Part shown: piece after piece, positions 1 to 64,000 of the stretch | Position numbering within the stretch: position 1 is the stretch's first letter | How the letters are laid out: the number at the start of each line of letters is the position of its first letter | Assembly (NCBI RefSeq): GCF_000149955.1 | Contig: NC_030990.1 | Coordinates: 3,957,482 to 4,021,481 of the forward strand | DNA length: 64,000 bases | From: Fusarium oxysporum f. sp. lycopersici 4287 | Taxonomy: Eukaryota > Ascomycota > Sordariomycetes > Hypocreales > Nectriaceae | Direction: 5' to 3' | Program-made: the position numbers and the translations under genes | Notes under the pieces: model-generated | Told to the model about the DNA's origin: nothing | Databases searched by the model: none | The model's input: the letters and a program-made list of their open reading frames with translations, nothing else

Positions 1-272
1 ACATAGATGAAAGGAAAGAAAGCGATTAGACTATTTGGATATAATTTCCCTATTCAGAAAAAATGGAAGGGACATCGGAGAGTAGAGTGAGCGTCTGTCG
101 AAGAAGTGGCACCGAGAGTTTTGCAAGGTATTCTAGATTAAAAAGTGTGATAAGACGGTTCGCAAGGAGATAAAAGGGTCCTTCAACTAGAGTAGAAGAT
201 GAGATGGTAAAAAGCAAAGGGGCGCATGTCTTGCAGCTTGGACTCGAACCTGTGATACTAATGACAAAAAAA

Positions 273-362
273 GCGAAGGGAGCGTTCTGGGATTCCGGAC
301 TCCCCGCTCGACCATGTTAGTAATTGGGTATATCCAATATTTGGTGTGTGCAACTACTTCGC
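273..362 (-). ncRNA. Array unit 1, tRNA-like subtype
   Basis: On the minus strand a TATA box (387-394) precedes an element starting GCGAAGTAG and ending CTTCGC, followed by T7 (266-272). A consensus-like A box TGGTCGAGCGG lies at 304-314. Just past the T7 run is a perfect B box, GGTTCGAGTCC (240-250). A further T5 run lies at 209-213. The terminal GCGAAG/CTTCGC pair can close the molecule, and GAGCG/CGCTC can pair inside. This unit best shows the tRNA-gene ancestry of the family. Confidence 0.6.
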
Positions 363-623
363 TGGTGGCCAAATCTTTTGTTTTGGTATATAAGGGTATG
401 TAGGTCGCTCTTAGAGTTATGTGCGTGAACCTACTGCTCGTGGCTCCGGGGCTGTGGCCTGGGGGTACGCGAAGAAACAAGAGAATGTATAACATTAGTA
501 TGTTAGTTACGATTGGGGAACTCTCATATTTATATTAGATACACCAAAAAAAGAAGAATGAGTAAGGACATGTTATAATAGGAGCTCAGGAGTTCGAACA
601 TGCGATGTGACGAACAGCAAAAA

Positions 624-693
624 GCGAAGGCAGCGAGGCGTTTGCTCCCCGCTGCGTTATACTTTTGCTTTGTATGTATTTCAGCTACTTCGC
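624..693 (-). ncRNA. Array unit 2, tRNA-like subtype
   Basis: A TATA box at 718-724 lies 25 bp outside an element starting GCGAAGTAGCTG and ending CTTCGC, with T5 at 619-623. The A box (TAACGCAGCGG) is imperfect. A TTCGAA B-box core lies at 591-600, with a second T run (546-552) beyond it. It shares the 5' GCGAAGTAG start with units 1 and 3. Confidence 0.5.
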
Positions 694-882
694 CGGGAGG
701 AGTGTCTGAGATTGTAGTATATAAGCTTATGATCACTGTCCGTAAGGCTACGACTCTGAACTTACTGTTGGGGACACATGGGCAGGGGCTCGACAGAAGA
801 AGTAAGGTATGTAGGCTCTATCACGGCATAATGCACTCTCAAAACCCAAGTCCAGCCAATTCAAGACCTTTGTGCATTTGAG

Positions 883-1780
883 GTGCTTAAATCGAAACAT
901 TATCGTTGCATCACTTTTGTTGATCTAGTTGTTCACGACCAACAGGTGCTGTATTCAGCCGCTTGTTCCGGTTGGCTCACACATCCTTCAGCCCCTCAAC
1001 ACCTCGGTATCAGTCCACTACAGGCCAAAGTACTGGGAGATCTGCATGAACTTTCATCACATCATACATCTCTTGCACAATTCCCAGGAATACTGCACCC
1101 CCAAATCATTATTCAAAGGTATGGCAAGCCATTCATTATATCCTTGGGGCTCAGGATGATAACCACCGATAGATATGAGCCATAACGATACCGAAACCCC
1201 GGAATATCTTTTCCTGGATATTCCTATGAAGCAGGTTCTCGAGCAAGATGGGATACAAGTTGAGGAGCCTTGGGGGCGTTTATATATTAATGCCATTCAT
1301 GAAGGAAGGTTTGGAGACGTGATATGGGCTCGCTATCATATGCTGGGCGATGTGGAGGATGGAAAGGTTGAAGGCGAGGATATGACCGTGGCTGAGAGTA
1401 TCAAGCAAGACGCAATCGGATATAAGCAGCATGACCGGGAGGACTTCGACAAGGCTGTGTCATTCTACGAGGAGCATATGAACAGCGGTGATGGACACCC
1501 TGAGGTTCTTGAGATCATCTTTGGGGTTGATAGAGAGGATGTCAGTGGGATCAAACTCCCTCCAGTTGGTTAAATACTTGACGAAAATAACAGAGTCGTG
1601 CTGTCAGGGTGATTGTTCTCGAGTTAACGCTGGACTCAACCGCAGCTTGACTGACGCTACCAATTGAGAGTGTTGTACATCGTGATAGAACCTAGAAAAG
1701 AAAAACAGAGTATACTGTAAGTGATGAAAAGAGGAAGAGCTAAAAGAAAGACAAAAAACTAGAATGTGATGGCCATCACA
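883..1780. other. Gap inside the array with a possible short coding remnant
   Basis: This is the largest interruption of the array. An open frame of 132 codons at 1175-1573 (+) has no domain I recognise; it is acidic and lacks obvious signal or membrane segments. Upstream frames (about 929-1185) are open in different phases, which suggests a decayed gene rather than a complete one. No hairpin unit is visible here. Confidence 0.35.
1175..1573 (+). CDS. Hypothetical acidic protein or gene remnant, 132 aa
   Basis: The frame starts at an ATG and is intronless over 132 codons. The product is acidic and hydrophilic, rich in Asp and Glu, and ends in a TAA. I see no signal peptide, membrane segment or known motif. 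The frame continues the sense of broken frames just upstream, so it may be the 3' part of a degraded gene. Its place between hairpin units 2 and 3 gives no functional hint. Confidence 0.3.
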   Translation: MSHNDTETPEYLFLDIPMKQVLEQDGIQVEEPWGRLYINAIHEGRFGDVIWARYHMLGDVEDGKVEGEDMTVAESIKQDAIGYKQHDREDFDKAVSFYEEHMNSGDGHPEVLEIIFGVDREDVSGIKLPPVG

Positions 1781-1815
1781 GGACTCGAACATAGAGTCAT
1801 AAACACTGTAGGAAA

Positions 1816-1889
1816 CGAAGGGTGGATCCGGGATTCCGGACTCCCGCTACACCAAGTGGTTCAGCTTGTGTTTCTTTTTAGCTACTTCG
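1816..1889 (-). ncRNA. Array unit 3, A box and B box before the terminator
   Basis: TATA (1913-1919) is followed by an element starting CGAAGTAGC. Its A box TGGTGTAGCGG is at 1844-1854. The terminator seen in other units is reduced to TTTCC, so transcription could run through the B box TGTTCGAGTCC (1781-1791) to the T6 run at 1753-1758. That is the normal tRNA-gene order and may be the ancestral layout, or simply a decayed copy. Confidence 0.5.
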
Positions 1890-1920
1890 TTGAGTGTGAT
1901 TGATTTAATTTGATATATAA

Positions 1921-2439
1921 CGAAGCTTGCAGGCTGATGATGCTGGTTGTCTGGTCGAAAGGGATTGTTGCTGCCTGGGCGTGCAGGCAGCAGCCGAGGC
2001 GCAGCACAAGTGGCGACAAATGTCATTGGGTGGACAACTCAAGAGGCCTCGTTATAGTTTGTTTTGAGAAACTTGTTTACGCGGCTTCGCTTTCCTCAAT
2101 GATGAAGAGAAGGCCCGTGTTGAACTGATGGTTGACTGATATGGGCCGTCTGGTCATAGCCTAGGGGGTTGGCTGTCTCCAGGCGGACAAGCACACGATC
2201 GCCAACATCACCACCTGACGACAACAACGTCACAGCTTACACCGCATAAGCGTAGAAGATCATGGGGAATGAAATGGTGTATTGAGGTGGTCTTGAATAA
2301 ACTCCATATATCATCTATGGGCAAGTGTCTGTTCAGATGGGACAGCGAGCTAAACCCTGACTCAGACCAAGAGAATTCCTTTCTCGATGAACTACGAGCC
2401 TTGAACTGTTCAAGACTCAGAATTACAGTATCAGGGATG
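1921..2439. other. Array spacer, no gene seen
   Basis: Between units 3 and 4 only short overlapping frames without motifs occur. No TATA-hairpin-terminator unit is present. Confidence 0.5.
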
Positions 2440-2473
2440 AAAAAAAGAGGTGGGTTTCGAACACAGGCAAAAA

Positions 2474-2565
2474 GACAAGGAGTGGGTAGCGGGAGAGAGA
2501 GTTTTTAGGAGCGGATTTTAGAATTCATAGGTTCTAGGACGTATGCCGCTACACCACTCCTTGTC
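2474..2565 (-). ncRNA. Array unit 4 hairpin RNA
   Basis: The arms GACAAGGAGTGG.GTAGCGG and its complement pair over about 19 bp with one bulge. The minus-strand 5' arm contains TGGTGTAGCGG, an A-box match. T5 is at 2469-2473, a TTTCGAAC B-like sequence lies next to it at about 2455-2463, and T7 follows at 2440-2446. The TATA element is weak (about 2572-2578). Confidence 0.55.
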
Positions 2566-2920
2566 GAAAGAGGTATACTAATTCTAATATTTAACACTCT
2601 ACCCCGGCTGACCTGCGAGGTAGTTGCGTTCAAGTGAGCGAGCCTGCCACTTAAACCACATCACGCAACTTACCGGGTCTTGTCAACAGGACGACCAAAC
2701 AATACCCCTGAGTTCACTTCATCATTATATAGAACCTGATTGTTAGCTTAGAAGACGAGCTCGGAGTTGGAAACAAACCATAGCAAAAAGAAATGCCATA
2801 TAAGAAATGATGGCAGCAGAGAGAAAAGGGGCAAGGAGTAAAACGGAAGCGTTCTGGGCAGCTCGAAGGAGGGAAAGTTCACGGGTCAGCCGGATAACCT
2901 AAAGATATTAGATATAGCGG

Positions 2921-2996
2921 CAAGAGTGGTACAGGGTCGGAGGGAAGGCCGGAGGGACGATTCGTAGGCTCGGAGGATACCACTATACCACTCTTC
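2921..2996 (-). ncRNA. Array unit 5, decayed
   Basis: The AAGAGTGGTA arms still pair and the TATA box (3022-3031) is intact, but the T run is gone (the sequence reads TAGCGG at the terminator site) and the interior is GC-rich and diverged. It is probably a dead copy. Confidence 0.4.
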
Positions 2997-3399
2997 ACTG
3001 GGGGTACAGAGAGTGTTTTTTGCATATAAGGGTATGTGGTCAGGTCTCGGACACAAGACCCTGGTGCTGATAGGCTGTCATTCTAGGCGGGGCAAAGTAT
3101 GCCTCTGCCTAACTCACCTGTGGTCCTCCCCTTTTGCCGCCTTTTCTGGCTTGGCCTCATGCTGAATCTGTCTTGAAGGCTTCCACGTAAAGAGCCAAAG
3201 CTTGAACTGTCCTTCTTGAAGCGTTCCCAAGTCACACCTGAGTCTCGACTTTGTCCAAACGAGGCCAAGCAGGTGTAGACCCTTTCTCGCAGTACACTTG
3301 CGGTGACCTTCTTTGAAGACCATAGACTCGACTGGCCAACAAGTAGAAGGACTGGCAAAAAGGAAAAGAACAGTGGGTACTGTTCAACTCAAGCAAAAA

Positions 3400-3501
3400 G
3401 CGAGGAGTGGTGGTCGTGGGAGAAGAGGGAATTGTAGGAGCGGACTCAAGAGTTTTTAGGTTCATAGGTTATAGGACGGATACCACTACACCACTCCTCA
3501 C
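3400..3501 (-). ncRNA. Array unit 6 hairpin RNA
   Basis: The arms GAGGAGTGGTG pair, with disturbance toward the loop. T5 lies at 3395-3399 and a second T5 at 3357-3361. The TATA box (GACATATAAGG on +) begins at about 3525. The interior keeps the family words GGAGCGGA and TTTTTAGGTT. Confidence 0.55.
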
Positions 3502-3617
3502 TGAAGAATGTGGATGTGATTTTGACATATAAGGGGTAGAGTCGAGAACTGGTGCTGTCTAGAGGGGCAAAAAAGAATGTCGCGGAAGACACTCGAAGTC
3601 GCGACTCTGGCAAAAAA

Positions 3618-3716
3618 CAAAGAGCGGGGCCTAGTGGGTTGAGAGAGTTTATAGGAGAGGGTTTGAAGATTTTAGGTTAATAGGATGCGGATTCCCACTA
3701 GACCACACGCTCTTTG
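3618..3716 (-). ncRNA. Array unit 7 hairpin RNA
   Basis: The arms CAAAGAGCG and CTAGTGGG pair around a two-base bulge. The A box on the minus strand is TGGTCTAGTGG. T6 lies at 3612-3617 and T6 at 3569-3574, with a TCGAAG sequence between them. TATA (GGTATATAAGG) is at about 3740-3750. Confidence 0.6.
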
Positions 3717-3996
3717 TTACAGACCATATGTGTGGTTTTGGTATATAAGGGGTAGGTGGCCATGTCGTGTCAGATGGCGGATCGTCGACGCAGCGCCCCC
3801 TATCACTGGCAAGAGTGTCCTTATGTGGTGTATGATCATGTTCTAAATCGTGATGGTAAAAGGGGGATGCCATCGCTGAGGACGAGGCCTGTAGATAGGA
3901 TCATCGTCAAGTACTGGTCTGCCAAGGGTGCGAAATCGAGGACCAAAAAGGGGATCCCTGTAGGAGAGGATTCGAAGTCGGGAGCCCTGCCAAAAA

Positions 3997-4090
3997 GCGA
4001 GGAGTGGGCAGTGGGGTGAGAGGTTTTTTAGGTGCGGATTTAAGACTTTAGGTTTGGTAGGTAACGTATTCCCACTACACCACTCCTCGC
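3997..4090 (-). ncRNA. Array unit 8 hairpin RNA
   Basis: A 19-bp stem with one bulged U has arms GCGAGGAGTGG and GTAGTGGG. The single arm difference is U-G in minus-strand RNA. T5 lies at 3992-3996 and T5 at 3945-3949. Between them is a good B box, ACTTCGAATCC on the minus strand (3968-3978). TATA is at 4114-4123. Confidence 0.65.
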
Positions 4091-4403
4091 TGATGGTAAA
4101 CAGAGTAATTTTGGCATATAAGGGGGAGGTGGCTGGTGTCCGTCTTGTCATGTGTCCATCAATCCACACCATGTCGACAAGTGTGCCCATTGCTTGACGG
4201 ATGTATCCACGTTGACAGCATTTCGGTTCGCGATGGATGTTTTTGTTCAAGTGGATGAGAACCAAGGCGTGCGATGAATGTCCGAAATGTCATCGAAGAA
4301 CACGTTCGAGTATGACGTCGAATGGCAAAAAGGTGATGTCGATGTCAAGACGGAGGAATCGGTGTCGAAGGGAGAACTCGAAATCGTGAACTTCGGCAAA
4401 AAA

Positions 4404-4494
4404 CAAGGAGCAGGCAGCAGGGTGAGAGAGGTTATAGGTGCGGAAGAGAGACTTTAGGTTAATAGGTTGCGTATTCACACTACACCACTCCTTG
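4404..4494 (-). ncRNA. Array unit 9 hairpin RNA, wobble-rich
   Basis: The arms CAAGGAG...CAGG and the opposite arm differ at five sites that all become G-U pairs in minus-strand RNA. T6 lies at 4398-4403 and T5 at 4327-4331, with TCGAAA between. TATA reads GGTATAAAAGG on + (about 4518-4528). Confidence 0.6.
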
Positions 4495-4898
4495 CCGAGG
4501 GTAAACTGAGTGTTTTTGGTATAAAAGGGGTAGGCAGCAGAGACTGTATCGCGTGCCTCCCCCATAAGTTCCACACAACGCCACAACAAGCACGGGCGGG
4601 ACTCACAGTAGGCAGAGCACTCACGGCAGGTGCAGTACTAGAATGCTGTGCCCACGTTGCTTGAAGACACTCTGACCTGATCTCAACATTCTTCGACCAT
4701 TTGGTAAGGTATGGCAGCATAGAGCTGAGCCCCTTTTCGGCAAAAATGAGAGGTGCACAATTTCAGGTCTGTTTTGCTGCCAGTATCCACAGGTTGTGTG
4801 CGTCGCAGTTTTGAGTCGTCACTTGGGATGTCGTGGAACAAAAAGAAGTTGAGCCTGTTGCTTGTTGAAGTAGTGTTCGAACTCGTGAACGGCAAAAA

Positions 4899-4990
4899 TC
4901 GAAGAGCAGCCTAGTGGGTGGAGAATTTTAGGTGCGGAATGAGAGAAGGTTTATAGGTTCTAGGACGGATACCACTAGACCACTCTTCGA
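4899..4990 (-). ncRNA. Array unit 10 hairpin RNA
   Basis: The stem TCGAAGAGTGGTCTAGTGG is fully pairable in minus-strand RNA with three G-U pairs; the plus-strand RNA would have three mismatches at the same sites. T5 lies at 4894-4898 and T5 at 4840-4844, with GTTCGAAC between. TATA is at 5011-5022. Confidence 0.7.
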
Positions 4991-5194
4991 CACGAGTAAT
5001 AGAGTGGTTTTGGCATATAAGGGGTAGGGTGCAGTGCTGCGCTTTTGGCCAGGTCAGGGGCAACGCCAGACAAAGAGATCCGAGGGAAAAGAAAGTCCGA
5101 GTCAGTATTATCGTAGAATGGGGACCATCTTCGAATTGTGAAGAGCAAAAATGAAGATACTGTATGTTGTCTCGAACGTATGAACTGACAAAAA

Positions 5195-5283
5195 CGAAGA
5201 GTGGCCTAATGGGTGAAGAATTTTAGGTGCGGATTGAAGAGAGTTCATAGGTTCTAGGACGGATACCACTAGACCACTCTTCG
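5195..5283 (-). ncRNA. Array unit 11 hairpin RNA
   Basis: A stem of about 18 bp has two G-U pairs in the minus-strand sense. The A box is TGGTCTAGTGG. T5 lies at 5190-5194 and T5 at 5147-5151. B-like CGTTCGAGACA (minus) lies between them at 5168-5178. TATA is at 5305-5316. Confidence 0.7.
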
Positions 5284-5500
5284 GTGAAGGGTAGTGTGTG
5301 ATTTTGGCATATAAGGGGTAGGATGCCTTGCCGTACGTAATAGGTAGTGTCAAGTTGCAGAACCAGCACCAGACAAAGTGATCAAACTCGGAGGAAAAAG
5401 TCCAATCCGGTATTGTCATTATTCGAGAACCGTGGCGAAATCGTGAGAAGCAAAAAATGAAGACATCGTATCTTGCCTCGAACGTACGAACTGGCAAAAA

Positions 5501-5585
5501 CGAAGAGTGGCCTAGTGGGAGACTGTTTTTAGGTGCGGTATAGAGTTTATAGGTTTTAGGTACGGTACCACTAGACCACTCTTCG
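5501..5585 (-). ncRNA. Array unit 12 hairpin RNA
   Basis: The stem CGAAGAGTGGTCTAGTGG has one G-U pair. T5 lies at 5496-5500 and T6 at 5452-5457. B-like CGTTCGAGGCA (minus) is at 5474-5484. TATA GGTATATAAGC (+) is at about 5608-5618. This is a clean representative of the family. Confidence 0.7.
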
Positions 5586-5761
5586 TCGAGGATAACACTG
5601 TGCTTTTGGTATATAAGCGGTAGGTGTTGACTGTCCCCATCAGAACCTCAATGCCCCTTCGTCAAACAAATCGATGGCATATGAAAGGAAAGTCCGATCA
5701 AGTGTTGCCACAATCTAGCAAACTTTCGCACATGATTATGTCGCAAAAAGAACAACAAAAA

Positions 5762-5830
5762 CGAGGAGTGGCCCGGCGGGAGGAGGATTCGTAGGTTCAG
5801 AGGTTCGGGACACTGATAGAACACTCTTCG
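5762..5830 (-). ncRNA. Array unit 13, shortened and degenerate
   Basis: Only the outer CGAAGAGTG arm is kept well. The interior is about 20 bp shorter than in neighbours and the A box is damaged (GTGTTCTATCAG). T5 (5757-5761), a nearby T5 (5745-5749) and a TATA-like box (about 5852) remain. It is likely a decaying copy. Confidence 0.4.
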
Positions 5831-6034
5831 GTGAAGGGTAGTGCGCGATTTTGACATATAGGGGGCTAGGTATCAACTATCCCCATCAGAGCCTCATGGC
5901 CCCTGTGTTAACAGAGCGATGACATCTAAAAGAAAGCCCAAGTCGATATCGCTGCAATCCGGGGATTGTTATCGTATCGGTGGGTCGTAAAAAGAATAGC
6001 ATCAAGTACTCATTCGAACTCCTGAACAGCAAAA

Positions 6035-6137
6035 CGAAGAGTGGCCCAGCGGGAGAGGGATTTTTAGGTGCGGATTTGTAGAGATTTTAGGTTCAAGGTT
6101 CTAGGATCTAGGACGGATACCGCTAGACCACTCTTCG
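6035..6137 (-). ncRNA. Array unit 14 hairpin RNA with compensated GCGG arm
   Basis: The arm reads AGCGG where most units read AGTGG, and the opposite arm carries the matching change (CCGCT), so pairing is kept. Two further differences are G-U in minus-strand RNA. T4 is at 6031-6034, TTCGAA at about 6013-6018, T5 at 5989-5993 and TATA at 6161-6170. Confidence 0.7.
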
Positions 6138-6519
6138 GTGAAGGGTAGTGTGTGTTTTTGACATATAAGGGGTAGGGACGAGGGGCCGTACTGCCAGCGC
6201 CGTAGTGGCGATTGAGGCTCATCTGACCCAACTCCTCCAGGCACCCATCCACGAAGTGACCAAGCACTGGACAAGAACCGACACATTCCCTGGGGGTTCT
6301 CTTGTACACTGCCATAATGCCATAAGTGGAATCAGAACCCAACCTTTTCATCATCAACAATGTCTGGTCTTCGTATTACTCCATGGCAGTTGGCATGGAC
6401 TGACTGTCGTACCCCTGAGTCGATATCTTCGTCACCCAAAATTATTGTTCTGTTATTGACAAGCAAAAAAGGAATGGTCATGTTGCGGTTGCTGTGTTTT
6501 TTGTATGATCCAGCAAAAA

Positions 6520-6620
6520 CGAAGAGTGGTGCAGTGGGAGAAGGAATTGTAGGAGCGGAGTTTAGAGATTTTAGGTTATGGTCTTAGGATCTAGGACGGA
6601 TACCACTACACCACTCTTCG
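6520..6620 (-). ncRNA. Array unit 15 hairpin RNA
   Basis: An 18-bp stem has one G-U pair. The A box is TGGTGTAGTGG. T5 lies at 6515-6519 and T6 at 6465-6470. No B-box core is seen between them. TATA (GACATATAAGG) lies within 6643-6653. Confidence 0.65.
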
Positions 6621-7008
6621 GTGAAGGATATGATGTGGTTTTGACATATAAGGTGAGGGGTGTCCAGTCGGTACCGATGCCTAAGGTGTAAGCCACCCTC
6701 AAGATGCAGAGCGTCTCAGCCTCCCGGGCCCACCCCTGAACAGGACCTGCCTGTCGGCGATGGATTCGGAACATGACCTGCACTTTGTAATGCCGTTGGT
6801 GTTTTCCGTCGTATGGGCTTACATGACGATCTCATTGTCCTGTCTCATGTCGACCACGAGTCCTTCTCTATTGATCAGAAATAAGATGGTGCCGACTCCA
6901 TATCACTGTCGCTTGTTGCTGAGCATCGCTTGGCGGTATTGCTGGTTGGGGGGAGCAAAAAGAAAGGTCATCGTGCGGCCATGCTGAAATTGTGCCATCC
7001 AGCAAAAA

Positions 7009-7113
7009 CGAAGAGTGGTACAGTGGGAGAAGGAGGAATTGTAGGAGCGGATTTTAGAGATTTTAGGTTTATGATCTTAGGATCTAGGACGGATACCACT
7101 GTACCACTCTTCG
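7009..7113 (-). ncRNA. Array unit 16 hairpin RNA with compensated ACAG arm
   Basis: The arms are identical complements over 18 bp, with GGTACAGTGG where unit 15 has GGTGTAGTGG; both arms changed together. T5 lies at 7004-7008 and T5 at 6957-6961. The TATA box is altered (GGTATACAAG on +, about 7136-7145). Confidence 0.65.
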
Positions 7114-7388
7114 GTAAGGGTAAGAGAGTGATTTTGGTATACAAGCGGCAGATGCCCAAGTCCCGTTTAACGCCAGAATACCCAGAAAATCGACCAACAA
7201 ATCGGACCGGGTTAGAAAGTATGTCTGTTGTCCAAATGAAAGTCGTCGATGTCGTGAGATGTCGTATTCGTTTGTTTATATTCATCCCTGCGTTTGAACG
7301 CCCTGAAGCCTGGAAGGAAATGAGAAGAAAACGAGTCGACTAGAAAGATCGAGATGCCAAAAAGAAAGTCTAACCAAATGGCAAAAAA

Positions 7389-7486
7389 GAAGAATGGTGT
7401 AGTGGGTGAGAATGGTCTTAGGAGCGGATTTTAGAGATTTTAGGTGACCTTAGGAGTTTAGGGCGTATACCACTACACCATTCTCC
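7389..7486 (-). ncRNA. Array unit 17 hairpin RNA with compensated AATGG arm
   Basis: GAATGG replaces GAGTGG and the other arm carries CCATTC, so the pair changed from G-C to A-U on both sides. T6 lies at 7383-7388 and T5 at 7359-7363. A B-like TTTGAA sits about 85 bp beyond the first T run (7293-7298). TATA is at about 7511-7519. Confidence 0.65.
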
Positions 7487-7677
7487 GATGGGGGTATAGA
7501 AAGTGATTTTGGTATATAAAGGTAAACTCCCCGGAGCCCCTCGGACACTCTCAGTAAGTGACGTACTCGGAACGTGTCGCTGGGTTCGAACGTGCTGAAA
7601 ATTGGTGAAATAAATCCGGGAAAAAGGACGCATAAGAAATAGTCTCAGCAAAAATGAAGTTGATTTAACCAGCAAAA

Positions 7678-7777
7678 GCGAAGAATGGTGTAGCGGGAGA
7701 ATGGTCTTAGGAGCGGATTTTAGAGATATTAGGTGACCTTAGGAGTTTAGGAGCGTATACCGCTACACCACTCTTCG
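7678..7777 (-). ncRNA. Array unit 18 hairpin RNA
   Basis: The stem CGAAGARTGGTGTAGCGG has one G-U pair. T4 lies at 7674-7677 and T5 at 7650-7654. TTCGAA lies at 7585-7590. TATA GGTATATAAAGG (+) starts at 7801. The spacer resembles those of units 17, 19 and 20. Confidence 0.7.
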
Positions 7778-7953
7778 GTGAGGATATAGCTAGAGATTTT
7801 GGTATATAAAGGTAAACCCCTCCAGAGTACGTATCGTCATGGCAAGGTATCGCTGCGTTCGAACGTCATCAGAAGTTGACCAGATAAATCCGAGAAAAAA
7901 AGAGGTTAGATGTCGAGACCAGATGAACAAAAAGTTGAGTCGATTGGCAAAAA

Positions 7954-8054
7954 CCGAAGAGTGGTGTAGTGGGAGAATGACCATAGGAGCGGATAGAAGA
8001 ATTTTTAGGTGATTATAGGAGTTTAGGAGTGTATACCACTACACCACTCTTCGG
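7954..8054 (-). ncRNA. Array unit 19 hairpin RNA, perfect stem
   Basis: The two arms are perfect complements over 19 bp (CCGAAGAGTGGTGTAGTGG). T5 lies at 7949-7953 and T5 at 7929-7933. TTCGAA lies at 7858-7863. TATA is at 8078-8087. This is the cleanest hairpin of the array. Confidence 0.75.
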
Positions 8055-8204
8055 TACTGGTATAGAAAGTGATTTTGACATATAAAGGTAGACCCCTCAG
8101 AGGTACATGTCGCTGCGTTCGAACGTCGCGAAATTTGGCGAAATAAATACAGGGGGGAAAACAGATCCGGGCCGGCGACAAGAATCCGAGCCAACTGGCA
8201 AAAA

Positions 8205-8306
8205 CCGAAGAGTGGTGTAGTGGGAGAATGATTATAGGAGCGGATTTTAGAGATTTTAGGTGATCATAGGAGATCTAGGAGCGTATACCACTACACCACT
8301 CGTCGG
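8205..8306 (-). ncRNA. Array unit 20 hairpin RNA, promoter-proximal end of array
   Basis: A stem of about 19 bp has one true mismatch (AAG against CGT). T5 lies at 8200-8204. TTCGAA lies at 8117-8122. TATA GGTATATAAGGG (+) is at 8328-8339. No further unit is found to the right. Confidence 0.7.
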
Positions 8307-8340
8307 TATGGGTATTGGGCGATTTTTGGTATATAAGGGT

Positions 8341-8895
8341 AGACACGACCGTGCTGTCGAGGGCGCTGGGTGCAGTGGGCGAGGTTCGGGTAGCGAAGCG
8401 TGAACGAAGAACGTTTCCGTGCATTCGGGGGGCGAATGAGAGAGGTCGCGACAGCGTGAATGTAGTCCGTGTGACTCTTCGGGATGAGTCGTCAAAAGCG
8501 TATTCGATTTCTTGAGAATTCCATGATCACTTGATCACAAACGTATTCGTCGAAAATGTTCGTCGTATTTGTCGTCGCAGCATTTCGTCGTGGAAAGAAA
8601 AGTTGAAGCTATCATGATTAACCCCACCTCAAATAATAATTTACAGGACGTATGTCAAATGCCGGAGCTTTCTTTTTTCCGCCCCCGCCGTTAGTCTCTG
8701 AGCTTCCTGGAGCTTCCTTGGCGGTAGCCCACTACTAGCGCGAGTACGTAGACGTCATCGCCTCAAGCCAACTGTCCATCGTCAAAAACGCGACCAAGGC
8801 CAGTCTGGCGCCACTTCTTGCAAACCTTCTCACTCTCTCTACACCAGTCATTGACCTCTCCTAATGCTGTGGCTCTTTTGAGAACCTTGTTCATA
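8341..8895. other. Intergenic, upstream of the FIT-type gene
   Basis: This stretch holds the end of the hairpin array and the presumed promoter and 5' leader of the next gene. No conserved element is recognised. Confidence 0.5.
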
Positions 8896-9927
8896 ATGGT
8901 TACTACTCGACGTGCTGCGAGGGCGGCTGCTGAAGCGAACGATACGGTTATGGATTCTCCCTCGAGATCAACTTCGACGCCTCGCTCGTCTCCTTTCCTG
9001 CCGACACCTCTAGAGAGAGCTGGACTTGTGTTGTTTCCAGCTCTTTTGATCTTCGGAACTATCTTCTCTATACTCTCGCCGCAGACGCGCGCAGCACCGT
9101 ACGATCCTATCGCGCAGTCGCACCTCCAAGATCCTAGCGTTTCTCCGAGCTACTTCGCGCGCAAGTCCAATATTTTCAACGTTCTCTTTGTCAAGCGAGG
9201 CTGGGCATGGATCACTGTTGCATTCTTTGTCTTTATCTTCAGCCATCCTAGCACCACCGACACAGGACGACGTGTTCGCGCGAGTCTGCGATGGGTTGCT
9301 GTAACAACAATGTGGTTCCTCGTTACGCAGTGGTGCTTTGGGCCTGCTCTGATTGACCGTGGTTTCCGATGGACAGGTGGCCGCTGCGAGCTCGCTAGAA
9401 GGGAGGTCGAATTCGGTTCGGATACTGTTGGTGACAAGGTCACGGCAGTGGCCTGTAAAGCTGCCGGTGGAAAATGGAAGGGAGGTCATGACATATCGGG
9501 CCACGTCTTCCTCCTGACACTAGGTACTGCGTTTCTCATGCAAGAGGTTGGTTGGGCTGTGTTGAGATGGTCTGGCAAGCGAAACGAGGAGCGATGCGTT
9601 GTTATGACCGACGGAGCTCTCAAGAGCGCTAATGTCGAATCTGATACATCTCTGGGCGAAGGTTCCGAGCGACCTGCACTGGGACTGGGCGGCAAGTTCG
9701 CTGTAGGTGTCATGGGACTGAGTGCTTGGATGCTACTCATGACGGCCATTTACTTCCACACATGGTTCGAGAAGGTGAGCAAAGCCCGTGTAGTCTCTCA
9801 CTTTGTAATTGCTAACGACTCCTAGTTTACTGGACTCTTGACCGCGGTGATGGCCTTTTACGTGGTGTACATTGTGCCTCGCTTTGTACCTGCTGTAAGA
9901 CAGGTCATTGGTCTTCCTGGCATATAG
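8896..9927 (+). CDS. FIT/Scs3-family ER lipid protein
   Basis: The product is related to fat-storage-inducing transmembrane proteins (yeast Scs3/Yft2), ER enzymes of the lipid phosphate phosphatase type that support lipid-droplet and phospholipid homeostasis. I read two exons, 8896-9774 and 9826-9927, with a 51-bp intron (GTGAGC...CTAAC...TAG), giving about 326 aa. The first ATG in the frame (MVTTRRAARA) was chosen. Several hydrophobic segments are visible at about 45-60, 105-120, 135-150 and 285-300. The family signature is present: a Cys in GGRCE, then GGKWKGGHDISGHVF with the conserved His of HDISGH, the first of the two catalytic His known in the family. The short second exon supplies a final membrane segment. 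Confidence 0.85.
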
Positions 9928-10176
9928 AAAGAGGCAGGGTGTGATGAGCTATGAGTGATGCAGGCGGAGTATATAGATGTAAGATAGAACGAATTGCATA
10001 ATCCCACTGTAGTAGCATCAACTGGTTCTTTACAGGTTTGTTTCATGTCATTTCGTATCGCTATACTTCATCAACGACAGATGAACAACTCCAGGCCTGC
10101 CGACCAATGTCCATTGTGACGTCACACTATAGTCTCGTCATATCCAGGCACATGCTCTAACTTTTTGTCCGGCTAT

Positions 10177-11529
10177 TTATCTCCTTCGTCGAGCCGGTGA
10201 TTTCGTCTTCTTGAACTCATCCTTAATGTCATCCAACAGTCCGTCAACCGTCAAAACATCCACAGCAACACCAGCAAGACCCTTAGCGACCATGAGAGCC
10301 TTCTCGAAAGCAGGCTTGCTTCCCGCTGCGACTTCGAAGGGCGCAGTGTGAGGGCCACTCTTTGGAACAGTTCCATTAGCAAAGGTGATCTGGAACATTG
10401 GGCTAATAGCAGGGAAGTCCTGGCTGATATTGCCTTGGTCAGTTGAACCACCGGGCTCTCGCATCTTGTCGACATCAGCATCGGGGAGGTCACCGCCAAG
10501 CTCTTCGAACCAGCGTGTGTATGATGCAGCGAGTCCGTCGTTGTTGTTCATATTGGCATAGCCGTATGGTCGTGTTGTAAAGTTCATCTTAGCGCCTGTG
10601 CCAAGAGCTCCGGCTTTGAAGCAGTTGTACACACGGTCTGAGAGTTCCTCCAATTGCTCCTCGTTCGCGGCGCGAAGCTGGTAGCTTCCCGATGCATCAG
10701 CAGGAATGACGTTGATACGAGTTCCCGCTGAGTGGATGATCCCATGAACACGGTCAGTCGTGCGCATTTGTTGGCGCATGTAGGACAGAGCGCTGTTGGC
10801 AAGGAGGAGTGCGTCTTGTGCGTTGATGCCCTCCCAAGGCCCGGCTGCAGCATGGGCTTCACGACCTATGTACTCAACATCGACACGATCTGTTGACTGA
10901 GCCAGCATGTACGGTGTGTCGGGGCCGTTGCTGGGATGGGAGATCAGAGAGATGTCAATCTTGGCATCCTTGAAGACACCGGCTTCGAGCATCTTGACCT
11001 TTCCACCGAGAGATTCTTCAGCTGGCGTGCCAAAGAGAATGACCTTGCCCCCGAGCTTCTCCTTGCGCATGATCTCAGCGGTTGCAAGAGCACCACCTAG
11101 CGATGCTGTCGCAATCAAGTTATGGCCACAGGCATGTCCCAGTCCCTCCAGCGCATCGTACTCGGCATTGAAGCTCACAACAGGACCATCACCTGAGCCA
11201 TCAAACACGGCCATGAAAGCAGTGTCGATGCCACCAACTGTATCGGTCACGTTCCATCCCTTCTGCTTCTTCATGAACGATGTGAGAAGCTTGTGGGCCT
11301 TGAACTCTTTGTATCCAAGCTCAGGATTGTCGTGGATGTTCTTGTTGATTGACCAGAGCTCTTTATCGAGTGAGTCGACGTAGTCTGAGACTGCGTCTGT
11401 GTATGGACTTGTGGCATTCTTCTTTTGGCGTGGTTCAAGGGTGGTTTGTAGTGATGATGCTGGGGCTGCTAGGAGTGTGAGGCCAAACGCGAAGGCCGCG
11501 AGGCCTCTGGCATGATCTAGACAGACCAT
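10177..11529 (-). CDS. Secreted M20-family metallopeptidase / amidohydrolase
   Basis: A single-exon gene of 450 aa from the only ATG in the frame. The N-terminus (MVCLDHARG then a hydrophobic stretch to APASS) looks like a signal peptide, so the protein should enter the secretory path. Metal-site motifs of the M20 (aminoacylase-1-like/PM20D2) group are seen: a GHACGHN block, the FGTPAEE block with the catalytic Glu, and later SHPS. Family members hydrolyse amide bonds of small peptides or N-acyl amino acids; the substrate here cannot be told. The C-terminus is Lys/Arg-rich (about 10 residues). Length fits the family. Confidence 0.85.
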   Translation of the reverse strand: MVCLDHARGLAAFAFGLTLLAAPASSLQTTLEPRQKKNATSPYTDAVSDYVDSLDKELWSINKNIHDNPELGYKEFKAHKLLTSFMKKQKGWNVTDTVGGIDTAFMAVFDGSGDGPVVSFNAEYDALEGLGHACGHNLIATASLGGALATAEIMRKEKLGGKVILFGTPAEESLGGKVKMLEAGVFKDAKIDISLISHPSNGPDTPYMLAQSTDRVDVEYIGREAHAAAGPWEGINAQDALLLANSALSYMRQQMRTTDRVHGIIHSAGTRINVIPADASGSYQLRAANEEQLEELSDRVYNCFKAGALGTGAKMNFTTRPYGYANMNNNDGLAASYTRWFEELGGDLPDADVDKMREPGGSTDQGNISQDFPAISPMFQITFANGTVPKSGPHTAPFEVAAGSKPAFEKALMVAKGLAGVAVDVLTVDGLLDDIKDEFKKTKSPARRRR

Positions 11530-12496
11530 TATAATGTCTTGCTCTTCGATATGTATTGAGTTCAATTAGAACCGCCGGTTGGAGTTTAATTTCTGCGTTC
11601 CAATGATCCTGAGTATCACCTCGAACCTGGACAATGTGTAACAGATTGTCCGTCGCATCGCGTACATGGCAATCGCCCGATCTTATATGCTACAGCCACT
11701 CTGATCTCCAGTGTTACTCAGTTAGGCGAACCACGATTGACGGTATTCTTGTTATCACTTCTTTTGGCAGTATCTCAATTGCTCCTCAGTCTAGGACCTA
11801 GAATTGTTGCCCGAGACTCCACCTCGCAAATCCCCCGCCCAAGAAGTTATATAGTTACCTTCCTAACTGGGGTACCAATTAAGCAAATCTTTAGAGTTAT
11901 CAGTTAGTTGAACCTGGGTCGTATCGTCACCCCGCTTCGTGGGTCTCTTATTCCCTGCGATGAGTTCGTCTATGTAACCATAGCCTTGATATCGATAGCC
12001 GATGCGGCACCGACCAAGGATCTGATTACCGGGATGAGGATTGCAAGCTTCCGAGGATTTGAGTAACTATTATGGTGTTCTCCATAACTTCTCCATTGCC
12101 GTGGTCTAAAGCCGGCCAGGATCCGCGGCAATATTGACCGCCGTTTGTCGACAATGTGGGATTTGTGTCTGAGGCGAATTTATATATATACTCTCCGGGG
12201 GATTATTACATATCATGGTCGATCCAAAGGAGGTGCTAGTATCTTGTACCAGGAGGTGAGCTCTGAAGTTAAAAGGTAGAGGCAGTCATCATTTATTCTG
12301 GTCACTAAGTAGTTATGGCCAGTAAGTAGTTATCCAATGGGCCATCTCTAAACATGTCACAGATGCCAAAGTAGATCAAAAGGGCGGCGTCAGCCGTTAT
12401 ATCACCCGGGACTCATGTTAGTTGCCTCGAAATCATGATTCAATACTCATTTCAGATGGGCTCTCCGTGAAGTATGAGATGAAAGAACTCGACAGT
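11530..12496. other. Intergenic, no gene seen
   Basis: It contains the promoter side of the M20 gene. There is an AT-rich TATATATATA stretch near 12181-12190, but no supported coding frame. Confidence 0.5.
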
Positions 12497-13045
12497 TCAC
12501 AAAGGCGTACACACCTTTTGGTCCTCAATGGGCAGATTTGCGCTCACCGAGTCGTCCTCCGTGAAATCTTCATCTGCGATGATTGACATGTCCGATACCG
12601 TCTCTTCTGATGCTGGGCAAGACATGGAATAGGGTCTCTCAGATGATACATACGCACGTAACTCCCAATCATCCCAGTATTCTTCTTCAATGCTCTCAAC
12701 AGGAAAGACGTAGGTATCTGCCTCTACACTAAGACTATTCTCCAAGCAAACCGTGACGGGCATGACTGCTCGCCGAGAACTGTTGTAGTGAAATTCCTGA
12801 CATTGCTCTAGGGTCTCGCAGCTTAAGAGAAGACCCGGGAGCTCTTTGGGGGCAGGACACTGTGATCGAGAATACTTGATGGCACTCCCTTTGTATGGCA
12901 GGACTGTGAAGACTGTAGCAGGCTTTATCAAAGAAGAGATATACTCTGTGCTGGAGAAGGAGCCGGTCAGCTTGACAGATAGAGGTCTGCAGTGGTACTT
13001 GTCACTCCTGGTGATGAGAACAGGTTTGATTGATGGGGATTGCAT
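12497..13045 (-). CDS. Hypothetical protein, 182 aa
   Basis: An uninterrupted ATG-started frame of 182 codons. The product is acidic in its C-terminal half (EEEYWDDWE and several DED/EDD clusters) and has a few Cys; there is no signal peptide or membrane segment. I do not recognise a family. The frame could be a true small fungal gene or part of a larger one whose introns I cannot place. It stands alone between the M20 and MDR genes. Confidence 0.45.
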   Translation of the reverse strand: MQSPSIKPVLITRSDKYHCRPLSVKLTGSFSSTEYISSLIKPATVFTVLPYKGSAIKYSRSQCPAPKELPGLLLSCETLEQCQEFHYNSSRRAVMPVTVCLENSLSVEADTYVFPVESIEEEYWDDWELRAYVSSERPYSMSCPASEETVSDMSIIADEDFTEDDSVSANLPIEDQKVCTPL

Positions 13046-13464
13046 GCTGATGGAGACCGGTGAGTCGTTAACTATGTTTCAGAGGCCAAGGGATGAGATC
13101 GATGGATAAACGCTTCAAAGGGGTGAAGTACAAAAGATACTGTGTTGATGAGCAGGAGTCAGAGTTATCAAGATTAGAAGTCAAGGCAATGATTTATACT
13201 TGAGAGTATTGTAAGCAAGTTCCTCCTCTGGTAAAACTTTTATTCAATTTTCACGTTATTCCTATAATAGCCTTGTGTATATAATACCTCTTTGCTCAGT
13301 TGAAAACCTGTGGTCTTTTGCAGCCAAAGAGCAGCTACTAGGTGACTAACCAACAAAGACAACAACATCTCAAAGATGACTTCAATGTACATTCTTAGTT
13401 ATTTTGAATTGAATTACGGGACATAGAGCGGAGTTTACTATCAGAACCTATGGACTAATCACAT
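13046..13464. other. Intergenic, no gene seen
   Basis: This AT-rich stretch lies between two minus-strand genes and holds no supported frame or repeat. Confidence 0.5.
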
Positions 13465-14647
13465 CTAACAATCATCATCGCCAACTTGGTCATCTACCTT
13501 CACAAGAATCTTGCCCCTAGCATGAAGTCCGCCCAGCTTCCTATAAGCTTCCTTGGTCTCCTCAAACGGCCAAATACTATCTTTGACCAGTCTTATATCG
13601 CCACGGCCCAACATATCAGCCACAGCTTGACGGTCCTCAAGCGTAGGGCTCATCATGGAAGTACCCAGCCATCTTCGTCCAACACCACCGAGCCATGGTG
13701 ATACTGGCCACCATTCGTTGAGCTTCATCTGCAGCACAGCGCGGAGGAAGTCTGGGACAAAGAAGGTAGGTGGTTTGATGCCGACGGAGGAATAGTTGCC
13801 ATCGACTACGAGATAGGATGGTGAGGCGAGATATAGGGCTTGGTGGCCTAGGGTGTCGATGATGGTATTGAAGGGATTTGAAGAGAACTTTTCAGTGAGG
13901 TGGTTGGAAAGGGGGTCATGCTGAGTATAGTCGATAACCTGTCAGGTGAGTTTATTGGCATTCCGTTTCAAACAGGGCTTAACTCACCTCATCAGCGCCA
14001 AGGCTTTTGACCAACTCGACATTCGTCCCGCTGCATATGCCAACGATATATCCACCAGGCCCTACAACCTTTCGAAGCATTTGCACCACCAGAGAGCCGA
14101 TTCCACCGCTTGCTGCATTGACTAAAACACGATCCCCTGTCTTTGCACCTGACTCGTTGACAAGTTGTCGTGCTGTCAAGCCTGGTAGTAAGCAACCAGC
14201 TCCATCGGCAAAGCTCACGCCCTCTGGTTTCTTCACAGCATATCTAGCTGGAATCCTGACATATTCAGCCAAGGCACCTGTTCCAGTAGGCAGAGTATGG
14301 CTAGCTGGTAGCATAGCAAGAACCTTGTCACCCTTATTGAATCTTTTCGACTGTGCTGATCCAGATTTATCGTCATGATGCCAGACATCGATCACTGTGC
14401 CTGAGAAGTCCATCTCAGGAACACAAGTTGGCTTTCGAATAAATGGTGGAATGAGAGTCATCTGAAATATGGCACCTGGATTCAAGCCTGCAAAGGCCAC
14501 TTTGACAACAATCCATTCTTCTGGGTTCGGCACGTCCTTTGGTAGGGGGAGAGGAGGTGGTAAAGTTAGAATAGGTTGACTTCTAAGATTGAGGACGTCC
14601 CATGGTAGACCTCGCTCTGAGAATACCCAAGCTTTTGATTCTGCCAT
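13465..14647 (-). CDS. Quinone-oxidoreductase-like MDR dehydrogenase
   Basis: A medium-chain dehydrogenase/reductase of about 377 aa in two exons (14647-13988 and 13938-13465) around a 49-bp intron (GTGAGT...CTGACAG). The N-terminal GroES-like fold is followed by the Rossmann motif NAASGGIGSLVVQML near residue 180, and the junction reads LGADEV-IDYTQHD, a usual MDR block. No structural-zinc Cys cluster is visible, so it fits the zinc-free quinone-reductase/reticulon-interacting group, which uses NAD(P)H. The substrate is unknown. Confidence 0.85.
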
Positions 14648-15825
14648 TTTGATGTGTTGTTGATGAGGGGTTTGTGAGACTGGAAGATGGGTATTGTGGC
14701 GGTTAAGCCAAGCTATGTTGGGCTTTCAGCCGCACTTGTTAGTTCAAACTGTCAGCTGTCATTCAACCTCGACCAGTCGGCACGATTCCGTTGCCAAGTC
14801 TGCTGCATCTTCACATAAGACGGGGTATTGGTATCCGATAACGTCCATGGTGCATTGGAGCATCGTCCATGAGCACTGTTCAAAGGGAACACTTAGCAGT
14901 CAATTTGTTGATATTTGACTGTTAAAGTGTCACAGCAGCATGGACAAGAATAGGAAAAATAAAATAAGATGAAAAACAGATATGGGATTGGGAGGATCAT
15001 GATGCTGTTTTTGACATGGTGAAATAACGAATTGATCATGTTGAGTGGCTACCCTAGACATCCAGTAAACCTGACACTGACTGTGATCTGTCCTATTTGC
15101 ACAATTGAAAGACGGATAGATTATGCATACTCCTGAAAGATAATCTTACTAGTGAAATCTATACCGTATGCCCACTGCTAGTTGGGAATTAGTTCGAGAC
15201 AACATATCTGGGGCTTGATTGCAGCTAGCTCATTGGAGCGTTGGCGTAATTTGGACCTTAAATTGCATGGGGACAACAATCCAATTTGCCACAAAAGGAG
15301 AAGCGAGATAACAACAACAAATTCCGCCAGCCCTGATATCGAATTATCGTTGAAAGCAGAACAACCCCCCCCATGTTTACCCCCCATCAGAATGCGCTGT
15401 ACCCCCGTAATACGGTAGCCTAGAACCAAAGGAACCCCTAAGCGCCTATCAATCAATCTCCACAGCGCAGAAAATACGGCTGCCCTTCAGCGGCAACCCT
15501 GCTGTAAGACTCAGCAACCACAGCAACGAAAAGACCACTTTTCAGAAAAACGACAGCGCACAATTATTCAGTTATCCGGCACATTGAAATTAGCTTATTC
15601 CATATCAGCAAAATTTTGGCAGCCAATTTATGTACATAATCAGACCACACCAAGGCTACCGCCTTTTCACCGCCAGGCACCGGAATTCTCACTCATTTTA
15701 CTTTTTAGGCACCATTTTTACCACTTGGTCAATAAAGTCGTCGTCCTTTGGCAAAGCCTCAAGTCAGCTCCTCAACCCTTTACCACGTAACGTACCGTAC
15801 GCGTAAGAGGCAAACGTCAGCAAAA
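14648..15825. promoter_or_regulatory. Divergent intergenic region upstream of beta-tubulin
   Basis: About 1.2 kb lies between the start codons of the MDR gene (-) and beta-tubulin (+). It has a C8 run near 15364 and a pyrimidine-rich leader before the tubulin ATG. No coding frame is supported and no site is identified with confidence. Confidence 0.45.
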
Positions 15826-17519
15826 ATGCGTGAGATTGTGAGACTTGAATTTTTCTTCCCTTGTCGGATTTGAGTTTGACTGAGGCTAACCCCCGTTTGA
15901 CAGGTGCACGTTCAAGTCGGCCAATGTGTAAGGGCCACCCAACCAATTTTTTTGCTTTGAGGGACATGTGTTGAGTTGATGATTGCAGGGCAACCAAGTC
16001 GGCTCCAGTTTCTGGTAAATATTACTGCAGGCGATTATTTGAGTGTAGAGACTGACAGTTTATCAGGCAAACCGTCTCTGGGGAGCATGGCGTTGACGGC
16101 AGCGGCTCGTGAGTGAATGAAGAGTCGGTGACCCTTATTTGCCTCAATCTAACAATTTCTCAAAGATACAACGGAACCGACGACCAACAGCGAGAGCGCA
16201 TCGACGTTTACTTCGCCGAGGCACGTCTCCCCAATCTCTCACTCACCGTCTTTTTTTCACTAACCGTCTCCCTTTAGGCCACAAAGGATAAGTACGTGCC
16301 CCGCGCGGTCCTTGTGGATCTTGAGCCCGGTCCTCAGGATGCCATCCGCGCCGGTCCTCTAGGCCAGCTTTTCCGCCCCGACAACTTTGTCGCCGGAAAT
16401 GCCAGCGCCGGTAACAACTGGGCCAAGGGTCATTACACTGAAGGTGCTGAGCTCGTTGAGGAGGCCATCGATGTTGTGCGACACGAGGTTGAGAACTGTG
16501 ACCATCTTCAGGGTTTCCAGCTCACCCACTCTCTGGGAGGTGGTACCGGTTCCGGTATGGGAACGCTTCTTCTGTCGAAAATCCGTGAGGAGTTTCCCGA
16601 TCGTATGATGGCTACTTTTTCTGTTATGCCTTCGCCCAAGGTTTCTGATACCGTTGTCGAACCATACAACGCCACTTTGTCATTGAACCAGCTTGTCGAG
16701 AACTCCGATGAGACCTTCTGTATCGATAACGAGGCTTTGTACGACATTTACGAGAAGACCTTGAAGATCGCTGATCCTTCTTATGCCGATCTTAACTACC
16801 TGATCTCGACAGTTATGGCCGGCGTGACAACATGTTTCCGATTCCCCGGTCAGCTCAACTCCGATCTGCGCAAGTTGGCCGTCAACATGATTCCGTTCCC
16901 TCGACTTCACTTCTTCATGGTTGGATTTGCGCCTTTGACTGGTCGCAAGATGCAGGGCTTCCAACATCTTACCGTGCCCAGTCTGGCTCAGCAGATTTTC
17001 GATAACAAGAACGTTATGGCTGCTGCTGATTTCCGCAACGGTCGATACCTCACTTGTTCCGCGATTTTGTAAGTTTTGATTTGAGAAGATGCATGAGATG
17101 GGATGGACTAACGTGAGAGTAGCCGCGGTAAGCTGTCGACAAAGGAGATCGAAGACCAGATGCTCAAGGTGCAAACCAAGAACTCAGAGTATTTCGTCGA
17201 CTGGATCCCCAACAACGTGCAAACCTCCGTTTGCTCTGTTCCCCCCAGAGGTCTCCCCATGGCCGCCACATTCGTCGGAAACTCCACCGCCATCCAGGAG
17301 ATCTTCAAGCGCGTCGACGACCAATTCTCCGCCATGTTCCGTCGCAAGGCCTTCTTGCATTGGTACACCAGCGAGGGTATGGACGAGATGGAATTCACCG
17401 AGGCTCAGTCCAACTTGCACGACTTAGTCAGCGAGTACCAGCAGTACCAGGATGCTGAGATCGACGACGAGGTTGAGGAGTACGAGGGTGAGGGTGAGCC
17501 TGAGGAGTATGAGGGCTAG
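15826..17519 (+). CDS. Beta-tubulin (divergent, second-type paralogue)
   Basis: Beta-tubulin is the GTP-binding subunit of microtubules. I read seven exons: 15826-15837, 15904-15927, 15989-16014, 16067-16108, 16166-16220, 16278-17068 and 17123-17519, giving 448 aa. It starts [15 protein letters not shown]. The tubulin signature GGGTGSG is present and the tail is acidic ([14 protein letters not shown]). The benzimidazole-site positions of the family, read as F167 in ATFSV and E198/F200 in DETFC, are the usual ones. Several blocks differ from the main fungal isotype (for example [13 protein letters not shown] and [14 protein letters not shown]), which fits the second beta-tubulin found in Fusarium. 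Intron 5 (16221-16277) begins GCACGT, so it is a GC-AG intron; the reading frame leaves no GT alternative that I can find. Confidence 0.93.
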
Positions 17520-17694
17520 ATGGATTGGAGAGCTGGTTAAGATGATAAACTATTTGGCTTATTATTTCTTTATTACCCCCAAAATGCTTCATCCCCTTCT
17601 AGTTCATATATAGCATTCAAAACTGAAATTGGTTTATTAGGCTTTGTTTATAGCCGATTCATAATTATATGGTCCTTTTTATTTTTGGAATCCC

Positions 17695-19985
17695 TTAATC
17701 ATGCTTGACGTACATGGTGTCAAAGCCAACGTTCTTCCACTCGCCAGTCTCAGTGTTCAGAGTGAGATTTGTGTGCTTGACCTCTCCGTATCGAAGAGCG
17801 CCGGATTCAGCACGACCACCAGCAACAGGACGCTTCAAGTGGTTGTCACCAGAAACGACGGTGAAGTTAGCCAGGGGAATATCCCAGGAGTTGCGAGAGG
17901 CAACAGAAGGAGAGCCTGAATGTGTTAGTGAGACCCATTGGAGTGATCAGGCGTTTGAATCTTACCATAGAATCGAGAAGAGACCTGCTTAGCATTTACA
18001 TCCAGAATGAAGTATCCTCGGTAGTAACCCTCTTGCCACTGAAGCTCAGGGTTCTTCTGGACTCTAGCACGAGCAGCCTTGCCGGCTGCAGGCTCGATAG
18101 GGCCACCAACACCGTTAGAGCTGACAGCTGTTCCGGCGAACTCGACACCAATACTTCCAGCACCGGTTTTGTTGTCATATTCCTTGGTTCCAAGCCAAAC
18201 GAGATCCGAGACCTGTCATACATCAGTTGAGTTGAGATGAGGTTGGCAATGATACATACCCAGTTCTGGTGGCTGTCTCCAGCAAGGAAGATGTTGTTTC
18301 CAATATCGTTGTCGTACAGATGCTCAAGAGTTCGGTTTCGGTTGGCGACATAGCCCTTCAAAGGTCAGTACTTGGAACAAAACCAAAAGCCCGTCATTCA
18401 CTTACACTCCAGTTATCACCAGGAAGAACTTCGCCGTTACCCCAGTCCTCAGTGATACGCGAGAAGATAATCTGGTTGCCAACGATTCTCCAGGCAGCAC
18501 CTCGATCCTTAGACTTACTAAGAGATCGATAGAACCAGTTCTCCTGACGACCTCCCATGAGAGTGCGGCTGGGATCATCTCGGATCATGTCGATGTAGTT
18601 GTCGTTCCAGTCGAGGCTGGTGATGCTGCGATCGTAGTTTCGGGTGTCGAGGATGATAAGATCCAGGAGCTTGCCCATTTGGAAAGAACGCCAGACTCGA
18701 AGGCCGTCGTCAAGATCAGTTTGGCTAATCTGGATGTTAGCTAAAGCCGAGCGTAGCGTTAGATTTGATTGTTACCGGATGGGCATCCACTCGAAGTAAG
18801 CTCGGACAGCGTTAACCTTTCGAGTGTCAACGGTGACCTTGCGGCCCTCCTTCAAGAAGGACTCTTCAGTATTGTTAAGACCAGAGAATCCATCTCTGTA
18901 ACCGTTGTTGGCGAACTCTACCAACCGTCAGACAAATCTAGGGATATACCCGCGGGACTTACCGTGATCATCCCAAGTAGGGATCCAAGCAAAGTTCTGT
19001 GACAGAAGCTGAAGATCGGGATCTGTGCGGTACTAGTGAGATATTCAGGTAAGTAACTTTTCTTGAAAGAATCATGTCGTGGGGTGACTAACTTGTCCAT
19101 GGCGAGTTCGATAGTCGTGAAGGGTAAAGATCTCAGTAGAAGGCTGACTGGCCCGGCTGCCGTTGGCTCCATACTCATAGATATAATCTCCCAGATGGAT
19201 AACATAGTCGTGCTCATCCTTTCTGGCAGCGTTGCCATAAGCGTTAAAATAGCCGTTAGCTGTGACGATTAGCTTTAGCTCCCAACTTTACCAAAGGGAG
19301 AAGTGGGCTTACGATAGTTACTGCAAGAGAACACGGCGAAGCTCAGATCAGAGACGTCATCGTTGGCGGTAGGAGCAGTCTTGGTGCGGCCAACAGGACT
19401 CTTGACATCCGAGTCACAGACCTTGAACTGGTAGTAGTAAGTGGTAAGTGGTTTCAAGCCATCAGCTTCGACCTAGAAGTTGTCAGTCAAGATATATCAG
19501 TCTCTATTTCAAAAGACCTTGCCCACCTTCACAGTGTAGTCGATATCAGAGGTAGTATAAGCTCGTCCACTGGCGGCCGTCTTCCCATCTCTAGAAGCAG
19601 ACTTGGACTCATAAACCTTCCACTCCACACAGATAGGATGAGGATCAGCCTTGATGTACTTCTCAGTCTCATGGCTGTAATGTCCCGCGGTGCCGTTCAC
19701 AACCTTCTCACTCTCGTCTGACTGAGTAGAAGGGGCAACACGGGTCCAGAGTACAACACTCTGAGGCCAAGGATCTCCGGAGGCTACTCCATGGGTAAAG
19801 TTGAGCTGAGAAGGATCATAAGGAGTGTTACCACGCTTCAGAGATCGACGCTTGACCAACGGAACATCGATTCCAAGACGAGCATGACGACGAGATGGAC
19901 TGGCGTAGTTCAAGTTGCCGTCGAACTCAGCCGTCACCGCTGTAGCCAGAAGGCCACAAGCATAGAGAATCACAGCAGACCTCAT
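17695..19985 (-). CDS. PhoD-like secreted alkaline phosphatase
   Basis: A multi-exon gene starting MRSAVILYACGLL (signal peptide likely) and ending ...MYVKHD. The first exon carries LNFTHGVASGDPWPQSVVLWTRV, cited here only as the FTHGVASGDP block, which marks the N-terminal domain of PhoD enzymes. Later exons encode DHDV-like metal-site surroundings and the Asn/His-rich phosphoesterase core (for example the WVFLAGDSHQNW-type block near 18285). At least eight short introns are visible on the minus strand, including 17916-17965, 18213-18259, 18356-18405, 18730-18775 and 18918-18962. PhoD enzymes are Ca/Fe phosphodiesterase-phosphomonoesterases used for phosphate scavenging. I did not assemble the full protein. 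Confidence 0.82.
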
Positions 19986-20971
19986 GTTGACTACGAAAAA
20001 AGCCCTTGATAGAGACAAAAAACAAGCTTATCCTGCGTGATATGTCTCTTTTTAAGCTTGTAACGAGCTTCATCCCAACCCCGCCTCCGTTATCGTCCAT
20101 GTTGCCGCCGAGATGCCGGTAGCCAACAAACTGGCCAGGCCTGTACACGTTTTCGTCCTGTCTATTGCATCACCGCTCTTGTGGCCCTGGTTTGGTGTAA
20201 CTGGGTCCTGGTGTCACGGTCAACCAAAGAGGTAGCGATGTGACGTCGTTGAGTGACCAGTAGGAAAGATAAGGATTGTAAGCATCGAATGCTAACGTTG
20301 GTTGCAATCCACGTGGAGGTTCGGAAGTTTTTATCTTGGTGTTGGTGTAATTCGACAGCGTGGTGTCGTTTGTGTATTTCATTGGTCGTTCTGGTTGCAT
20401 TGATGAGGTTTTGTGTAGTCCTGATTGGAGCTGCTACTATCGAGATCGAGGAGTGGAGACTATAACGGCAGAACGACCCAGCGAGTGTTAATCTGATGAT
20501 GTCAAGCTTCTGGACATTTAATTACCTACCTATTTGAGGCAATTTCTATGTGTCTGTATGTATTTCTCCGAAACAAAGGCAGGCTTGTCTGTTCAGAGTT
20601 GGGGGCTTAGGCAATTTGGGCTATAGCTCATTCACTTATGTGGCTTGCATCAGATACGCAACCTGGTTTAACAAAACCTTGGTGTTTCTCACGACATATA
20701 TTATGTATTATGCTGAAATAATTGTAAGGGAAAACAAATATGCTTTATCTTACACCTTATGAACCCGAAGCTGCTATTGGGTGGCAGTCCTGCGATTAAC
20801 CACCATGATATTTGTTCCTCTCTATTTTTAGCATACCACGTGACCACTGCATCTATCATATCCCAGCATGAACATGCCTCTCCCAAGTTTCCATTTCCTC
20901 TCCTCCAACAACAAAGAATCGTCCATATTTCTAGGTCAGAGAAAATGACTAAACAGCCGCCCCGGTCTTAA
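19986..20971. other. Intergenic between divergent genes
   Basis: This is the presumed promoters of the PhoD gene (-) and the kinase-like gene (+). A CACGTG E-box-like palindrome is at about 20836-20841, the type of site bound by bHLH factors such as the phosphate regulator Pho4/NUC-1; its use here is only a guess. No coding frame is supported. Confidence 0.4.
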
Positions 20972-22816
20972 ATATTTCGATGGGCCAAATTCAACCTCAA
21001 AGCACTCCTGCTGCTTGCAGAGAAACTTCGAGGTCGATCATGTACCTGCGATGAGTCCAAGGCCCCCAAGAGTGGTAGCTTGAACTGGGTTATATTCCTC
21101 ACCTTCGATGATGGGGTTGAATGGGCGTTTCGCTCATCGCGCTACGATACCTGTACGTTTTCGGATGAAACCGCCTCCAAGATACTCGTTAGTGAAGCGA
21201 GTACTTTGAGGTACCTGGCAACACATTGTCAAATTCCCGTTCCGAAAGTCTACTCATATAGGTAAGATAAACCCAAGCCTGATAAATAGAATTTTCATAA
21301 TGATATAAAATGCAGTGGCACTCACGAGAACGATATCGGGATACCATATATTCTTCAGAGCAAAGCTTCTGGCCGTCCTTTATCAGATTACCGCTGGACC
21401 GAGCCTTCAGTCCAGCCCCCGAATATCAAACACACCGTATTACAGCTCCCACTTTCAGAATCAGACCGCGAAAGAATAATGGATCAACTTGATACCATCA
21501 TGTCTCATCTCTCACAGGCCCCCTTTAATAAGATTGAAACGCTGTTTGAAGACGATAACGGTGGCTTTTCAGTTGGTGAATGTCTCTCCCCTGTTCTCAC
21601 CTGGCAATCAAGGGACGCTCTTGAGACGGATATAGAACGAGGTCCCTTTGCTGAAGAAAGTTCCTACCTTCAGTCTTTAATATCAGCACTTACCTCTCAT
21701 GCAGAGGAACTCCCACTAACACCTTACCTATTCTTCTCGCCACTGCCAAAACCAGCTGATTATCCGACATGGGATAGCTTTAGAGCAGCTACGGATAGAA
21801 GGAGCGACTTCATAGGCGTCTGCGATAAACTCGAGGGTAGCAAGAATCGACTGGACTACTGCATCGCAGGTCAGCTACTAGAGGAAATGGTGCCACGACT
21901 GTCATCTGATTCGACTGCTTTCACCATATCACACCCTGACCTTCATACTGGAAATATATTTGTCGATGAAGATCTAAATATCACAAGCATTATTGATTGG
22001 GGTTCTGCTACAGCAGGTCCCGTGACTGAGTTGTTAGCGACTCCAGGACTGGCAAGCTCTTCGAAGCTACCTTCAGTAGCTCTCACTGCTACTTTTCAGG
22101 CCGGCTTTTCTCAAGAATCCCCAAACATCAGCCGAGATATGTGGGAGAGAGCTGAGATGATGTGGTGTTTTTCTCGCGTGGTACGTCTTCTGTCCGGTCA
22201 GGATCTTCCCCTGTTCCAAAGATTGTATAATCTTGTTTATAAGACCGGAGTTGAAAATCCACCGGACTTAAGAGATTATGGTTGGCTGTTTCATCAGCGG
22301 GCTATGACTCCAAGTAACAAGCAACTTCTCTCCAAACTGAGGGAAGATGACCTGACAGACGATGAAGTGAAAGAACGAGAGAAGGTCGTTTTCTCTGGAA
22401 ACAAATTGGACAGGTTGGCTGTGGCTAGGAAGCTAACAGTAATGTCTGAAATGAACCCGGGGTTTATTGGAGATCGGCGGCTGTGGCGATGGATTGAAGG
22501 GGCTCTGAAGGGCCCTGTATACGATAGTATCAATGACAAAGGGTGCACTTATAGAGAAAGATCGCTGTGTCCGATCGTTGACCTTATCCTCGTGAGTTTT
22601 TCTTGCAGTTGCATGGGGGTACTGACTTGGAACTACAAACGGATCCACTTGAAAGACGGAAGACAAAAGGGTTTGATAACACCAGGCACGGCACGCCAGG
22701 TGTACTCTAGCGGACGTAGATCGAAATGCGTCGCAGTTGATCAAAATATTGGATCTGTTTCTTTCTTTTTGATTGGAAAAGGCATTTCTGGTATCTCACA
22801 AGCTTCCATATCATGA
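20972..22816 (+). CDS. Aminoglycoside phosphotransferase (APH)-family protein
   Basis: A fungal protein-kinase-like APH-family member. The frame is open from about 20972 (the true start, probably upstream across an unseen intron, is not settled). The block LNWVIFLTFDDGVEWAFRS leads into a 55-bp intron just after TCATATAG (about 21261-21314), and the frame resumes GTHENDIGIPYIL. The catalytic loop HPDLHTGNIF and the metal-binding segment SIIDWGSATAGP are intact near 21940-22015. Fungal genomes carry many such genes; substrates are mostly unknown and drug resistance should not be assumed. The last 60 or so codons have odd composition, so the 3' end may also be misread. Confidence 0.75.
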
Positions 22817-25133
22817 CCCTCCTGCTAGCCCTTTCTTGATCCTCAGAACCGTGCTGATATGGCCCATAGCCAGCTGAGTCCTTTCGTGCGTTGCAAGAAG
22901 TCTTGCCGTCTTGACCACATTCTTGATCTGTCTCCCATTGAGCTCGACACCGGCCAATTCATCCAGCTCATCTTCAGAAAGACTATTCCCATCGGTGCCA
23001 ATATTAACAAATGTCCTCCAGATATGCAGTCTGCTAGTGTAGTCCAGATTGGGATAATGAATAGTGAGATGAATTCGAGACTCAAACGCCGGGTCGAATG
23101 CCGAGACTCGATTAGTTGTCAAAAACATGACGCCCTCAAAGTATTCGAGGAGTCTAAGGAAAATCGAGACGAGTTTGTTTCTTTTGATATCTGAGGTAGT
23201 TCGACGTTCGAGAAAGACGTCGCACTCATCGAGGAGAAGGACTGCTCCCCATCTTGTTGAGAGCTCGAGAGCACAGTCTAGCTTCTGCTCAACCTCTTGG
23301 GCAACATCCCCCAACTCGGCAGCACTCATGTTATAGAGGGGCTTTTGCATGATCTCGGAAACTAAAAGGAAGAGACGAAATTAGCAACATGTAGACAACT
23401 TTCAGGGCATCGCGGTAATTACCAGACTCTGCTGTGAGTGTTTTCCCAGTTCCCGGCTCTCCGCTTAGAAGCATAATGATTCCTCGTCCTGCATTGGATT
23501 GGTCAAATTCGATCTTCATTTCATCTTGCTAGCATTACCTTTGCCTTTGATTACATCGTCAAAATTGTCCAAGCCAGACATTTGAGCACCAACAAATGCC
23601 TGAATAATTCGTTTGTAATCGTGCGGCAGCACTAGCTGATCAAAGGCTGTTGAGTTCCATAACACGTCTTTGATGAGCTCAATGTCGAATAGTCCTAGGT
23701 TGGTAGTAAGAAACTTGCCTTTGGTAAGGGCCTTGAGCCAACCTACCCCATTCTTTAGTTTTCAGGCAAAACCCTTTAACGACGTTCGTACATAGCGCAT
23801 ACTGGCTTTCCGAGAGTACCTTATTGGATATATCTTCTGAGACGATTAACATCTGTTGATCAACCTAGCCAAGTCTCTAAACCCTGGAGCAAGAGACCTT
23901 TAAGAAGTCCCGAGATTAGAATACGTACTTGAGTTTTGTGAGCCATTACTCGAAACTATTGTGGCGTATGATTTTGCTGGTAGAGACCTATGAGCTAGGG
24001 AATCAACCAATTTATCATGGTATAGATCATTACTACGAAACGTAAAGCTCTTTGGAGCCTCAAGTGGCTGAAGTGGACCAGATGTACTGCAATTGAACCA
24101 TAAGAATGTTCTGCAGTCGATGATGATCCGCTCGTTTGTCACCTACACAGCTGTTAGAAGACCAGAAATGTAATTGAAGGCGTCTCTGACTTACGTGTCG
24201 CTGCTTTGGAATACCCGAGGCTGTACTAGACAGACTGTACATACCAGAATACGTCCTGTGGTGGATGCCTTTCAAGCTCTCAAATACTCGACCACGTTGT
24301 TCGAGTCGATCCTTGACTTCATCCAAGTGGGGGCATAGACGTGCCGGGATAACTTCTAGCTCCAAAATTGGCTTGACGTTCTCAAAAGGCAATATGTTCA
24401 AGGTTGTTTCTGTGTACCCGAAGATGTCCCCATCGGTGTCGATGAAGCGGGCACAAAGCACGTATGCCACTGTTCCATCTGGCGTCTTGGAATAATTACT
24501 GCTGCTCAACCTAAACAGTCTATCGCGGCCTTCGACCGTGGTGTAGACTTCGATATCAGGCTCAAAGAGCGTCCACACATAATCAAAAGATATAACGCCG
24601 TTGTTCAAAAGATCCGAGGCTTGCTCAATACGCGGCTTGATCTCGGCATGTATGATATCTGCCAGAAGTTTGTAATGCGAACACTCCTCGGAGGAATCAG
24701 CGGAATCGTTCCTTGGGTCGGCTTGAGTAAACTCATCCCATCTATAGAAGAACTCTCGAAAAGGCGCATGAAACTCGAGTTTCTTGAGGTTGGGTTTGAT
24801 GCCCTTGTAGCCCTTGAAAACCGGACCGAGAATCTTTTTGAGCAGTGGGCTCTGCACTGTGATAGAATGTAGCGATAGGACTGATTCATCAATTTCACCA
24901 TGTTCCTTCTCGCGGCGGACAATGAGTGCGTATTTGGCTGAAGCTTGGGATGATCTTCCATCAACTCCGATTTCTTCCTCCGTCCACTCCTGCCAGGGGT
25001 CCCAGCTGCTCTTCCGGTAAATATCTTTAGTCTCAGCGGCCATGCCCACCTCTACCGGGTTACCCGAGTTGTTTTGATGATCTTGGTTCTTTGGATTATG
25101 CTCATCTGAGCGCGTAAACCAAGGACTGCCCAT
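22811..25133 (-). CDS. AAA-type ATPase with large N-terminal domain
   Basis: A large fungal AAA ATPase, beginning MGSPWFTRSDE and ending IKKGLAGGS. The N-terminal 300 or so residues match the style of the fungal domain found before AAA cores (DUF7025-like); this is from family memory. The frame joins over a 52-bp intron (24143-24194). The AAA core shows Walker A GEPGTGKT (about 23455), Walker B LLLDECDVFLE (about 23225), the sensor-1 TTNR and a LNGRQIKNVV lid block. Several more introns are needed between 23340 and 23900 and were not fully resolved. Members are usually annotated only as P-loop ATPases. Its stop codon lies in a TCATGA shared with the convergent neighbour. Confidence 0.8.
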
Positions 25134-26588
25134 GTTTGTTGGCTCACGATAGGATCGAAAAAGAACTAGTACCAGAACTTCTCTTGATGAAAGTAGTTGG
25201 TCAACAGGGATCCAGTGAGTTCTGACTGTTCATACCGAATGATAAGATCAGCCGTTGACGTTTAATTTTAACACACGGTATAAAGTTCCTTCTAATAACG
25301 ACCCAAGAGCAAGAAGAGCGCACTACGCACCAGCATGTGAAGACTTGTCTCAATAAAGCGATAAACTGGCCATCCTTCCTGCAGGTAAGTGATATGACCT
25401 GGGATTGAATATGCGTGTATACGCCTCATAGAAACAAAGGCAGCTGAAAGGCAGCTTGGAGCCCAACAGCTGATTGGCGATCTGCAGGTGCCCAAAGAAG
25501 GATGCCAATCATGACCCAATAAAGAAGCGTCATTTAAAGCTGGCCAAGCCATCATATCTGATCATTTCATGGCCCCGCTCATGTCGTCCTATCAAAAAAG
25601 GAGTGTAAGGTTTGTTCAGCTCGGATTGTAGACTCATTCTTGTACATAGTATATCACATTATCAAATGACGGAGCGCAGGCCTCAATCTCTTGGTTGTCT
25701 GCTGTTAGGCCTGCATTGCCGCACTGTTGCATAAGCTAAGGTTTGGACACATCGTATGCCATAAACAGCTATTTGAGGCTTTCCGGGCCTCCCGAGAAAT
25801 GCAAGGGAGAGGAAGCCATGCTGTAGAACATCCAGAAATGGCTTAGGGGCGGAATCAATCCTAAAAAGTGTCTGCTTTTTGGATTGATCATCGTCAGGGA
25901 TCACAGATGCTGGTACCCTGTTCTTCCGTATCATGAATAAGGCTGACTCACTACTTTTTACTCAATGAACTGAGATTACCAAGCCGAGCATGACCAGTCT
26001 CTCCAGGTCTGAAAAATGCTGCCTGATCAAAGCTGGCCCCTGGTTTTGTCAGTGTATCCAGCGTGGCGTTGCAATCTTGCGAGTATTATCACTTTAGGCA
26101 GAAAAGTAATAAGAAATTCTACTTGTCCTGAACCCTATTGTGTCCTGGCAATAGATTTGCTATAAGTAATCGTATATCCCGAAAAGAGCTGAGTTACTAG
26201 AATTTGTAAGATTTCTTTCACTCCTACCGATAAACTTTTCAAGTCTTGATAATACAAATATCAACATCACACTCAAGAAACGTATAAAGACCCAGTAATA
26301 TTTACACTTATATATGATCCAGTAATACAAAAACAAAAGTCTCTGCTTTTTCATTTCAGACTAGGTACTCCGATTTCATCTGATATTTACCCATCCTCCT
26401 GTTAACTGATAGCTGAGAATCCACTCTTTATCCCTCGCTTATGACTCCTGTGAGACTCTCACCCGCTTATACCCTTGTCTGGAACTTTCATCAGTATCAT
26501 AGTCATCGCCTAAACGACGTTTCCGGGCTGCCTGCGTCGGATCCTGAGGTTCACTTCTTGTCTGGCTGAACGACTCAACGTATGAGAT
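25134..26588. other. Intergenic, no gene seen
   Basis: About 1.45 kb. Short open frames lack codon-use or motif support. The 26160-26350 part is AT-rich. Confidence 0.45.
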
Positions 26589-27100
26589 CTAATAGGTTTC
26601 TGGCTCAGGTAAATCTATATCCATGCCAGTAGTCATTTCAATCTCAGTTTTTAATTGTTTTTCAGATCCATGGTCGTCCGTAGATGGAGATTCCATCGCT
26701 TGCTTGCCACTGGTCCCTGACAGCTCTTCCAGCCAGTTCCCAGCCGTATACCGGGGCCAGTTGTTCTTGGTCAAAAACTCATTCATATCGTCATCTAGCT
26801 GTGTATTTATCTCATAATGTAGTAGTAATTCGTGCTTACGTAGTTCCTTATGCTGAAGGTAATTCTGGTAATGTCGGAGGCCTGGCTCAAGAAATCTTCG
26901 GGGTCCAGCAAGGCGAGGGTTTTCTCGATGACGGAGCGGGTGAGTTTAAAACGGGGCTTAGGGCAATGCTTATGAGGCGGACAGCTTATAATTAGAATTG
27001 AACAGTAAAGGGAAGCTTCAAGGCGTGAGCGGTGGTTTTCATCTATGTCGGGTGACTGTTTGGTGTTGGTTGTGTGTAATGTTGGTGATAGTGGTGGCAT
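26589..27100 (-). CDS. Small two-exon hypothetical protein, 156 aa
   Basis: Exon 1 (27100-26840) is exactly 87 codons and joins at a codon boundary over a 41-bp intron (26799-26839, GTAAGC...ACAG) to a 70-codon exon 2 ending PEPETY. The joined product has a Cys/His/Pro segment near 38-50, a likely helical segment (SVIEKTLALLDPEDFLSQ) and an acidic tail; there is no signal peptide. I do not recognise the family. The clean splice and frame argue for a real gene. A poorly matched alternative frame in exon 1 cannot be excluded. Confidence 0.5.
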
Positions 27101-27445
27101 TTGCTAAGAGATGTTGCTTGAGCATAAGAAGTAGTTTGAGTATTTATAGTTCAAACTAGCGTGCATTCTCAATTTTTGTTCACTAGTCTAGTATATTATG
27201 TGCGATCATGTTCCAATGGCTCAAAGACTAGCATCGTCGCTTCTTTGCTAAGCTTCTTAGTGAGGCAATTATGTACGTACAGCAATGGATTTATTTCTTT
27301 ATTTCGAATATCTTTATATATATTGCCTTCAGAGAAAGAAGAATCCATCATATCGAAATTTGCTTGTATTTCATGTGCTTTATTCGAGTCTTTGTCTGAG
27401 TAAATTGAATGTGGACTATTAAGGCTGCGAGGCTTTGATCTGCTA
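27101..27445. other. Intergenic, no gene seen
   Basis: An AT-rich stretch between the small unknown's start and the 3' end of the TPP enzyme gene; nothing recognised. Confidence 0.5.
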
Positions 27446-29128
27446 CTATTTTGAACATGTGGCGTTCTCACTGGTGAGCGATGGTCCTCGAGCTTCGGGC
27501 GGTGCCACAGCTGAAGGATCGATGATAACATTGATAACAGTAGGTCCATTTCTCACCATCGCTTCCTGAAGTGCTTCTCGCAGCTCCTCCCCCTTTGCGA
27601 CTGTACATCCCTCACATCCAACAGCTCGTGCCAATAACGCAAAATCTGTATAAGGGATGCTACATGGAGGCGGAATATCTCCCGACATCCGAGGCACTTG
27701 ATCACAACTGCCATACCGGCTGTCATTCATGACTAGCCAGATGGCTTTCGATCTATATTTAACAGCGGTGCTCACCTCTGACTGCATCAACATTGCTCCG
27801 TCACCAACAATGGCCACTGCGTGTTTGTCCGTAAGGCCCATGCCGACAACGCCGCAGACAGCATGGCCCATGGGATAGGAATCCAGGTTTGATCGATAGA
27901 GCCCAGGTTTGGGGAATTTCAGGTAATGGGCTGTCCAGCAGAAACTGTTTCCGGCATCGGCGATAATCAAGCATCCATTTCGATTGATGGCAACATCTTG
28001 AACAACCGACATGACTGTCACTGGGTGAATCTGTCCTTCTAATGCAGCTAGAACCGGTTGGATAATAGCATCTGGTATGAATGGATACGCAATCCTGTCC
28101 CCAGGCCTCTCAACCTCCAGCACGGCTCTAAGAAAGAGGCTGATCTCAGCTTCAATGAAAGTCGAACGCTTGGGCATATTTCGTTTGACCTCTGAAGTTT
28201 CCAAGTCAACACAGTAAAAGTCGGTATTGACCCATTCCTCCTGAATAAACATAGAGCTCAGCTCAGCTGCCTTAGATCCAAGAAGAAGTACCCCTTTAGG
28301 CGGGTCAGCTATTATCGTGGGGCGAAATGATGCTCCCAAACCAGTTGTGCCGAAATACAAGAGATGATTCTCCGGGAATATACCCTTCGCGCGAGGTGTA
28401 GCAAGAACAGGGAGGTCGTATCGTTCCGCAAGCTGTTTGACAAGAAGGGAGGCACTACGGCAGCCGTAACCGATCCAGAGAACAAAGCCCATGATTTTAA
28501 GTTTCCCAGCAACCTCCCGGCAGACAGCAAGCGTTTCTGCGGATAAAGAGGGGACTGGGATTTGTTCGTGAAGTTCGAGTCTCGGACTTTGCAGAGGTGA
28601 TATGAGTGATTTGCTTCTGGCGGCAGTCAAGAAAACACCTAATACCCCCCCAAGTGGATCACGCTGAATCCGCGTTAAGGTTTGTTGTAGTCGCCCTACA
28701 TTCAGCTCACCCCTGATGATCTCATAGCAGCTGAGTGCACTATCCACAGTTGGTCCAGTCAGCGCCTCCACATCTTTTGGAGTAGTCTCCTGGACAACTC
28801 GACGACCAGTTCGATCAATCTCCTCGCCCGTCAAGCCCGCAATAAAGATAATTCGGGCTCCATCTGCACGAGCACAGCGGAGTCCAGTGATGGCATTGGT
28901 GATTCCTGGGCCACTCGTTACGAAAACAGCAGCCACCTTGCCAGTCTGTATAGAATACTCTGCTGCGGCAAACGCAGCGCCGGATTGATGGCGACAGTGG
29001 TAGACTGCGATGTCTGAGTGATGTAGGGCTTTCCAGATGTGATATATGTTGCCCCCGGAGATACCGAAAGCTTTGTCACATCCAACGGAGGACAGGGACT
29101 GGACGATGGCGTCGGCGTAGGTCTGCAT
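27446..29128 (-). CDS. TPP-dependent enzyme, acetolactate-synthase-like
   Basis: An intronless 560-aa enzyme of the thiamine-diphosphate family, with N-terminal Pyr domain, middle domain and C-terminal PP domain. The C-terminal TPP/Mg motif is clear (GDGAMLMQSEVSTAV... to ...NDSRYG). The start at MQTYADAIV was chosen because the first 47 codons of the longer frame have no family likeness. In acetolactate synthases the Pyr domain has RHEQGA with the Glu that activates the cofactor; here the same block reads CRHQSGAAFAAAEY, so Glu is replaced by Gln. VTSGPGITNAITG follows as in the family. The reaction is therefore uncertain: a synthase, decarboxylase or carboligase with altered chemistry. It is divergent from an acetolactate-decarboxylase-like gene. 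Confidence 0.85.
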   Translation of the reverse strand: MQTYADAIVQSLSSVGCDKAFGISGGNIYHIWKALHHSDIAVYHCRHQSGAAFAAAEYSIQTGKVAAVFVTSGPGITNAITGLRCARADGARIIFIAGLTGEEIDRTGRRVVQETTPKDVEALTGPTVDSALSCYEIIRGELNVGRLQQTLTRIQRDPLGGVLGVFLTAARSKSLISPLQSPRLELHEQIPVPSLSAETLAVCREVAGKLKIMGFVLWIGYGCRSASLLVKQLAERYDLPVLATPRAKGIFPENHLLYFGTTGLGASFRPTIIADPPKGVLLLGSKAAELSSMFIQEEWVNTDFYCVDLETSEVKRNMPKRSTFIEAEISLFLRAVLEVERPGDRIAYPFIPDAIIQPVLAALEGQIHPVTVMSVVQDVAINRNGCLIIADAGNSFCWTAHYLKFPKPGLYRSNLDSYPMGHAVCGVVGMGLTDKHAVAIVGDGAMLMQSEVSTAVKYRSKAIWLVMNDSRYGSCDQVPRMSGDIPPPCSIPYTDFALLARAVGCEGCTVAKGEELREALQEAMVRNGPTVINVIIDPSAVAPPEARGPSLTSENATCSK

Positions 29129-29456
29129 GGTGGATGGAGATGGGTTCGTGAGGTGGTGAAGTGTCTTGGGGTAGAGATGCAGACTCGGGGTTATATACCT
29201 GCCTGCTGCTCTTCTGTCATGGAATATGGAGAACATATGGGTAGCACTTGCTGCACTGGTGTTACGCACATGATAACTTCCGATTTAGTAAATTCAGGTA
29301 CAAGTTTCAGCCACGGTAGTCGACTGGGGATCGCACCTTCTCATCCTAAACCACAGAGTGAACCAAGATTATTATGAGCTTTCTGAATTTGCAGAGTGTT
29401 CTTGCATCTCAGACCATCCAAAAACGCACACCACAAAAGGGAAAAAGACTCCTGGA
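29129..29456. promoter_or_regulatory. Short divergent region between TPP enzyme and decarboxylase-like gene
   Basis: About 330 bp separate the two start codons, so a shared promoter is likely. No operator is identified. Confidence 0.4.
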
Positions 29457-30157
29457 ATGGAAGCCAACGTCGTCACCCAGTTCTCACTCGTCAGTGCCGT
29501 CTGGGAAGGAGTTGGAAGTTCTGACCTCACGATAAGCAATACTTCTGATAAAGGCGACCATGGTCTTGGTACATTTCAGCATCTGGATGGAGAGATGGTC
29601 ATGGTAGATAGTCAAGTTTACCAGTTCCGATCAAACGGATCAGTATCTCGGAAAGGAGACGAGGATATCATCGCGTTCTCCCAAGCTGTGTTCTTCAAAC
29701 CAAATTCCCATCTGCAATTCTACCCCCTGAATCGGCGAGTCGTTCTTGACTATCTTGACACCAGCCACCCAGGCAGTCACAATCTATTTCGTGCTGTAAA
29801 GATCGAAGGGATGTTCCAGAATATCAAACTTCATGTTGCGCGGAAACAGCAGCACTAAGGCAAACACGGCTCAGAGATCATGAAATCCATGCTCGTGGAC
29901 GACTTGGAGGATATTGAAGGAATCGTTTTGTGTTTCGGTCTCCATACTATTGCAAGACGGGACTATTGGTTCCTGGATTGTGCCACCGCCTTGTTTCTTC
30001 TGATCGGAGATTTGGCGGACATGTGATAGAGTTCTATATGGGAGGTGGGATAATCTCAAGTAGCGTCATCACCAAGATTCAACTGGAGCTCCCAACAAAC
30101 AAACAGTTCAATGCTGCGTCTCTTGGTACTGGCACCGATGTGTTTAATGATGGTTAG
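29457..30157 (+). pseudogene. Alpha-acetolactate decarboxylase-like gene, apparently broken
   Basis: Starting at MEANVVTQFSLVSAVWEG, the frame carries acetolactate decarboxylase marks: GDHGLGTF, LDGEMVMVD (with the Glu used as a metal ligand in the family) and VYQF. It meets an in-frame TAA at 29856-29858. The same frame then goes on with EDIEGIVLCF, and the homology moves to another frame (RSPYY...) near 29935. There SSDRRFGGHVIEF matches the family's C-terminal metal-binding block, though the usual HxH just before it is reduced to one His. A stop plus a frameshift point to a pseudogene; no intron with good splice sites removes both. The family turns acetolactate into acetoin. Confidence 0.65.
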
Positions 30158-30737
30158 TCTCGCCCTTTAGGTGCTGTTGACTATTGCAGCTCGCGGCTTT
30201 AATAAGAATTTGCAGTAATATCAAGTCCGGGTGTTGGTACGGAGTTGGCAAAATGCCCGAAATATCAGATTCTTTCAACATCGCCAGGTCTCGTGCGTTG
30301 TAACTTGGACCTGCAATTAATCACTAAATCTAATGTGTGCTTTTGTTTGGTGGTTGAATAAAGAACAAATCAGGTGTTGGAAAATTAGTAAGTGAAGGAG
30401 AGGCAATGCTGGTAAAGCTTTCTCCAACCCAAGCCCGTCACTGGGCCAGTTCACAATAGGCAAGGCCTGAGTGAGACAGGGGTGTCCCATACGTGGAAGC
30501 CGCGGAAAGCGCCCAGACTTGGAATACGAAGGCAATAAGGCATCAACCACGCATTAACACTTTTACTGACACAACAACGACTCATCAAAATTCCGATTTA
30601 CGCTACAAGCAATGAGATTCGAAAGCATTACACTAATTTTATACTCCCTAAAACTATATCAATAGCCATTGCTGTCTTGAGTGCCAAAGACCTTCACAGA
30701 ACACCGTACCCAACATTGAATCCAAATATCTTCAGCA
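30158..30737. other. Intergenic, no gene seen
   Basis: This stretch holds the promoter side of the acetyltransferase gene; no supported frame. Confidence 0.5.
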
Positions 30738-31509
30738 ATGGAACCTAACAAACCGGCTCTCAAAATTGTTCGAATAAGCTCTCGTGAGCAACTGGAAGAG
30801 CTTGTCGACTTTATTTGCGATGCCTTTATGGAAGACGACCTGTTCTGCGCCATGGTCCCTGGCCGCCATGAACATCCCGAAGCGGCTCGAAGCATGTGGC
30901 GCATGACCCTCGTCGAAGAGTACGGTAGGAAAGGCTCTGCCATCCTAGCTGCTCTTCGACAAGGGGAGAATGGCGAGGAGGGTGAGTTTGTTGCCTGTGC
31001 AGTTTGGTGTCGTTATGGAAAGAGTGATCTCGCTCGGAGTTGGCAGGGAGATAACTGTAATAAACGTAAGTCAGCATTGAATCTATGAGAAAGGCACCTT
31101 GACTAAGAACAACCCTACAGGGATTGCCAGGATTGAAACTGCGTGGACGATGTTCTATCGTTTCTTCCTCCGACAAGCAGGTCCCGGAATCGCACTAGAC
31201 GCCTGCATCGCAGCAGGAGAAGCTGCCGAACAAGCCTACAAGTTCTACCCTTCTGAGCGCTGGCGTCTCGGCCTCCTAGCCACCTCGCCAAAATGCCAGA
31301 GAACCGGCATTGGAAAGCGCCTTGTACAGTGGGGCCTTGACCGCTGCGAGGAGGAGGGAGTTCCAGCGACGCTCGAGTCAAGTGTGTCAGGAAGGCCACT
31401 CTACGAAAAGATGGGCTTTCGAGAGGTAGGCACTGTGAGCTTCTACGAAGGAAAGTGGTCCATGCCTGCGATGCTCAGACCTGTGGAGGAGACTAAGAAG
31501 ACGGTTTAG
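30738..31509 (+). CDS. GNAT-family N-acetyltransferase
   Basis: Two exons (30738-31065 and 31121-31509) around a 55-bp intron (GTAAGT...CTACAG) give 238 aa. The acetyl-CoA binding region is seen as LLATSPKCQRTGIGKRLVQ, where the QRTGIGKRL part matches the GNAT Q/RxxGxG/A signature. It is followed by LESSVSGRPLYEKMGF, a usual motif B ending. The enzyme should move an acetyl group to an amine; the acceptor is unknown. No signal peptide is seen. Confidence 0.87.
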
Positions 31510-32337
31510 GAGGCAGCTTTGTCAGATTCAAAAGCCGAAGGCATCGTTTGAGGCAACTGGGGCTCAGCGGTTGCGGGCAAGGACGTATGCTCGGGATGTA
31601 TGATAGATGGCGTGGCGTTTCATTCTTGATTAGTCGCAAGCTTTGTTTTACTTGCTACACTATTAAATTCGTGACGGTGAAAACCAGGGGTTGGAACGAC
31701 GCCTTGGAGATGACGAGCATCGGGCCTAGAATGCTGGCAAATTAGAAGGGCAATTTGCGACAAAGAAACTTGGTTGGTCGTGATTTCGGAGGATTACAAG
31801 TGAAGAAGGGGCTAGAAGTGTGAAGGGAGGAAAATCCATTTTGTTGACGCTGTGCTAGGCCATCTTGACAGACGAGAACCGCGACTGCGAGGTCAGGCGC
31901 GCGATTGAATTATTAACACTTCACTTGGGCAAATATGGTGGTCAAAGATGTGTGTAATTAATTGAACTCAGCTTCCTGCGCGATAGTGTTGATATTTCCC
32001 CATCCCATACTCCTAGCAAGACACTCTGATCGGAAATTCCCTGAAAGTTCATGGTGCAGGCCTGGCTATAAACTAATGAGGTTTCCTCGCGTATCTGCCA
32101 GGAAACGTGCTACTCATGACTGCACAGGGGTGCTGAAAACGGATCTGGGTTTATAGGTTTTAAGTTGGAGAGGAGAGCGTAAAACATGAGGTGGTGGGAT
32201 TTTTGAGAGTGTTATTTTGAGTTGATAGACCTGACAGCTGATGCTTGCATCGCGCGCCCTACGGGAGGTGAGGTTGACAGGATCATCCTGCTGCGAAACT
32301 GATTCTTGCCTCGTGGGGTGGTGGGATCTAACGATGT
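31510..32337. other. Intergenic, no gene seen
   Basis: No supported frame. It is the left side of the gene-fragment region that follows. Confidence 0.45.
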
Positions 32338-33099
32338 CTCAGAACATGAACACGCTCGTTGAGCTTATGACTATGGGGGACGCCATGTGCTGTGCTGAGA
32401 AGCTAAGTTATGCGTGGTCCTTAGTTACCCGAGGTAAGTAAGATACAACACATAACTTAGCTTCTCAACACAGAACATGGCGTCCCCCATACTCACAAGC
32501 TCCTCAAACATGTCCATGGTCTTGGACGTCGCCTGATCCATGATTATGTGGATGGGCTCTTCCACGTCAGGCAGCATGGTCTCAGCACAACGCATTGCAT
32601 CCTCCATGGTGACAAATTCCACGAAGGCGTCCATAGTTTTGGACTTCGCCCTGTCCATGATGATCTGGCTAGGTTCCCTCACGTCTAGCAACATGCGGCT
32701 GTTGCGACCAACAAAGGCCTCAAGCTTTCACCCTGAAATCGGTTTGTCCGGAGCTAGACGGCCATCGAAGAAGTGCGGCTTGTAACCGCTCGTCGAGGAA
32801 TGGGCTGGCTCCAGCTCCTCATCCGTCTCGACCTCTTTGAAAGACTTTGCTAGTTCCGCTGACTTTGCAGTCTTCTTCGGCTCCCCCTCCGACTCTCTGC
32901 GCTCCTTTGCCTCCTTTACTGTGGGCTTAGTCACGATGGAGCTTCTGCGACTGGCAGGGGAGCGTCGCGACCGTCCTCCCCATACACAAAGTTTGCCGCG
33001 GGGGTGAATGTGTTGTACGTTCCAAGCCTCCTTGTCAGATATTTTGAAGCGGCAGAGGGCCCTTGGGTAAGGGTTGATCCCCAATGCGGTTCGTTTCAT
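32338..33099 (-). pseudogene. Fragmented RRM gene with duplicated and inverted pieces
   Basis: On the minus strand, after a possible acceptor near 32735, the frame reads EAFVGRNSRMLLDVREP then IIMDRAKSKTMDAFVEF, which looks like RNP2/RNP1 of a fungal RRM. The part ending in AMRCAE is repeated at once (HIIMDQATSKTMDMFEEL). A third copy of the last part lies inverted on the plus strand at about 32344-32417. Upstream, 32728-33099 encodes a basic Ser/Lys/Glu-rich segment (FKISDKEAWNVQHIHP at its start) that may belong to the same gene. No complete RRM gene can be assembled. Confidence 0.5.
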
Positions 33100-34988
33100 T
33101 AGAAACGAACAGCGCCTCGCGCTGTTGCTTCACGCGAAGACCTTCCTCCCTGTCAAAGTAGTATCTTTAGACGATTATGTGCACATAATCGACGAGTGGT
33201 AGCTATCACCCGACGCAACTAGAGCGCGGGGGTTGGCCAAGACCAACTGTTGAGTGTTGGTCCTGAATGATGCCAGCTAGGTATGAGGGGGGTGTTTGAG
33301 GTTCACCTCCTGCGTGCATCGAAGGATGACAGCGCAAGGAGGGTACAGTCCCAGGTCCGGGTCTGAGGGTCACCCACAGTCGAATATGATGTGGGGAGGG
33401 GGGGAAGGTCACCGCTCTGATATTGTGTGCGGTGTGGTTCTGCGTCTAGGACAATTGTTTGTCAGCTTCTGTGCGATAGCCAAAGTACGATGGGATGTAT
33501 TTACCTCTTGTTTCGCGTGAAAAATGACAAGTGTTATATTACAAGTCGGGGTCCATCGAACTTGACCGCCAACGTAGGGTAGGGGAACGTTATGACATGA
33601 TGCAATGGGCTTTTCTCTTCGAGAATTTACTGACTAAAGTGGCGGAAGCGACTTGAGCAAAGACAGTTTGATTGTTTGTAAAAAGGTGAAGGCTGCAAGC
33701 TCAGCTCTAATAAGAAGGAGGTGACCTCTGACACTCTTGTGAGTATTCGTTGTTGATGGAGCCGTAGGCTTCTCATTGTGCTTGGTGTGTGGAGGACATG
33801 GGTAAATAAGAGTCACCAAGTTGGGCAATGTGCTACCAGCGTTTGAGGCGAAACATGTGGGAGGAGAGCCTGTGGCCGGGGCGAGGAAGATAATGAAATG
33901 TATAGAGGGTTCCTTGGTCAAAGCGAGTCTTTTGCTCTTGACATGAGTGGAGGTATTGGTGGCTCTAGTGCAAAGGGAATTCCCTTGCGAGAATTTGTTT
34001 GTTTCTGTGACGCTTGTTAGCTTGGAAGGAAAAGAAGTGTAGCGATGTCAAGTTTGGTGCCAGCAATTGGTCGCAGGCTTGAGAGTCAAAGACGAATATT
34101 AGATTTGTACTTACGTGGAGGGTTCACTTGGCCGCTATATGTGACGAGGTGGTAGGGTTGATGTGTGACGCGTCTCTGGTGGGAGTAGATGGTATTTTGT
34201 GCATAGTAGCCTTCTGCTTGGGCGCTTGATATACGCAGGAGACGAAGGGAGGAGGTAGATGTGAATGAGTAGCGTGCTTCAAGGCATGAGATGGGTTATG
34301 TAGGGAGAAGACATCAAGACGCGTTTTGTTCTGGCACTTCGTTGTCTCTGGTGAAATGATTGCCCAACGCATGAAGGGGGAGAGGCGATGAGGGGAGGAA
34401 GAGCAGAGAGAGGGGGAGGGGAGATGAGGAGGGAGGAAGAATTTCATCTCCGATGCTCGCACATCTCAGTTGTGTGGGAGCTGCAAATCGGAAGGAAGGT
34501 GTGGGAAGATGATAGAAGAGGACTAGGCAGTAACTTGCTCACAAGCAACGCGTTGCTAGGGGAAATCAGGAGTGTCTTATCCGGCCAGAGAGAGGAGGGA
34601 ACTCGGTTGTTTTTGATGCAGTTTTGGAGATATGTAGATTCCGACACGAGAAATAAAATTCAAACGAAAAATTGCATCTAGTCTCGAATATGCATGAAAA
34701 ACGAAGCCATGCTGAAAGTGACTTTCTGGGTTGGGGGTGATGTCAAAGGAGGATGACGGGACGCTACAGGGAGCTCGCCCAGAATTATGGGACCAAGACA
34801 GGGGAGGGGGGCCAGGCACACGCTCTTGGGCCAACCAGAGTGAGCCCTAACTTGCCGAGCTCACCCCACGGATCTCACCAAGACATGGGTAGCTCAAGTT
34901 CCAAGTTTTGGGGGCTTCCATTTCACTCACTCATCATTTTTACCTCCTCACCTCATACTTCTTACCCAACTTCACAACACACACAGCC
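33100..34988. other. Long intergenic stretch, no gene seen
   Basis: It includes a perfect 20-bp palindrome (33172-33191), a G/A-rich tract at about 34376-34440, and the C/T-rich leader before the Ap4A phosphorylase ATG. Short frames have no motif support. Confidence 0.45.
33172..33191. repeat. Perfect 20-bp palindrome
   Basis: CGATTATGTGCACATAATCG is fully self-complementary with no spacer. It could be a binding site for a dimeric protein or chance; nothing nearby decides. Confidence 0.9.
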
Positions 34989-36097
34989 ATGCCTCGCATC
35001 AAAGCCCCCTCAAACCTCCCTGAGCTTGTCAAGTCGACTTTCACAAAAGCTCGCTCAGAGGGTGATTTGCATTATTTCCCCACTCAAGTCGCCATCCTCA
35101 ATGTTGATTCCATCCCCGTACGTGTCATCCTATCTTCGCTCACTGGATGAATGAGCGCCATATAGGCCTAGAGAATCACTGCTAACGCAAAACTCAGTTC
35201 CAACTCCGCTTCTCGCCTTCCTTGGCAAACAAACCCAAGCCGCCGCCAAAGGACCTCAACAAACCTCAAAAGCCCTTTGACCCTTTTGAGAACCCTCTAC
35301 CCGCTCTCAAGGTCACAGATCTTGGCCCCTCCCACTATCTCGTGCTGAACAAGTTTGCTGTTGTTCCCGAGCACTTCATTCTTGCCACGACAGAGTTCAA
35401 GCCCCAAACTCATGTCCTCGAAGAGTCTGACCTTGAGGCCACACTCGCTTGCATTGAGGCATATGAAGCTGCCAGAAGAACCGAAGCAGAGCAAGGCCAC
35501 CGTGATGGCACACTCGGCGGCGGTGATGGTCTCTTTGCTTTCTTCAACTGCGGTGACCACTCTGGTGCCAGCCAACCTCATCGTCACATCCAACTCCTCC
35601 CCATCGCCAGAATGAAGGATGGCTTCGAGGCTGACACTCCTTGGACTGTTCTCGCCAATCAACTCAAAACCAAAATCGCTCCCTTTGCTACCTTTGCCGA
35701 AGACATCAAGCTTGGCATGTCTGGTGCAGACTTGCACTCCACTTATCTCCGACTCTACCGCAAAGCCTGCCGGGCTGTTGCTGTTTACACCAAAGATCCT
35801 CTTCATACCGAAGAAGCACCCGCCGAGGGTCCCACAAGGATCAGTTACAACCTTGCTATGACCAAAGACACTCTTGTTGTCTGCCCCCGCCTGGCAGAGG
35901 GCGTTAAGCTCCAAAGCCAGGACGGTGATGTACTTGGTACCGTCTCCCTCAACGGCACCCTTCTTGCCGGCACAGCACTGGTCAAGAACGAGTTGGAGTG
36001 GGAAGCTCTCAAGAAGGATCCCGATACGCTACGCAACGTCCTACGAGACATCGGAGTGCCAAACACATTTGATAATGGCGGAGCGCTTCGCTTGTAG
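34989..36097 (+). CDS. APA2: Ap4A phosphorylase (ATP adenylyltransferase)
   Basis: Two exons (34989-35117 and 35198-36097) around an 80-bp intron (GTACGT...ACTCAG) give 342 aa starting MPRIKAPSNLPEL. The enzyme family splits diadenosine tetraphosphate with phosphate into ATP and ADP in the cytosol. The HIT-like catalytic motif is clear: GASQPHRHIQLLP near residue 165. The upstream LVLNKFAVVPEHFILAT and the C-terminal FDNGGALRL end are family blocks. Length matches Apa1/Apa2. The yeast-style symbol reflects the family, not a checked orthologue. Confidence 0.92.
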
Positions 36098-37108
36098 TTT
36101 TCGACAAGCCCCACAACCTGCAAATTTGTACGGGGTAAGGCGTGCGCTGCAAGCATCGGCTGTCAGCTATCTCAGCTCAAAATAACACTTCAGGCAGCAT
36201 ACCCACAGAGCTGTACAGAGGTACACGCAGTGGAAGTCTGCTCAAAACAGACATTGTGGGGGAACGATGATCACGAGGAGCAAGAGGAGGGGCCACTCAG
36301 AATGACACCACTGACAATTTGAAAGGGGCTCGTCGAATCCTCCGAGGAAGACGAGCCGTTCCAACTGGGTGGCCCCACAAGCTCTGGTAGTGCTTCAAGC
36401 GCCGTGGAAGAATCGCCTGCTAAGAAGAAGATCGAAGACCGGCCAGGCCTGGAGCCTGCAAAGCTGTACAGATGGGTACGCAGTGGAAGGCTGCCGAGGA
36501 GCTTGGTATTCGCATTGCGGAACTCCACGAGTTCATTGCCACCCCGAGGGTAATGCTTTCGTGGTCCAGCTATCTGGGATAGCCCCCCGGTCATATCTGT
36601 GTTTTGAGCTAGATGTGTTATTTGCAGTTGAGACCTGTGGCTGAGAGATTATAGTCGCCACACAGAGCTTGGTGCACCACTGCACGGGAGTCGACATCGA
36701 ATTCGACCAAGACAAACCAGCCTACCCTACCAGCTCTCTAGCAAATTTATTCTGGGGACGATCAATCCCAGGAGCTGTCTCCTCGAAGAGCTGGTAAAAA
36801 CAGCACGCGGTGGAAGTCTGCAAGATCAGGCATTGGTCAAAGACGGGGGTGACTACGAAGAGCAAGAGGGGTGAGCAACACAGGAAACCGATAATGGCAA
36901 TATGGAAGGGTCTCCGTCCACTACCACTAATCGCCCTTGACATGTCTGCTCTTCCTCCAGACAACCATCGAGGTCCTGGACGGAACCCTTCCATCTGAGT
37001 GGCTCCCCCATGGCTCTTGCACACGTGTGGGGATTGATGAGTTGGTGGAAATGGAGGTGACTACGGGGAGCAAGGAGGGGAAGCCGCCCAAACGAAGATA
37101 GCGACACT

Positions 37109-37564
37109 ATGGAAGGGGCTCTGTCATGTCAACCCATTCGAAAAAAAAGCCAAAGACGGAGCCTTTTCATGGCGGCAACACCTCAAGCTCCACTAGACGG
37201 TCGGTCTTGGAGGCGATGTCAAGGACGGGGAGGGAGCACAACGCGTAGGGGACTGGTCAAAATGGGATCAGTGATACTATGGAGGGGACTCCGTCAACAT
37301 CGTTCAACAAAAAGTCAAAGACGGAGCCCCTCCGACTTCCAGTCCTCGCAAACTCCCCGTCGGACATCAAGAGTTCGACAAGTTGTGGGAGGTGACTCCT
37401 CATCCGGTAGCGATGTAAGTATTTCCTGCTCCTCATTGAACCAGATAGCTAACATCTGAACGTAGGGGGATGATGAGGCATCTTCGGATGAGGATCTGTT
37501 CGATGATTCAGATGAATCCAGGGTCATTGACGGCGCAGTCCTGGGTGTCATCGAAACGACCTAG
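37109..37564 (+). pseudogene. Spliced acidic-tail frame inside the repeat cluster
   Basis: A frame of 102 codons (37109-37414) joins in phase over a good 51-bp intron (GTAAGT...CTAAC...GTAG, 37415-37465) to 33 codons ending GVIETT. Exon 2 is acidic and Ser-rich (SSDEDLFDDSDES). The first exon starts at an ATG that in sister copies lies inside a longer acidic frame, so this is more likely a surviving gene end than a full gene. It has no known domain. Confidence 0.35.
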
Positions 37565-37674
37565 CTCCGTGGGGTGATCATAAGCTATATGCCGAGATCA
37601 CCTCACCGCGCATGGTAGTTTGGATGGTGCTCAGGGCCACGCCGTCAATGACCCTGGATTCATCTGAATCATCG
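37501..37674. repeat. Perfect 35-bp inverted repeat with 104-bp loop
   Basis: The arms 37501-37535 and 37640-37674 are exact complements over 35 bp; they begin CGATGATTCAGATGAATCC. The left arm lies in the coding end of the acidic-tail frame, so the right arm is an inverted copy of that piece. Confidence 0.9.
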
Positions 37675-37993
37675 TACATGATCAACGTCAGCTCAGTTTT
37701 CGACCCTAATACCAACGTTGAGTCTCACCGTGTGCTCCAGAGCACCATCAAAGGAAGTTCGGAATGGGACAGCCATGTTCAGGAGGATAGTGACACTATG
37801 GAAAGGGCTCCGTCAAGATGCTCAACGAAGATTCAATGCCGGGGCCTTTTCAATTTGGCGGACTCAGAAGGTGGTGAGAAGGTCGAGGGGTCGACAGGTC
37901 GTCGGGGATGAGGACGATTACGAAGAACAAGAGGAGGAAGCTGAGCAGAACGGGGATAGTGACACTATGGATGAAGTTATTATTTGGAATTGA

Positions 37994-38457
37994 TGGACAA
38001 AAAGCAACAAACACAAACTATCTAAACACTTCACTCCACTTTCCACACCAATCATCACTAGCAATCTAGCGCACTGAAGTCAAACTTAATCTCACGATAG
38101 CTTCTACCATGCATGCCTTGACTCACCACCTGTTTTTGATATCCCATGTTTCTCATGATCATCCCTACTTCTATGCAGCCTCCATCCGGGTGAGACAAGC
38201 ACCTAATAGCAATCTACTTATCAGTTGACTATAGCTTGGATAAGATTTGTTAACAAAGGTCATTAATGATATCTGGTTCAGCCCTCCAGTGCGTTGAATC
38301 ACAGTTCAAGGCATTGTGTATTAACATGTCACATCGAGATATCAGATAAGGCATATCAAATCAATAAAGACACTTGCTGTCGGTAACTGGTCTCTTATCA
38401 TTATAGGACCATTATTCTTCATTAAATTTCCGCCAGGAAACTAAAAAAAAAAACTCT
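37994..38457. other. Intergenic, no gene seen
   Basis: AT-rich, ending in an A10 run (about 38443-38453) near the 3' end of the next gene. Confidence 0.5.
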
Positions 38458-39845
38458 TCACTGGGCCCTGGTGTTCGCCCTCTGCCGGGCGATGTCACCC
38501 CGACTTCGGTTGTCGTACTTGGCCGCGATGGCCTGGGCAGAGAAGCGATGCGTCGCATTGAGCTTGGGCATCTCCTCCTCCACACGACGCCAGAAGCCGG
38601 GGGACCCGATGTCCATCGTCCCGAGCACCGTGTTCACGGCCTGGTACATGATGCCGATCTGTTTAGCCATGTTAGTACAATGTGTTGACACGGGGTAGAG
38701 GTGGGCAACTTACGTCTCTGGTGGTCCAGCGCGGGGTGCGAGGACGAGCCGAGGGGGGCTTCTTCATGCGGTCCCAGCCGCGGAGGGTGCTCAGCGAGGT
38801 GCTCAGCTCCCCGAGGTTCTTGATGTCGGCGTAGGAGACGCCATGGAGGCGGAGGAGGCGAACGAAGTTTCGCTTCTCCTCTCGGCCCACGGGCAGCGGC
38901 ATGAGTCTTTGGATGAGGGAGGGGGAGGTGACCTCGTACTCATCGAGTACCGCGCGGATCTTCTGGTCCCGGGCCTGAGCCGGCGAGACTCTGCTGAGGC
39001 CGGCCACCGAGCCCCCCGCTACAGCAGCAGGAGACTTGCTACTGGTGGAGACGGGGGAGGAAGACATTGCGCCTTGGTGGCAGGAAGAGGAGGAGGAGAG
39101 GGGGGGAGATGGCAACTGTGTGTTGGTGGGGGAGTCTGTAAAAAGTTAGTTTTGAACACCGAAGATTCAAGTCAAAGTAGAAGGGAATAAAACATACCGG
39201 AGGCGCAGCAGGCGCAGCTGTTGCTTGAAGGGAGGCTTGGAGGCGGCAGACGCGAGAGGTAGTTGTGTGTAGAAAAGGGTAAAGGCTCGGCCTTGATGGG
39301 AGCGAGCTGGTCTTTGGCAAGTTAGTAAAAGGCAAAGTTGGAGTGATATGGGATGAAAGACTAAACATACCTTGGTAAAGACTGCGGTAGATGTTGGGGG
39401 AAGGGAAGATGGGCGGAGGCAGATTCGGGGGTGGGTGGTGTAAAAAGCAGTCTTGTTCAAGTTAGATCAGGACTGCTAAGACCTGCAGCATGGGAAAGAG
39501 AAATAATACCTGGCCAGCTATAATCGCTCGAAAGACTTGATGGCGGTGGACTCGGGAGGAAGTTGTGTGTGAAGTTATCTTGTCCAAGTCAGCACATGCG
39601 ATGCCAAGGCAAGATGGTGTAAGGGGAGGGAGCATACCTGAGTAGCCAAGGCTACTGGTGTGACTCGAAATGAAGCTCGAAGCGCAGAGACAAGGCTCGG
39701 AAGAGAAAAGGGGCTGTTGGCACAGAGGTAGAGTCTGAGATGTGAAGTGATGAGGAGGAAGGAAAGAAGAGTAGAAGCCAGGCCAAGTTGCGGCGTTATA
39801 TAGAGGAGTCAGAGAGCACTCGTCCTCGAATTTGACCATTTCCAT
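38458..39845 (-). CDS. Ser/Pro-rich protein built from tandem phase-1 exons
   Basis: I read six exons on the minus strand: 39845-39638, 39578-39510, 39451-39371, 39311-39198, 39135-38714 and 38658-38458, giving about 364 aa. The first four introns are 58-62 bp, start GTAT and end (C)TAACTTG..AAG or alike. Exons 2-4 are 69, 81 and 114 nt, all multiples of three. The frame stays open through every exon, and each junction rebuilds an Asp codon (G|AC or G|AT). Exons 2-5 encode short Ser/Pro-rich pieces (LPSPPPSSLSS, PPPNLPPPIFPSP, LPPPSLPSS, LPSPPLSSSSS). The last two exons encode a more regular domain (RAVLDEYEVTSPSLIQRLM to FWRRVEEEMPKLNA) with no family I know. A TATA box on the same strand at 39795-39803 lies inside exon 1, so a start at MSSSPVS (39070) with a long leader is the other option. 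Confidence 0.6.
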
Positions 39846-42800
39846 TGTTCTTATAGCTCTGGAGGTGCTCAATAGGAACTCAGACGTAATGTATTGTTGC
39901 TATTCGTCACAGTCAATAGCTCCCAGTGGATTCACGAGCCACTGTACTTTGTTAGTGGCCACAAATAGGTGCGAACTATGACGACAGGGCCAATGAGGGA
40001 CTGAGAAGATGTACTACAATGGAGGGACAATAGCAGAAGAGGCGAAGTAGTAGTGCACGAGGTCAAGGGACAATAGTAGAAGCGAGAAAGGGGAGCAGTA
40101 GACAATGGGCTATCGTTGTAGGAGCAGACTTGATGAATATTCAAAGGTCAAAGGAGGGAAATGGGCTTCTGATATAGACACTCAGAGCAGGGCACAAGCT
40201 CAACAGCACCATGGAAAGAACAGTATCACAAAAACCCCCCTGACCTATTGACACTGAGGATGTAGAAGACCCAACAGGGAAGAGTGCGTGCACTTGAACC
40301 TGCGAACTTGCCTCCACACGGGGAGCTTCACTACTCCCCCCCGAATACCTTGTAGGCTCAGCGGCCCTGTGCATACATACATCTCTGGCAGGGGTGGGTT
40401 GAGCTGCAGCTGAGATCTGGGCCCTAGTGGGATCTTGGAGCTAGTGACATCTGCAGGCGGGGACAGGGATAGCCCGGGTAGGTCGACCCGCTTGTGGGAG
40501 CGGGACTTTGCAGTGTTTGTAGTTGTCGTGATGTCAAGGGGAGGAGAGAGGAGATGTGGCGGTTTATGTGTATTGGATGCAATGTGAAATGTGATTAGGT
40601 GCTTGACATGCTGCATGGTGCATACTAAGTTCGTCTAAGTATTGGTAAAGGCTATGCATCAAGGACATCTCGAAAGACTGTGGACTAGGTGGCGATGCTG
40701 GGGTCTTGGTTAAGGTACAACAGCCAGGCTGTGAATAGGGCCAGATCAGAATATGGTACGGCCAGATGCCTCTTGACACCATGGATGCAATCTATCACTG
40801 CATAATTGACTTATCACCAGCACAAAGGGTGAATCACAGGTACTGCAGAAGAGGGAGGTAGTGACACTTGCAAGCTATCCGGAATGGCGGTGATCATGTG
40901 CAAGACGTCGGGGTAAAGTGCCCTGTGTAGGTTAAGATGTCAGAATACCGCCAGCTCAACTCCGTGGTAGTACAGTAACAAAGTGGTACAGAGCCAAAAA
41001 AAAAAAAAAAAAAAAAAAAAAACACCAAAGGCAATGATCACCATGACAAAGACACGTCTGTAACTGGATTTGTAGTGACATGGCTCGATGTAACGTTTTT
41101 GCGGTTTATGGAATAGGTTAGTGCTCACGCCGCAATCCAGGAACCAGAAAACACCAAACTTCTCCACTCAACCCGAATTTGGATAACTCTCAAAGCAGAC
41201 GCAGTAGCTACATCTTCTATGGGAACACCAATGCAGACACTTCGCAGGAGAAGCATCATTCCACCATCAACGGCCTTATTAGCTCTTTATCTTGCTTTGT
41301 ACTGACCGTACGCGTACCTACAGGCAGCCTGTCCAGTCGCTTTCGCCAGAGAAAATCAAACAAGTCAGCATTCTGCGAGACCGGTACCCAGCATAACACT
41401 TGAGCATCCAGACCACTGGGAATCATATTCCGCTATGCAAGTACTCACATCTTGATGTCTTTGCCAGTATGTTCTTTCATCATAATATGCATCTGCTAAC
41501 TTCTTTGTTGAAAACAACCCCTGTTTCCCGTCGAGATTTGCTCAAGCAAACAAACGAACGAACCGGCCACTTCGAAACCCGTTTCCGCTCCCGTCAGCTG
41601 TCTCCTCCTCCTCCTCCTCCTTCTCGTTTCTTCTTCGCCTTGAAAATCTCATCGTTTGAGATAGAAAAAAACGTTTCTTCTTTCGAACTGTAGGGAACAA
41701 AGGCTGCTTTTCCTCGTCAGGACGTAACTGCATACCAGCTATCCAGATTCGTGTGGTTTCACGGCATTTGTCATGCAGCCGCGTGGAAACCCGCGTGGGA
41801 GGCGTCAAGGATGGGCTGTGTAGTAAAGGGTGTCAGAAAGATGTGAGACAGAAAACGGTCGTGGGGGCAGGGTGTGCTGCTAGACATAGCCCAGAGATGG
41901 CGTGTGTGTGTTTGTGTGTGTGTGTGGCTCAAGCCATGTGATGAGATGCAACTTCATACTTGCTTGAGTTTGATCTTCGGGAACTATAGCGAACAGACCA
42001 GATGCATATATCGATTTTGGGAAATACGACGATCAGAAGGGACAACGGGCGCAGAGGATCATCAACTGGTAATGTCGGCTTCGGGAAGACTCGACGGAGA
42101 CGAGATTGGAGGAGCCCACGGCTAACGGGTTCCAGATTCTTGTTTGCAGAAGATCGAGTTCCCTTTTCAAGAGATGAACACCACGGCAATGACGAACTCT
42201 CTTACCATACGATATAACATACTCCCGACCGAAGCCCATCGTATCCAAGACCAAGTTCGAAGATCCCCTTAGTTCGCCTCATCGGCTATCTCGAGGTCGC
42301 CGTGCTGCACGAACCAGATACATACATACATATATACATACCTTACATGACGCACTCGAGGACCTCTACGTCTCCACACACATCATGATAGACATGCATT
42401 GGCTAGAACGTTACGGGAAGTCTATTGCACATTGACGCCGGTTCGACTGAAAGGAGTAAGGCTGCGTTTTTGCTACTTCTGGCTTCTTCTTCTCTTGTTC
42501 TTCTTCTCTCGGGGAAACAATGCGAAGGAGGGACCTTATGCAAGGAGCATTCTCGGCAATGCTGTCACTCACGTTTCTTTTTGCGGAGGTGGAATCCTTT
42601 CCATAGACAGACAATTCGTCAATCGCATGAACCCTGTTTCTCGGACTTTCTGGAAGGTACATATAATCACTTGATCAAGAGCGCGTGTATTATTGCGCTA
42701 TGCATCGCACATAATACCTGTTGTGCATCCCATCCAATATCTTTGTACACATTTACCGCAAGGCTTCGGTTCCAGGGGCCGAGACAACGACCGTTGTGAG

Positions 42801-44369
42801 AAAAGTGCCAGAGCCGTTGGGAGGAAACAAGGCTTGCAGGGGTCATCCTCTCTCGGACTGTGGCTAGCTGGACTTGGATTGTCTCGCAGTCTCAGCCCGT
42901 TTTTATCTTGCGTGCATATCAGGATCGAACCGACACCCGGGGGCCGGGTAGATGGACAATTGAGATTTGAGATTTTCCTTTTTTATCTCCGAGAACAGGT
43001 CATATTTGATGTGTATTATGCATGAAGCGTCATGCCATGACCATTGAAACGAACGGCGCTTCCGGTTCGTCTCCCCGTTTGGTGGGCTTTTGAAGATCTC
43101 CTCGGGTTGATCTGAGATCCGATCAATGTTTCATTGCATTAGCCAGCCTCGTTTCCAGCGGGGCCATTGTTGCAGCTGCAGCTGTAGGTATCTTGCTCCT
43201 TCAAACCACGTTGTATTGGTGTTGACGATGGCTTCATTTTGTCTCTCCTCTGCAGTTGCTACAAACGTTCTCTCAACACGTGGACCCCTGAGCTAACCAA
43301 CCCGCGAACCAATTTGTTCCCCCCTCAAATCTCTTTCATGTATCTCGTCAACGACAATTGGGCGACTGCATGTTTGTCCAAACCCGCACGTTGACCTAAA
43401 ATGGCATCAGCTACATGAATGTGGCTTTGATCTGCCTCCTATTTCCGCGTGGCGTTTTTTCGTAACTTTGGCTCTGAAAACGTCAAAAGAATAGAGTGTC
43501 CTTGGTTAGAACGTCTAGGCATGGGCCGGACCGCTCACACCGTCTCTAACAAAGTCTTTAGCTTGAACCTGTGCCCTTAGGTTACGTTGAGGTGCTTTAG
43601 CGGGATATGATAGGTGCTTTACAGCATGTGGCTGCTTAGTTCGCAGTTCGAGAAGCAAACGTGCGAACACCATCAGCCTACTGCAAGACTTTGCATTGAC
43701 AGTCCATGCTTTCAAGGAGCACGGAGTACATGACCCCAATTGGGAGCATGTCTTTCCCAAGGCACCGACACTGTGGGTGGCTTGAGGCACTGATAAGACT
43801 CGGCCGAGTATTTGGTGTAATGGTGCAGGGTAGCTAGACAGCCACGACAAGACACGCACAACGAAGACCGATGGCGCTCACCAAGCCACATCACATACAT
43901 GCATCACATAAGAGAGACATAGCCATGGACGAATTTGATCAACTTTGACATGTTTTTGAAGTACCGACCAATCTCAAGCCCAGTACAACGCGTGACCAAT
44001 ATCGTGCCCCTAAAACTCCGATCATGATTTTAAATATGAGAGCCCAATCCAGGCCCCGAGACAACAACACCCAGTGGAAAAGAAACACCACGCATCTATG
44101 ATCCTCCTACTCTAGCCTCAATCTTCCCACTCCTCATCTAGTTGGTCAATCAGCCGATTCTCGGCATCTCTATCCTGCTCTCTCCGACTCGGACTCGAGT
44201 GTACTTGTTGGTAGCCACGTCGAACGGTGATTCGTCTCAGACAGGCCGTGAAGCAGCAAAAACAAAGTTCCTATAAAACCAAAAGAGAAAACCTCACCTG
44301 TCAGCCCCCAGTTTCTTTTCTATAAAACCAAAAAAATAACGGAGGAGCAAAAAGAGAAAGGAAAATAAC
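39846..44369. other. Long intergenic stretch with simple repeats, no gene seen
   Basis: About 4.5 kb. It holds an A27 run (40996-41022), CTCCTCCTCCTCC at about 41606-41622, a GT-rich tract (41901-41926) and ACATACATACATATATACAT at about 42321-42340. Open frames are short, overlap on both strands and lack motifs. Long fungal 5' leaders or unrecognised transcripts are possible. Confidence 0.4.
40996..41022. repeat. A27 homopolymer
   Basis: An uninterrupted run of 27 A. It could be a slippage product or the tail of an old retroposed transcript; no coding sequence or target duplication was found to support the second. Confidence 0.9.
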
Positions 44370-45378
44370 TCAGGGAGAGTATCGCTCGGGCTTGGAGCCG
44401 GGGAGGGGACGACGCACGCAGATGAAGCTCCAGATTCCCGCCCATAAGCTGTAGTTGGGGAGTTGTCGCCAGCCGCGCGCATGGGTCACCGTTCGGTTGT
44501 AGAAGATGCCGCCGAGGAAGTACACGAGCACCGCGATCACGACGATGAGTCCGAAGATGCTGCCTGGGCCGACGCTACCGGGCTTATGTGGCTCTGCGTG
44601 GGCGCATGCGTGCGAGGATCGGACCTCAAAGAAATAGGCGCATTCGTCTGGGTCTGTGCCGACAAAGGAGACGCTGGCAGAGGTCGTGGTTGGGTCTCGA
44701 TCGCAGTGGAACGAAATGGTCGTCGACTTGCGTCTTCGCTTGTCCTTTGGCTTCGGTTCCTCCTCAGCGGGCTCCTCGGGTTCCGGAACGGGCGTGTAAG
44801 CCGTCAAGTCGTTCTCATCCTCGAGGTACGAGTCGCGCTGGGCGGATCGTTCGTAGATAGGTTCCGTCTTGTTGACGTCGGCGCCGCAAGGAGAGCCCCC
44901 TGTGTATTGAAGAACCAACTTGCGACCACGGCTCTGCAAGTCCATTGATTCGAAACTGCGTCTGTATTAGCTGGCGCATTCCTTTCGGCGCAATGCACCA
45001 AGTTGTGCATGTTCAAACCCACCCTATTGAGAAGACCTCGCCTCCCACCATGTAATAAGCGCTCACGTTCTGCCACAAAGGCGGCTCGACACCAACGACG
45101 TTTGTGACTGGCTCCACGACCGGACCGCAGATGTTTAATGTGAAGTTCTTTCCGTAGTCGTAGCCCTTTGAGAAGTAGTCCTTTGTCACGGCGTACTTCT
45201 TTGTGTTCTCATCGGGCACGACGGCCATGTCTGGTCGTAGATCGAAGAAGCCGCCCATGCCGGTATGTGAAGTTGCTGTACATTGTGGGACTTGGATCGT
45301 GGTTGTCGGTTGCTCTGCGACTTGAGCGCTCGCCGAACCGAGTAACGATAAAGCGAATGGTAATGCTTGGAAGCGCAT
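44370..45378 (-). CDS. ATG27: Atg27-like M6P-receptor-domain membrane protein
   Basis: Two exons (45378-45023 and 44955-44370) over a 67-bp intron with donor GTGGGT give 313 aa. There is a signal peptide (MRFQALPFALSLLGSASA), a luminal Cys-containing domain (CTATSHTGMGGFFDLRPD early, FTLNICGPV, GGSPCG, then ISFHCDRD) and one membrane segment (IFGLIVVIAVLVYFLGGIFYN, given as its central VIAVLVYFLGG). The short cytosolic tail contains ARGWRQLPNYSLW, a block shared by Atg27 proteins. Atg27 is a type I membrane protein that helps Atg9 traffic in autophagy. The tail ends PERYSP, with a possible Tyr sorting signal (inference). Confidence 0.85.
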
Positions 45379-46424
45379 GATGATGGACTCGATGGTTATC
45401 GATGGTTATCGATTCGAAACCGTATGAGGATATTGGTCGTTGGAGTATTGAAGCCGAGACGAATGGATTAGAATGGAATGGTCGTCGGGACAGATCTACT
45501 GCCTGGTTGGTCGGAGCTATATGATTGCGATAAAGCCTATCATCAAAAACAATGGTCACCAAAAAAGGGGCTGATAATGAAGGGACAGGTGAGTAAGCGG
45601 AACAACTTCACAGAGAAGACACAAACATATAGTTTCAGGCCCGAGTCGCGAGGGTTTTGGCGATATGGAGATGGAGATGATGTATGTATTCTCCCTGATT
45701 ACGCGTTGTGGTCCCTGGGGCCTGGCACCTGTTGCAATCCCCAAAACCTCAAACTGTCTTTTCCACAAATAGTAAAACCCGCCCTGGCGTTCCACACCTT
45801 GCTCTACGCCCCTTGACCGGAGAATTAAGACACATGGGGCTTGGATTTGTGGCGACATGTGTGGCTGATGATTGGCCCCTTTGCGAGAGGATATTCTCCA
45901 ACGGGACAAGTATTTGTCCGGCAGCATCATAGACTTTTGTGCCTTGGAGCTTGAAGATATACCGATTTCTTTGGACTCACAAGCCAGTCTGAACTTTGGC
46001 CAAATCGTGTAGATGACGAGTTGCGTATACCGCTCTCAAGTAAGAGATATAAGAACTCTATTTTAATACTACAGTCAGATATTTATTGCCGAACAAATCT
46101 ATTGCCGACTTCCGTCGTGTTAGTGAAACTACGGAGTATCCAAGCTCTAATTCGCCAATTGCCCTGAGACAACTGCCATTCCCGAATACGCGAATACGAC
46201 AGGGGGAGCAGCGGGGCCCGAAAAAGAATACACTACGCGTTGATTAGATTAAGCTAATTCTGTGTAATTTCGTCACGACTCCCGTAGACTCGCCTTGACT
46301 TTTTGCAAAGAGTTGATCTTTGTTTCATGAGAACAAGAGGCCTCGTTGCTTGAGTAGAATTCCTTTGGCATCTGAACTTAGAAAGAATTGAAGCCCCTGA
46401 TCTGAGTTCGTCGAAACCTCAAAC
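45379..46424. other. Divergent intergenic region between ATG27 and ERG24
   Basis: About 1 kb between two start codons pointing apart. A short direct repeat GATGGTTATC occurs twice at 45390-45412. No coding frame is supported. Confidence 0.45.
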
Positions 46425-47992
46425 ATGGCTGTCAAAGATAAACAGCCGGCTTCAGAGGAGCAACACGGCTATGAGTTCTTTGGCCCGTAAGTTTCAAGTC
46501 ATCTCCTTACCTCACTCTTCAGATCATAGCTAACAATTCTCAGTCCCGGCGCCTTTGTCATCTCGTTCTTCCTCCCCATCCTCGTATACGTCTTCAACTT
46601 CGTCTGCAACGACATCTCGGGATGCCCCGCGCCATCTCTGCTTCACCCCAAGACCCTATCGCTCGATGCCTTGAAACACGAAGTCGGATGGCCCAGCAAT
46701 GGCGTCGCTGGCCTGGTCAGCTGGAAGGGAACCGCCGCTGTGATCGGATACAATGTCCTCTCCCTGATCCTCTACCGGGTTCTTCCCGCGGTTGAAGTTG
46801 AGGGCACCGAGTTGCGCTCTGGAGGAAAACTCAAGTACCGATTTAACAGTTCGTCAAACCTGGGAATGATGAGAGGAAGACGTTTCTAACACGTTTCGCA
46901 GCTTTGTACTCTAGCACCTTCACCCTGGCTGTCCTTGCCGCTGGAACCGCTGCTCAGGGTGCCGAGTTTCCGGTCTGGACCTTCATGTCGGAGAACTTCA
47001 TTCAGATCCTTTCCGCCAACATCATCTACTCCTACCTCGTGTCCACCTTCGTCTACGTTCGAAGCTTTAGCGTTAAGCCCGGAAATAAGGAGAACCGCGA
47101 GCTTGCTGCTGGAGGCCACTCCGGAAACATGTTGTATGATTGGTTCATCGGTCGTGAACTGAACCCCCGTATTTCGATCCCTCTCATCGGTGAGGTTGAC
47201 ATCAAGGAGTTCCTTGAGCTTCGACCTGGAATGATGGGCTGGATTATCATGAACTGTTCTTGGTGCGCTCAGCAGTATCGCAACTATGGTTTCGTGACGG
47301 ATAGCTCTATCCTCATCACCGCTGTTCAGGCTCTGTATGTCTTCGACTCTTGGTGGAACGAGCCCGCGATCTTGACGACCATGGACATCACCACCGACGG
47401 CTTCGGTATGATGTTGGCTTTTGGCGATATTGTTTGGGTGCCATATGTCTACTCGCTGCAGACCCGATATCTCTCCGTTCACCCTGTCTCTCTCGGCCCT
47501 CTCGGACTAGCCGGTATGCTGGGTCTCATCGGCCTTGGCTTCTACATCTTCCGCTCAGCCAACAACGAGAAGAACCGCTTCCGAACCAACCCCGACGATC
47601 CCAGAATCTCTCACCTCAAGTACATCCAGACCCAGAAGGGCAGCAAGCTTCTCACAACAGGCTGGTGGGGAATCGCTCGTCACATCAACTACCTGGGCGA
47701 TTGGATCCAGTCGTGGCCCTACTGTCTTCCCACCGGTATCGCCGGGTATCAGATTCTCAGCGCCGGAACTCATGCCGAGGGCGCGTGGGTTATGCGAGAC
47801 GGTCGAGAGGTTATCCGGGGCGAAGCTAAGGGATGGGGCATGCTCATCACCTACTTCTACATCCTGTACTTTGCTATCCTCCTCATTCACCGTGAGAGAC
47901 GTGACGACGACAAGTGCCATCGCAAGTACGGCAAGGACTGGGAGGAGTACCGCAAGATTGTTCGATACCGAATCATCCCTGGTATCTACTGA
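46425..47992 (+). CDS. ERG24: Delta(14)-sterol reductase
   Basis: An ergosterol-pathway enzyme of the ER membrane that uses NADPH to reduce the C14-C15 double bond left after C14 demethylation. Three exons (46425-46486, 46544-46848 and 46902-47992) give 485 aa. The protein has many membrane segments and the ERG4/ERG24 family blocks: GHSGNMLYDWFIGRELNPR in the middle and, near the end, TGWWGIARHINYLGDW and HRERRDDDKCHRKYGKDWEEY, given here only as LLIHRERRDDDKCHRKYG. Intron 2 has a less usual donor (GTTCGT). The gene faces away from ATG27. Confidence 0.93.
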
Positions 47993-49795
47993 TTTATGAA
48001 TGGGATTTTTAGTTGAGTTCAGATAATTAGACCGAGTACCACGACGCTTAGAGACGTTGGCGGTATGGTGGCCCGGAGAGGGAAAAAAGTGTATTCTATG
48101 GAGTCGATGATGGCATTGATTCATGTAATGGGCTAAGGGGTGTCATGATGATCCTTGAAAGGATGAAATCGCATAGATGGAGCTGACAGACTTGCCTAGA
48201 AGGGCAGTAAGCTACCACAGAAAGCTACTTAATAATGATTTGACCGTTTAAACAACCTGCATCTGCATACCACCCAAGCTTTTACTGCTGTGCCTTTGAC
48301 TTACAACGTAGCATAACACGCACATCTTCCTGATCCCAGACATCCAAGGAACAGCGCCAATTCACGAGCCCAGCAGGGCACCCATTACCTCCTAGGCAGC
48401 TACAGAATAATAAAACTCTTGCTAATCTGACCATTTCGCCAAGAATACAAAGATGATCACGACTTGGAATCAATGGAGACGGGCTCTAGGCCCGACATTC
48501 CGCGGTGGTTCTTCGGACGCAGACGATCGCTGGGGTCGGGGTTAGTTTCTCTGGGATGCGGGGAAGAAAGAAAAAGGTTCCAAGGGGCGGGGGAGCAAGG
48601 GCATCGTGGGGAATTAATGATGATGATGACGGGGAAATATGTGGAAGGAAAATCTGGTGTTGTTTCGGCAATTGATCAAGGGAAGAGCAAGAATTCACCG
48701 AAAAAAGATACTCCGTAATTTCGAGCAAGGACTCATGCGTGAGGGCAATTAGGGCGGATTAGACTTTTTTATTTTGGGTTTTCTGACTTATATTAATTAC
48801 AGGATCTGGAGAGGGCATGACCTTGGTAAAATTTAGCTATGTCGATCACGGTTCTGACCTGACGAGGTGTACTCTGTAGTGCAACGTTGGTCCAGTTCGT
48901 GTTGGGAATTTATCAGATGAGATCAACACTCTCATGATCTAAGAGGCCACAGACTTGCAGCACCATCTGCGCAGTTCAGTTCAGTCCAGCTCTTGTTTAT
49001 GGGTAAACAAAGGGACAATGCAATGCAATTGGGGTCTGGTCCGAGGAGTAGACCATGTGACGTCAAGATACTCCAGTCCAAATACTACATCCTCTTCTCT
49101 CCCATTCACATAACACGCATGTAAGTCGATGGTCAGACGAGTCTTGACTGATTCCTTTGGGTCTAAAGCTGCCTCCAACATCGGCCCTTTTTACCCCACG
49201 ACCCAAGAAAAAGAGCCTGTTCACGACAATTGTCCAATACCAGCCGTGATTGACCCTCCCCAGCAAGCTACGGCATGCAGTCCCCAGGTCAAGGCATACG
49301 CGGTGGGGTACATTGACACAGCATTTGATGACGATGAACCTTTCTTTGCAGTGCATTTTTAATCTCTGCTAAGCTTCGGGAGAGGCGGCGTCCGTCCGTG
49401 AGGGAAGGGATGTGCAGTGTGCGGTGCGGTGCTTGTTAGTGGAGTAGCATTTAGACAGGGTTTAGATATCCCATGTACTGAACTTAGACTACAGCACTGC
49501 AGCTGTCGTGCGTGTTCTTCGCTGTAGCTGCACGTGGTGACAATGTTTAATTTTGTGAATATATAAATGTTAAAATACCACCTCTTTTCTGAGGCTTCTC
49601 TCCCTTCCTCACACTCGTCGATAAAGTTCTTCGTTGTGGCTTGCTCCCTTCAACTTCGGTCCCCTTAATTCCAATATATTGGACTAGCCTGTCAGTCTAC
49701 TCCCTCAATGTTAAATCGACGACATTGATCCCTCTCCCCAGTAACAAAGGCTCACCAAACTTATAGATATTATATTATAGGAAGACACGGTCATA
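47993..49795. other. Intergenic upstream of beta-glucosidase
   Basis: About 1.8 kb. It holds an ATGATGATGATG tract near 48617. A GTGGGG word fitting the CreA carbon-repression site SYGGRG lies near 49303; such sites are common by chance. No coding frame is supported. Confidence 0.45.
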
Positions 49796-52700
49796 ATGAA
49801 GCTGAACTGGGTCGCCGCAGCCCTCTCTATAGGTGCTGCTGGCACTGATGGTGCAGTTGCTCTTGCTTCTGAAGTTCCAGGCACTTTGGCTGGTGTAAAG
49901 GTCGGTTTTTTTACCATTTCCTCACCTAATCTCAGCCTTGTTGCCATATCGCCCTTATTCGCTCGGACGCTACGCACCAAATCGCGATCATTTCCTCCCT
50001 TGCAGCCTTGTTTTCTTTTTTCGATCTTCCCTCCGCAATCGCCAGCACCCTTAGCCTACACAAAAACCCCCGAGACAGTCTCATTGAGTTTGTCGACATC
50101 AAGTTGCTTCTCAAGTGTGCATTTGCGTGGCTGTCTACTTCTGCCTCTAGACCACCAAATCTGGGCGCAATTGATCGCTCAAACCTTGTTCGAATAAGCC
50201 TTTTATTCGAGACGTCCAATTTTTACAGAGAATGTACCTTTCAATAATACCGACGTTATGCGCGGCGGTGGCTGCTGTGATGGTTGTTGATCAGAATACT
50301 GACGCTCAAAAGGTTGTCACGAGAGATACACTCGCACACTCACCTCCTCACTATCCTTCACCATGGATGGATCCTAATGCCATTGGCTGGGAGGAAGCTT
50401 ACGCCAAAGCAAAGAACTTTGTGTCCCAGCTCACTCTCCTCGAAAAGGTCAACTTGACCACTGGTGTTGGGTAAGTAGCTCCTTGCGAACAGTGCATCTC
50501 GGTCTCCTTGACTAACGACTCTCTCAGGTGGCAAGGCGAACGCTGTGTAGGAAACGTGGGATCAATTCCTCGTCTTGGTATGCGAGGTCTTTGTCTTCAG
50601 GATGGTCCTCTTGGAATTCGTCTGTCCGATTACAACAGTGCTTTTCCCGCTGGCACCACAGCTGGTGCTTCTTGGAGCAAGTCTCTCTGGTATGAGAGGG
50701 GTCTTCTGATGGGAACTGAGTTCAAGGGGAAGGGTATCGATATCGCTCTTGGCCCTGCTACTGGTCCTCTTGGCCGCACTGCTGCTGGTGGACGAAACTG
50801 GGAGGGCTTTACCGTTGATCCTTATATGGCTGGCCATGCCATGGCCGAGGCCGTCAAGGGCATCCAAGACGCAGGTGTCATTGCTTGTGCTAAGCATTAC
50901 ATCGCAAACGAGCAAGGTAAGCCAATTGGACGGTTTGGGAAATCGACAGAGAACTGACCCCCTTGTAGAGCACTTCCGACAGAGTGGCGAGGTCCAGTCC
51001 CGCAAGTACAACATCTCCGAGTCTCTCTCCTCCAACCTGGACGACAAGACTTTGCACGAGCTCTACGCCTGGCCCTTTGCTGATGCCGTCCGCGCTGGCG
51101 TCGGTTCAGTCATGTGCTCTTACAATCAGATCAACAACTCGTACGGTTGCCAGAACTCCAAGCTCCTCAACGGTATCCTCAAGGACGAGATGGGTTTCCA
51201 GGGCTTCGTCATGAGCGATTGGGCGGCCCAGCACACCGGTGCTGCTTCTGCCGTCGCTGGTCTTGATATGAGCATGCCTGGTGACACCGCGTTCGACAGT
51301 GGATATAGCTTCTGGGGTGGAAACCTGACTCTTGCTGTCATCAACGGAACTGTTCCCGCCTGGCGAGTTGATGACATGGCTCTGCGAATCATGTCGGCCT
51401 TCTTCAAGGTTGGAAAGACGGTAGAGGACCTCCCCGACATCAACTTCTCCTCCTGGACCCGCGACACCTTCGGCTTCGTCCAAACATTTGCTCAAGAGAA
51501 CCGCGAACAAGTCAACTTTGGAGTTAACGTCCAGCACGACCACAAGAACCACATCCGTGAGTCTGCCGCCAAGGGAAGCGTCATCCTCAAGAACACCGGC
51601 TCCCTTCCCCTCAACAATCCCAAGTTCCTCGCTGTCATTGGTGAGGACGCCGGTCCCAACCCTGCTGGACCCAATGGTTGCGGCGACCGTGGTTGCGACA
51701 ATGGTACCCTGGCTATGGCTTGGGGCTCGGGAACTTCTCAATTCCCTTACTTGATCACACCCGACCAAGGTCTCCAGAACCGAGCTGCCCAAGACGGAAC
51801 TCGATATGAGAGCATCTTGACCAACAACGAATGGGCCCAGACACAGGCTCTTGTCAGCCAACCCAACGTGACCGCTATCGTTTTTGCCAACGCCGACTCT
51901 GGTGAGGGTTACATTGAAGTCGACGGAAACTTCGGTGATCGCAAGAACCTCACCCTCTGGCAACAGGGAGACGAGCTCATCAAGAACGTCTCGTCCATCT
52001 GCCCCAACACCATTGTCGTTCTGCATACCGTCGGCCCTGTCCTGCTCGCCGACTACGAGAAGAACCCCAACATCACCGCCATCGTCTGGGCTGGTCTTCC
52101 CGGCCAAGAGTCTGGCAATGCCATCGCTGATCTCCTCTACGGCAAGGTAAGCCCTGGCCGATCTCCCTTCACTTGGGGCCGCACCCGTGAGAGCTACGGT
52201 ACCGAGGTTCTTTATGAGGCGAACAACGGCCGTGGCGCTCCTCAGGATGACTTCTCGGAGGGTGTCTTCATTGACTACCGTCACTTTGATCGACGATCTC
52301 CCAGCACCGATGGCAAGAGCGCTCCCAACAACACCGCTGCTCCTCTCTACGAGTTCGGTCATGGTCTGTCTTGGACTACCTTTGAGTATTCAGACCTCAA
52401 CATCCAGAAGAACGTTAACTCCACCTACTCTCCTCCTGCTGGTCAGACCATTCCTGCCCCAACCTTTGGCAACTTCAGCAAGAACCTCAACGACTACGTG
52501 TTCCCTAAGGGTGTCCGATACATCTACAAGTTCATCTACCCCTTCCTGAACACTTCCTCATCCGCCAGCGAGGCATCTAACGACGGCGGCCAGTTTGGTA
52601 AGACTGCCGAAGAGTTCCTACCTCCAAACGCCCTCAACGGCTCAGCCCAGCCTCGTCTTCCCTCTTCTGGTGCCCCAGGCGGTAACCCTCAATTGTGGGA

Positions 52701-52998
52701 TATCCTGTACACCGTCACAGCCACAATCACCAACACAGGCAACGCCACCTCCGACGAGATTCCCCAGCTGTATGTCAGCCTCGGTGGCGAGAACGAACCC
52801 GTTCGTGTCCTCCGCGGTTTCGACCGTATCGAGAACATTGCTCCCGGCCAGAGCGCCATCTTCAACGCTCAATTGACCCGTCGCGATCTGAGCAACTGGG
52901 ATGTGGATGCCCAGAACTGGGTTATCACCGACCATCCAAAGACGGTGTGGGTTGGAAGTAGTTCTCGCAAGCTGCCTCTCAGCGCCAAGTTGGAATAA
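49796..52998 (+). CDS. Secreted GH3 beta-glucosidase
   Basis: This enzyme hydrolyses cellobiose and other beta-glucosides outside the cell. I read four exons: 49796-49900, 50295-50470, 50528-50916 and 50969-52998, giving 899 aa. The first exon ([16 protein letters not shown]...) joins across a long 394-bp intron to [17 protein letters not shown], which restores a signal peptide and propeptide of the usual type. An ATG inside that intron (50232) gives a false alternative start. The nucleophile Asp lies in [13 protein letters not shown], and [12 protein letters not shown] is the GH3 active-site block. A C-terminal fibronectin-III-like domain is present (LYVSLGG...[10 protein letters not shown]). 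Length fits fungal GH3 enzymes. Confidence 0.93.
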
Positions 52999-55900
52999 AG
53001 GAGGACAAGCAGACAGGGGTCATTTTTGGGAGGACATAGTAGCCGCGCGCCAGTTACGTCAATGGCCGGTGAAGTTATTTTCGCTTAGCTTGATGAATAG
53101 AATCACGCACATTTTGAACTCAGTCTGCTTTTCGTGATGCCTTGGTTCGTTGGGCTGCCTACAACCTCGGGCTCAGTACTTGATTGGCCTCGCAAACACT
53201 CTATGCGTGAAAATTACGTACCCATCCAAATTCCATCGAGGATTAATTACATTTTATAACGAGGAATGAATGAATTAATTGTTGTATACGTATTGAACAT
53301 AGAAAAGCCATTACGAACCCCCATTTCACTCATGACGGTCAACAATATACCCAACTCTGCGACACGTTAGACTACTCCTCGCGATGGCTTCATATCTTTA
53401 GTAGCATAACATGCCCACCATTATTATCAGTTTAGAAGAGAACGAAAGCATTGAAAATATTTTGAAAGCCAAAGATGTAAGGTAGAAACAAAGAACATTG
53501 TTTATATAGCAAGTATTCATATTGCAGCGAAGAATGGCCATATCTAAGGCAATGCACTGATCTGGCTGAAGGTTTAATGGAAGACACGGCGTGTCTCGGC
53601 AGGGTGTACTTTCTTATTCCTGACGTTAGAAATATCCTCTTCGTTTGAACTTTTAACAGTCCGGAGCCTTCTTCCCTCGCTACTACGAAAGGAACAGTGT
53701 CGTGGGGAAATACAGAGGATTCTTGAGTCACATATCAGCCACTTCATGGGTCTGTCTGTTGAAATGTATTCTCCCCGGCTAGCCGTGACTAAGATGAATG
53801 ATGTATTCTGGCTAAATGCCAGATGTGATCCTGAATATCAAGACTCTCCAGCATGGGATGATGGGGTGTATTGAGATTCTCAGATTATGGATGGGCACTT
53901 TACTTGGAGGGCTCTTTCTTCGAGGCGCGAGGGCCAACACGACGATCCGATGAAGACTAAGAGGCTTCTTCAGCACCTTCAAGTATGCGATCCAAAGTAC
54001 ATCCGTGGTTTCATTATACTGGGCTGGGTATCGGAAGAAGGGATCGTGGTTTCTTCGTAGCTTGTGGTCTGAAACGCCTATCTGAAAACTTAATGTTAGC
54101 TTGAACTCGAAAAAGATTTTTGAGAAGGTTTTGGGTAAGCAGAAGTGAAGCAGGTGGCTTTAAAATGGAGGATTGGAAGAATATGGCAGATTTGAAGATG
54201 CGCATGAGGCTGGAAGCAGCGATTGAGACTCGGCATCACGAAAATGATTCCCAAAAGGGTACCAAGCGTGAGTTCAGCCGTGGTAGCTCTTTTGGTTGTG
54301 TGAGCTAGTAATGTGAATGTAGAATAGCTCCAACCAAAATCATAGGAGCAGCGATGTGTTGTGTAAGGCAAGTGGAGTATCAGATCGAGTATTCCGTATA
54401 GATTATGGACACTCAAAATTGACCGGAGTGCGAACTGGGGCATCGGGGCAGATTTAGACATCAATAGCGCAAGGGTCGTTCCTAAGATGAATAACGAGTT
54501 GAAAGCTAGATCTGATCGTTGGGAACTGGGATGGATGTCAGACCATCAGACCTATAGCCTGCCTCAGAACATCACACAAGCGGCCAAATATGCACCGATT
54601 AACTTCAAATACGTTAACTCCGCATCTGTTTTCACGTGTGAAAATGGGGTCTGAGCGAGAACTTCTGTATTTATTTTCGGCAAATCTCTCCTGAATACCC
54701 CAAGGGCCGCATGATCTATCCAGCACATGCCCAAGAGATAGCTTGATTCCAAGCAAGTGTAGCGTCGGCAAATACCTTAGATGCCTCAAATGATAGCTTA
54801 AGTCAATGGTTACTAGAGAATCATAGGTCAGAGGATGACTCGCAACTTTAACCGAGAAGGGGCATGGGAACGAACCTTGCATTTTGACTTGGGAGGCACA
54901 GGCCTGACAGTCATGAAAAGAACATTGTTTTTCCGAAGTTGATAGCCAACCGATATCTGGCCTGGGCCATCCAACTTTCTGTTGCATTCCTTGCATCGCG
55001 ACTGAGTGTCCTTGAAATGAGGCAGCCCCATGAACATCATCTTTTCAGCAACTCGCATCTGAGTTGAATACTTCTCCTGTGGTATATAGAATGATGCGTA
55101 CATCGGGGGCGCTGGATTTTGCTTTACACTTGATTAGTATTGATAAGACAGTCATGACAGTGACCTGTGTTTCATGCTCTGAGACACATTTAGAGATGCA
55201 TGTCTGGACAAGGGTGATGACGGACCTGGAGTGTTTCGATTTATGGCGTGTACGATGATTGCGGAAACAATTTTGGAAGTCTATGTCTCGATCAAGGGCT
55301 CGTATGAGTTCTTCGGGGAGACATCAGTGTTCTGGAAAGGGGACGTGCGATGTGATCTGGGAGTTGAGGGGGGTTGAGTTCATATCGACGAGCCATGGGC
55401 AACCTGCTGATGGAAAAGTCAGATGAGAAACTTGTACGCATACACAAGTAACCATTGGTATTCAGACCTAACAACATGATTCTATTTTCCGATAGTTGTG
55501 AACTTGCAGTCCTCGTCGTCGGAAGACATCACCCTTAGGTCTTGGAGGTGGATCGCATTAGCAGTATTTTGATTTTTCATTACCGGACATAATACCACAC
55601 TCTCTTCCTGCCTTCTGATGCTTGGATTGGGCCATTCTTCGATAATTCGAACTGCTCCAATGAAGTCATAATCAATGTCCCGTGGCAAAACGTGTCTTTG
55701 TGCAACAAAACAACTGCCGAAAGGAAGAGAAACAAAACAACCGTTGATCATACAGTCTCTGATAACGAGGAAGTTCCTACCGAAGGAATCGCCTCAACGT
55801 CTTTGTGCCACGTTACTGCTTCTCTCCATCCATTTCATCTGATCTAACCAGCAATCAAATCAACTGCCGATTAATCAGGAATGACGTTTTTCGTGGATTC

Positions 55901-58774
55901 GGTCCGATGAAGACACCCTGAAATGGTACCAGAGTATGTGGCCTGATTTGCCTATTGTCAAGGCGATATTGTCACACAATCGGCTATGCAGAAGGTTGCT
56001 TGGCTGGTAGTTCCTGGGATTTGATGAATACGCTTGGGTGAGCATTCCATAACCCCTGGCAGCTCAAAGTGGGATCTCAAACTGGCAGATCTTGCGAAGA
56101 TAAGAAGGAAGGACAATGTGCAAGGGTCAAGGTCATATTTAAATGCTTCGACACCCGCTCTCAAGATATGTCGCTGAGATGGACGCAGCTGAGAGACAGA
56201 TGACGGCGGGCCCGATTGTTGTCAATCATCGATGAGTCAATGTCGGGATGGTGTCGGTTCAGGTAAGAAGCCTCGTTATTATGTCCTATGCTGCGTTTGT
56301 GTATGACTGACGGGTTGAAAGCAGTGCTTGCGAGTGAGGGCATCGACGATCGTTTGGTGGTTCAAGAAATCGGATTGCCTGCGATTGATGAGTACTTGTC
56401 CTTTCATAGACGATCAGGCATCAAGCTTGTACCTCTGTTGGATCTGGGCGAACTATGGCTACCCACTTGGTCTGATGGCCTTGGTTCAACTCAAGCTGCC
56501 TCCCATGTTGGAGTGTCGTCTTACTCGCGCTGATCACACCACGACCGCTGGCTTGGACGTGCCTCAGGATTCGACGCCATCGCTACGTTTTCTTCACCAG
56601 AATCAACTCGAATGATGGCTGAGAGAGTGCGTGAACCTGCTGTATTCCGACTGATGCTGTCGTGGCTCCTGCCGAGTCCACCAGTACAGGGATCTATGTT
56701 GGTCTGCCCTCAGGTGAGTTTGTACTATCAGTCATGATGCGTGTGAGCTAATCAAATGTAAGGATAAACGAGACGACACAAGTCTGATATGACTAAGTAT
56801 AGAATGTTCGTCATTCGATGATCTAGGCGGAATTGTTATCTGCTTTGATATTTGTCTACAAAGTGCGAACATCTCCAAGACGCGGTCGCACTGAGTAGCG
56901 CAGGTTCATGCGCGGTAGTGCAACAGCTTTGTGCAGCACTGGGGACGGTCAGATGATATCGGCAGTTGTTTTGTTAGATCCGGTACGTGTTGTCAGTTGC
57001 GAGATCAAAAATCACAAAAGGCCGTTGCGTTGTAGGGGGGAGGCGGCAAGATGCATGAGCGACAAAGACAAAGTGGAACTGAAGTTCAGCAGGAGCCAGG
57101 GAACAAGACAGGAGCTTGTTGGGGGAAGCGGATAGTGCATTTCGACTGCCTGGGAGGCCTCTGAAAACGATTGGTTCCTCTTGCATTAGCAAATATCAAA
57201 GCATGTTATTCTTCATCTTCTCTCCCAACAACTGCCCGTGACCACTTTCATTGGCTAAATTTGCACAACAACAACAATAACGCCCTGTTTCAAGTGAGCC
57301 TGTCTCTGGATCGCTAAGGGTGCGTCGCAAGCATGTCAAGGGATGCATTAACAAACACTACAGCATCGACCGATTCTCCCCTCTGCGATGTCTACAGGCG
57401 CTCTGTGTCAACAATCAATCATCCGAGCTTCATCATCTATCATTCTTGCTCTCTCTATCCATTACGCCTCTTAGCCATGAGAACAGGTTGAAGTCTTGAG
57501 AGCCTCAAGCAGCCAATATGAATATCAGTTGCCTCGTTAATTCTCCGATATTGTGACATGCTCGTAATCTGTAGCACAAGAGCAACTGGCCCATTTTTAT
57601 TGCTACGTGCCAACAATAGATACTGACAGAAATAGATCTCCATTAAGTCGAATCGCCGGGGGGGCGTTTTGCTTATCATCAGGAGGCCCTTTGACAAACA
57701 CTGCACTTGTCCTGGGTCCAGAAGGCGCCTTGGCCAGTTACATGGTTGCCTTGCCGGCATTGATTTGAGCGCCGCAAACAACCTTCAGCCTTGTCACGAA
57801 CGCCCACTTATATCTCTCAGGATCAAGGAACGACTCATACGATCTACCTCTCAGCGAGTACAGAACGTGAGATAGCAAAGTCATGCAACTCAAGTGATCA
57901 AGCTACGACATTATTCGCTACACGAGCACAACCACAGTCACAGCATGCAGAACGATGAGGCTCAAGGCTTGAAATTTGAACCACCATACTTTCTGTTTGG
58001 TGGTTGCCTCATATCCTTCAGTGTTGTTTGGGATTGAGAAAGGGTTAACTACCAAGAAGGAGGGTGGTGCCAATATCAGTACTTGAGTGCAGTCAGACAA
58101 GTAGCGAAATTTGGGAAGGCCGATGCTGTGAGCTGACTCCTAAATCTCTCAAGATTGTAATCGCTGAGAACCTAACTGGTGATGATTGCTGAGCCAGCTT
58201 CCATCAATCCAACATGGGAGCCTTGGTTAACGGGTCTCGACTATACTCTTCCATGATGTCGACTCGTGGCTAATTCCTTTTTGACAAATTTGAGATACCA
58301 GCAAGCCATTCACTGCGCCTCATCATCTATCACGGCTAGCAGAGGGAGCCAAGGTGTATAGGCAGGCAACGTTTGTGTCCTTGGCTCCCGGAGTATTACA
58401 ATATCAAGCATGCTATTGAAGTCCAGCCTGCGTGTAACTCCTGTGAAAAGAGCTACACGAAAGGAATTGGATTAATCCTCTAGCGACTCTGCCTGATCTC
58501 GGCTAATTTATGCCTGACCTCAGTCAGTATCGAGGATTTGGGAGGGCGCTGAGCCCAAAGGTATATAGGGTGGATAATGTCCCCCGAAATATAGCTGCCA
58601 AAACGCAATTTGGAGAACTCGACTGAGTAGGTTCCCATATTTTGAACTTCTTTTGGATTACCGACATATCTCGGTATACTTTTACCTTGGCAAGTATATA
58701 TCTTGTCACACATCTAGTCTTCCCACTTACATCCGGAACTACCAATCCTATATACCAGTGTCGAATCTTTCATT
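52999..58774. other. Long intergenic stretch, no supported gene
   Basis: About 5.8 kb without a convincing gene. Frames around 56288-56615 are open in two phases and could be a remnant, but I see no motif. No tRNA cloverleaf, array unit or long repeat is found. The right end (58600-58774) is the promoter side of the Cys/His-rich gene. Confidence 0.4.
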
Positions 58775-60315
58775 ATGGGCAGCGGCAAAGGCAACAGCAG
58801 CCGGAGCAGTAGGAGTAGCAAAAGAGCTCCCGCTGAATGTAGTGTGTCCAAATGCGATCGCGCAGTGGCGTGTTACAGCAATGGTAAAGACGCAGATTAT
58901 TGCAAACCCCGTGAGCGTGTCCTTAAGGTCTTATCTAAGTCAATTACTTACCGTACATCAGATTGCTGCGAATTCGGACCCAGGTGCAATACTCGCACGC
59001 GTTCAAAAGATAAGTTCTGCGACAAACGTGAGTAGCCTGTCGTTTCCTCTTAGCAAAATGGCTGACTCCTTTTAAGACTCTGAGTGTGCTTGGTTTAAAT
59101 GCAATACGAAACTCTTGGATGTCGAAGGAGGTGGCTTTAAATACTCTAATATTGGTCACGGCTATTGGCTCTGCCGCGACCGTAAGTCACTTATCCCAGG
59201 CCGAGTCCCAAACCCAAATGCTGACATTCCCAGACTCCTGTAAGGCGAAAGACAAAGACAAGCAATGCTATGAAGAGCGCGACAAGAACTCGCAGTACTG
59301 CACAAAACACTCCAAAGAGTTTCAGTGCAAGTTCACGAAATGCGATTCCGACCGGGATGACTCTGAACGTTACTGCAAGAAACACCATTGTGAGGTGGCC
59401 GACTGCCACCATCGAACATACATCTTACCTCATGATGAAATGTTGGCTCGGGATGGGCGGAGGTGCATTCGACATCAATGTTGTATTGCCCCCGGAGGTT
59501 GCAAGGGCTACTCTCTTTTGAATGACAAGGGAGAGCCTACGAAGCTCTGTTCAAACCATGGCAAATGCCAATTCTTACACGGCTGCGACGCTATTGTCCA
59601 AGGAGACTCGAGATTCTGTACTGAACATGAGTGCGACCAACCGGACTGCCTACAGCCTCGGGATGTCCATCAAAACGCAACTATGAGATGGTGTCATATT
59701 CGTAAGTATCTACTTCCTCCCACTTTACAAAGCTAACAGTCCAATGTAGATTTATGTTCCGCGCCTGGCTGCCCCGACTTCGCTAACGGACATGGTCACG
59801 CCCACCCCCAGAAATGCTTCCGACATACTTGTCAACGACGAGACTGTTCAGAAATCGTCAAAGACAGCAATCCCAACTCGAATTTCTGCCAAACTCATGC
59901 CTGCGCCGACCCTGCATGTCCCAATGAGTCAACAATCCCTGGTGGGTATTGCTTGACCCACGTATGCACCACACCAGGCTGTCGTGCGCCCCGAGAACGC
60001 GGTTCTCCATTCTTCGCCTACCTTTGCAGACTCCATGGGGATGAGAGACTAGCGGAACAACAAGAGATACACTATATTCACACCGCTACTCCTTCTCGAG
60101 CAACATCTCGCTCGGGTAGCAGGGCCAGTAGCTATGACTCCCGGCGAAGGCCGAGGACGTATGCTGACCAGGAATACTATCATTCAGCATATCGGGATCC
60201 GGCCCAGGCTGCAGAAGCTCATCGTCGATATGGAGGCATGAACAGAGAGTACATGGCGACCCCAAGAATGAATATGGATTGGGCGGGCTATGGATCATAC
60301 CGTCACCAAGACTAA
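58775..60315 (+). CDS. Protein of 13 tandem Cys-Cys-Cys-His modules
   Basis: Five exons (58775-58910, 58962-59027, 59077-59181, 59234-59701 and 59750-60315) give 446 aa. After a Ser/Lys-rich start (MGSGKGNSSRSSRSSKR) the protein is a run of about 13 modules of the form C-x(3-7)-C-x(8-24)-C-x2-H, for example KCQFLHGCDAIV...FCTEH and ACADPACPN...YCLTH. Such spacing suggests small zinc-binding knuckles, though the metal is inferred. All four introns are phase 1 and split the closing His codon (C|AT or C|AC), so exons 2, 3 and 4 are whole-module units with lengths divisible by three. The tail (about residues 370-446) is Arg/Ser/Tyr-rich and module-free. No signal peptide or membrane segment is seen. 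I know no named family for it. Confidence 0.75.
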
Positions 60316-61009
60316 GTTCCCCGCAAGGCATCTTTAGAGTCTCACGCATGATGAGGGATTGGGGGAGAAGATTCTGGTATCTGAAATATGGCAAGGAGTT
60401 GGGGTGGATACGTCACGGGTCTTGAACAGCACATAGCATCGTGATTACATGATGTACTGTTTCTTCGAGGTCGGGCTATAGCTGTCCAAGCAGAAACAGA
60501 TAGATACTGCTAGAGCTAATGGGGTTCGAGGCCGGACCATCTGGTTCAGAAGCCTCGATGTGGGGCGGGCGGCAGGGAAGCCGTGTTGTACAGCATATAC
60601 TCGAGAAGACCCCGGTAGATGTCAGATATTCTTAGATTTAAGCTTAGTTATTTATGTCTCGATAAGCTATTGATCCCTGCTGAAAAGTGATGAAGCCTGT
60701 CGAGTGTAACACGGGAGAGCTTGGGATGACTCCTGAATAAGAAGGTGAATGACCCACAAGAAGGGAAGAAGGGGGAGACTTGAATATGATCTCGCTTCTA
60801 GCCCAGATATTTCCGGATCATCTCTCTTGGAACTGATTGTCTTTCCTTCATAGCTGCCCTGATTCTCCGTTTTGGCATCGGGCGGGCATGACGTTCTCGT
60901 GCTCAGCTCGATAAGCTGAGTCAGCGATTTTCATTGCTGAGGTCTGGGTATCACCTCAACCTCCCTGTCACCCGACCCTCGATTTCTCATCTAGTGACTC
61001 GACAGTATC
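60316..61009. other. Intergenic, no gene seen
   Basis: This is the 3' side of the Cys/His-rich gene and of the convergent small unknown; nothing recognised. Confidence 0.5.
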
Positions 61010-61294
61010 TCAAGAATCGTTCTTATCGCTGTGCTCCCTGGTACGCCAGGTGATATCCGTCTCCTCTGTATTCACCTTGGGCATCTTATTGGCGTTCGCA
61101 CGCGTGGGCTTGGCTTGCTTGTAGAAGACCGTATCAGGCATCTTGAACACGCGTGGTTGGATCTTGGGACCGCATATGGGTCTGTTGACTATCTTTCCGT
61201 TGCTATCGTAGATCAGATTGGAGTAGCCGGGGTATTTGGTTCGAATGCTCGAGAGACGGAATATCTGGGCTTGGAATCCGTGGTTGATGGCCAT
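61010..61294 (-). CDS. Small hypothetical basic protein, 94 aa
   Basis: An ATG-started frame of 94 codons, basic overall, with a tract RLSSIRTKYPGYSNLIYD and a polar tail rich in Arg, Thr and Glu. It has no membrane segment or signal peptide. The composition looks protein-like but no family is recognised, and an intron-containing longer form cannot be ruled out. Confidence 0.4.
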   Translation of the reverse strand: MAINHGFQAQIFRLSSIRTKYPGYSNLIYDSNGKIVNRPICGPKIQPRVFKMPDTVFYKQAKPTRANANKMPKVNTEETDITWRTREHSDKNDS

Positions 61295-62761
61295 TTTGTC
61301 CGTGGTGTTGTGAAAGTGCGATGATCTATTGATGGGTTATGAAGATACGGTGATCATGAAAGAAAGGGTGTGATTTATGTGTGTGAGAGAGAGGGTACTT
61401 TATACTTGTTTGTGAGTTTCAACTCGTTTGTATGAAAGTTTGGTGATTTGACTTTATCGTGAATTATGATGTAGGGGCAAAGTATAGCAGTAGAATCCTC
61501 ACAAAGTCTCGCAATAGAAGATGATATCACTGCACCGATAAACGTCTTCAAATGAGTAGAGAGTTTCATATTCAATATAATATGCAAGGATACAATTGGG
61601 CAGCTGCAGAAATGGGTTGCTTGCTTTGGTTTTTACCAGGCCACCTCGCAAACACTTCAAAGAAACTACAACCTTAACATAAGATATCCAATACCCGTAC
61701 AATAAGTGCCAAAAGATTCTACCTACTTCTCAGTTTGCCCCTAAGTGTTTTCACTTACGTCATGCTTGCTCTTTGTATACATCGCAAAGAACGAAAAAGA
61801 GACAAACGCCTAAAGCTAACTTACTGTTTGGTTTACAACCTCTTCTCCTGCTACTAATTGTTTGACTTCTGGGAAACTTCTTGATTTTATATCATGATGC
61901 CTATGTTGTACTTGAAGTTAATTCAAAGAAACCAACTCTTGCAGAGGAGCAAGGCAGATACAGGAACGGAGTCAAGAAATTACAGTCTACCACGCTCTCT
62001 TCGGTAAAGCCTTTCTTTATAGTCCTCTTTTAAACATAATGTCGAATCAGGGACGACATCCACTCCCTCACGTCTCGCCTTTCCAACAAAACCACATATT
62101 AAGTTCCCTCGGCAGAGTATCGCCACCGAAACAACATGGTGAGGATTTGGGTTCATGAAAGTAGCATGTCCGCTTTTAGAGCTAGTCTCTCTATGACTCT
62201 ATAAGAGTTCCTTGAGGCTCATTCCAGTTATGAAATGGCAAGGCATGGTCTATGGCCTTCTTGAGACACGACTTGGTTGCGGTACCTTGCCACCTCCCCT
62301 GAACAGCAGATCTTAAGTTTGGTGGCGGTGTCAAGTTATGCCTTGGGATGTGTTTAACAGATAAACAGTATTGAGATGATAAATGTTTTCCAATAAAATT
62401 ATCTGGGCGTACCTGAGCTGCTTTTACTATCCGTCATTGTCCGTTTACCTGGCGGGGATTCTTTTGAACTGTTTATCGTCTACCTGATTATGTTCATTCC
62501 AGCTTTCTGGCAGCTTGGCTCTCCGCACAACGTCCCTTACCAAGATCATAGGAGATCAATAGCAATTGAACAACTCAAACTACTAGTAGAACCTAAGTCT
62601 ATCTCTCAATAAAGCTTTTGTGCTCCTGTATAGGAAGAACCGTTGAAGGCAATCAGATGTCAACTGCATTTCTACATACCCTAGACCCTGGCCACTGAAA
62701 GCGGTAGCGGGGACAGTGGTTTCAGGGCATTTTCCTCTTTCAACCGCCGCCATCGTCAGGT
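61295..62761. other. Intergenic, no gene seen
   Basis: AT-rich, about 1.5 kb, without supported frames or repeats. Confidence 0.45.
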
Positions 62762-62989
62762 ATGACTTCAGACGAACATCTTACTATGTCAATGCAGAAT
62801 AGAGTTCAATCAATCTCCGATCGAACCATCCCCCAAAAGCACGATCCCTCCAAGACCGACAAATTCACATGCAGCTCCCGAAAGCCTGGGGCTCCAAAGT
62901 GGAGCAATCCGGCTTGCCCCCGATCCGAGAAGTTGGAAGAACAAGCCCGTTTCAGCTCCGCCAAGAACGATCAAGCCAAGCAATATTAA
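62762..62989 (+). CDS. Possible small polar protein, 75 aa
   Basis: A short ATG-started frame rich in Ser, Lys, Gln and Pro with two Cys; no motif. It is kept only as a candidate because the frame begins soon after a pyrimidine-rich stretch and ends cleanly. Confidence 0.25.
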   Translation: MTSDEHLTMSMQNRVQSISDRTIPQKHDPSKTDKFTCSSRKPGAPKWSNPACPRSEKLEEQARFSSAKNDQAKQY

Positions 62990-63729
62990 TCAATGCTATA
63001 CATATAAAACAACCATAAGTCGCCGAAATACGGGGTATTATCGAGCTTTTCACAGGGCTAGTGTAGTGGTATGGCTGTTTTGCTTGCAGGTTTTACCAAC
63101 GTCACATCCCGGTATCGTCCCAGATCTGAGACAGATCTGAAAACAGCCTGGAGTTCACCGACCGTGCCAAACATTTGATGAAGACCGGCCAAAGATATGG
63201 TCTCGAAGAAAAGGAAATGACCAAGCCAAGTGACAAGAGGGAAATAGAGTTTATAAATGTCTGTGACAATGCGAATGGCCTCATCGTCAGCTCACAAGTC
63301 AAAGCTGATCTTCACATACCGCGCGCTTAAGGAATATCTCAATTGGTCCCCCAGTTGCAGAGTCGCAGATGTTTCAACCAACGAGACGCATCCGCGACCG
63401 GGTCGTCTTGGCCCCGACCTCAGTGAATCGCAGGTCTGACACTCCAATTGGCCGAAGCTGTGATGGGTGGTATAACCCCTGCAAGGTCTCATGCGAGATG
63501 TTCTTCTCTTTTGTCAGAGCCATTCGCTCTTCTTCAAAGAACGAGCGTCTTGCTGAAAATCTCTCTTCATTCTTTTCTCTTCCTCGCTGGCGAGTGACTT
63601 AATAACTCTTAACAACTTTTTTTCTAATTCGAAGGATTTTGCTGCAACCCTGCTTTGCGACTCAACCTCCACCACTTAAACCCACTCAACACCACACATA
63701 CTTGCATACCACCACTTACATCCCCCACA
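62990..63729. other. Intergenic, promoter of the last gene
   Basis: The C/T- and CA-rich stretch just before 63730 (for example ACCACCACTTACATCCCCC) is a usual fungal 5' leader. An isolated A-box-like word near 63061-63072 has no partner. Confidence 0.45.
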
Positions 63730-64000
63730 ATGGGTAACAATCTCTCCTCAACCTTCGTCCCCGACACTTCGAAAGTCGTGCTCAGTCCTGAAGACCGACA
63801 CGCGGACATGTTCCTCGGTATATTCTGGGCATCGTCACTCTACGCCTGCGCCATGATCTTCAGCACCTGCGCTCTGATCGACCGATGGAAGGGTCCCTAC
63901 GATCGCGTTAGAACGTCACTTGGTTCGGTTATGGGAGCGTTGCTATTATCGACGGCTTGGCCTGTTGTCATGGCATACTTGATCTTTTCGCCGGCTGATG
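63730..64000 (+). CDS. Small membrane protein, cut by the window end
   Basis: The frame starts MGNNLSSTF and stays open to the last base (90 codons). Gly2 with Ser6 fits the N-myristoylation pattern (inference). Two hydrophobic segments follow (FLGIFWASSLYACAMIFSTC and, later, SVMGALLLSTAWPVVMAYLI). The family is not recognised and the 3' end lies outside the window. Confidence 0.6.
   Translation, partial: MGNNLSSTFVPDTSKVVLSPEDRHADMFLGIFWASSLYACAMIFSTCALIDRWKGPYDRVRTSLGSVMGALLLSTAWPVVMAYLIFSPAD

Follow-up and report, generated by a model that had tools for sequence, protein, structure and literature searches.

A Minus-Strand Array of Putative Pol III Stem-Loop RNA Genes With a Proposed SNR6-Like Promoter Layout in Fusarium oxysporum

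An array of at least 23 units, all on one strand and spanning ~11.2 kb, reaches into the left end of the window (the whole 64-kb stretch of Fusarium oxysporum DNA that was analysed) and is probably, at a rough estimate of 60%, a Pol III gene cluster for protein-bound stem-loop RNAs with an SNR6-like promoter. The layout of the units and their conservation can be read directly in the DNA, as can the covariation, the strand bias, the terminator context and a family-specific promoter word, and from these the units are predicted to be transcribed with the use of Pol III and TFIIIC, and their RNAs to bind a protein and to be functional. TBP/TFIIIB would bind the TATA word ~30 bp upstream. TFIIIC would bind the A box, which is part of the transcribed 5′ arm, and, in units that have one, the B box just past the first terminator. 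Transcription by Pol III would start at about GAAG and stop at a T4–T7 run. In the product, roughly 74–110 nt long, the 5′ and 3′ ends would form a stem of as many as 18 bp, followed by an oligo-U tail. Judging by loop composition alone, the G-poor CCUA loop held out by the stem most likely docks a protein, and the RNA, with its protein bound, may have a structural or regulatory role, being Y-RNA-like in form only. Six sister units (type B) share the promoter, start, end and B box around a different middle. If transcribed, these loci would constitute an RNA family of at least 31 members without an Rfam match in a much-studied fungal group, provide many natural variants of SNR6-like promoters from which to learn how TFIIIC uses a B box past the terminator, and open a way into the noncoding RNAs of Fusarium.

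Extent and Composition of the Array

An earlier reading made from the sequence alone had described 20 minus-strand units at 240–8340. The array is confirmed, with corrections: it is real and far from chance, but it comprises two types, namely 17 hairpin units (type A; 2469–8305) and three diverged type B units (244–1889, including the downstream GTTCGA), all on the minus strand, and it runs on to the left of the window with three more type B units. Together with eight solo hairpin copies elsewhere in the genome, at least 31 loci were found (25 hairpin units, 17 of them in the array and eight solo, and six type B units), some of which are decayed. Model scores range from 35 to 105 bits on the minus strand and reach at most 37.9 bits on the plus strand.

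Hairpin units are named here by their +1, the higher coordinate of each, and extend to the T-run. Along the minus strand they occupy 8200–8305 (TATA at -30), 7949–8053 (-31), 7674–7777 (-31), 7383–7487 (-31), 7004–7113 (-28), 6515–6620 (-30), 6031–6137 (-30) and 5757–5830 (-30), followed by 5496–5585, 5190–5283 and 4894–4989 (all -30), the last being the nearest relative of the solo copy C1:5670k. The remainder lie at 4398–4494 (-29), 3992–4089 (-31), 3612–3718 (-29; stem bulged, +1 set by eye), 3395–3500 (-31), 2919–2997 (-31; no T-run) and 2469–2563 (no TATA at -30). At least two units are decayed, among them 5830, which has lost both the A box and the fold (z +0.45).

As the sequence-only reading had claimed, the spacers have diverged while the unit parts stayed, spacer identity being 0.49 versus 0.48–0.49 after shuffling, i.e., saturated. 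A match to a satellite, which that reading had named as evidence against itself, was looked for and no tandem-satellite signal was seen; a satellite or tandem repeat was rejected, as no TRF row falls in the array and the spacers are only as alike as shuffled sequence. That reading had overlooked the GTTCGA that follows the terminator, the second T-run of most units, the units beyond the left edge of the window and the eight dispersed copies.

Promoter Elements

Among the hairpin units of the array and the dispersed copies, 23/25 have a TATA at -27 to -31 (the exceptions are 2563 and the solo copy C1:5737k), as do five of the six type B units at -30/-31, and the background frequency of TATA in a 5-nt slot is 1.3% of positions in window 9001–64000. 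TATA as a generic trait of Pol III genes in this genome was discarded, since among 20 tRNA genes fetched from 63 listed matches just one has a TATA at -36 to -22 (two at -45 to -22). The promoter word CYTTATATRYCAAAA has 13 matches in the genome, all inside the family, compared with two for its reversed control. The A box was found as TGGYNNAGYGG in the 5′ arm of 23/25 hairpin units (5830 and 4494 lack it), and the same pattern has a single match in window 9001–64000, both strands counted. The fixed layout of TATA, A-box 5′ arm and T-run proposed earlier thus holds for most units (23/25 for each of the first two elements), with 5830, 2997, 1889, 2563 and 4494 as exceptions.

The Predicted Hairpin RNA

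From +1 through the T-run, the predicted RNAs of the hairpin units measure 74–110 nt; the size given previously was about 70–105 nt. Two-sided changes affect 9/18 stem pairs, a value reached in 0/500 shuffles, in a control that ignores relatedness and on an alignment (A2) fitted to the structure; the covariation term of RNAalifold is small (-1.16 of -25.36 kcal/mol). Unit 7113 shows a compensatory AC/GT change in its stem. With both scored alike, the stem cells hold 32 GU versus 4 AC, and this excess points to an RNA made from the minus strand. The loop sequence is conserved besides the stem: CCTA occurs 82 times in the loops (shuffle mean 28, maximum 43), G content is 7%, and there are as a rule three to four CCUA motifs per loop. 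Taken with the TATA spacing, the A box and a tRNA-like terminator context, covariation and GU strand bias bear out the proposal of a multigene family of Pol III-type hairpin RNA genes.

A DNA-level bank of TFIIIC/TFIIIB sites serving as a chromatin boundary, with the RNA a by-product, would also fit the crowding of at least 23 promoter-like units onto a single strand over ~11 kb. We consider this very unlikely, as the compensatory changes, the one-strand GU excess and the G-poor loop are constraints at the RNA level, and terminators have been retained.

Short Pol III hairpins could alternatively be milRNA precursors, cut by Dicer/Argonaute into microRNA-like RNAs, as the sequence-only reading had suggested. 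The hairpins end in oligo-U, the genome has five Piwi-domain matches, and there is a fungal precedent in Neurospora, where milRNAs are reported to be largely made by Pol III and milR-4 to derive from a tRNA-containing transcript (PMC3547838). The family resembles milR-1 and milR-4 in being a set of fungal Pol III-type hairpin genes, and milR-1 has TATA-like elements, but milR-1 is reported without a predicted A or B box, unlike the family (PMC3547838). Moreover, the stem is at most ~18 bp, the loop is long and its sequence is conserved as well, and 0/15 milRNA/sRNA sequences from Table 2 of PMC4139310 match the family within three mismatches (15 of 16 distinct sequences, the omitted one being nested between two of those tested, against the family without the units left of the window). 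A small-RNA route is hence not supported so far and appears unlikely, and the reading as protein-bound stem-loop RNAs is preferred. One of the 15 sequences compared matches a tRNA gene. RNA read sets of F. oxysporum are public, among them PRJNA232807 and PRJNA562097 as listed in PMC9757828.

Terminator and Downstream B-Box Core

The T-run is followed by GC in 18/24 hairpin units and 13/19 tRNA genes, compared with 25/362 background runs. A terminating T-run is missing from hairpin unit 2997 and, before its B box, from type B unit 1889, and a second T-run is present in most units, including 5585 and 5283.

GTTCGA, the core of the B box, lies 6–12 nt past the T-run in 13/25 hairpin units, comprising all eight solo copies and five of the 17 in the array, namely 6137 (6014–6019), 5585 (5478–5483), 5283 (5172–5177), 4989 (4877–4882) and 2563 (2457–2462); in a shuffle control, [AG]TTCGA within 40 nt had a mean of ~1 and a maximum of 6. 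In 12/17 array hairpin units GTTCGA does not occur in the first 12 nt past the T-run; these include three with TTCGA variants noted by eye (4494, 4089, and 3718) and three with GTTCGA farther away (75 nt past the T-run in 8305, 84 nt in 8053, and 82 nt in 7777), and two (7487 and 6620) have none in 110 nt. The fuller box GWTCRANNC was found in only 6/25 hairpin units. On the opposite strand [AG]TTCGA occurs in 8/25 hairpin units, because GTTCGAAC is almost identical read both ways.

Type B Units

Type B units resemble type A in the TATA, in starting with CGAAG and in having GTTCGA downstream (6/6; five behind a T-run), but lack the hairpin. In the window, all on the minus strand, they lie at 1785–1889 (from CGAAGTAG to GTTCGA at 1785–1790; TATA at -30), 594–692 (T5 run ending at 619; GTTCGA at 594–599; TATA at -31) and 244–361 (T7 run ending at 266; GTTCGA at 244–249; TATA at -31 with the family promoter word). 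Their A box was read by eye only, and their mean column identity is 47%. No common fold was found for the three of the six units that were folded (z -1.57 to -2.20).

Relation to Known RNA Genes

The suggestion that the family is undescribed agrees with Rfam, which gave no match for the window and the family loci scanned (four weak matches lie far under the gathering scores), and a description was not found in open-licence literature. U6 snRNA was rejected, as RF00026 has no match at gathering in the window and the two U6 matches of the genome lie elsewhere. Pattern scans gave no viral match and a single prokaryotic one, an exact 20-mer from a gammaproteobacterial record that lacks the hairpin (12.7 bits). 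This match was read as chance.

Y RNAs and nematode stem-bulge RNAs are short Pol III RNAs with paired ends, a pyrimidine-rich loop and a U tail. The RNAs predicted for the family share these traits, but the family has no Rfam match, and its sequence is unrelated to that of Y and stem-bulge RNAs as far as tested; a Y RNA proper was rejected with Ro60/TROVE at zero matches in the genome, where introns could hide a split gene. Like tRNA genes, the family has an A box, GTTCGA and a T4–5GC terminator context, and the tRNA gene at C5:3193548 is similar to its 5′ half. It differs from them in its TATA and in its 5′ and 3′ ends, which pair in one long stem, and a tRNA was rejected, there being no cloverleaf or RF00005 match and no ARAGORN or Rfam tRNA call in the window and the family loci scanned.

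In yeast SNR6, an upstream TATA, an A box and a T-run are followed by a B box past the terminator (PMC9136082), and units with the GTTCGA core behind the T-run show the same order. However, the array RNA is not U6 (it is without an Rfam match), there are many copies, the B box is absent or displaced in many array units, and where it follows the T-run it does so at 6–19 nt, compared with an A–B distance of 202 bp given for SNR6 (PMC9136082). We tentatively suggest that the family might represent a novel class of structural RNAs in fungi, a Pol III stem-loop family that presents CCUA-repeat loops to a protein and combines a family-specific TATA word with an outside B box. A tRNA-like ancestor might have acquired a terminator between its A and B boxes, which would make this a second independent origin of the SNR6 layout, with a sister RNA class of the same ends and another middle coming from the same array.

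Dispersed Copies

A selfish, tRNA-derived SINE-like mobile element, multiplied in place and scattered, would account for the tRNA-like A box and B-box core and for the eight solo copies, one of which lies between direct repeats of 19 bp (shuffle maximum 10) and is 92% identical to unit 4989. The other seven have no comparable repeat in a search for exact repeats, leaving a target-site duplication at 1/8 solo copies, on which ground a SINE was set aside. In addition, the upstream TATA moves with the copies, although copying from an RNA that starts at +1 would leave it behind; copy number is low, no A tail was seen by eye, and promoter and structure are kept though the spacers are saturated. Such an element is accordingly improbable, and genes for stem-loop RNAs remain the preferred reading. 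Within the array, flanking repeats above the shuffle maxima also occur at unit 8053 (18 bp) and unit 5830 (11 bp), and the repeat at 8053 is a spacer block with GTTCGA that the neighbouring unit shares.

Array Composition and Dispersed Copies

In the 61.2-Mb assembly the window lies at C5:3957482-4021481, and its array holds 17 type-A hairpin units on the minus strand, from 8305 to 2469, with three type-B units (diverged sisters with the same promoter, start and end and another middle; +1 at 1889, 692 and 361, by which units are named) to their left on the same strand. The sequence-only reading had described 20 units of one layout, which holds for most of the 17 hairpin units, whereas the other three are type B and the array continues leftward, three further type-B units lying on the same strand in the 4 kb left of the window edge. 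The type-B-end pattern, from which unit 1889 is excluded by construction, has five genome matches, all inside the array, against none for its control. Elsewhere, at least eight solo type-A copies are found on contigs 1, 7, 9, 11 and 13, copy counts being lower bounds since only the best candidates were scored. Beside a solo copy on C7, a weak model match (fetched locus L054, 1298-1393; 14.9 bits, E 0.2) looks like a decayed second unit. A plus-strand open frame of 132 aa within the array (1175-1573) has no Pfam match, and the protein frame at 10180-11565 shows 97% identity to a protein cluster that takes its name from Fusarium verticillioides, which places the organism near the fujikuroi/oxysporum group of Fusarium.

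It had also been noted that spacers diverged while gene parts were kept, and this was borne out: spacer similarity is at the shuffled-sequence level, while promoter, arms and loop lie above it, hence the copies are old, with their gene parts persisting. The decayed units 5830 and 2997 are a point against persistence.

Promoter Elements

A TATA box is present at -27 to -31 in 23 of the 25 type-A units and at -30/-31 in 5/6 type-B units, while 1.3% of positions in window 9001-64000 have TATA within a 5-nt slot. Among 20 examined tRNA genes of the 63 listed, one has TATA at -36 to -22 and two at -45 to -22, the wider range covering cases in which transcription begins some way 5′ of the mature tRNA. 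The promoter word CYTTATATRYCAAAA has 13 genome matches (11 type-A array units, type-B unit 361 and the solo copy at C1:5670k), and its reversed control two. The A box TGGYNNAGYGG occurs in 23/25 type-A units and only once in window 9001-64000, both strands together. Median identity between array units is 0.83 for the 5′ arm and 0.67 for the 3′ arm (solo copies, 0.89 and 0.70), the 3′ values being rough as that arm was delimited by fixed offsets; this is as expected if the 5′ arm also holds a promoter box.

RNA Structure and Possible Function

In 24 aligned type-A sequences, 95.3% of stem cells are paired (37-67% with slid partners), 9/18 stem pairs have two-sided changes and the covariation score was reached by 0/500 shuffles, with the alignment fitted to the structure, unit 2997 omitted by score and the shuffles ignoring relatedness. 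RNAalifold on a MAFFT alignment of 19 gave 17 pairs, six with two-sided changes, and a small covariation term. GU and AC, which are scored alike, fill 32 and 4 cells, respectively, three of the latter belonging to decayed unit 5830; this GU excess, the ratio being reversed on the opposite strand, argues that the stem is maintained at the level of an RNA from the minus strand. Model scores point the same way, 35-105 bits for the minus strand against a plus-strand maximum of 37.9, the model having been built from the units it scored. Six of seven folded array hairpins have z-scores of -3.95 to -7.48 (unit 5830, +0.45), and the seven solo copies folded, of eight, have z-scores of -2.96 to -6.55.

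The loops contain 7% G and 82 CCTA words (shuffle mean 28, maximum 43), and CCTAAAA occurs in 21/25 type-A units. In the reading we favor, drawn from loop composition and conservation only, type-A products would be stem-loop RNAs bound by a protein that contacts the loop. Less probably, the hairpins could feed milRNA production: the genome has five Piwi hits, but none of the 15 compared Table 2 sequences, published F. oxysporum milRNAs/sRNAs, matches the family (PMC4139310). Y RNA identity was rejected, the genome giving no TROVE match, though introns could hide an interrupted gene. At their start, all six type-B RNAs carry GCGAAGTAG; in five, CTTCGC precedes the T-run, and a common middle was not found among them. 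The family had been called undescribed-looking, which agrees with the lack of any Rfam match and of a description in open-licence papers, mostly judged by listings.

Terminator and B Box

T-runs of four or more are followed by GC at 18 of 24 hairpin ends (unit 2997 has no T-run), compared with 25/362 on both strands of window 9001-64000; 3′ of tRNA genes, GC follows 13 of 19 T4-6 runs. T-run plus GC is possibly a Pol III terminator signature of the lineage. A second T4+ run lies at most 80 nt further on in 22/25 type-A units, nine with GC.

GTTCGA stands 6-12 nt after the T-run in 13/25 type-A units (solo 8/8, array 5/17) and at 75-84 nt in three right-end array units, while three more array units have, by eye, TTCGA with a different first base. 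Shuffling yields [AG]TTCGA within the first 40 nt after the T-run in a mean of 1.0 units and in no more than 6; the opposite strand has it in 8/25, because GTTCGAAC almost equals its own reverse complement. The fuller box GWTCRANNC is found in only 6/25 (opposite strand 1, shuffle mean 0.4). All six type-B units carry GTTCGA 8-19 nt past the RNA end, in unit 1889 without a T-run before it. The arrangement resembles that of yeast SNR6, which has an upstream TATA, box A and, past the terminator and 202 bp from box A, an extragenic box B (PMC9136082). In the simplest history, a tRNA-like gene would have gained a terminator between its A and B boxes. The two U6 matches of the genome (locus L011, C4:3413432, 61.6 bits; locus L012, C7:3890980, 36.6 bits), of which only the former passes the cut-off, are by eye both broken by inserts containing GTTCGA, which reads by eye as an intronic B box.

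Mobility

The solo copy at C1:5670543 (locus L009, 3480-3720) is 92% identical to unit 4989 and flanked by a 19-bp direct repeat, which together point to a recent insertion of one gene with its promoter and B box. Simple retroposition from +1 does not account for it, since TATA moved along with the copy. The copy lies directly behind a frame that by eye resembles mitochondrial ribosomal protein S14.
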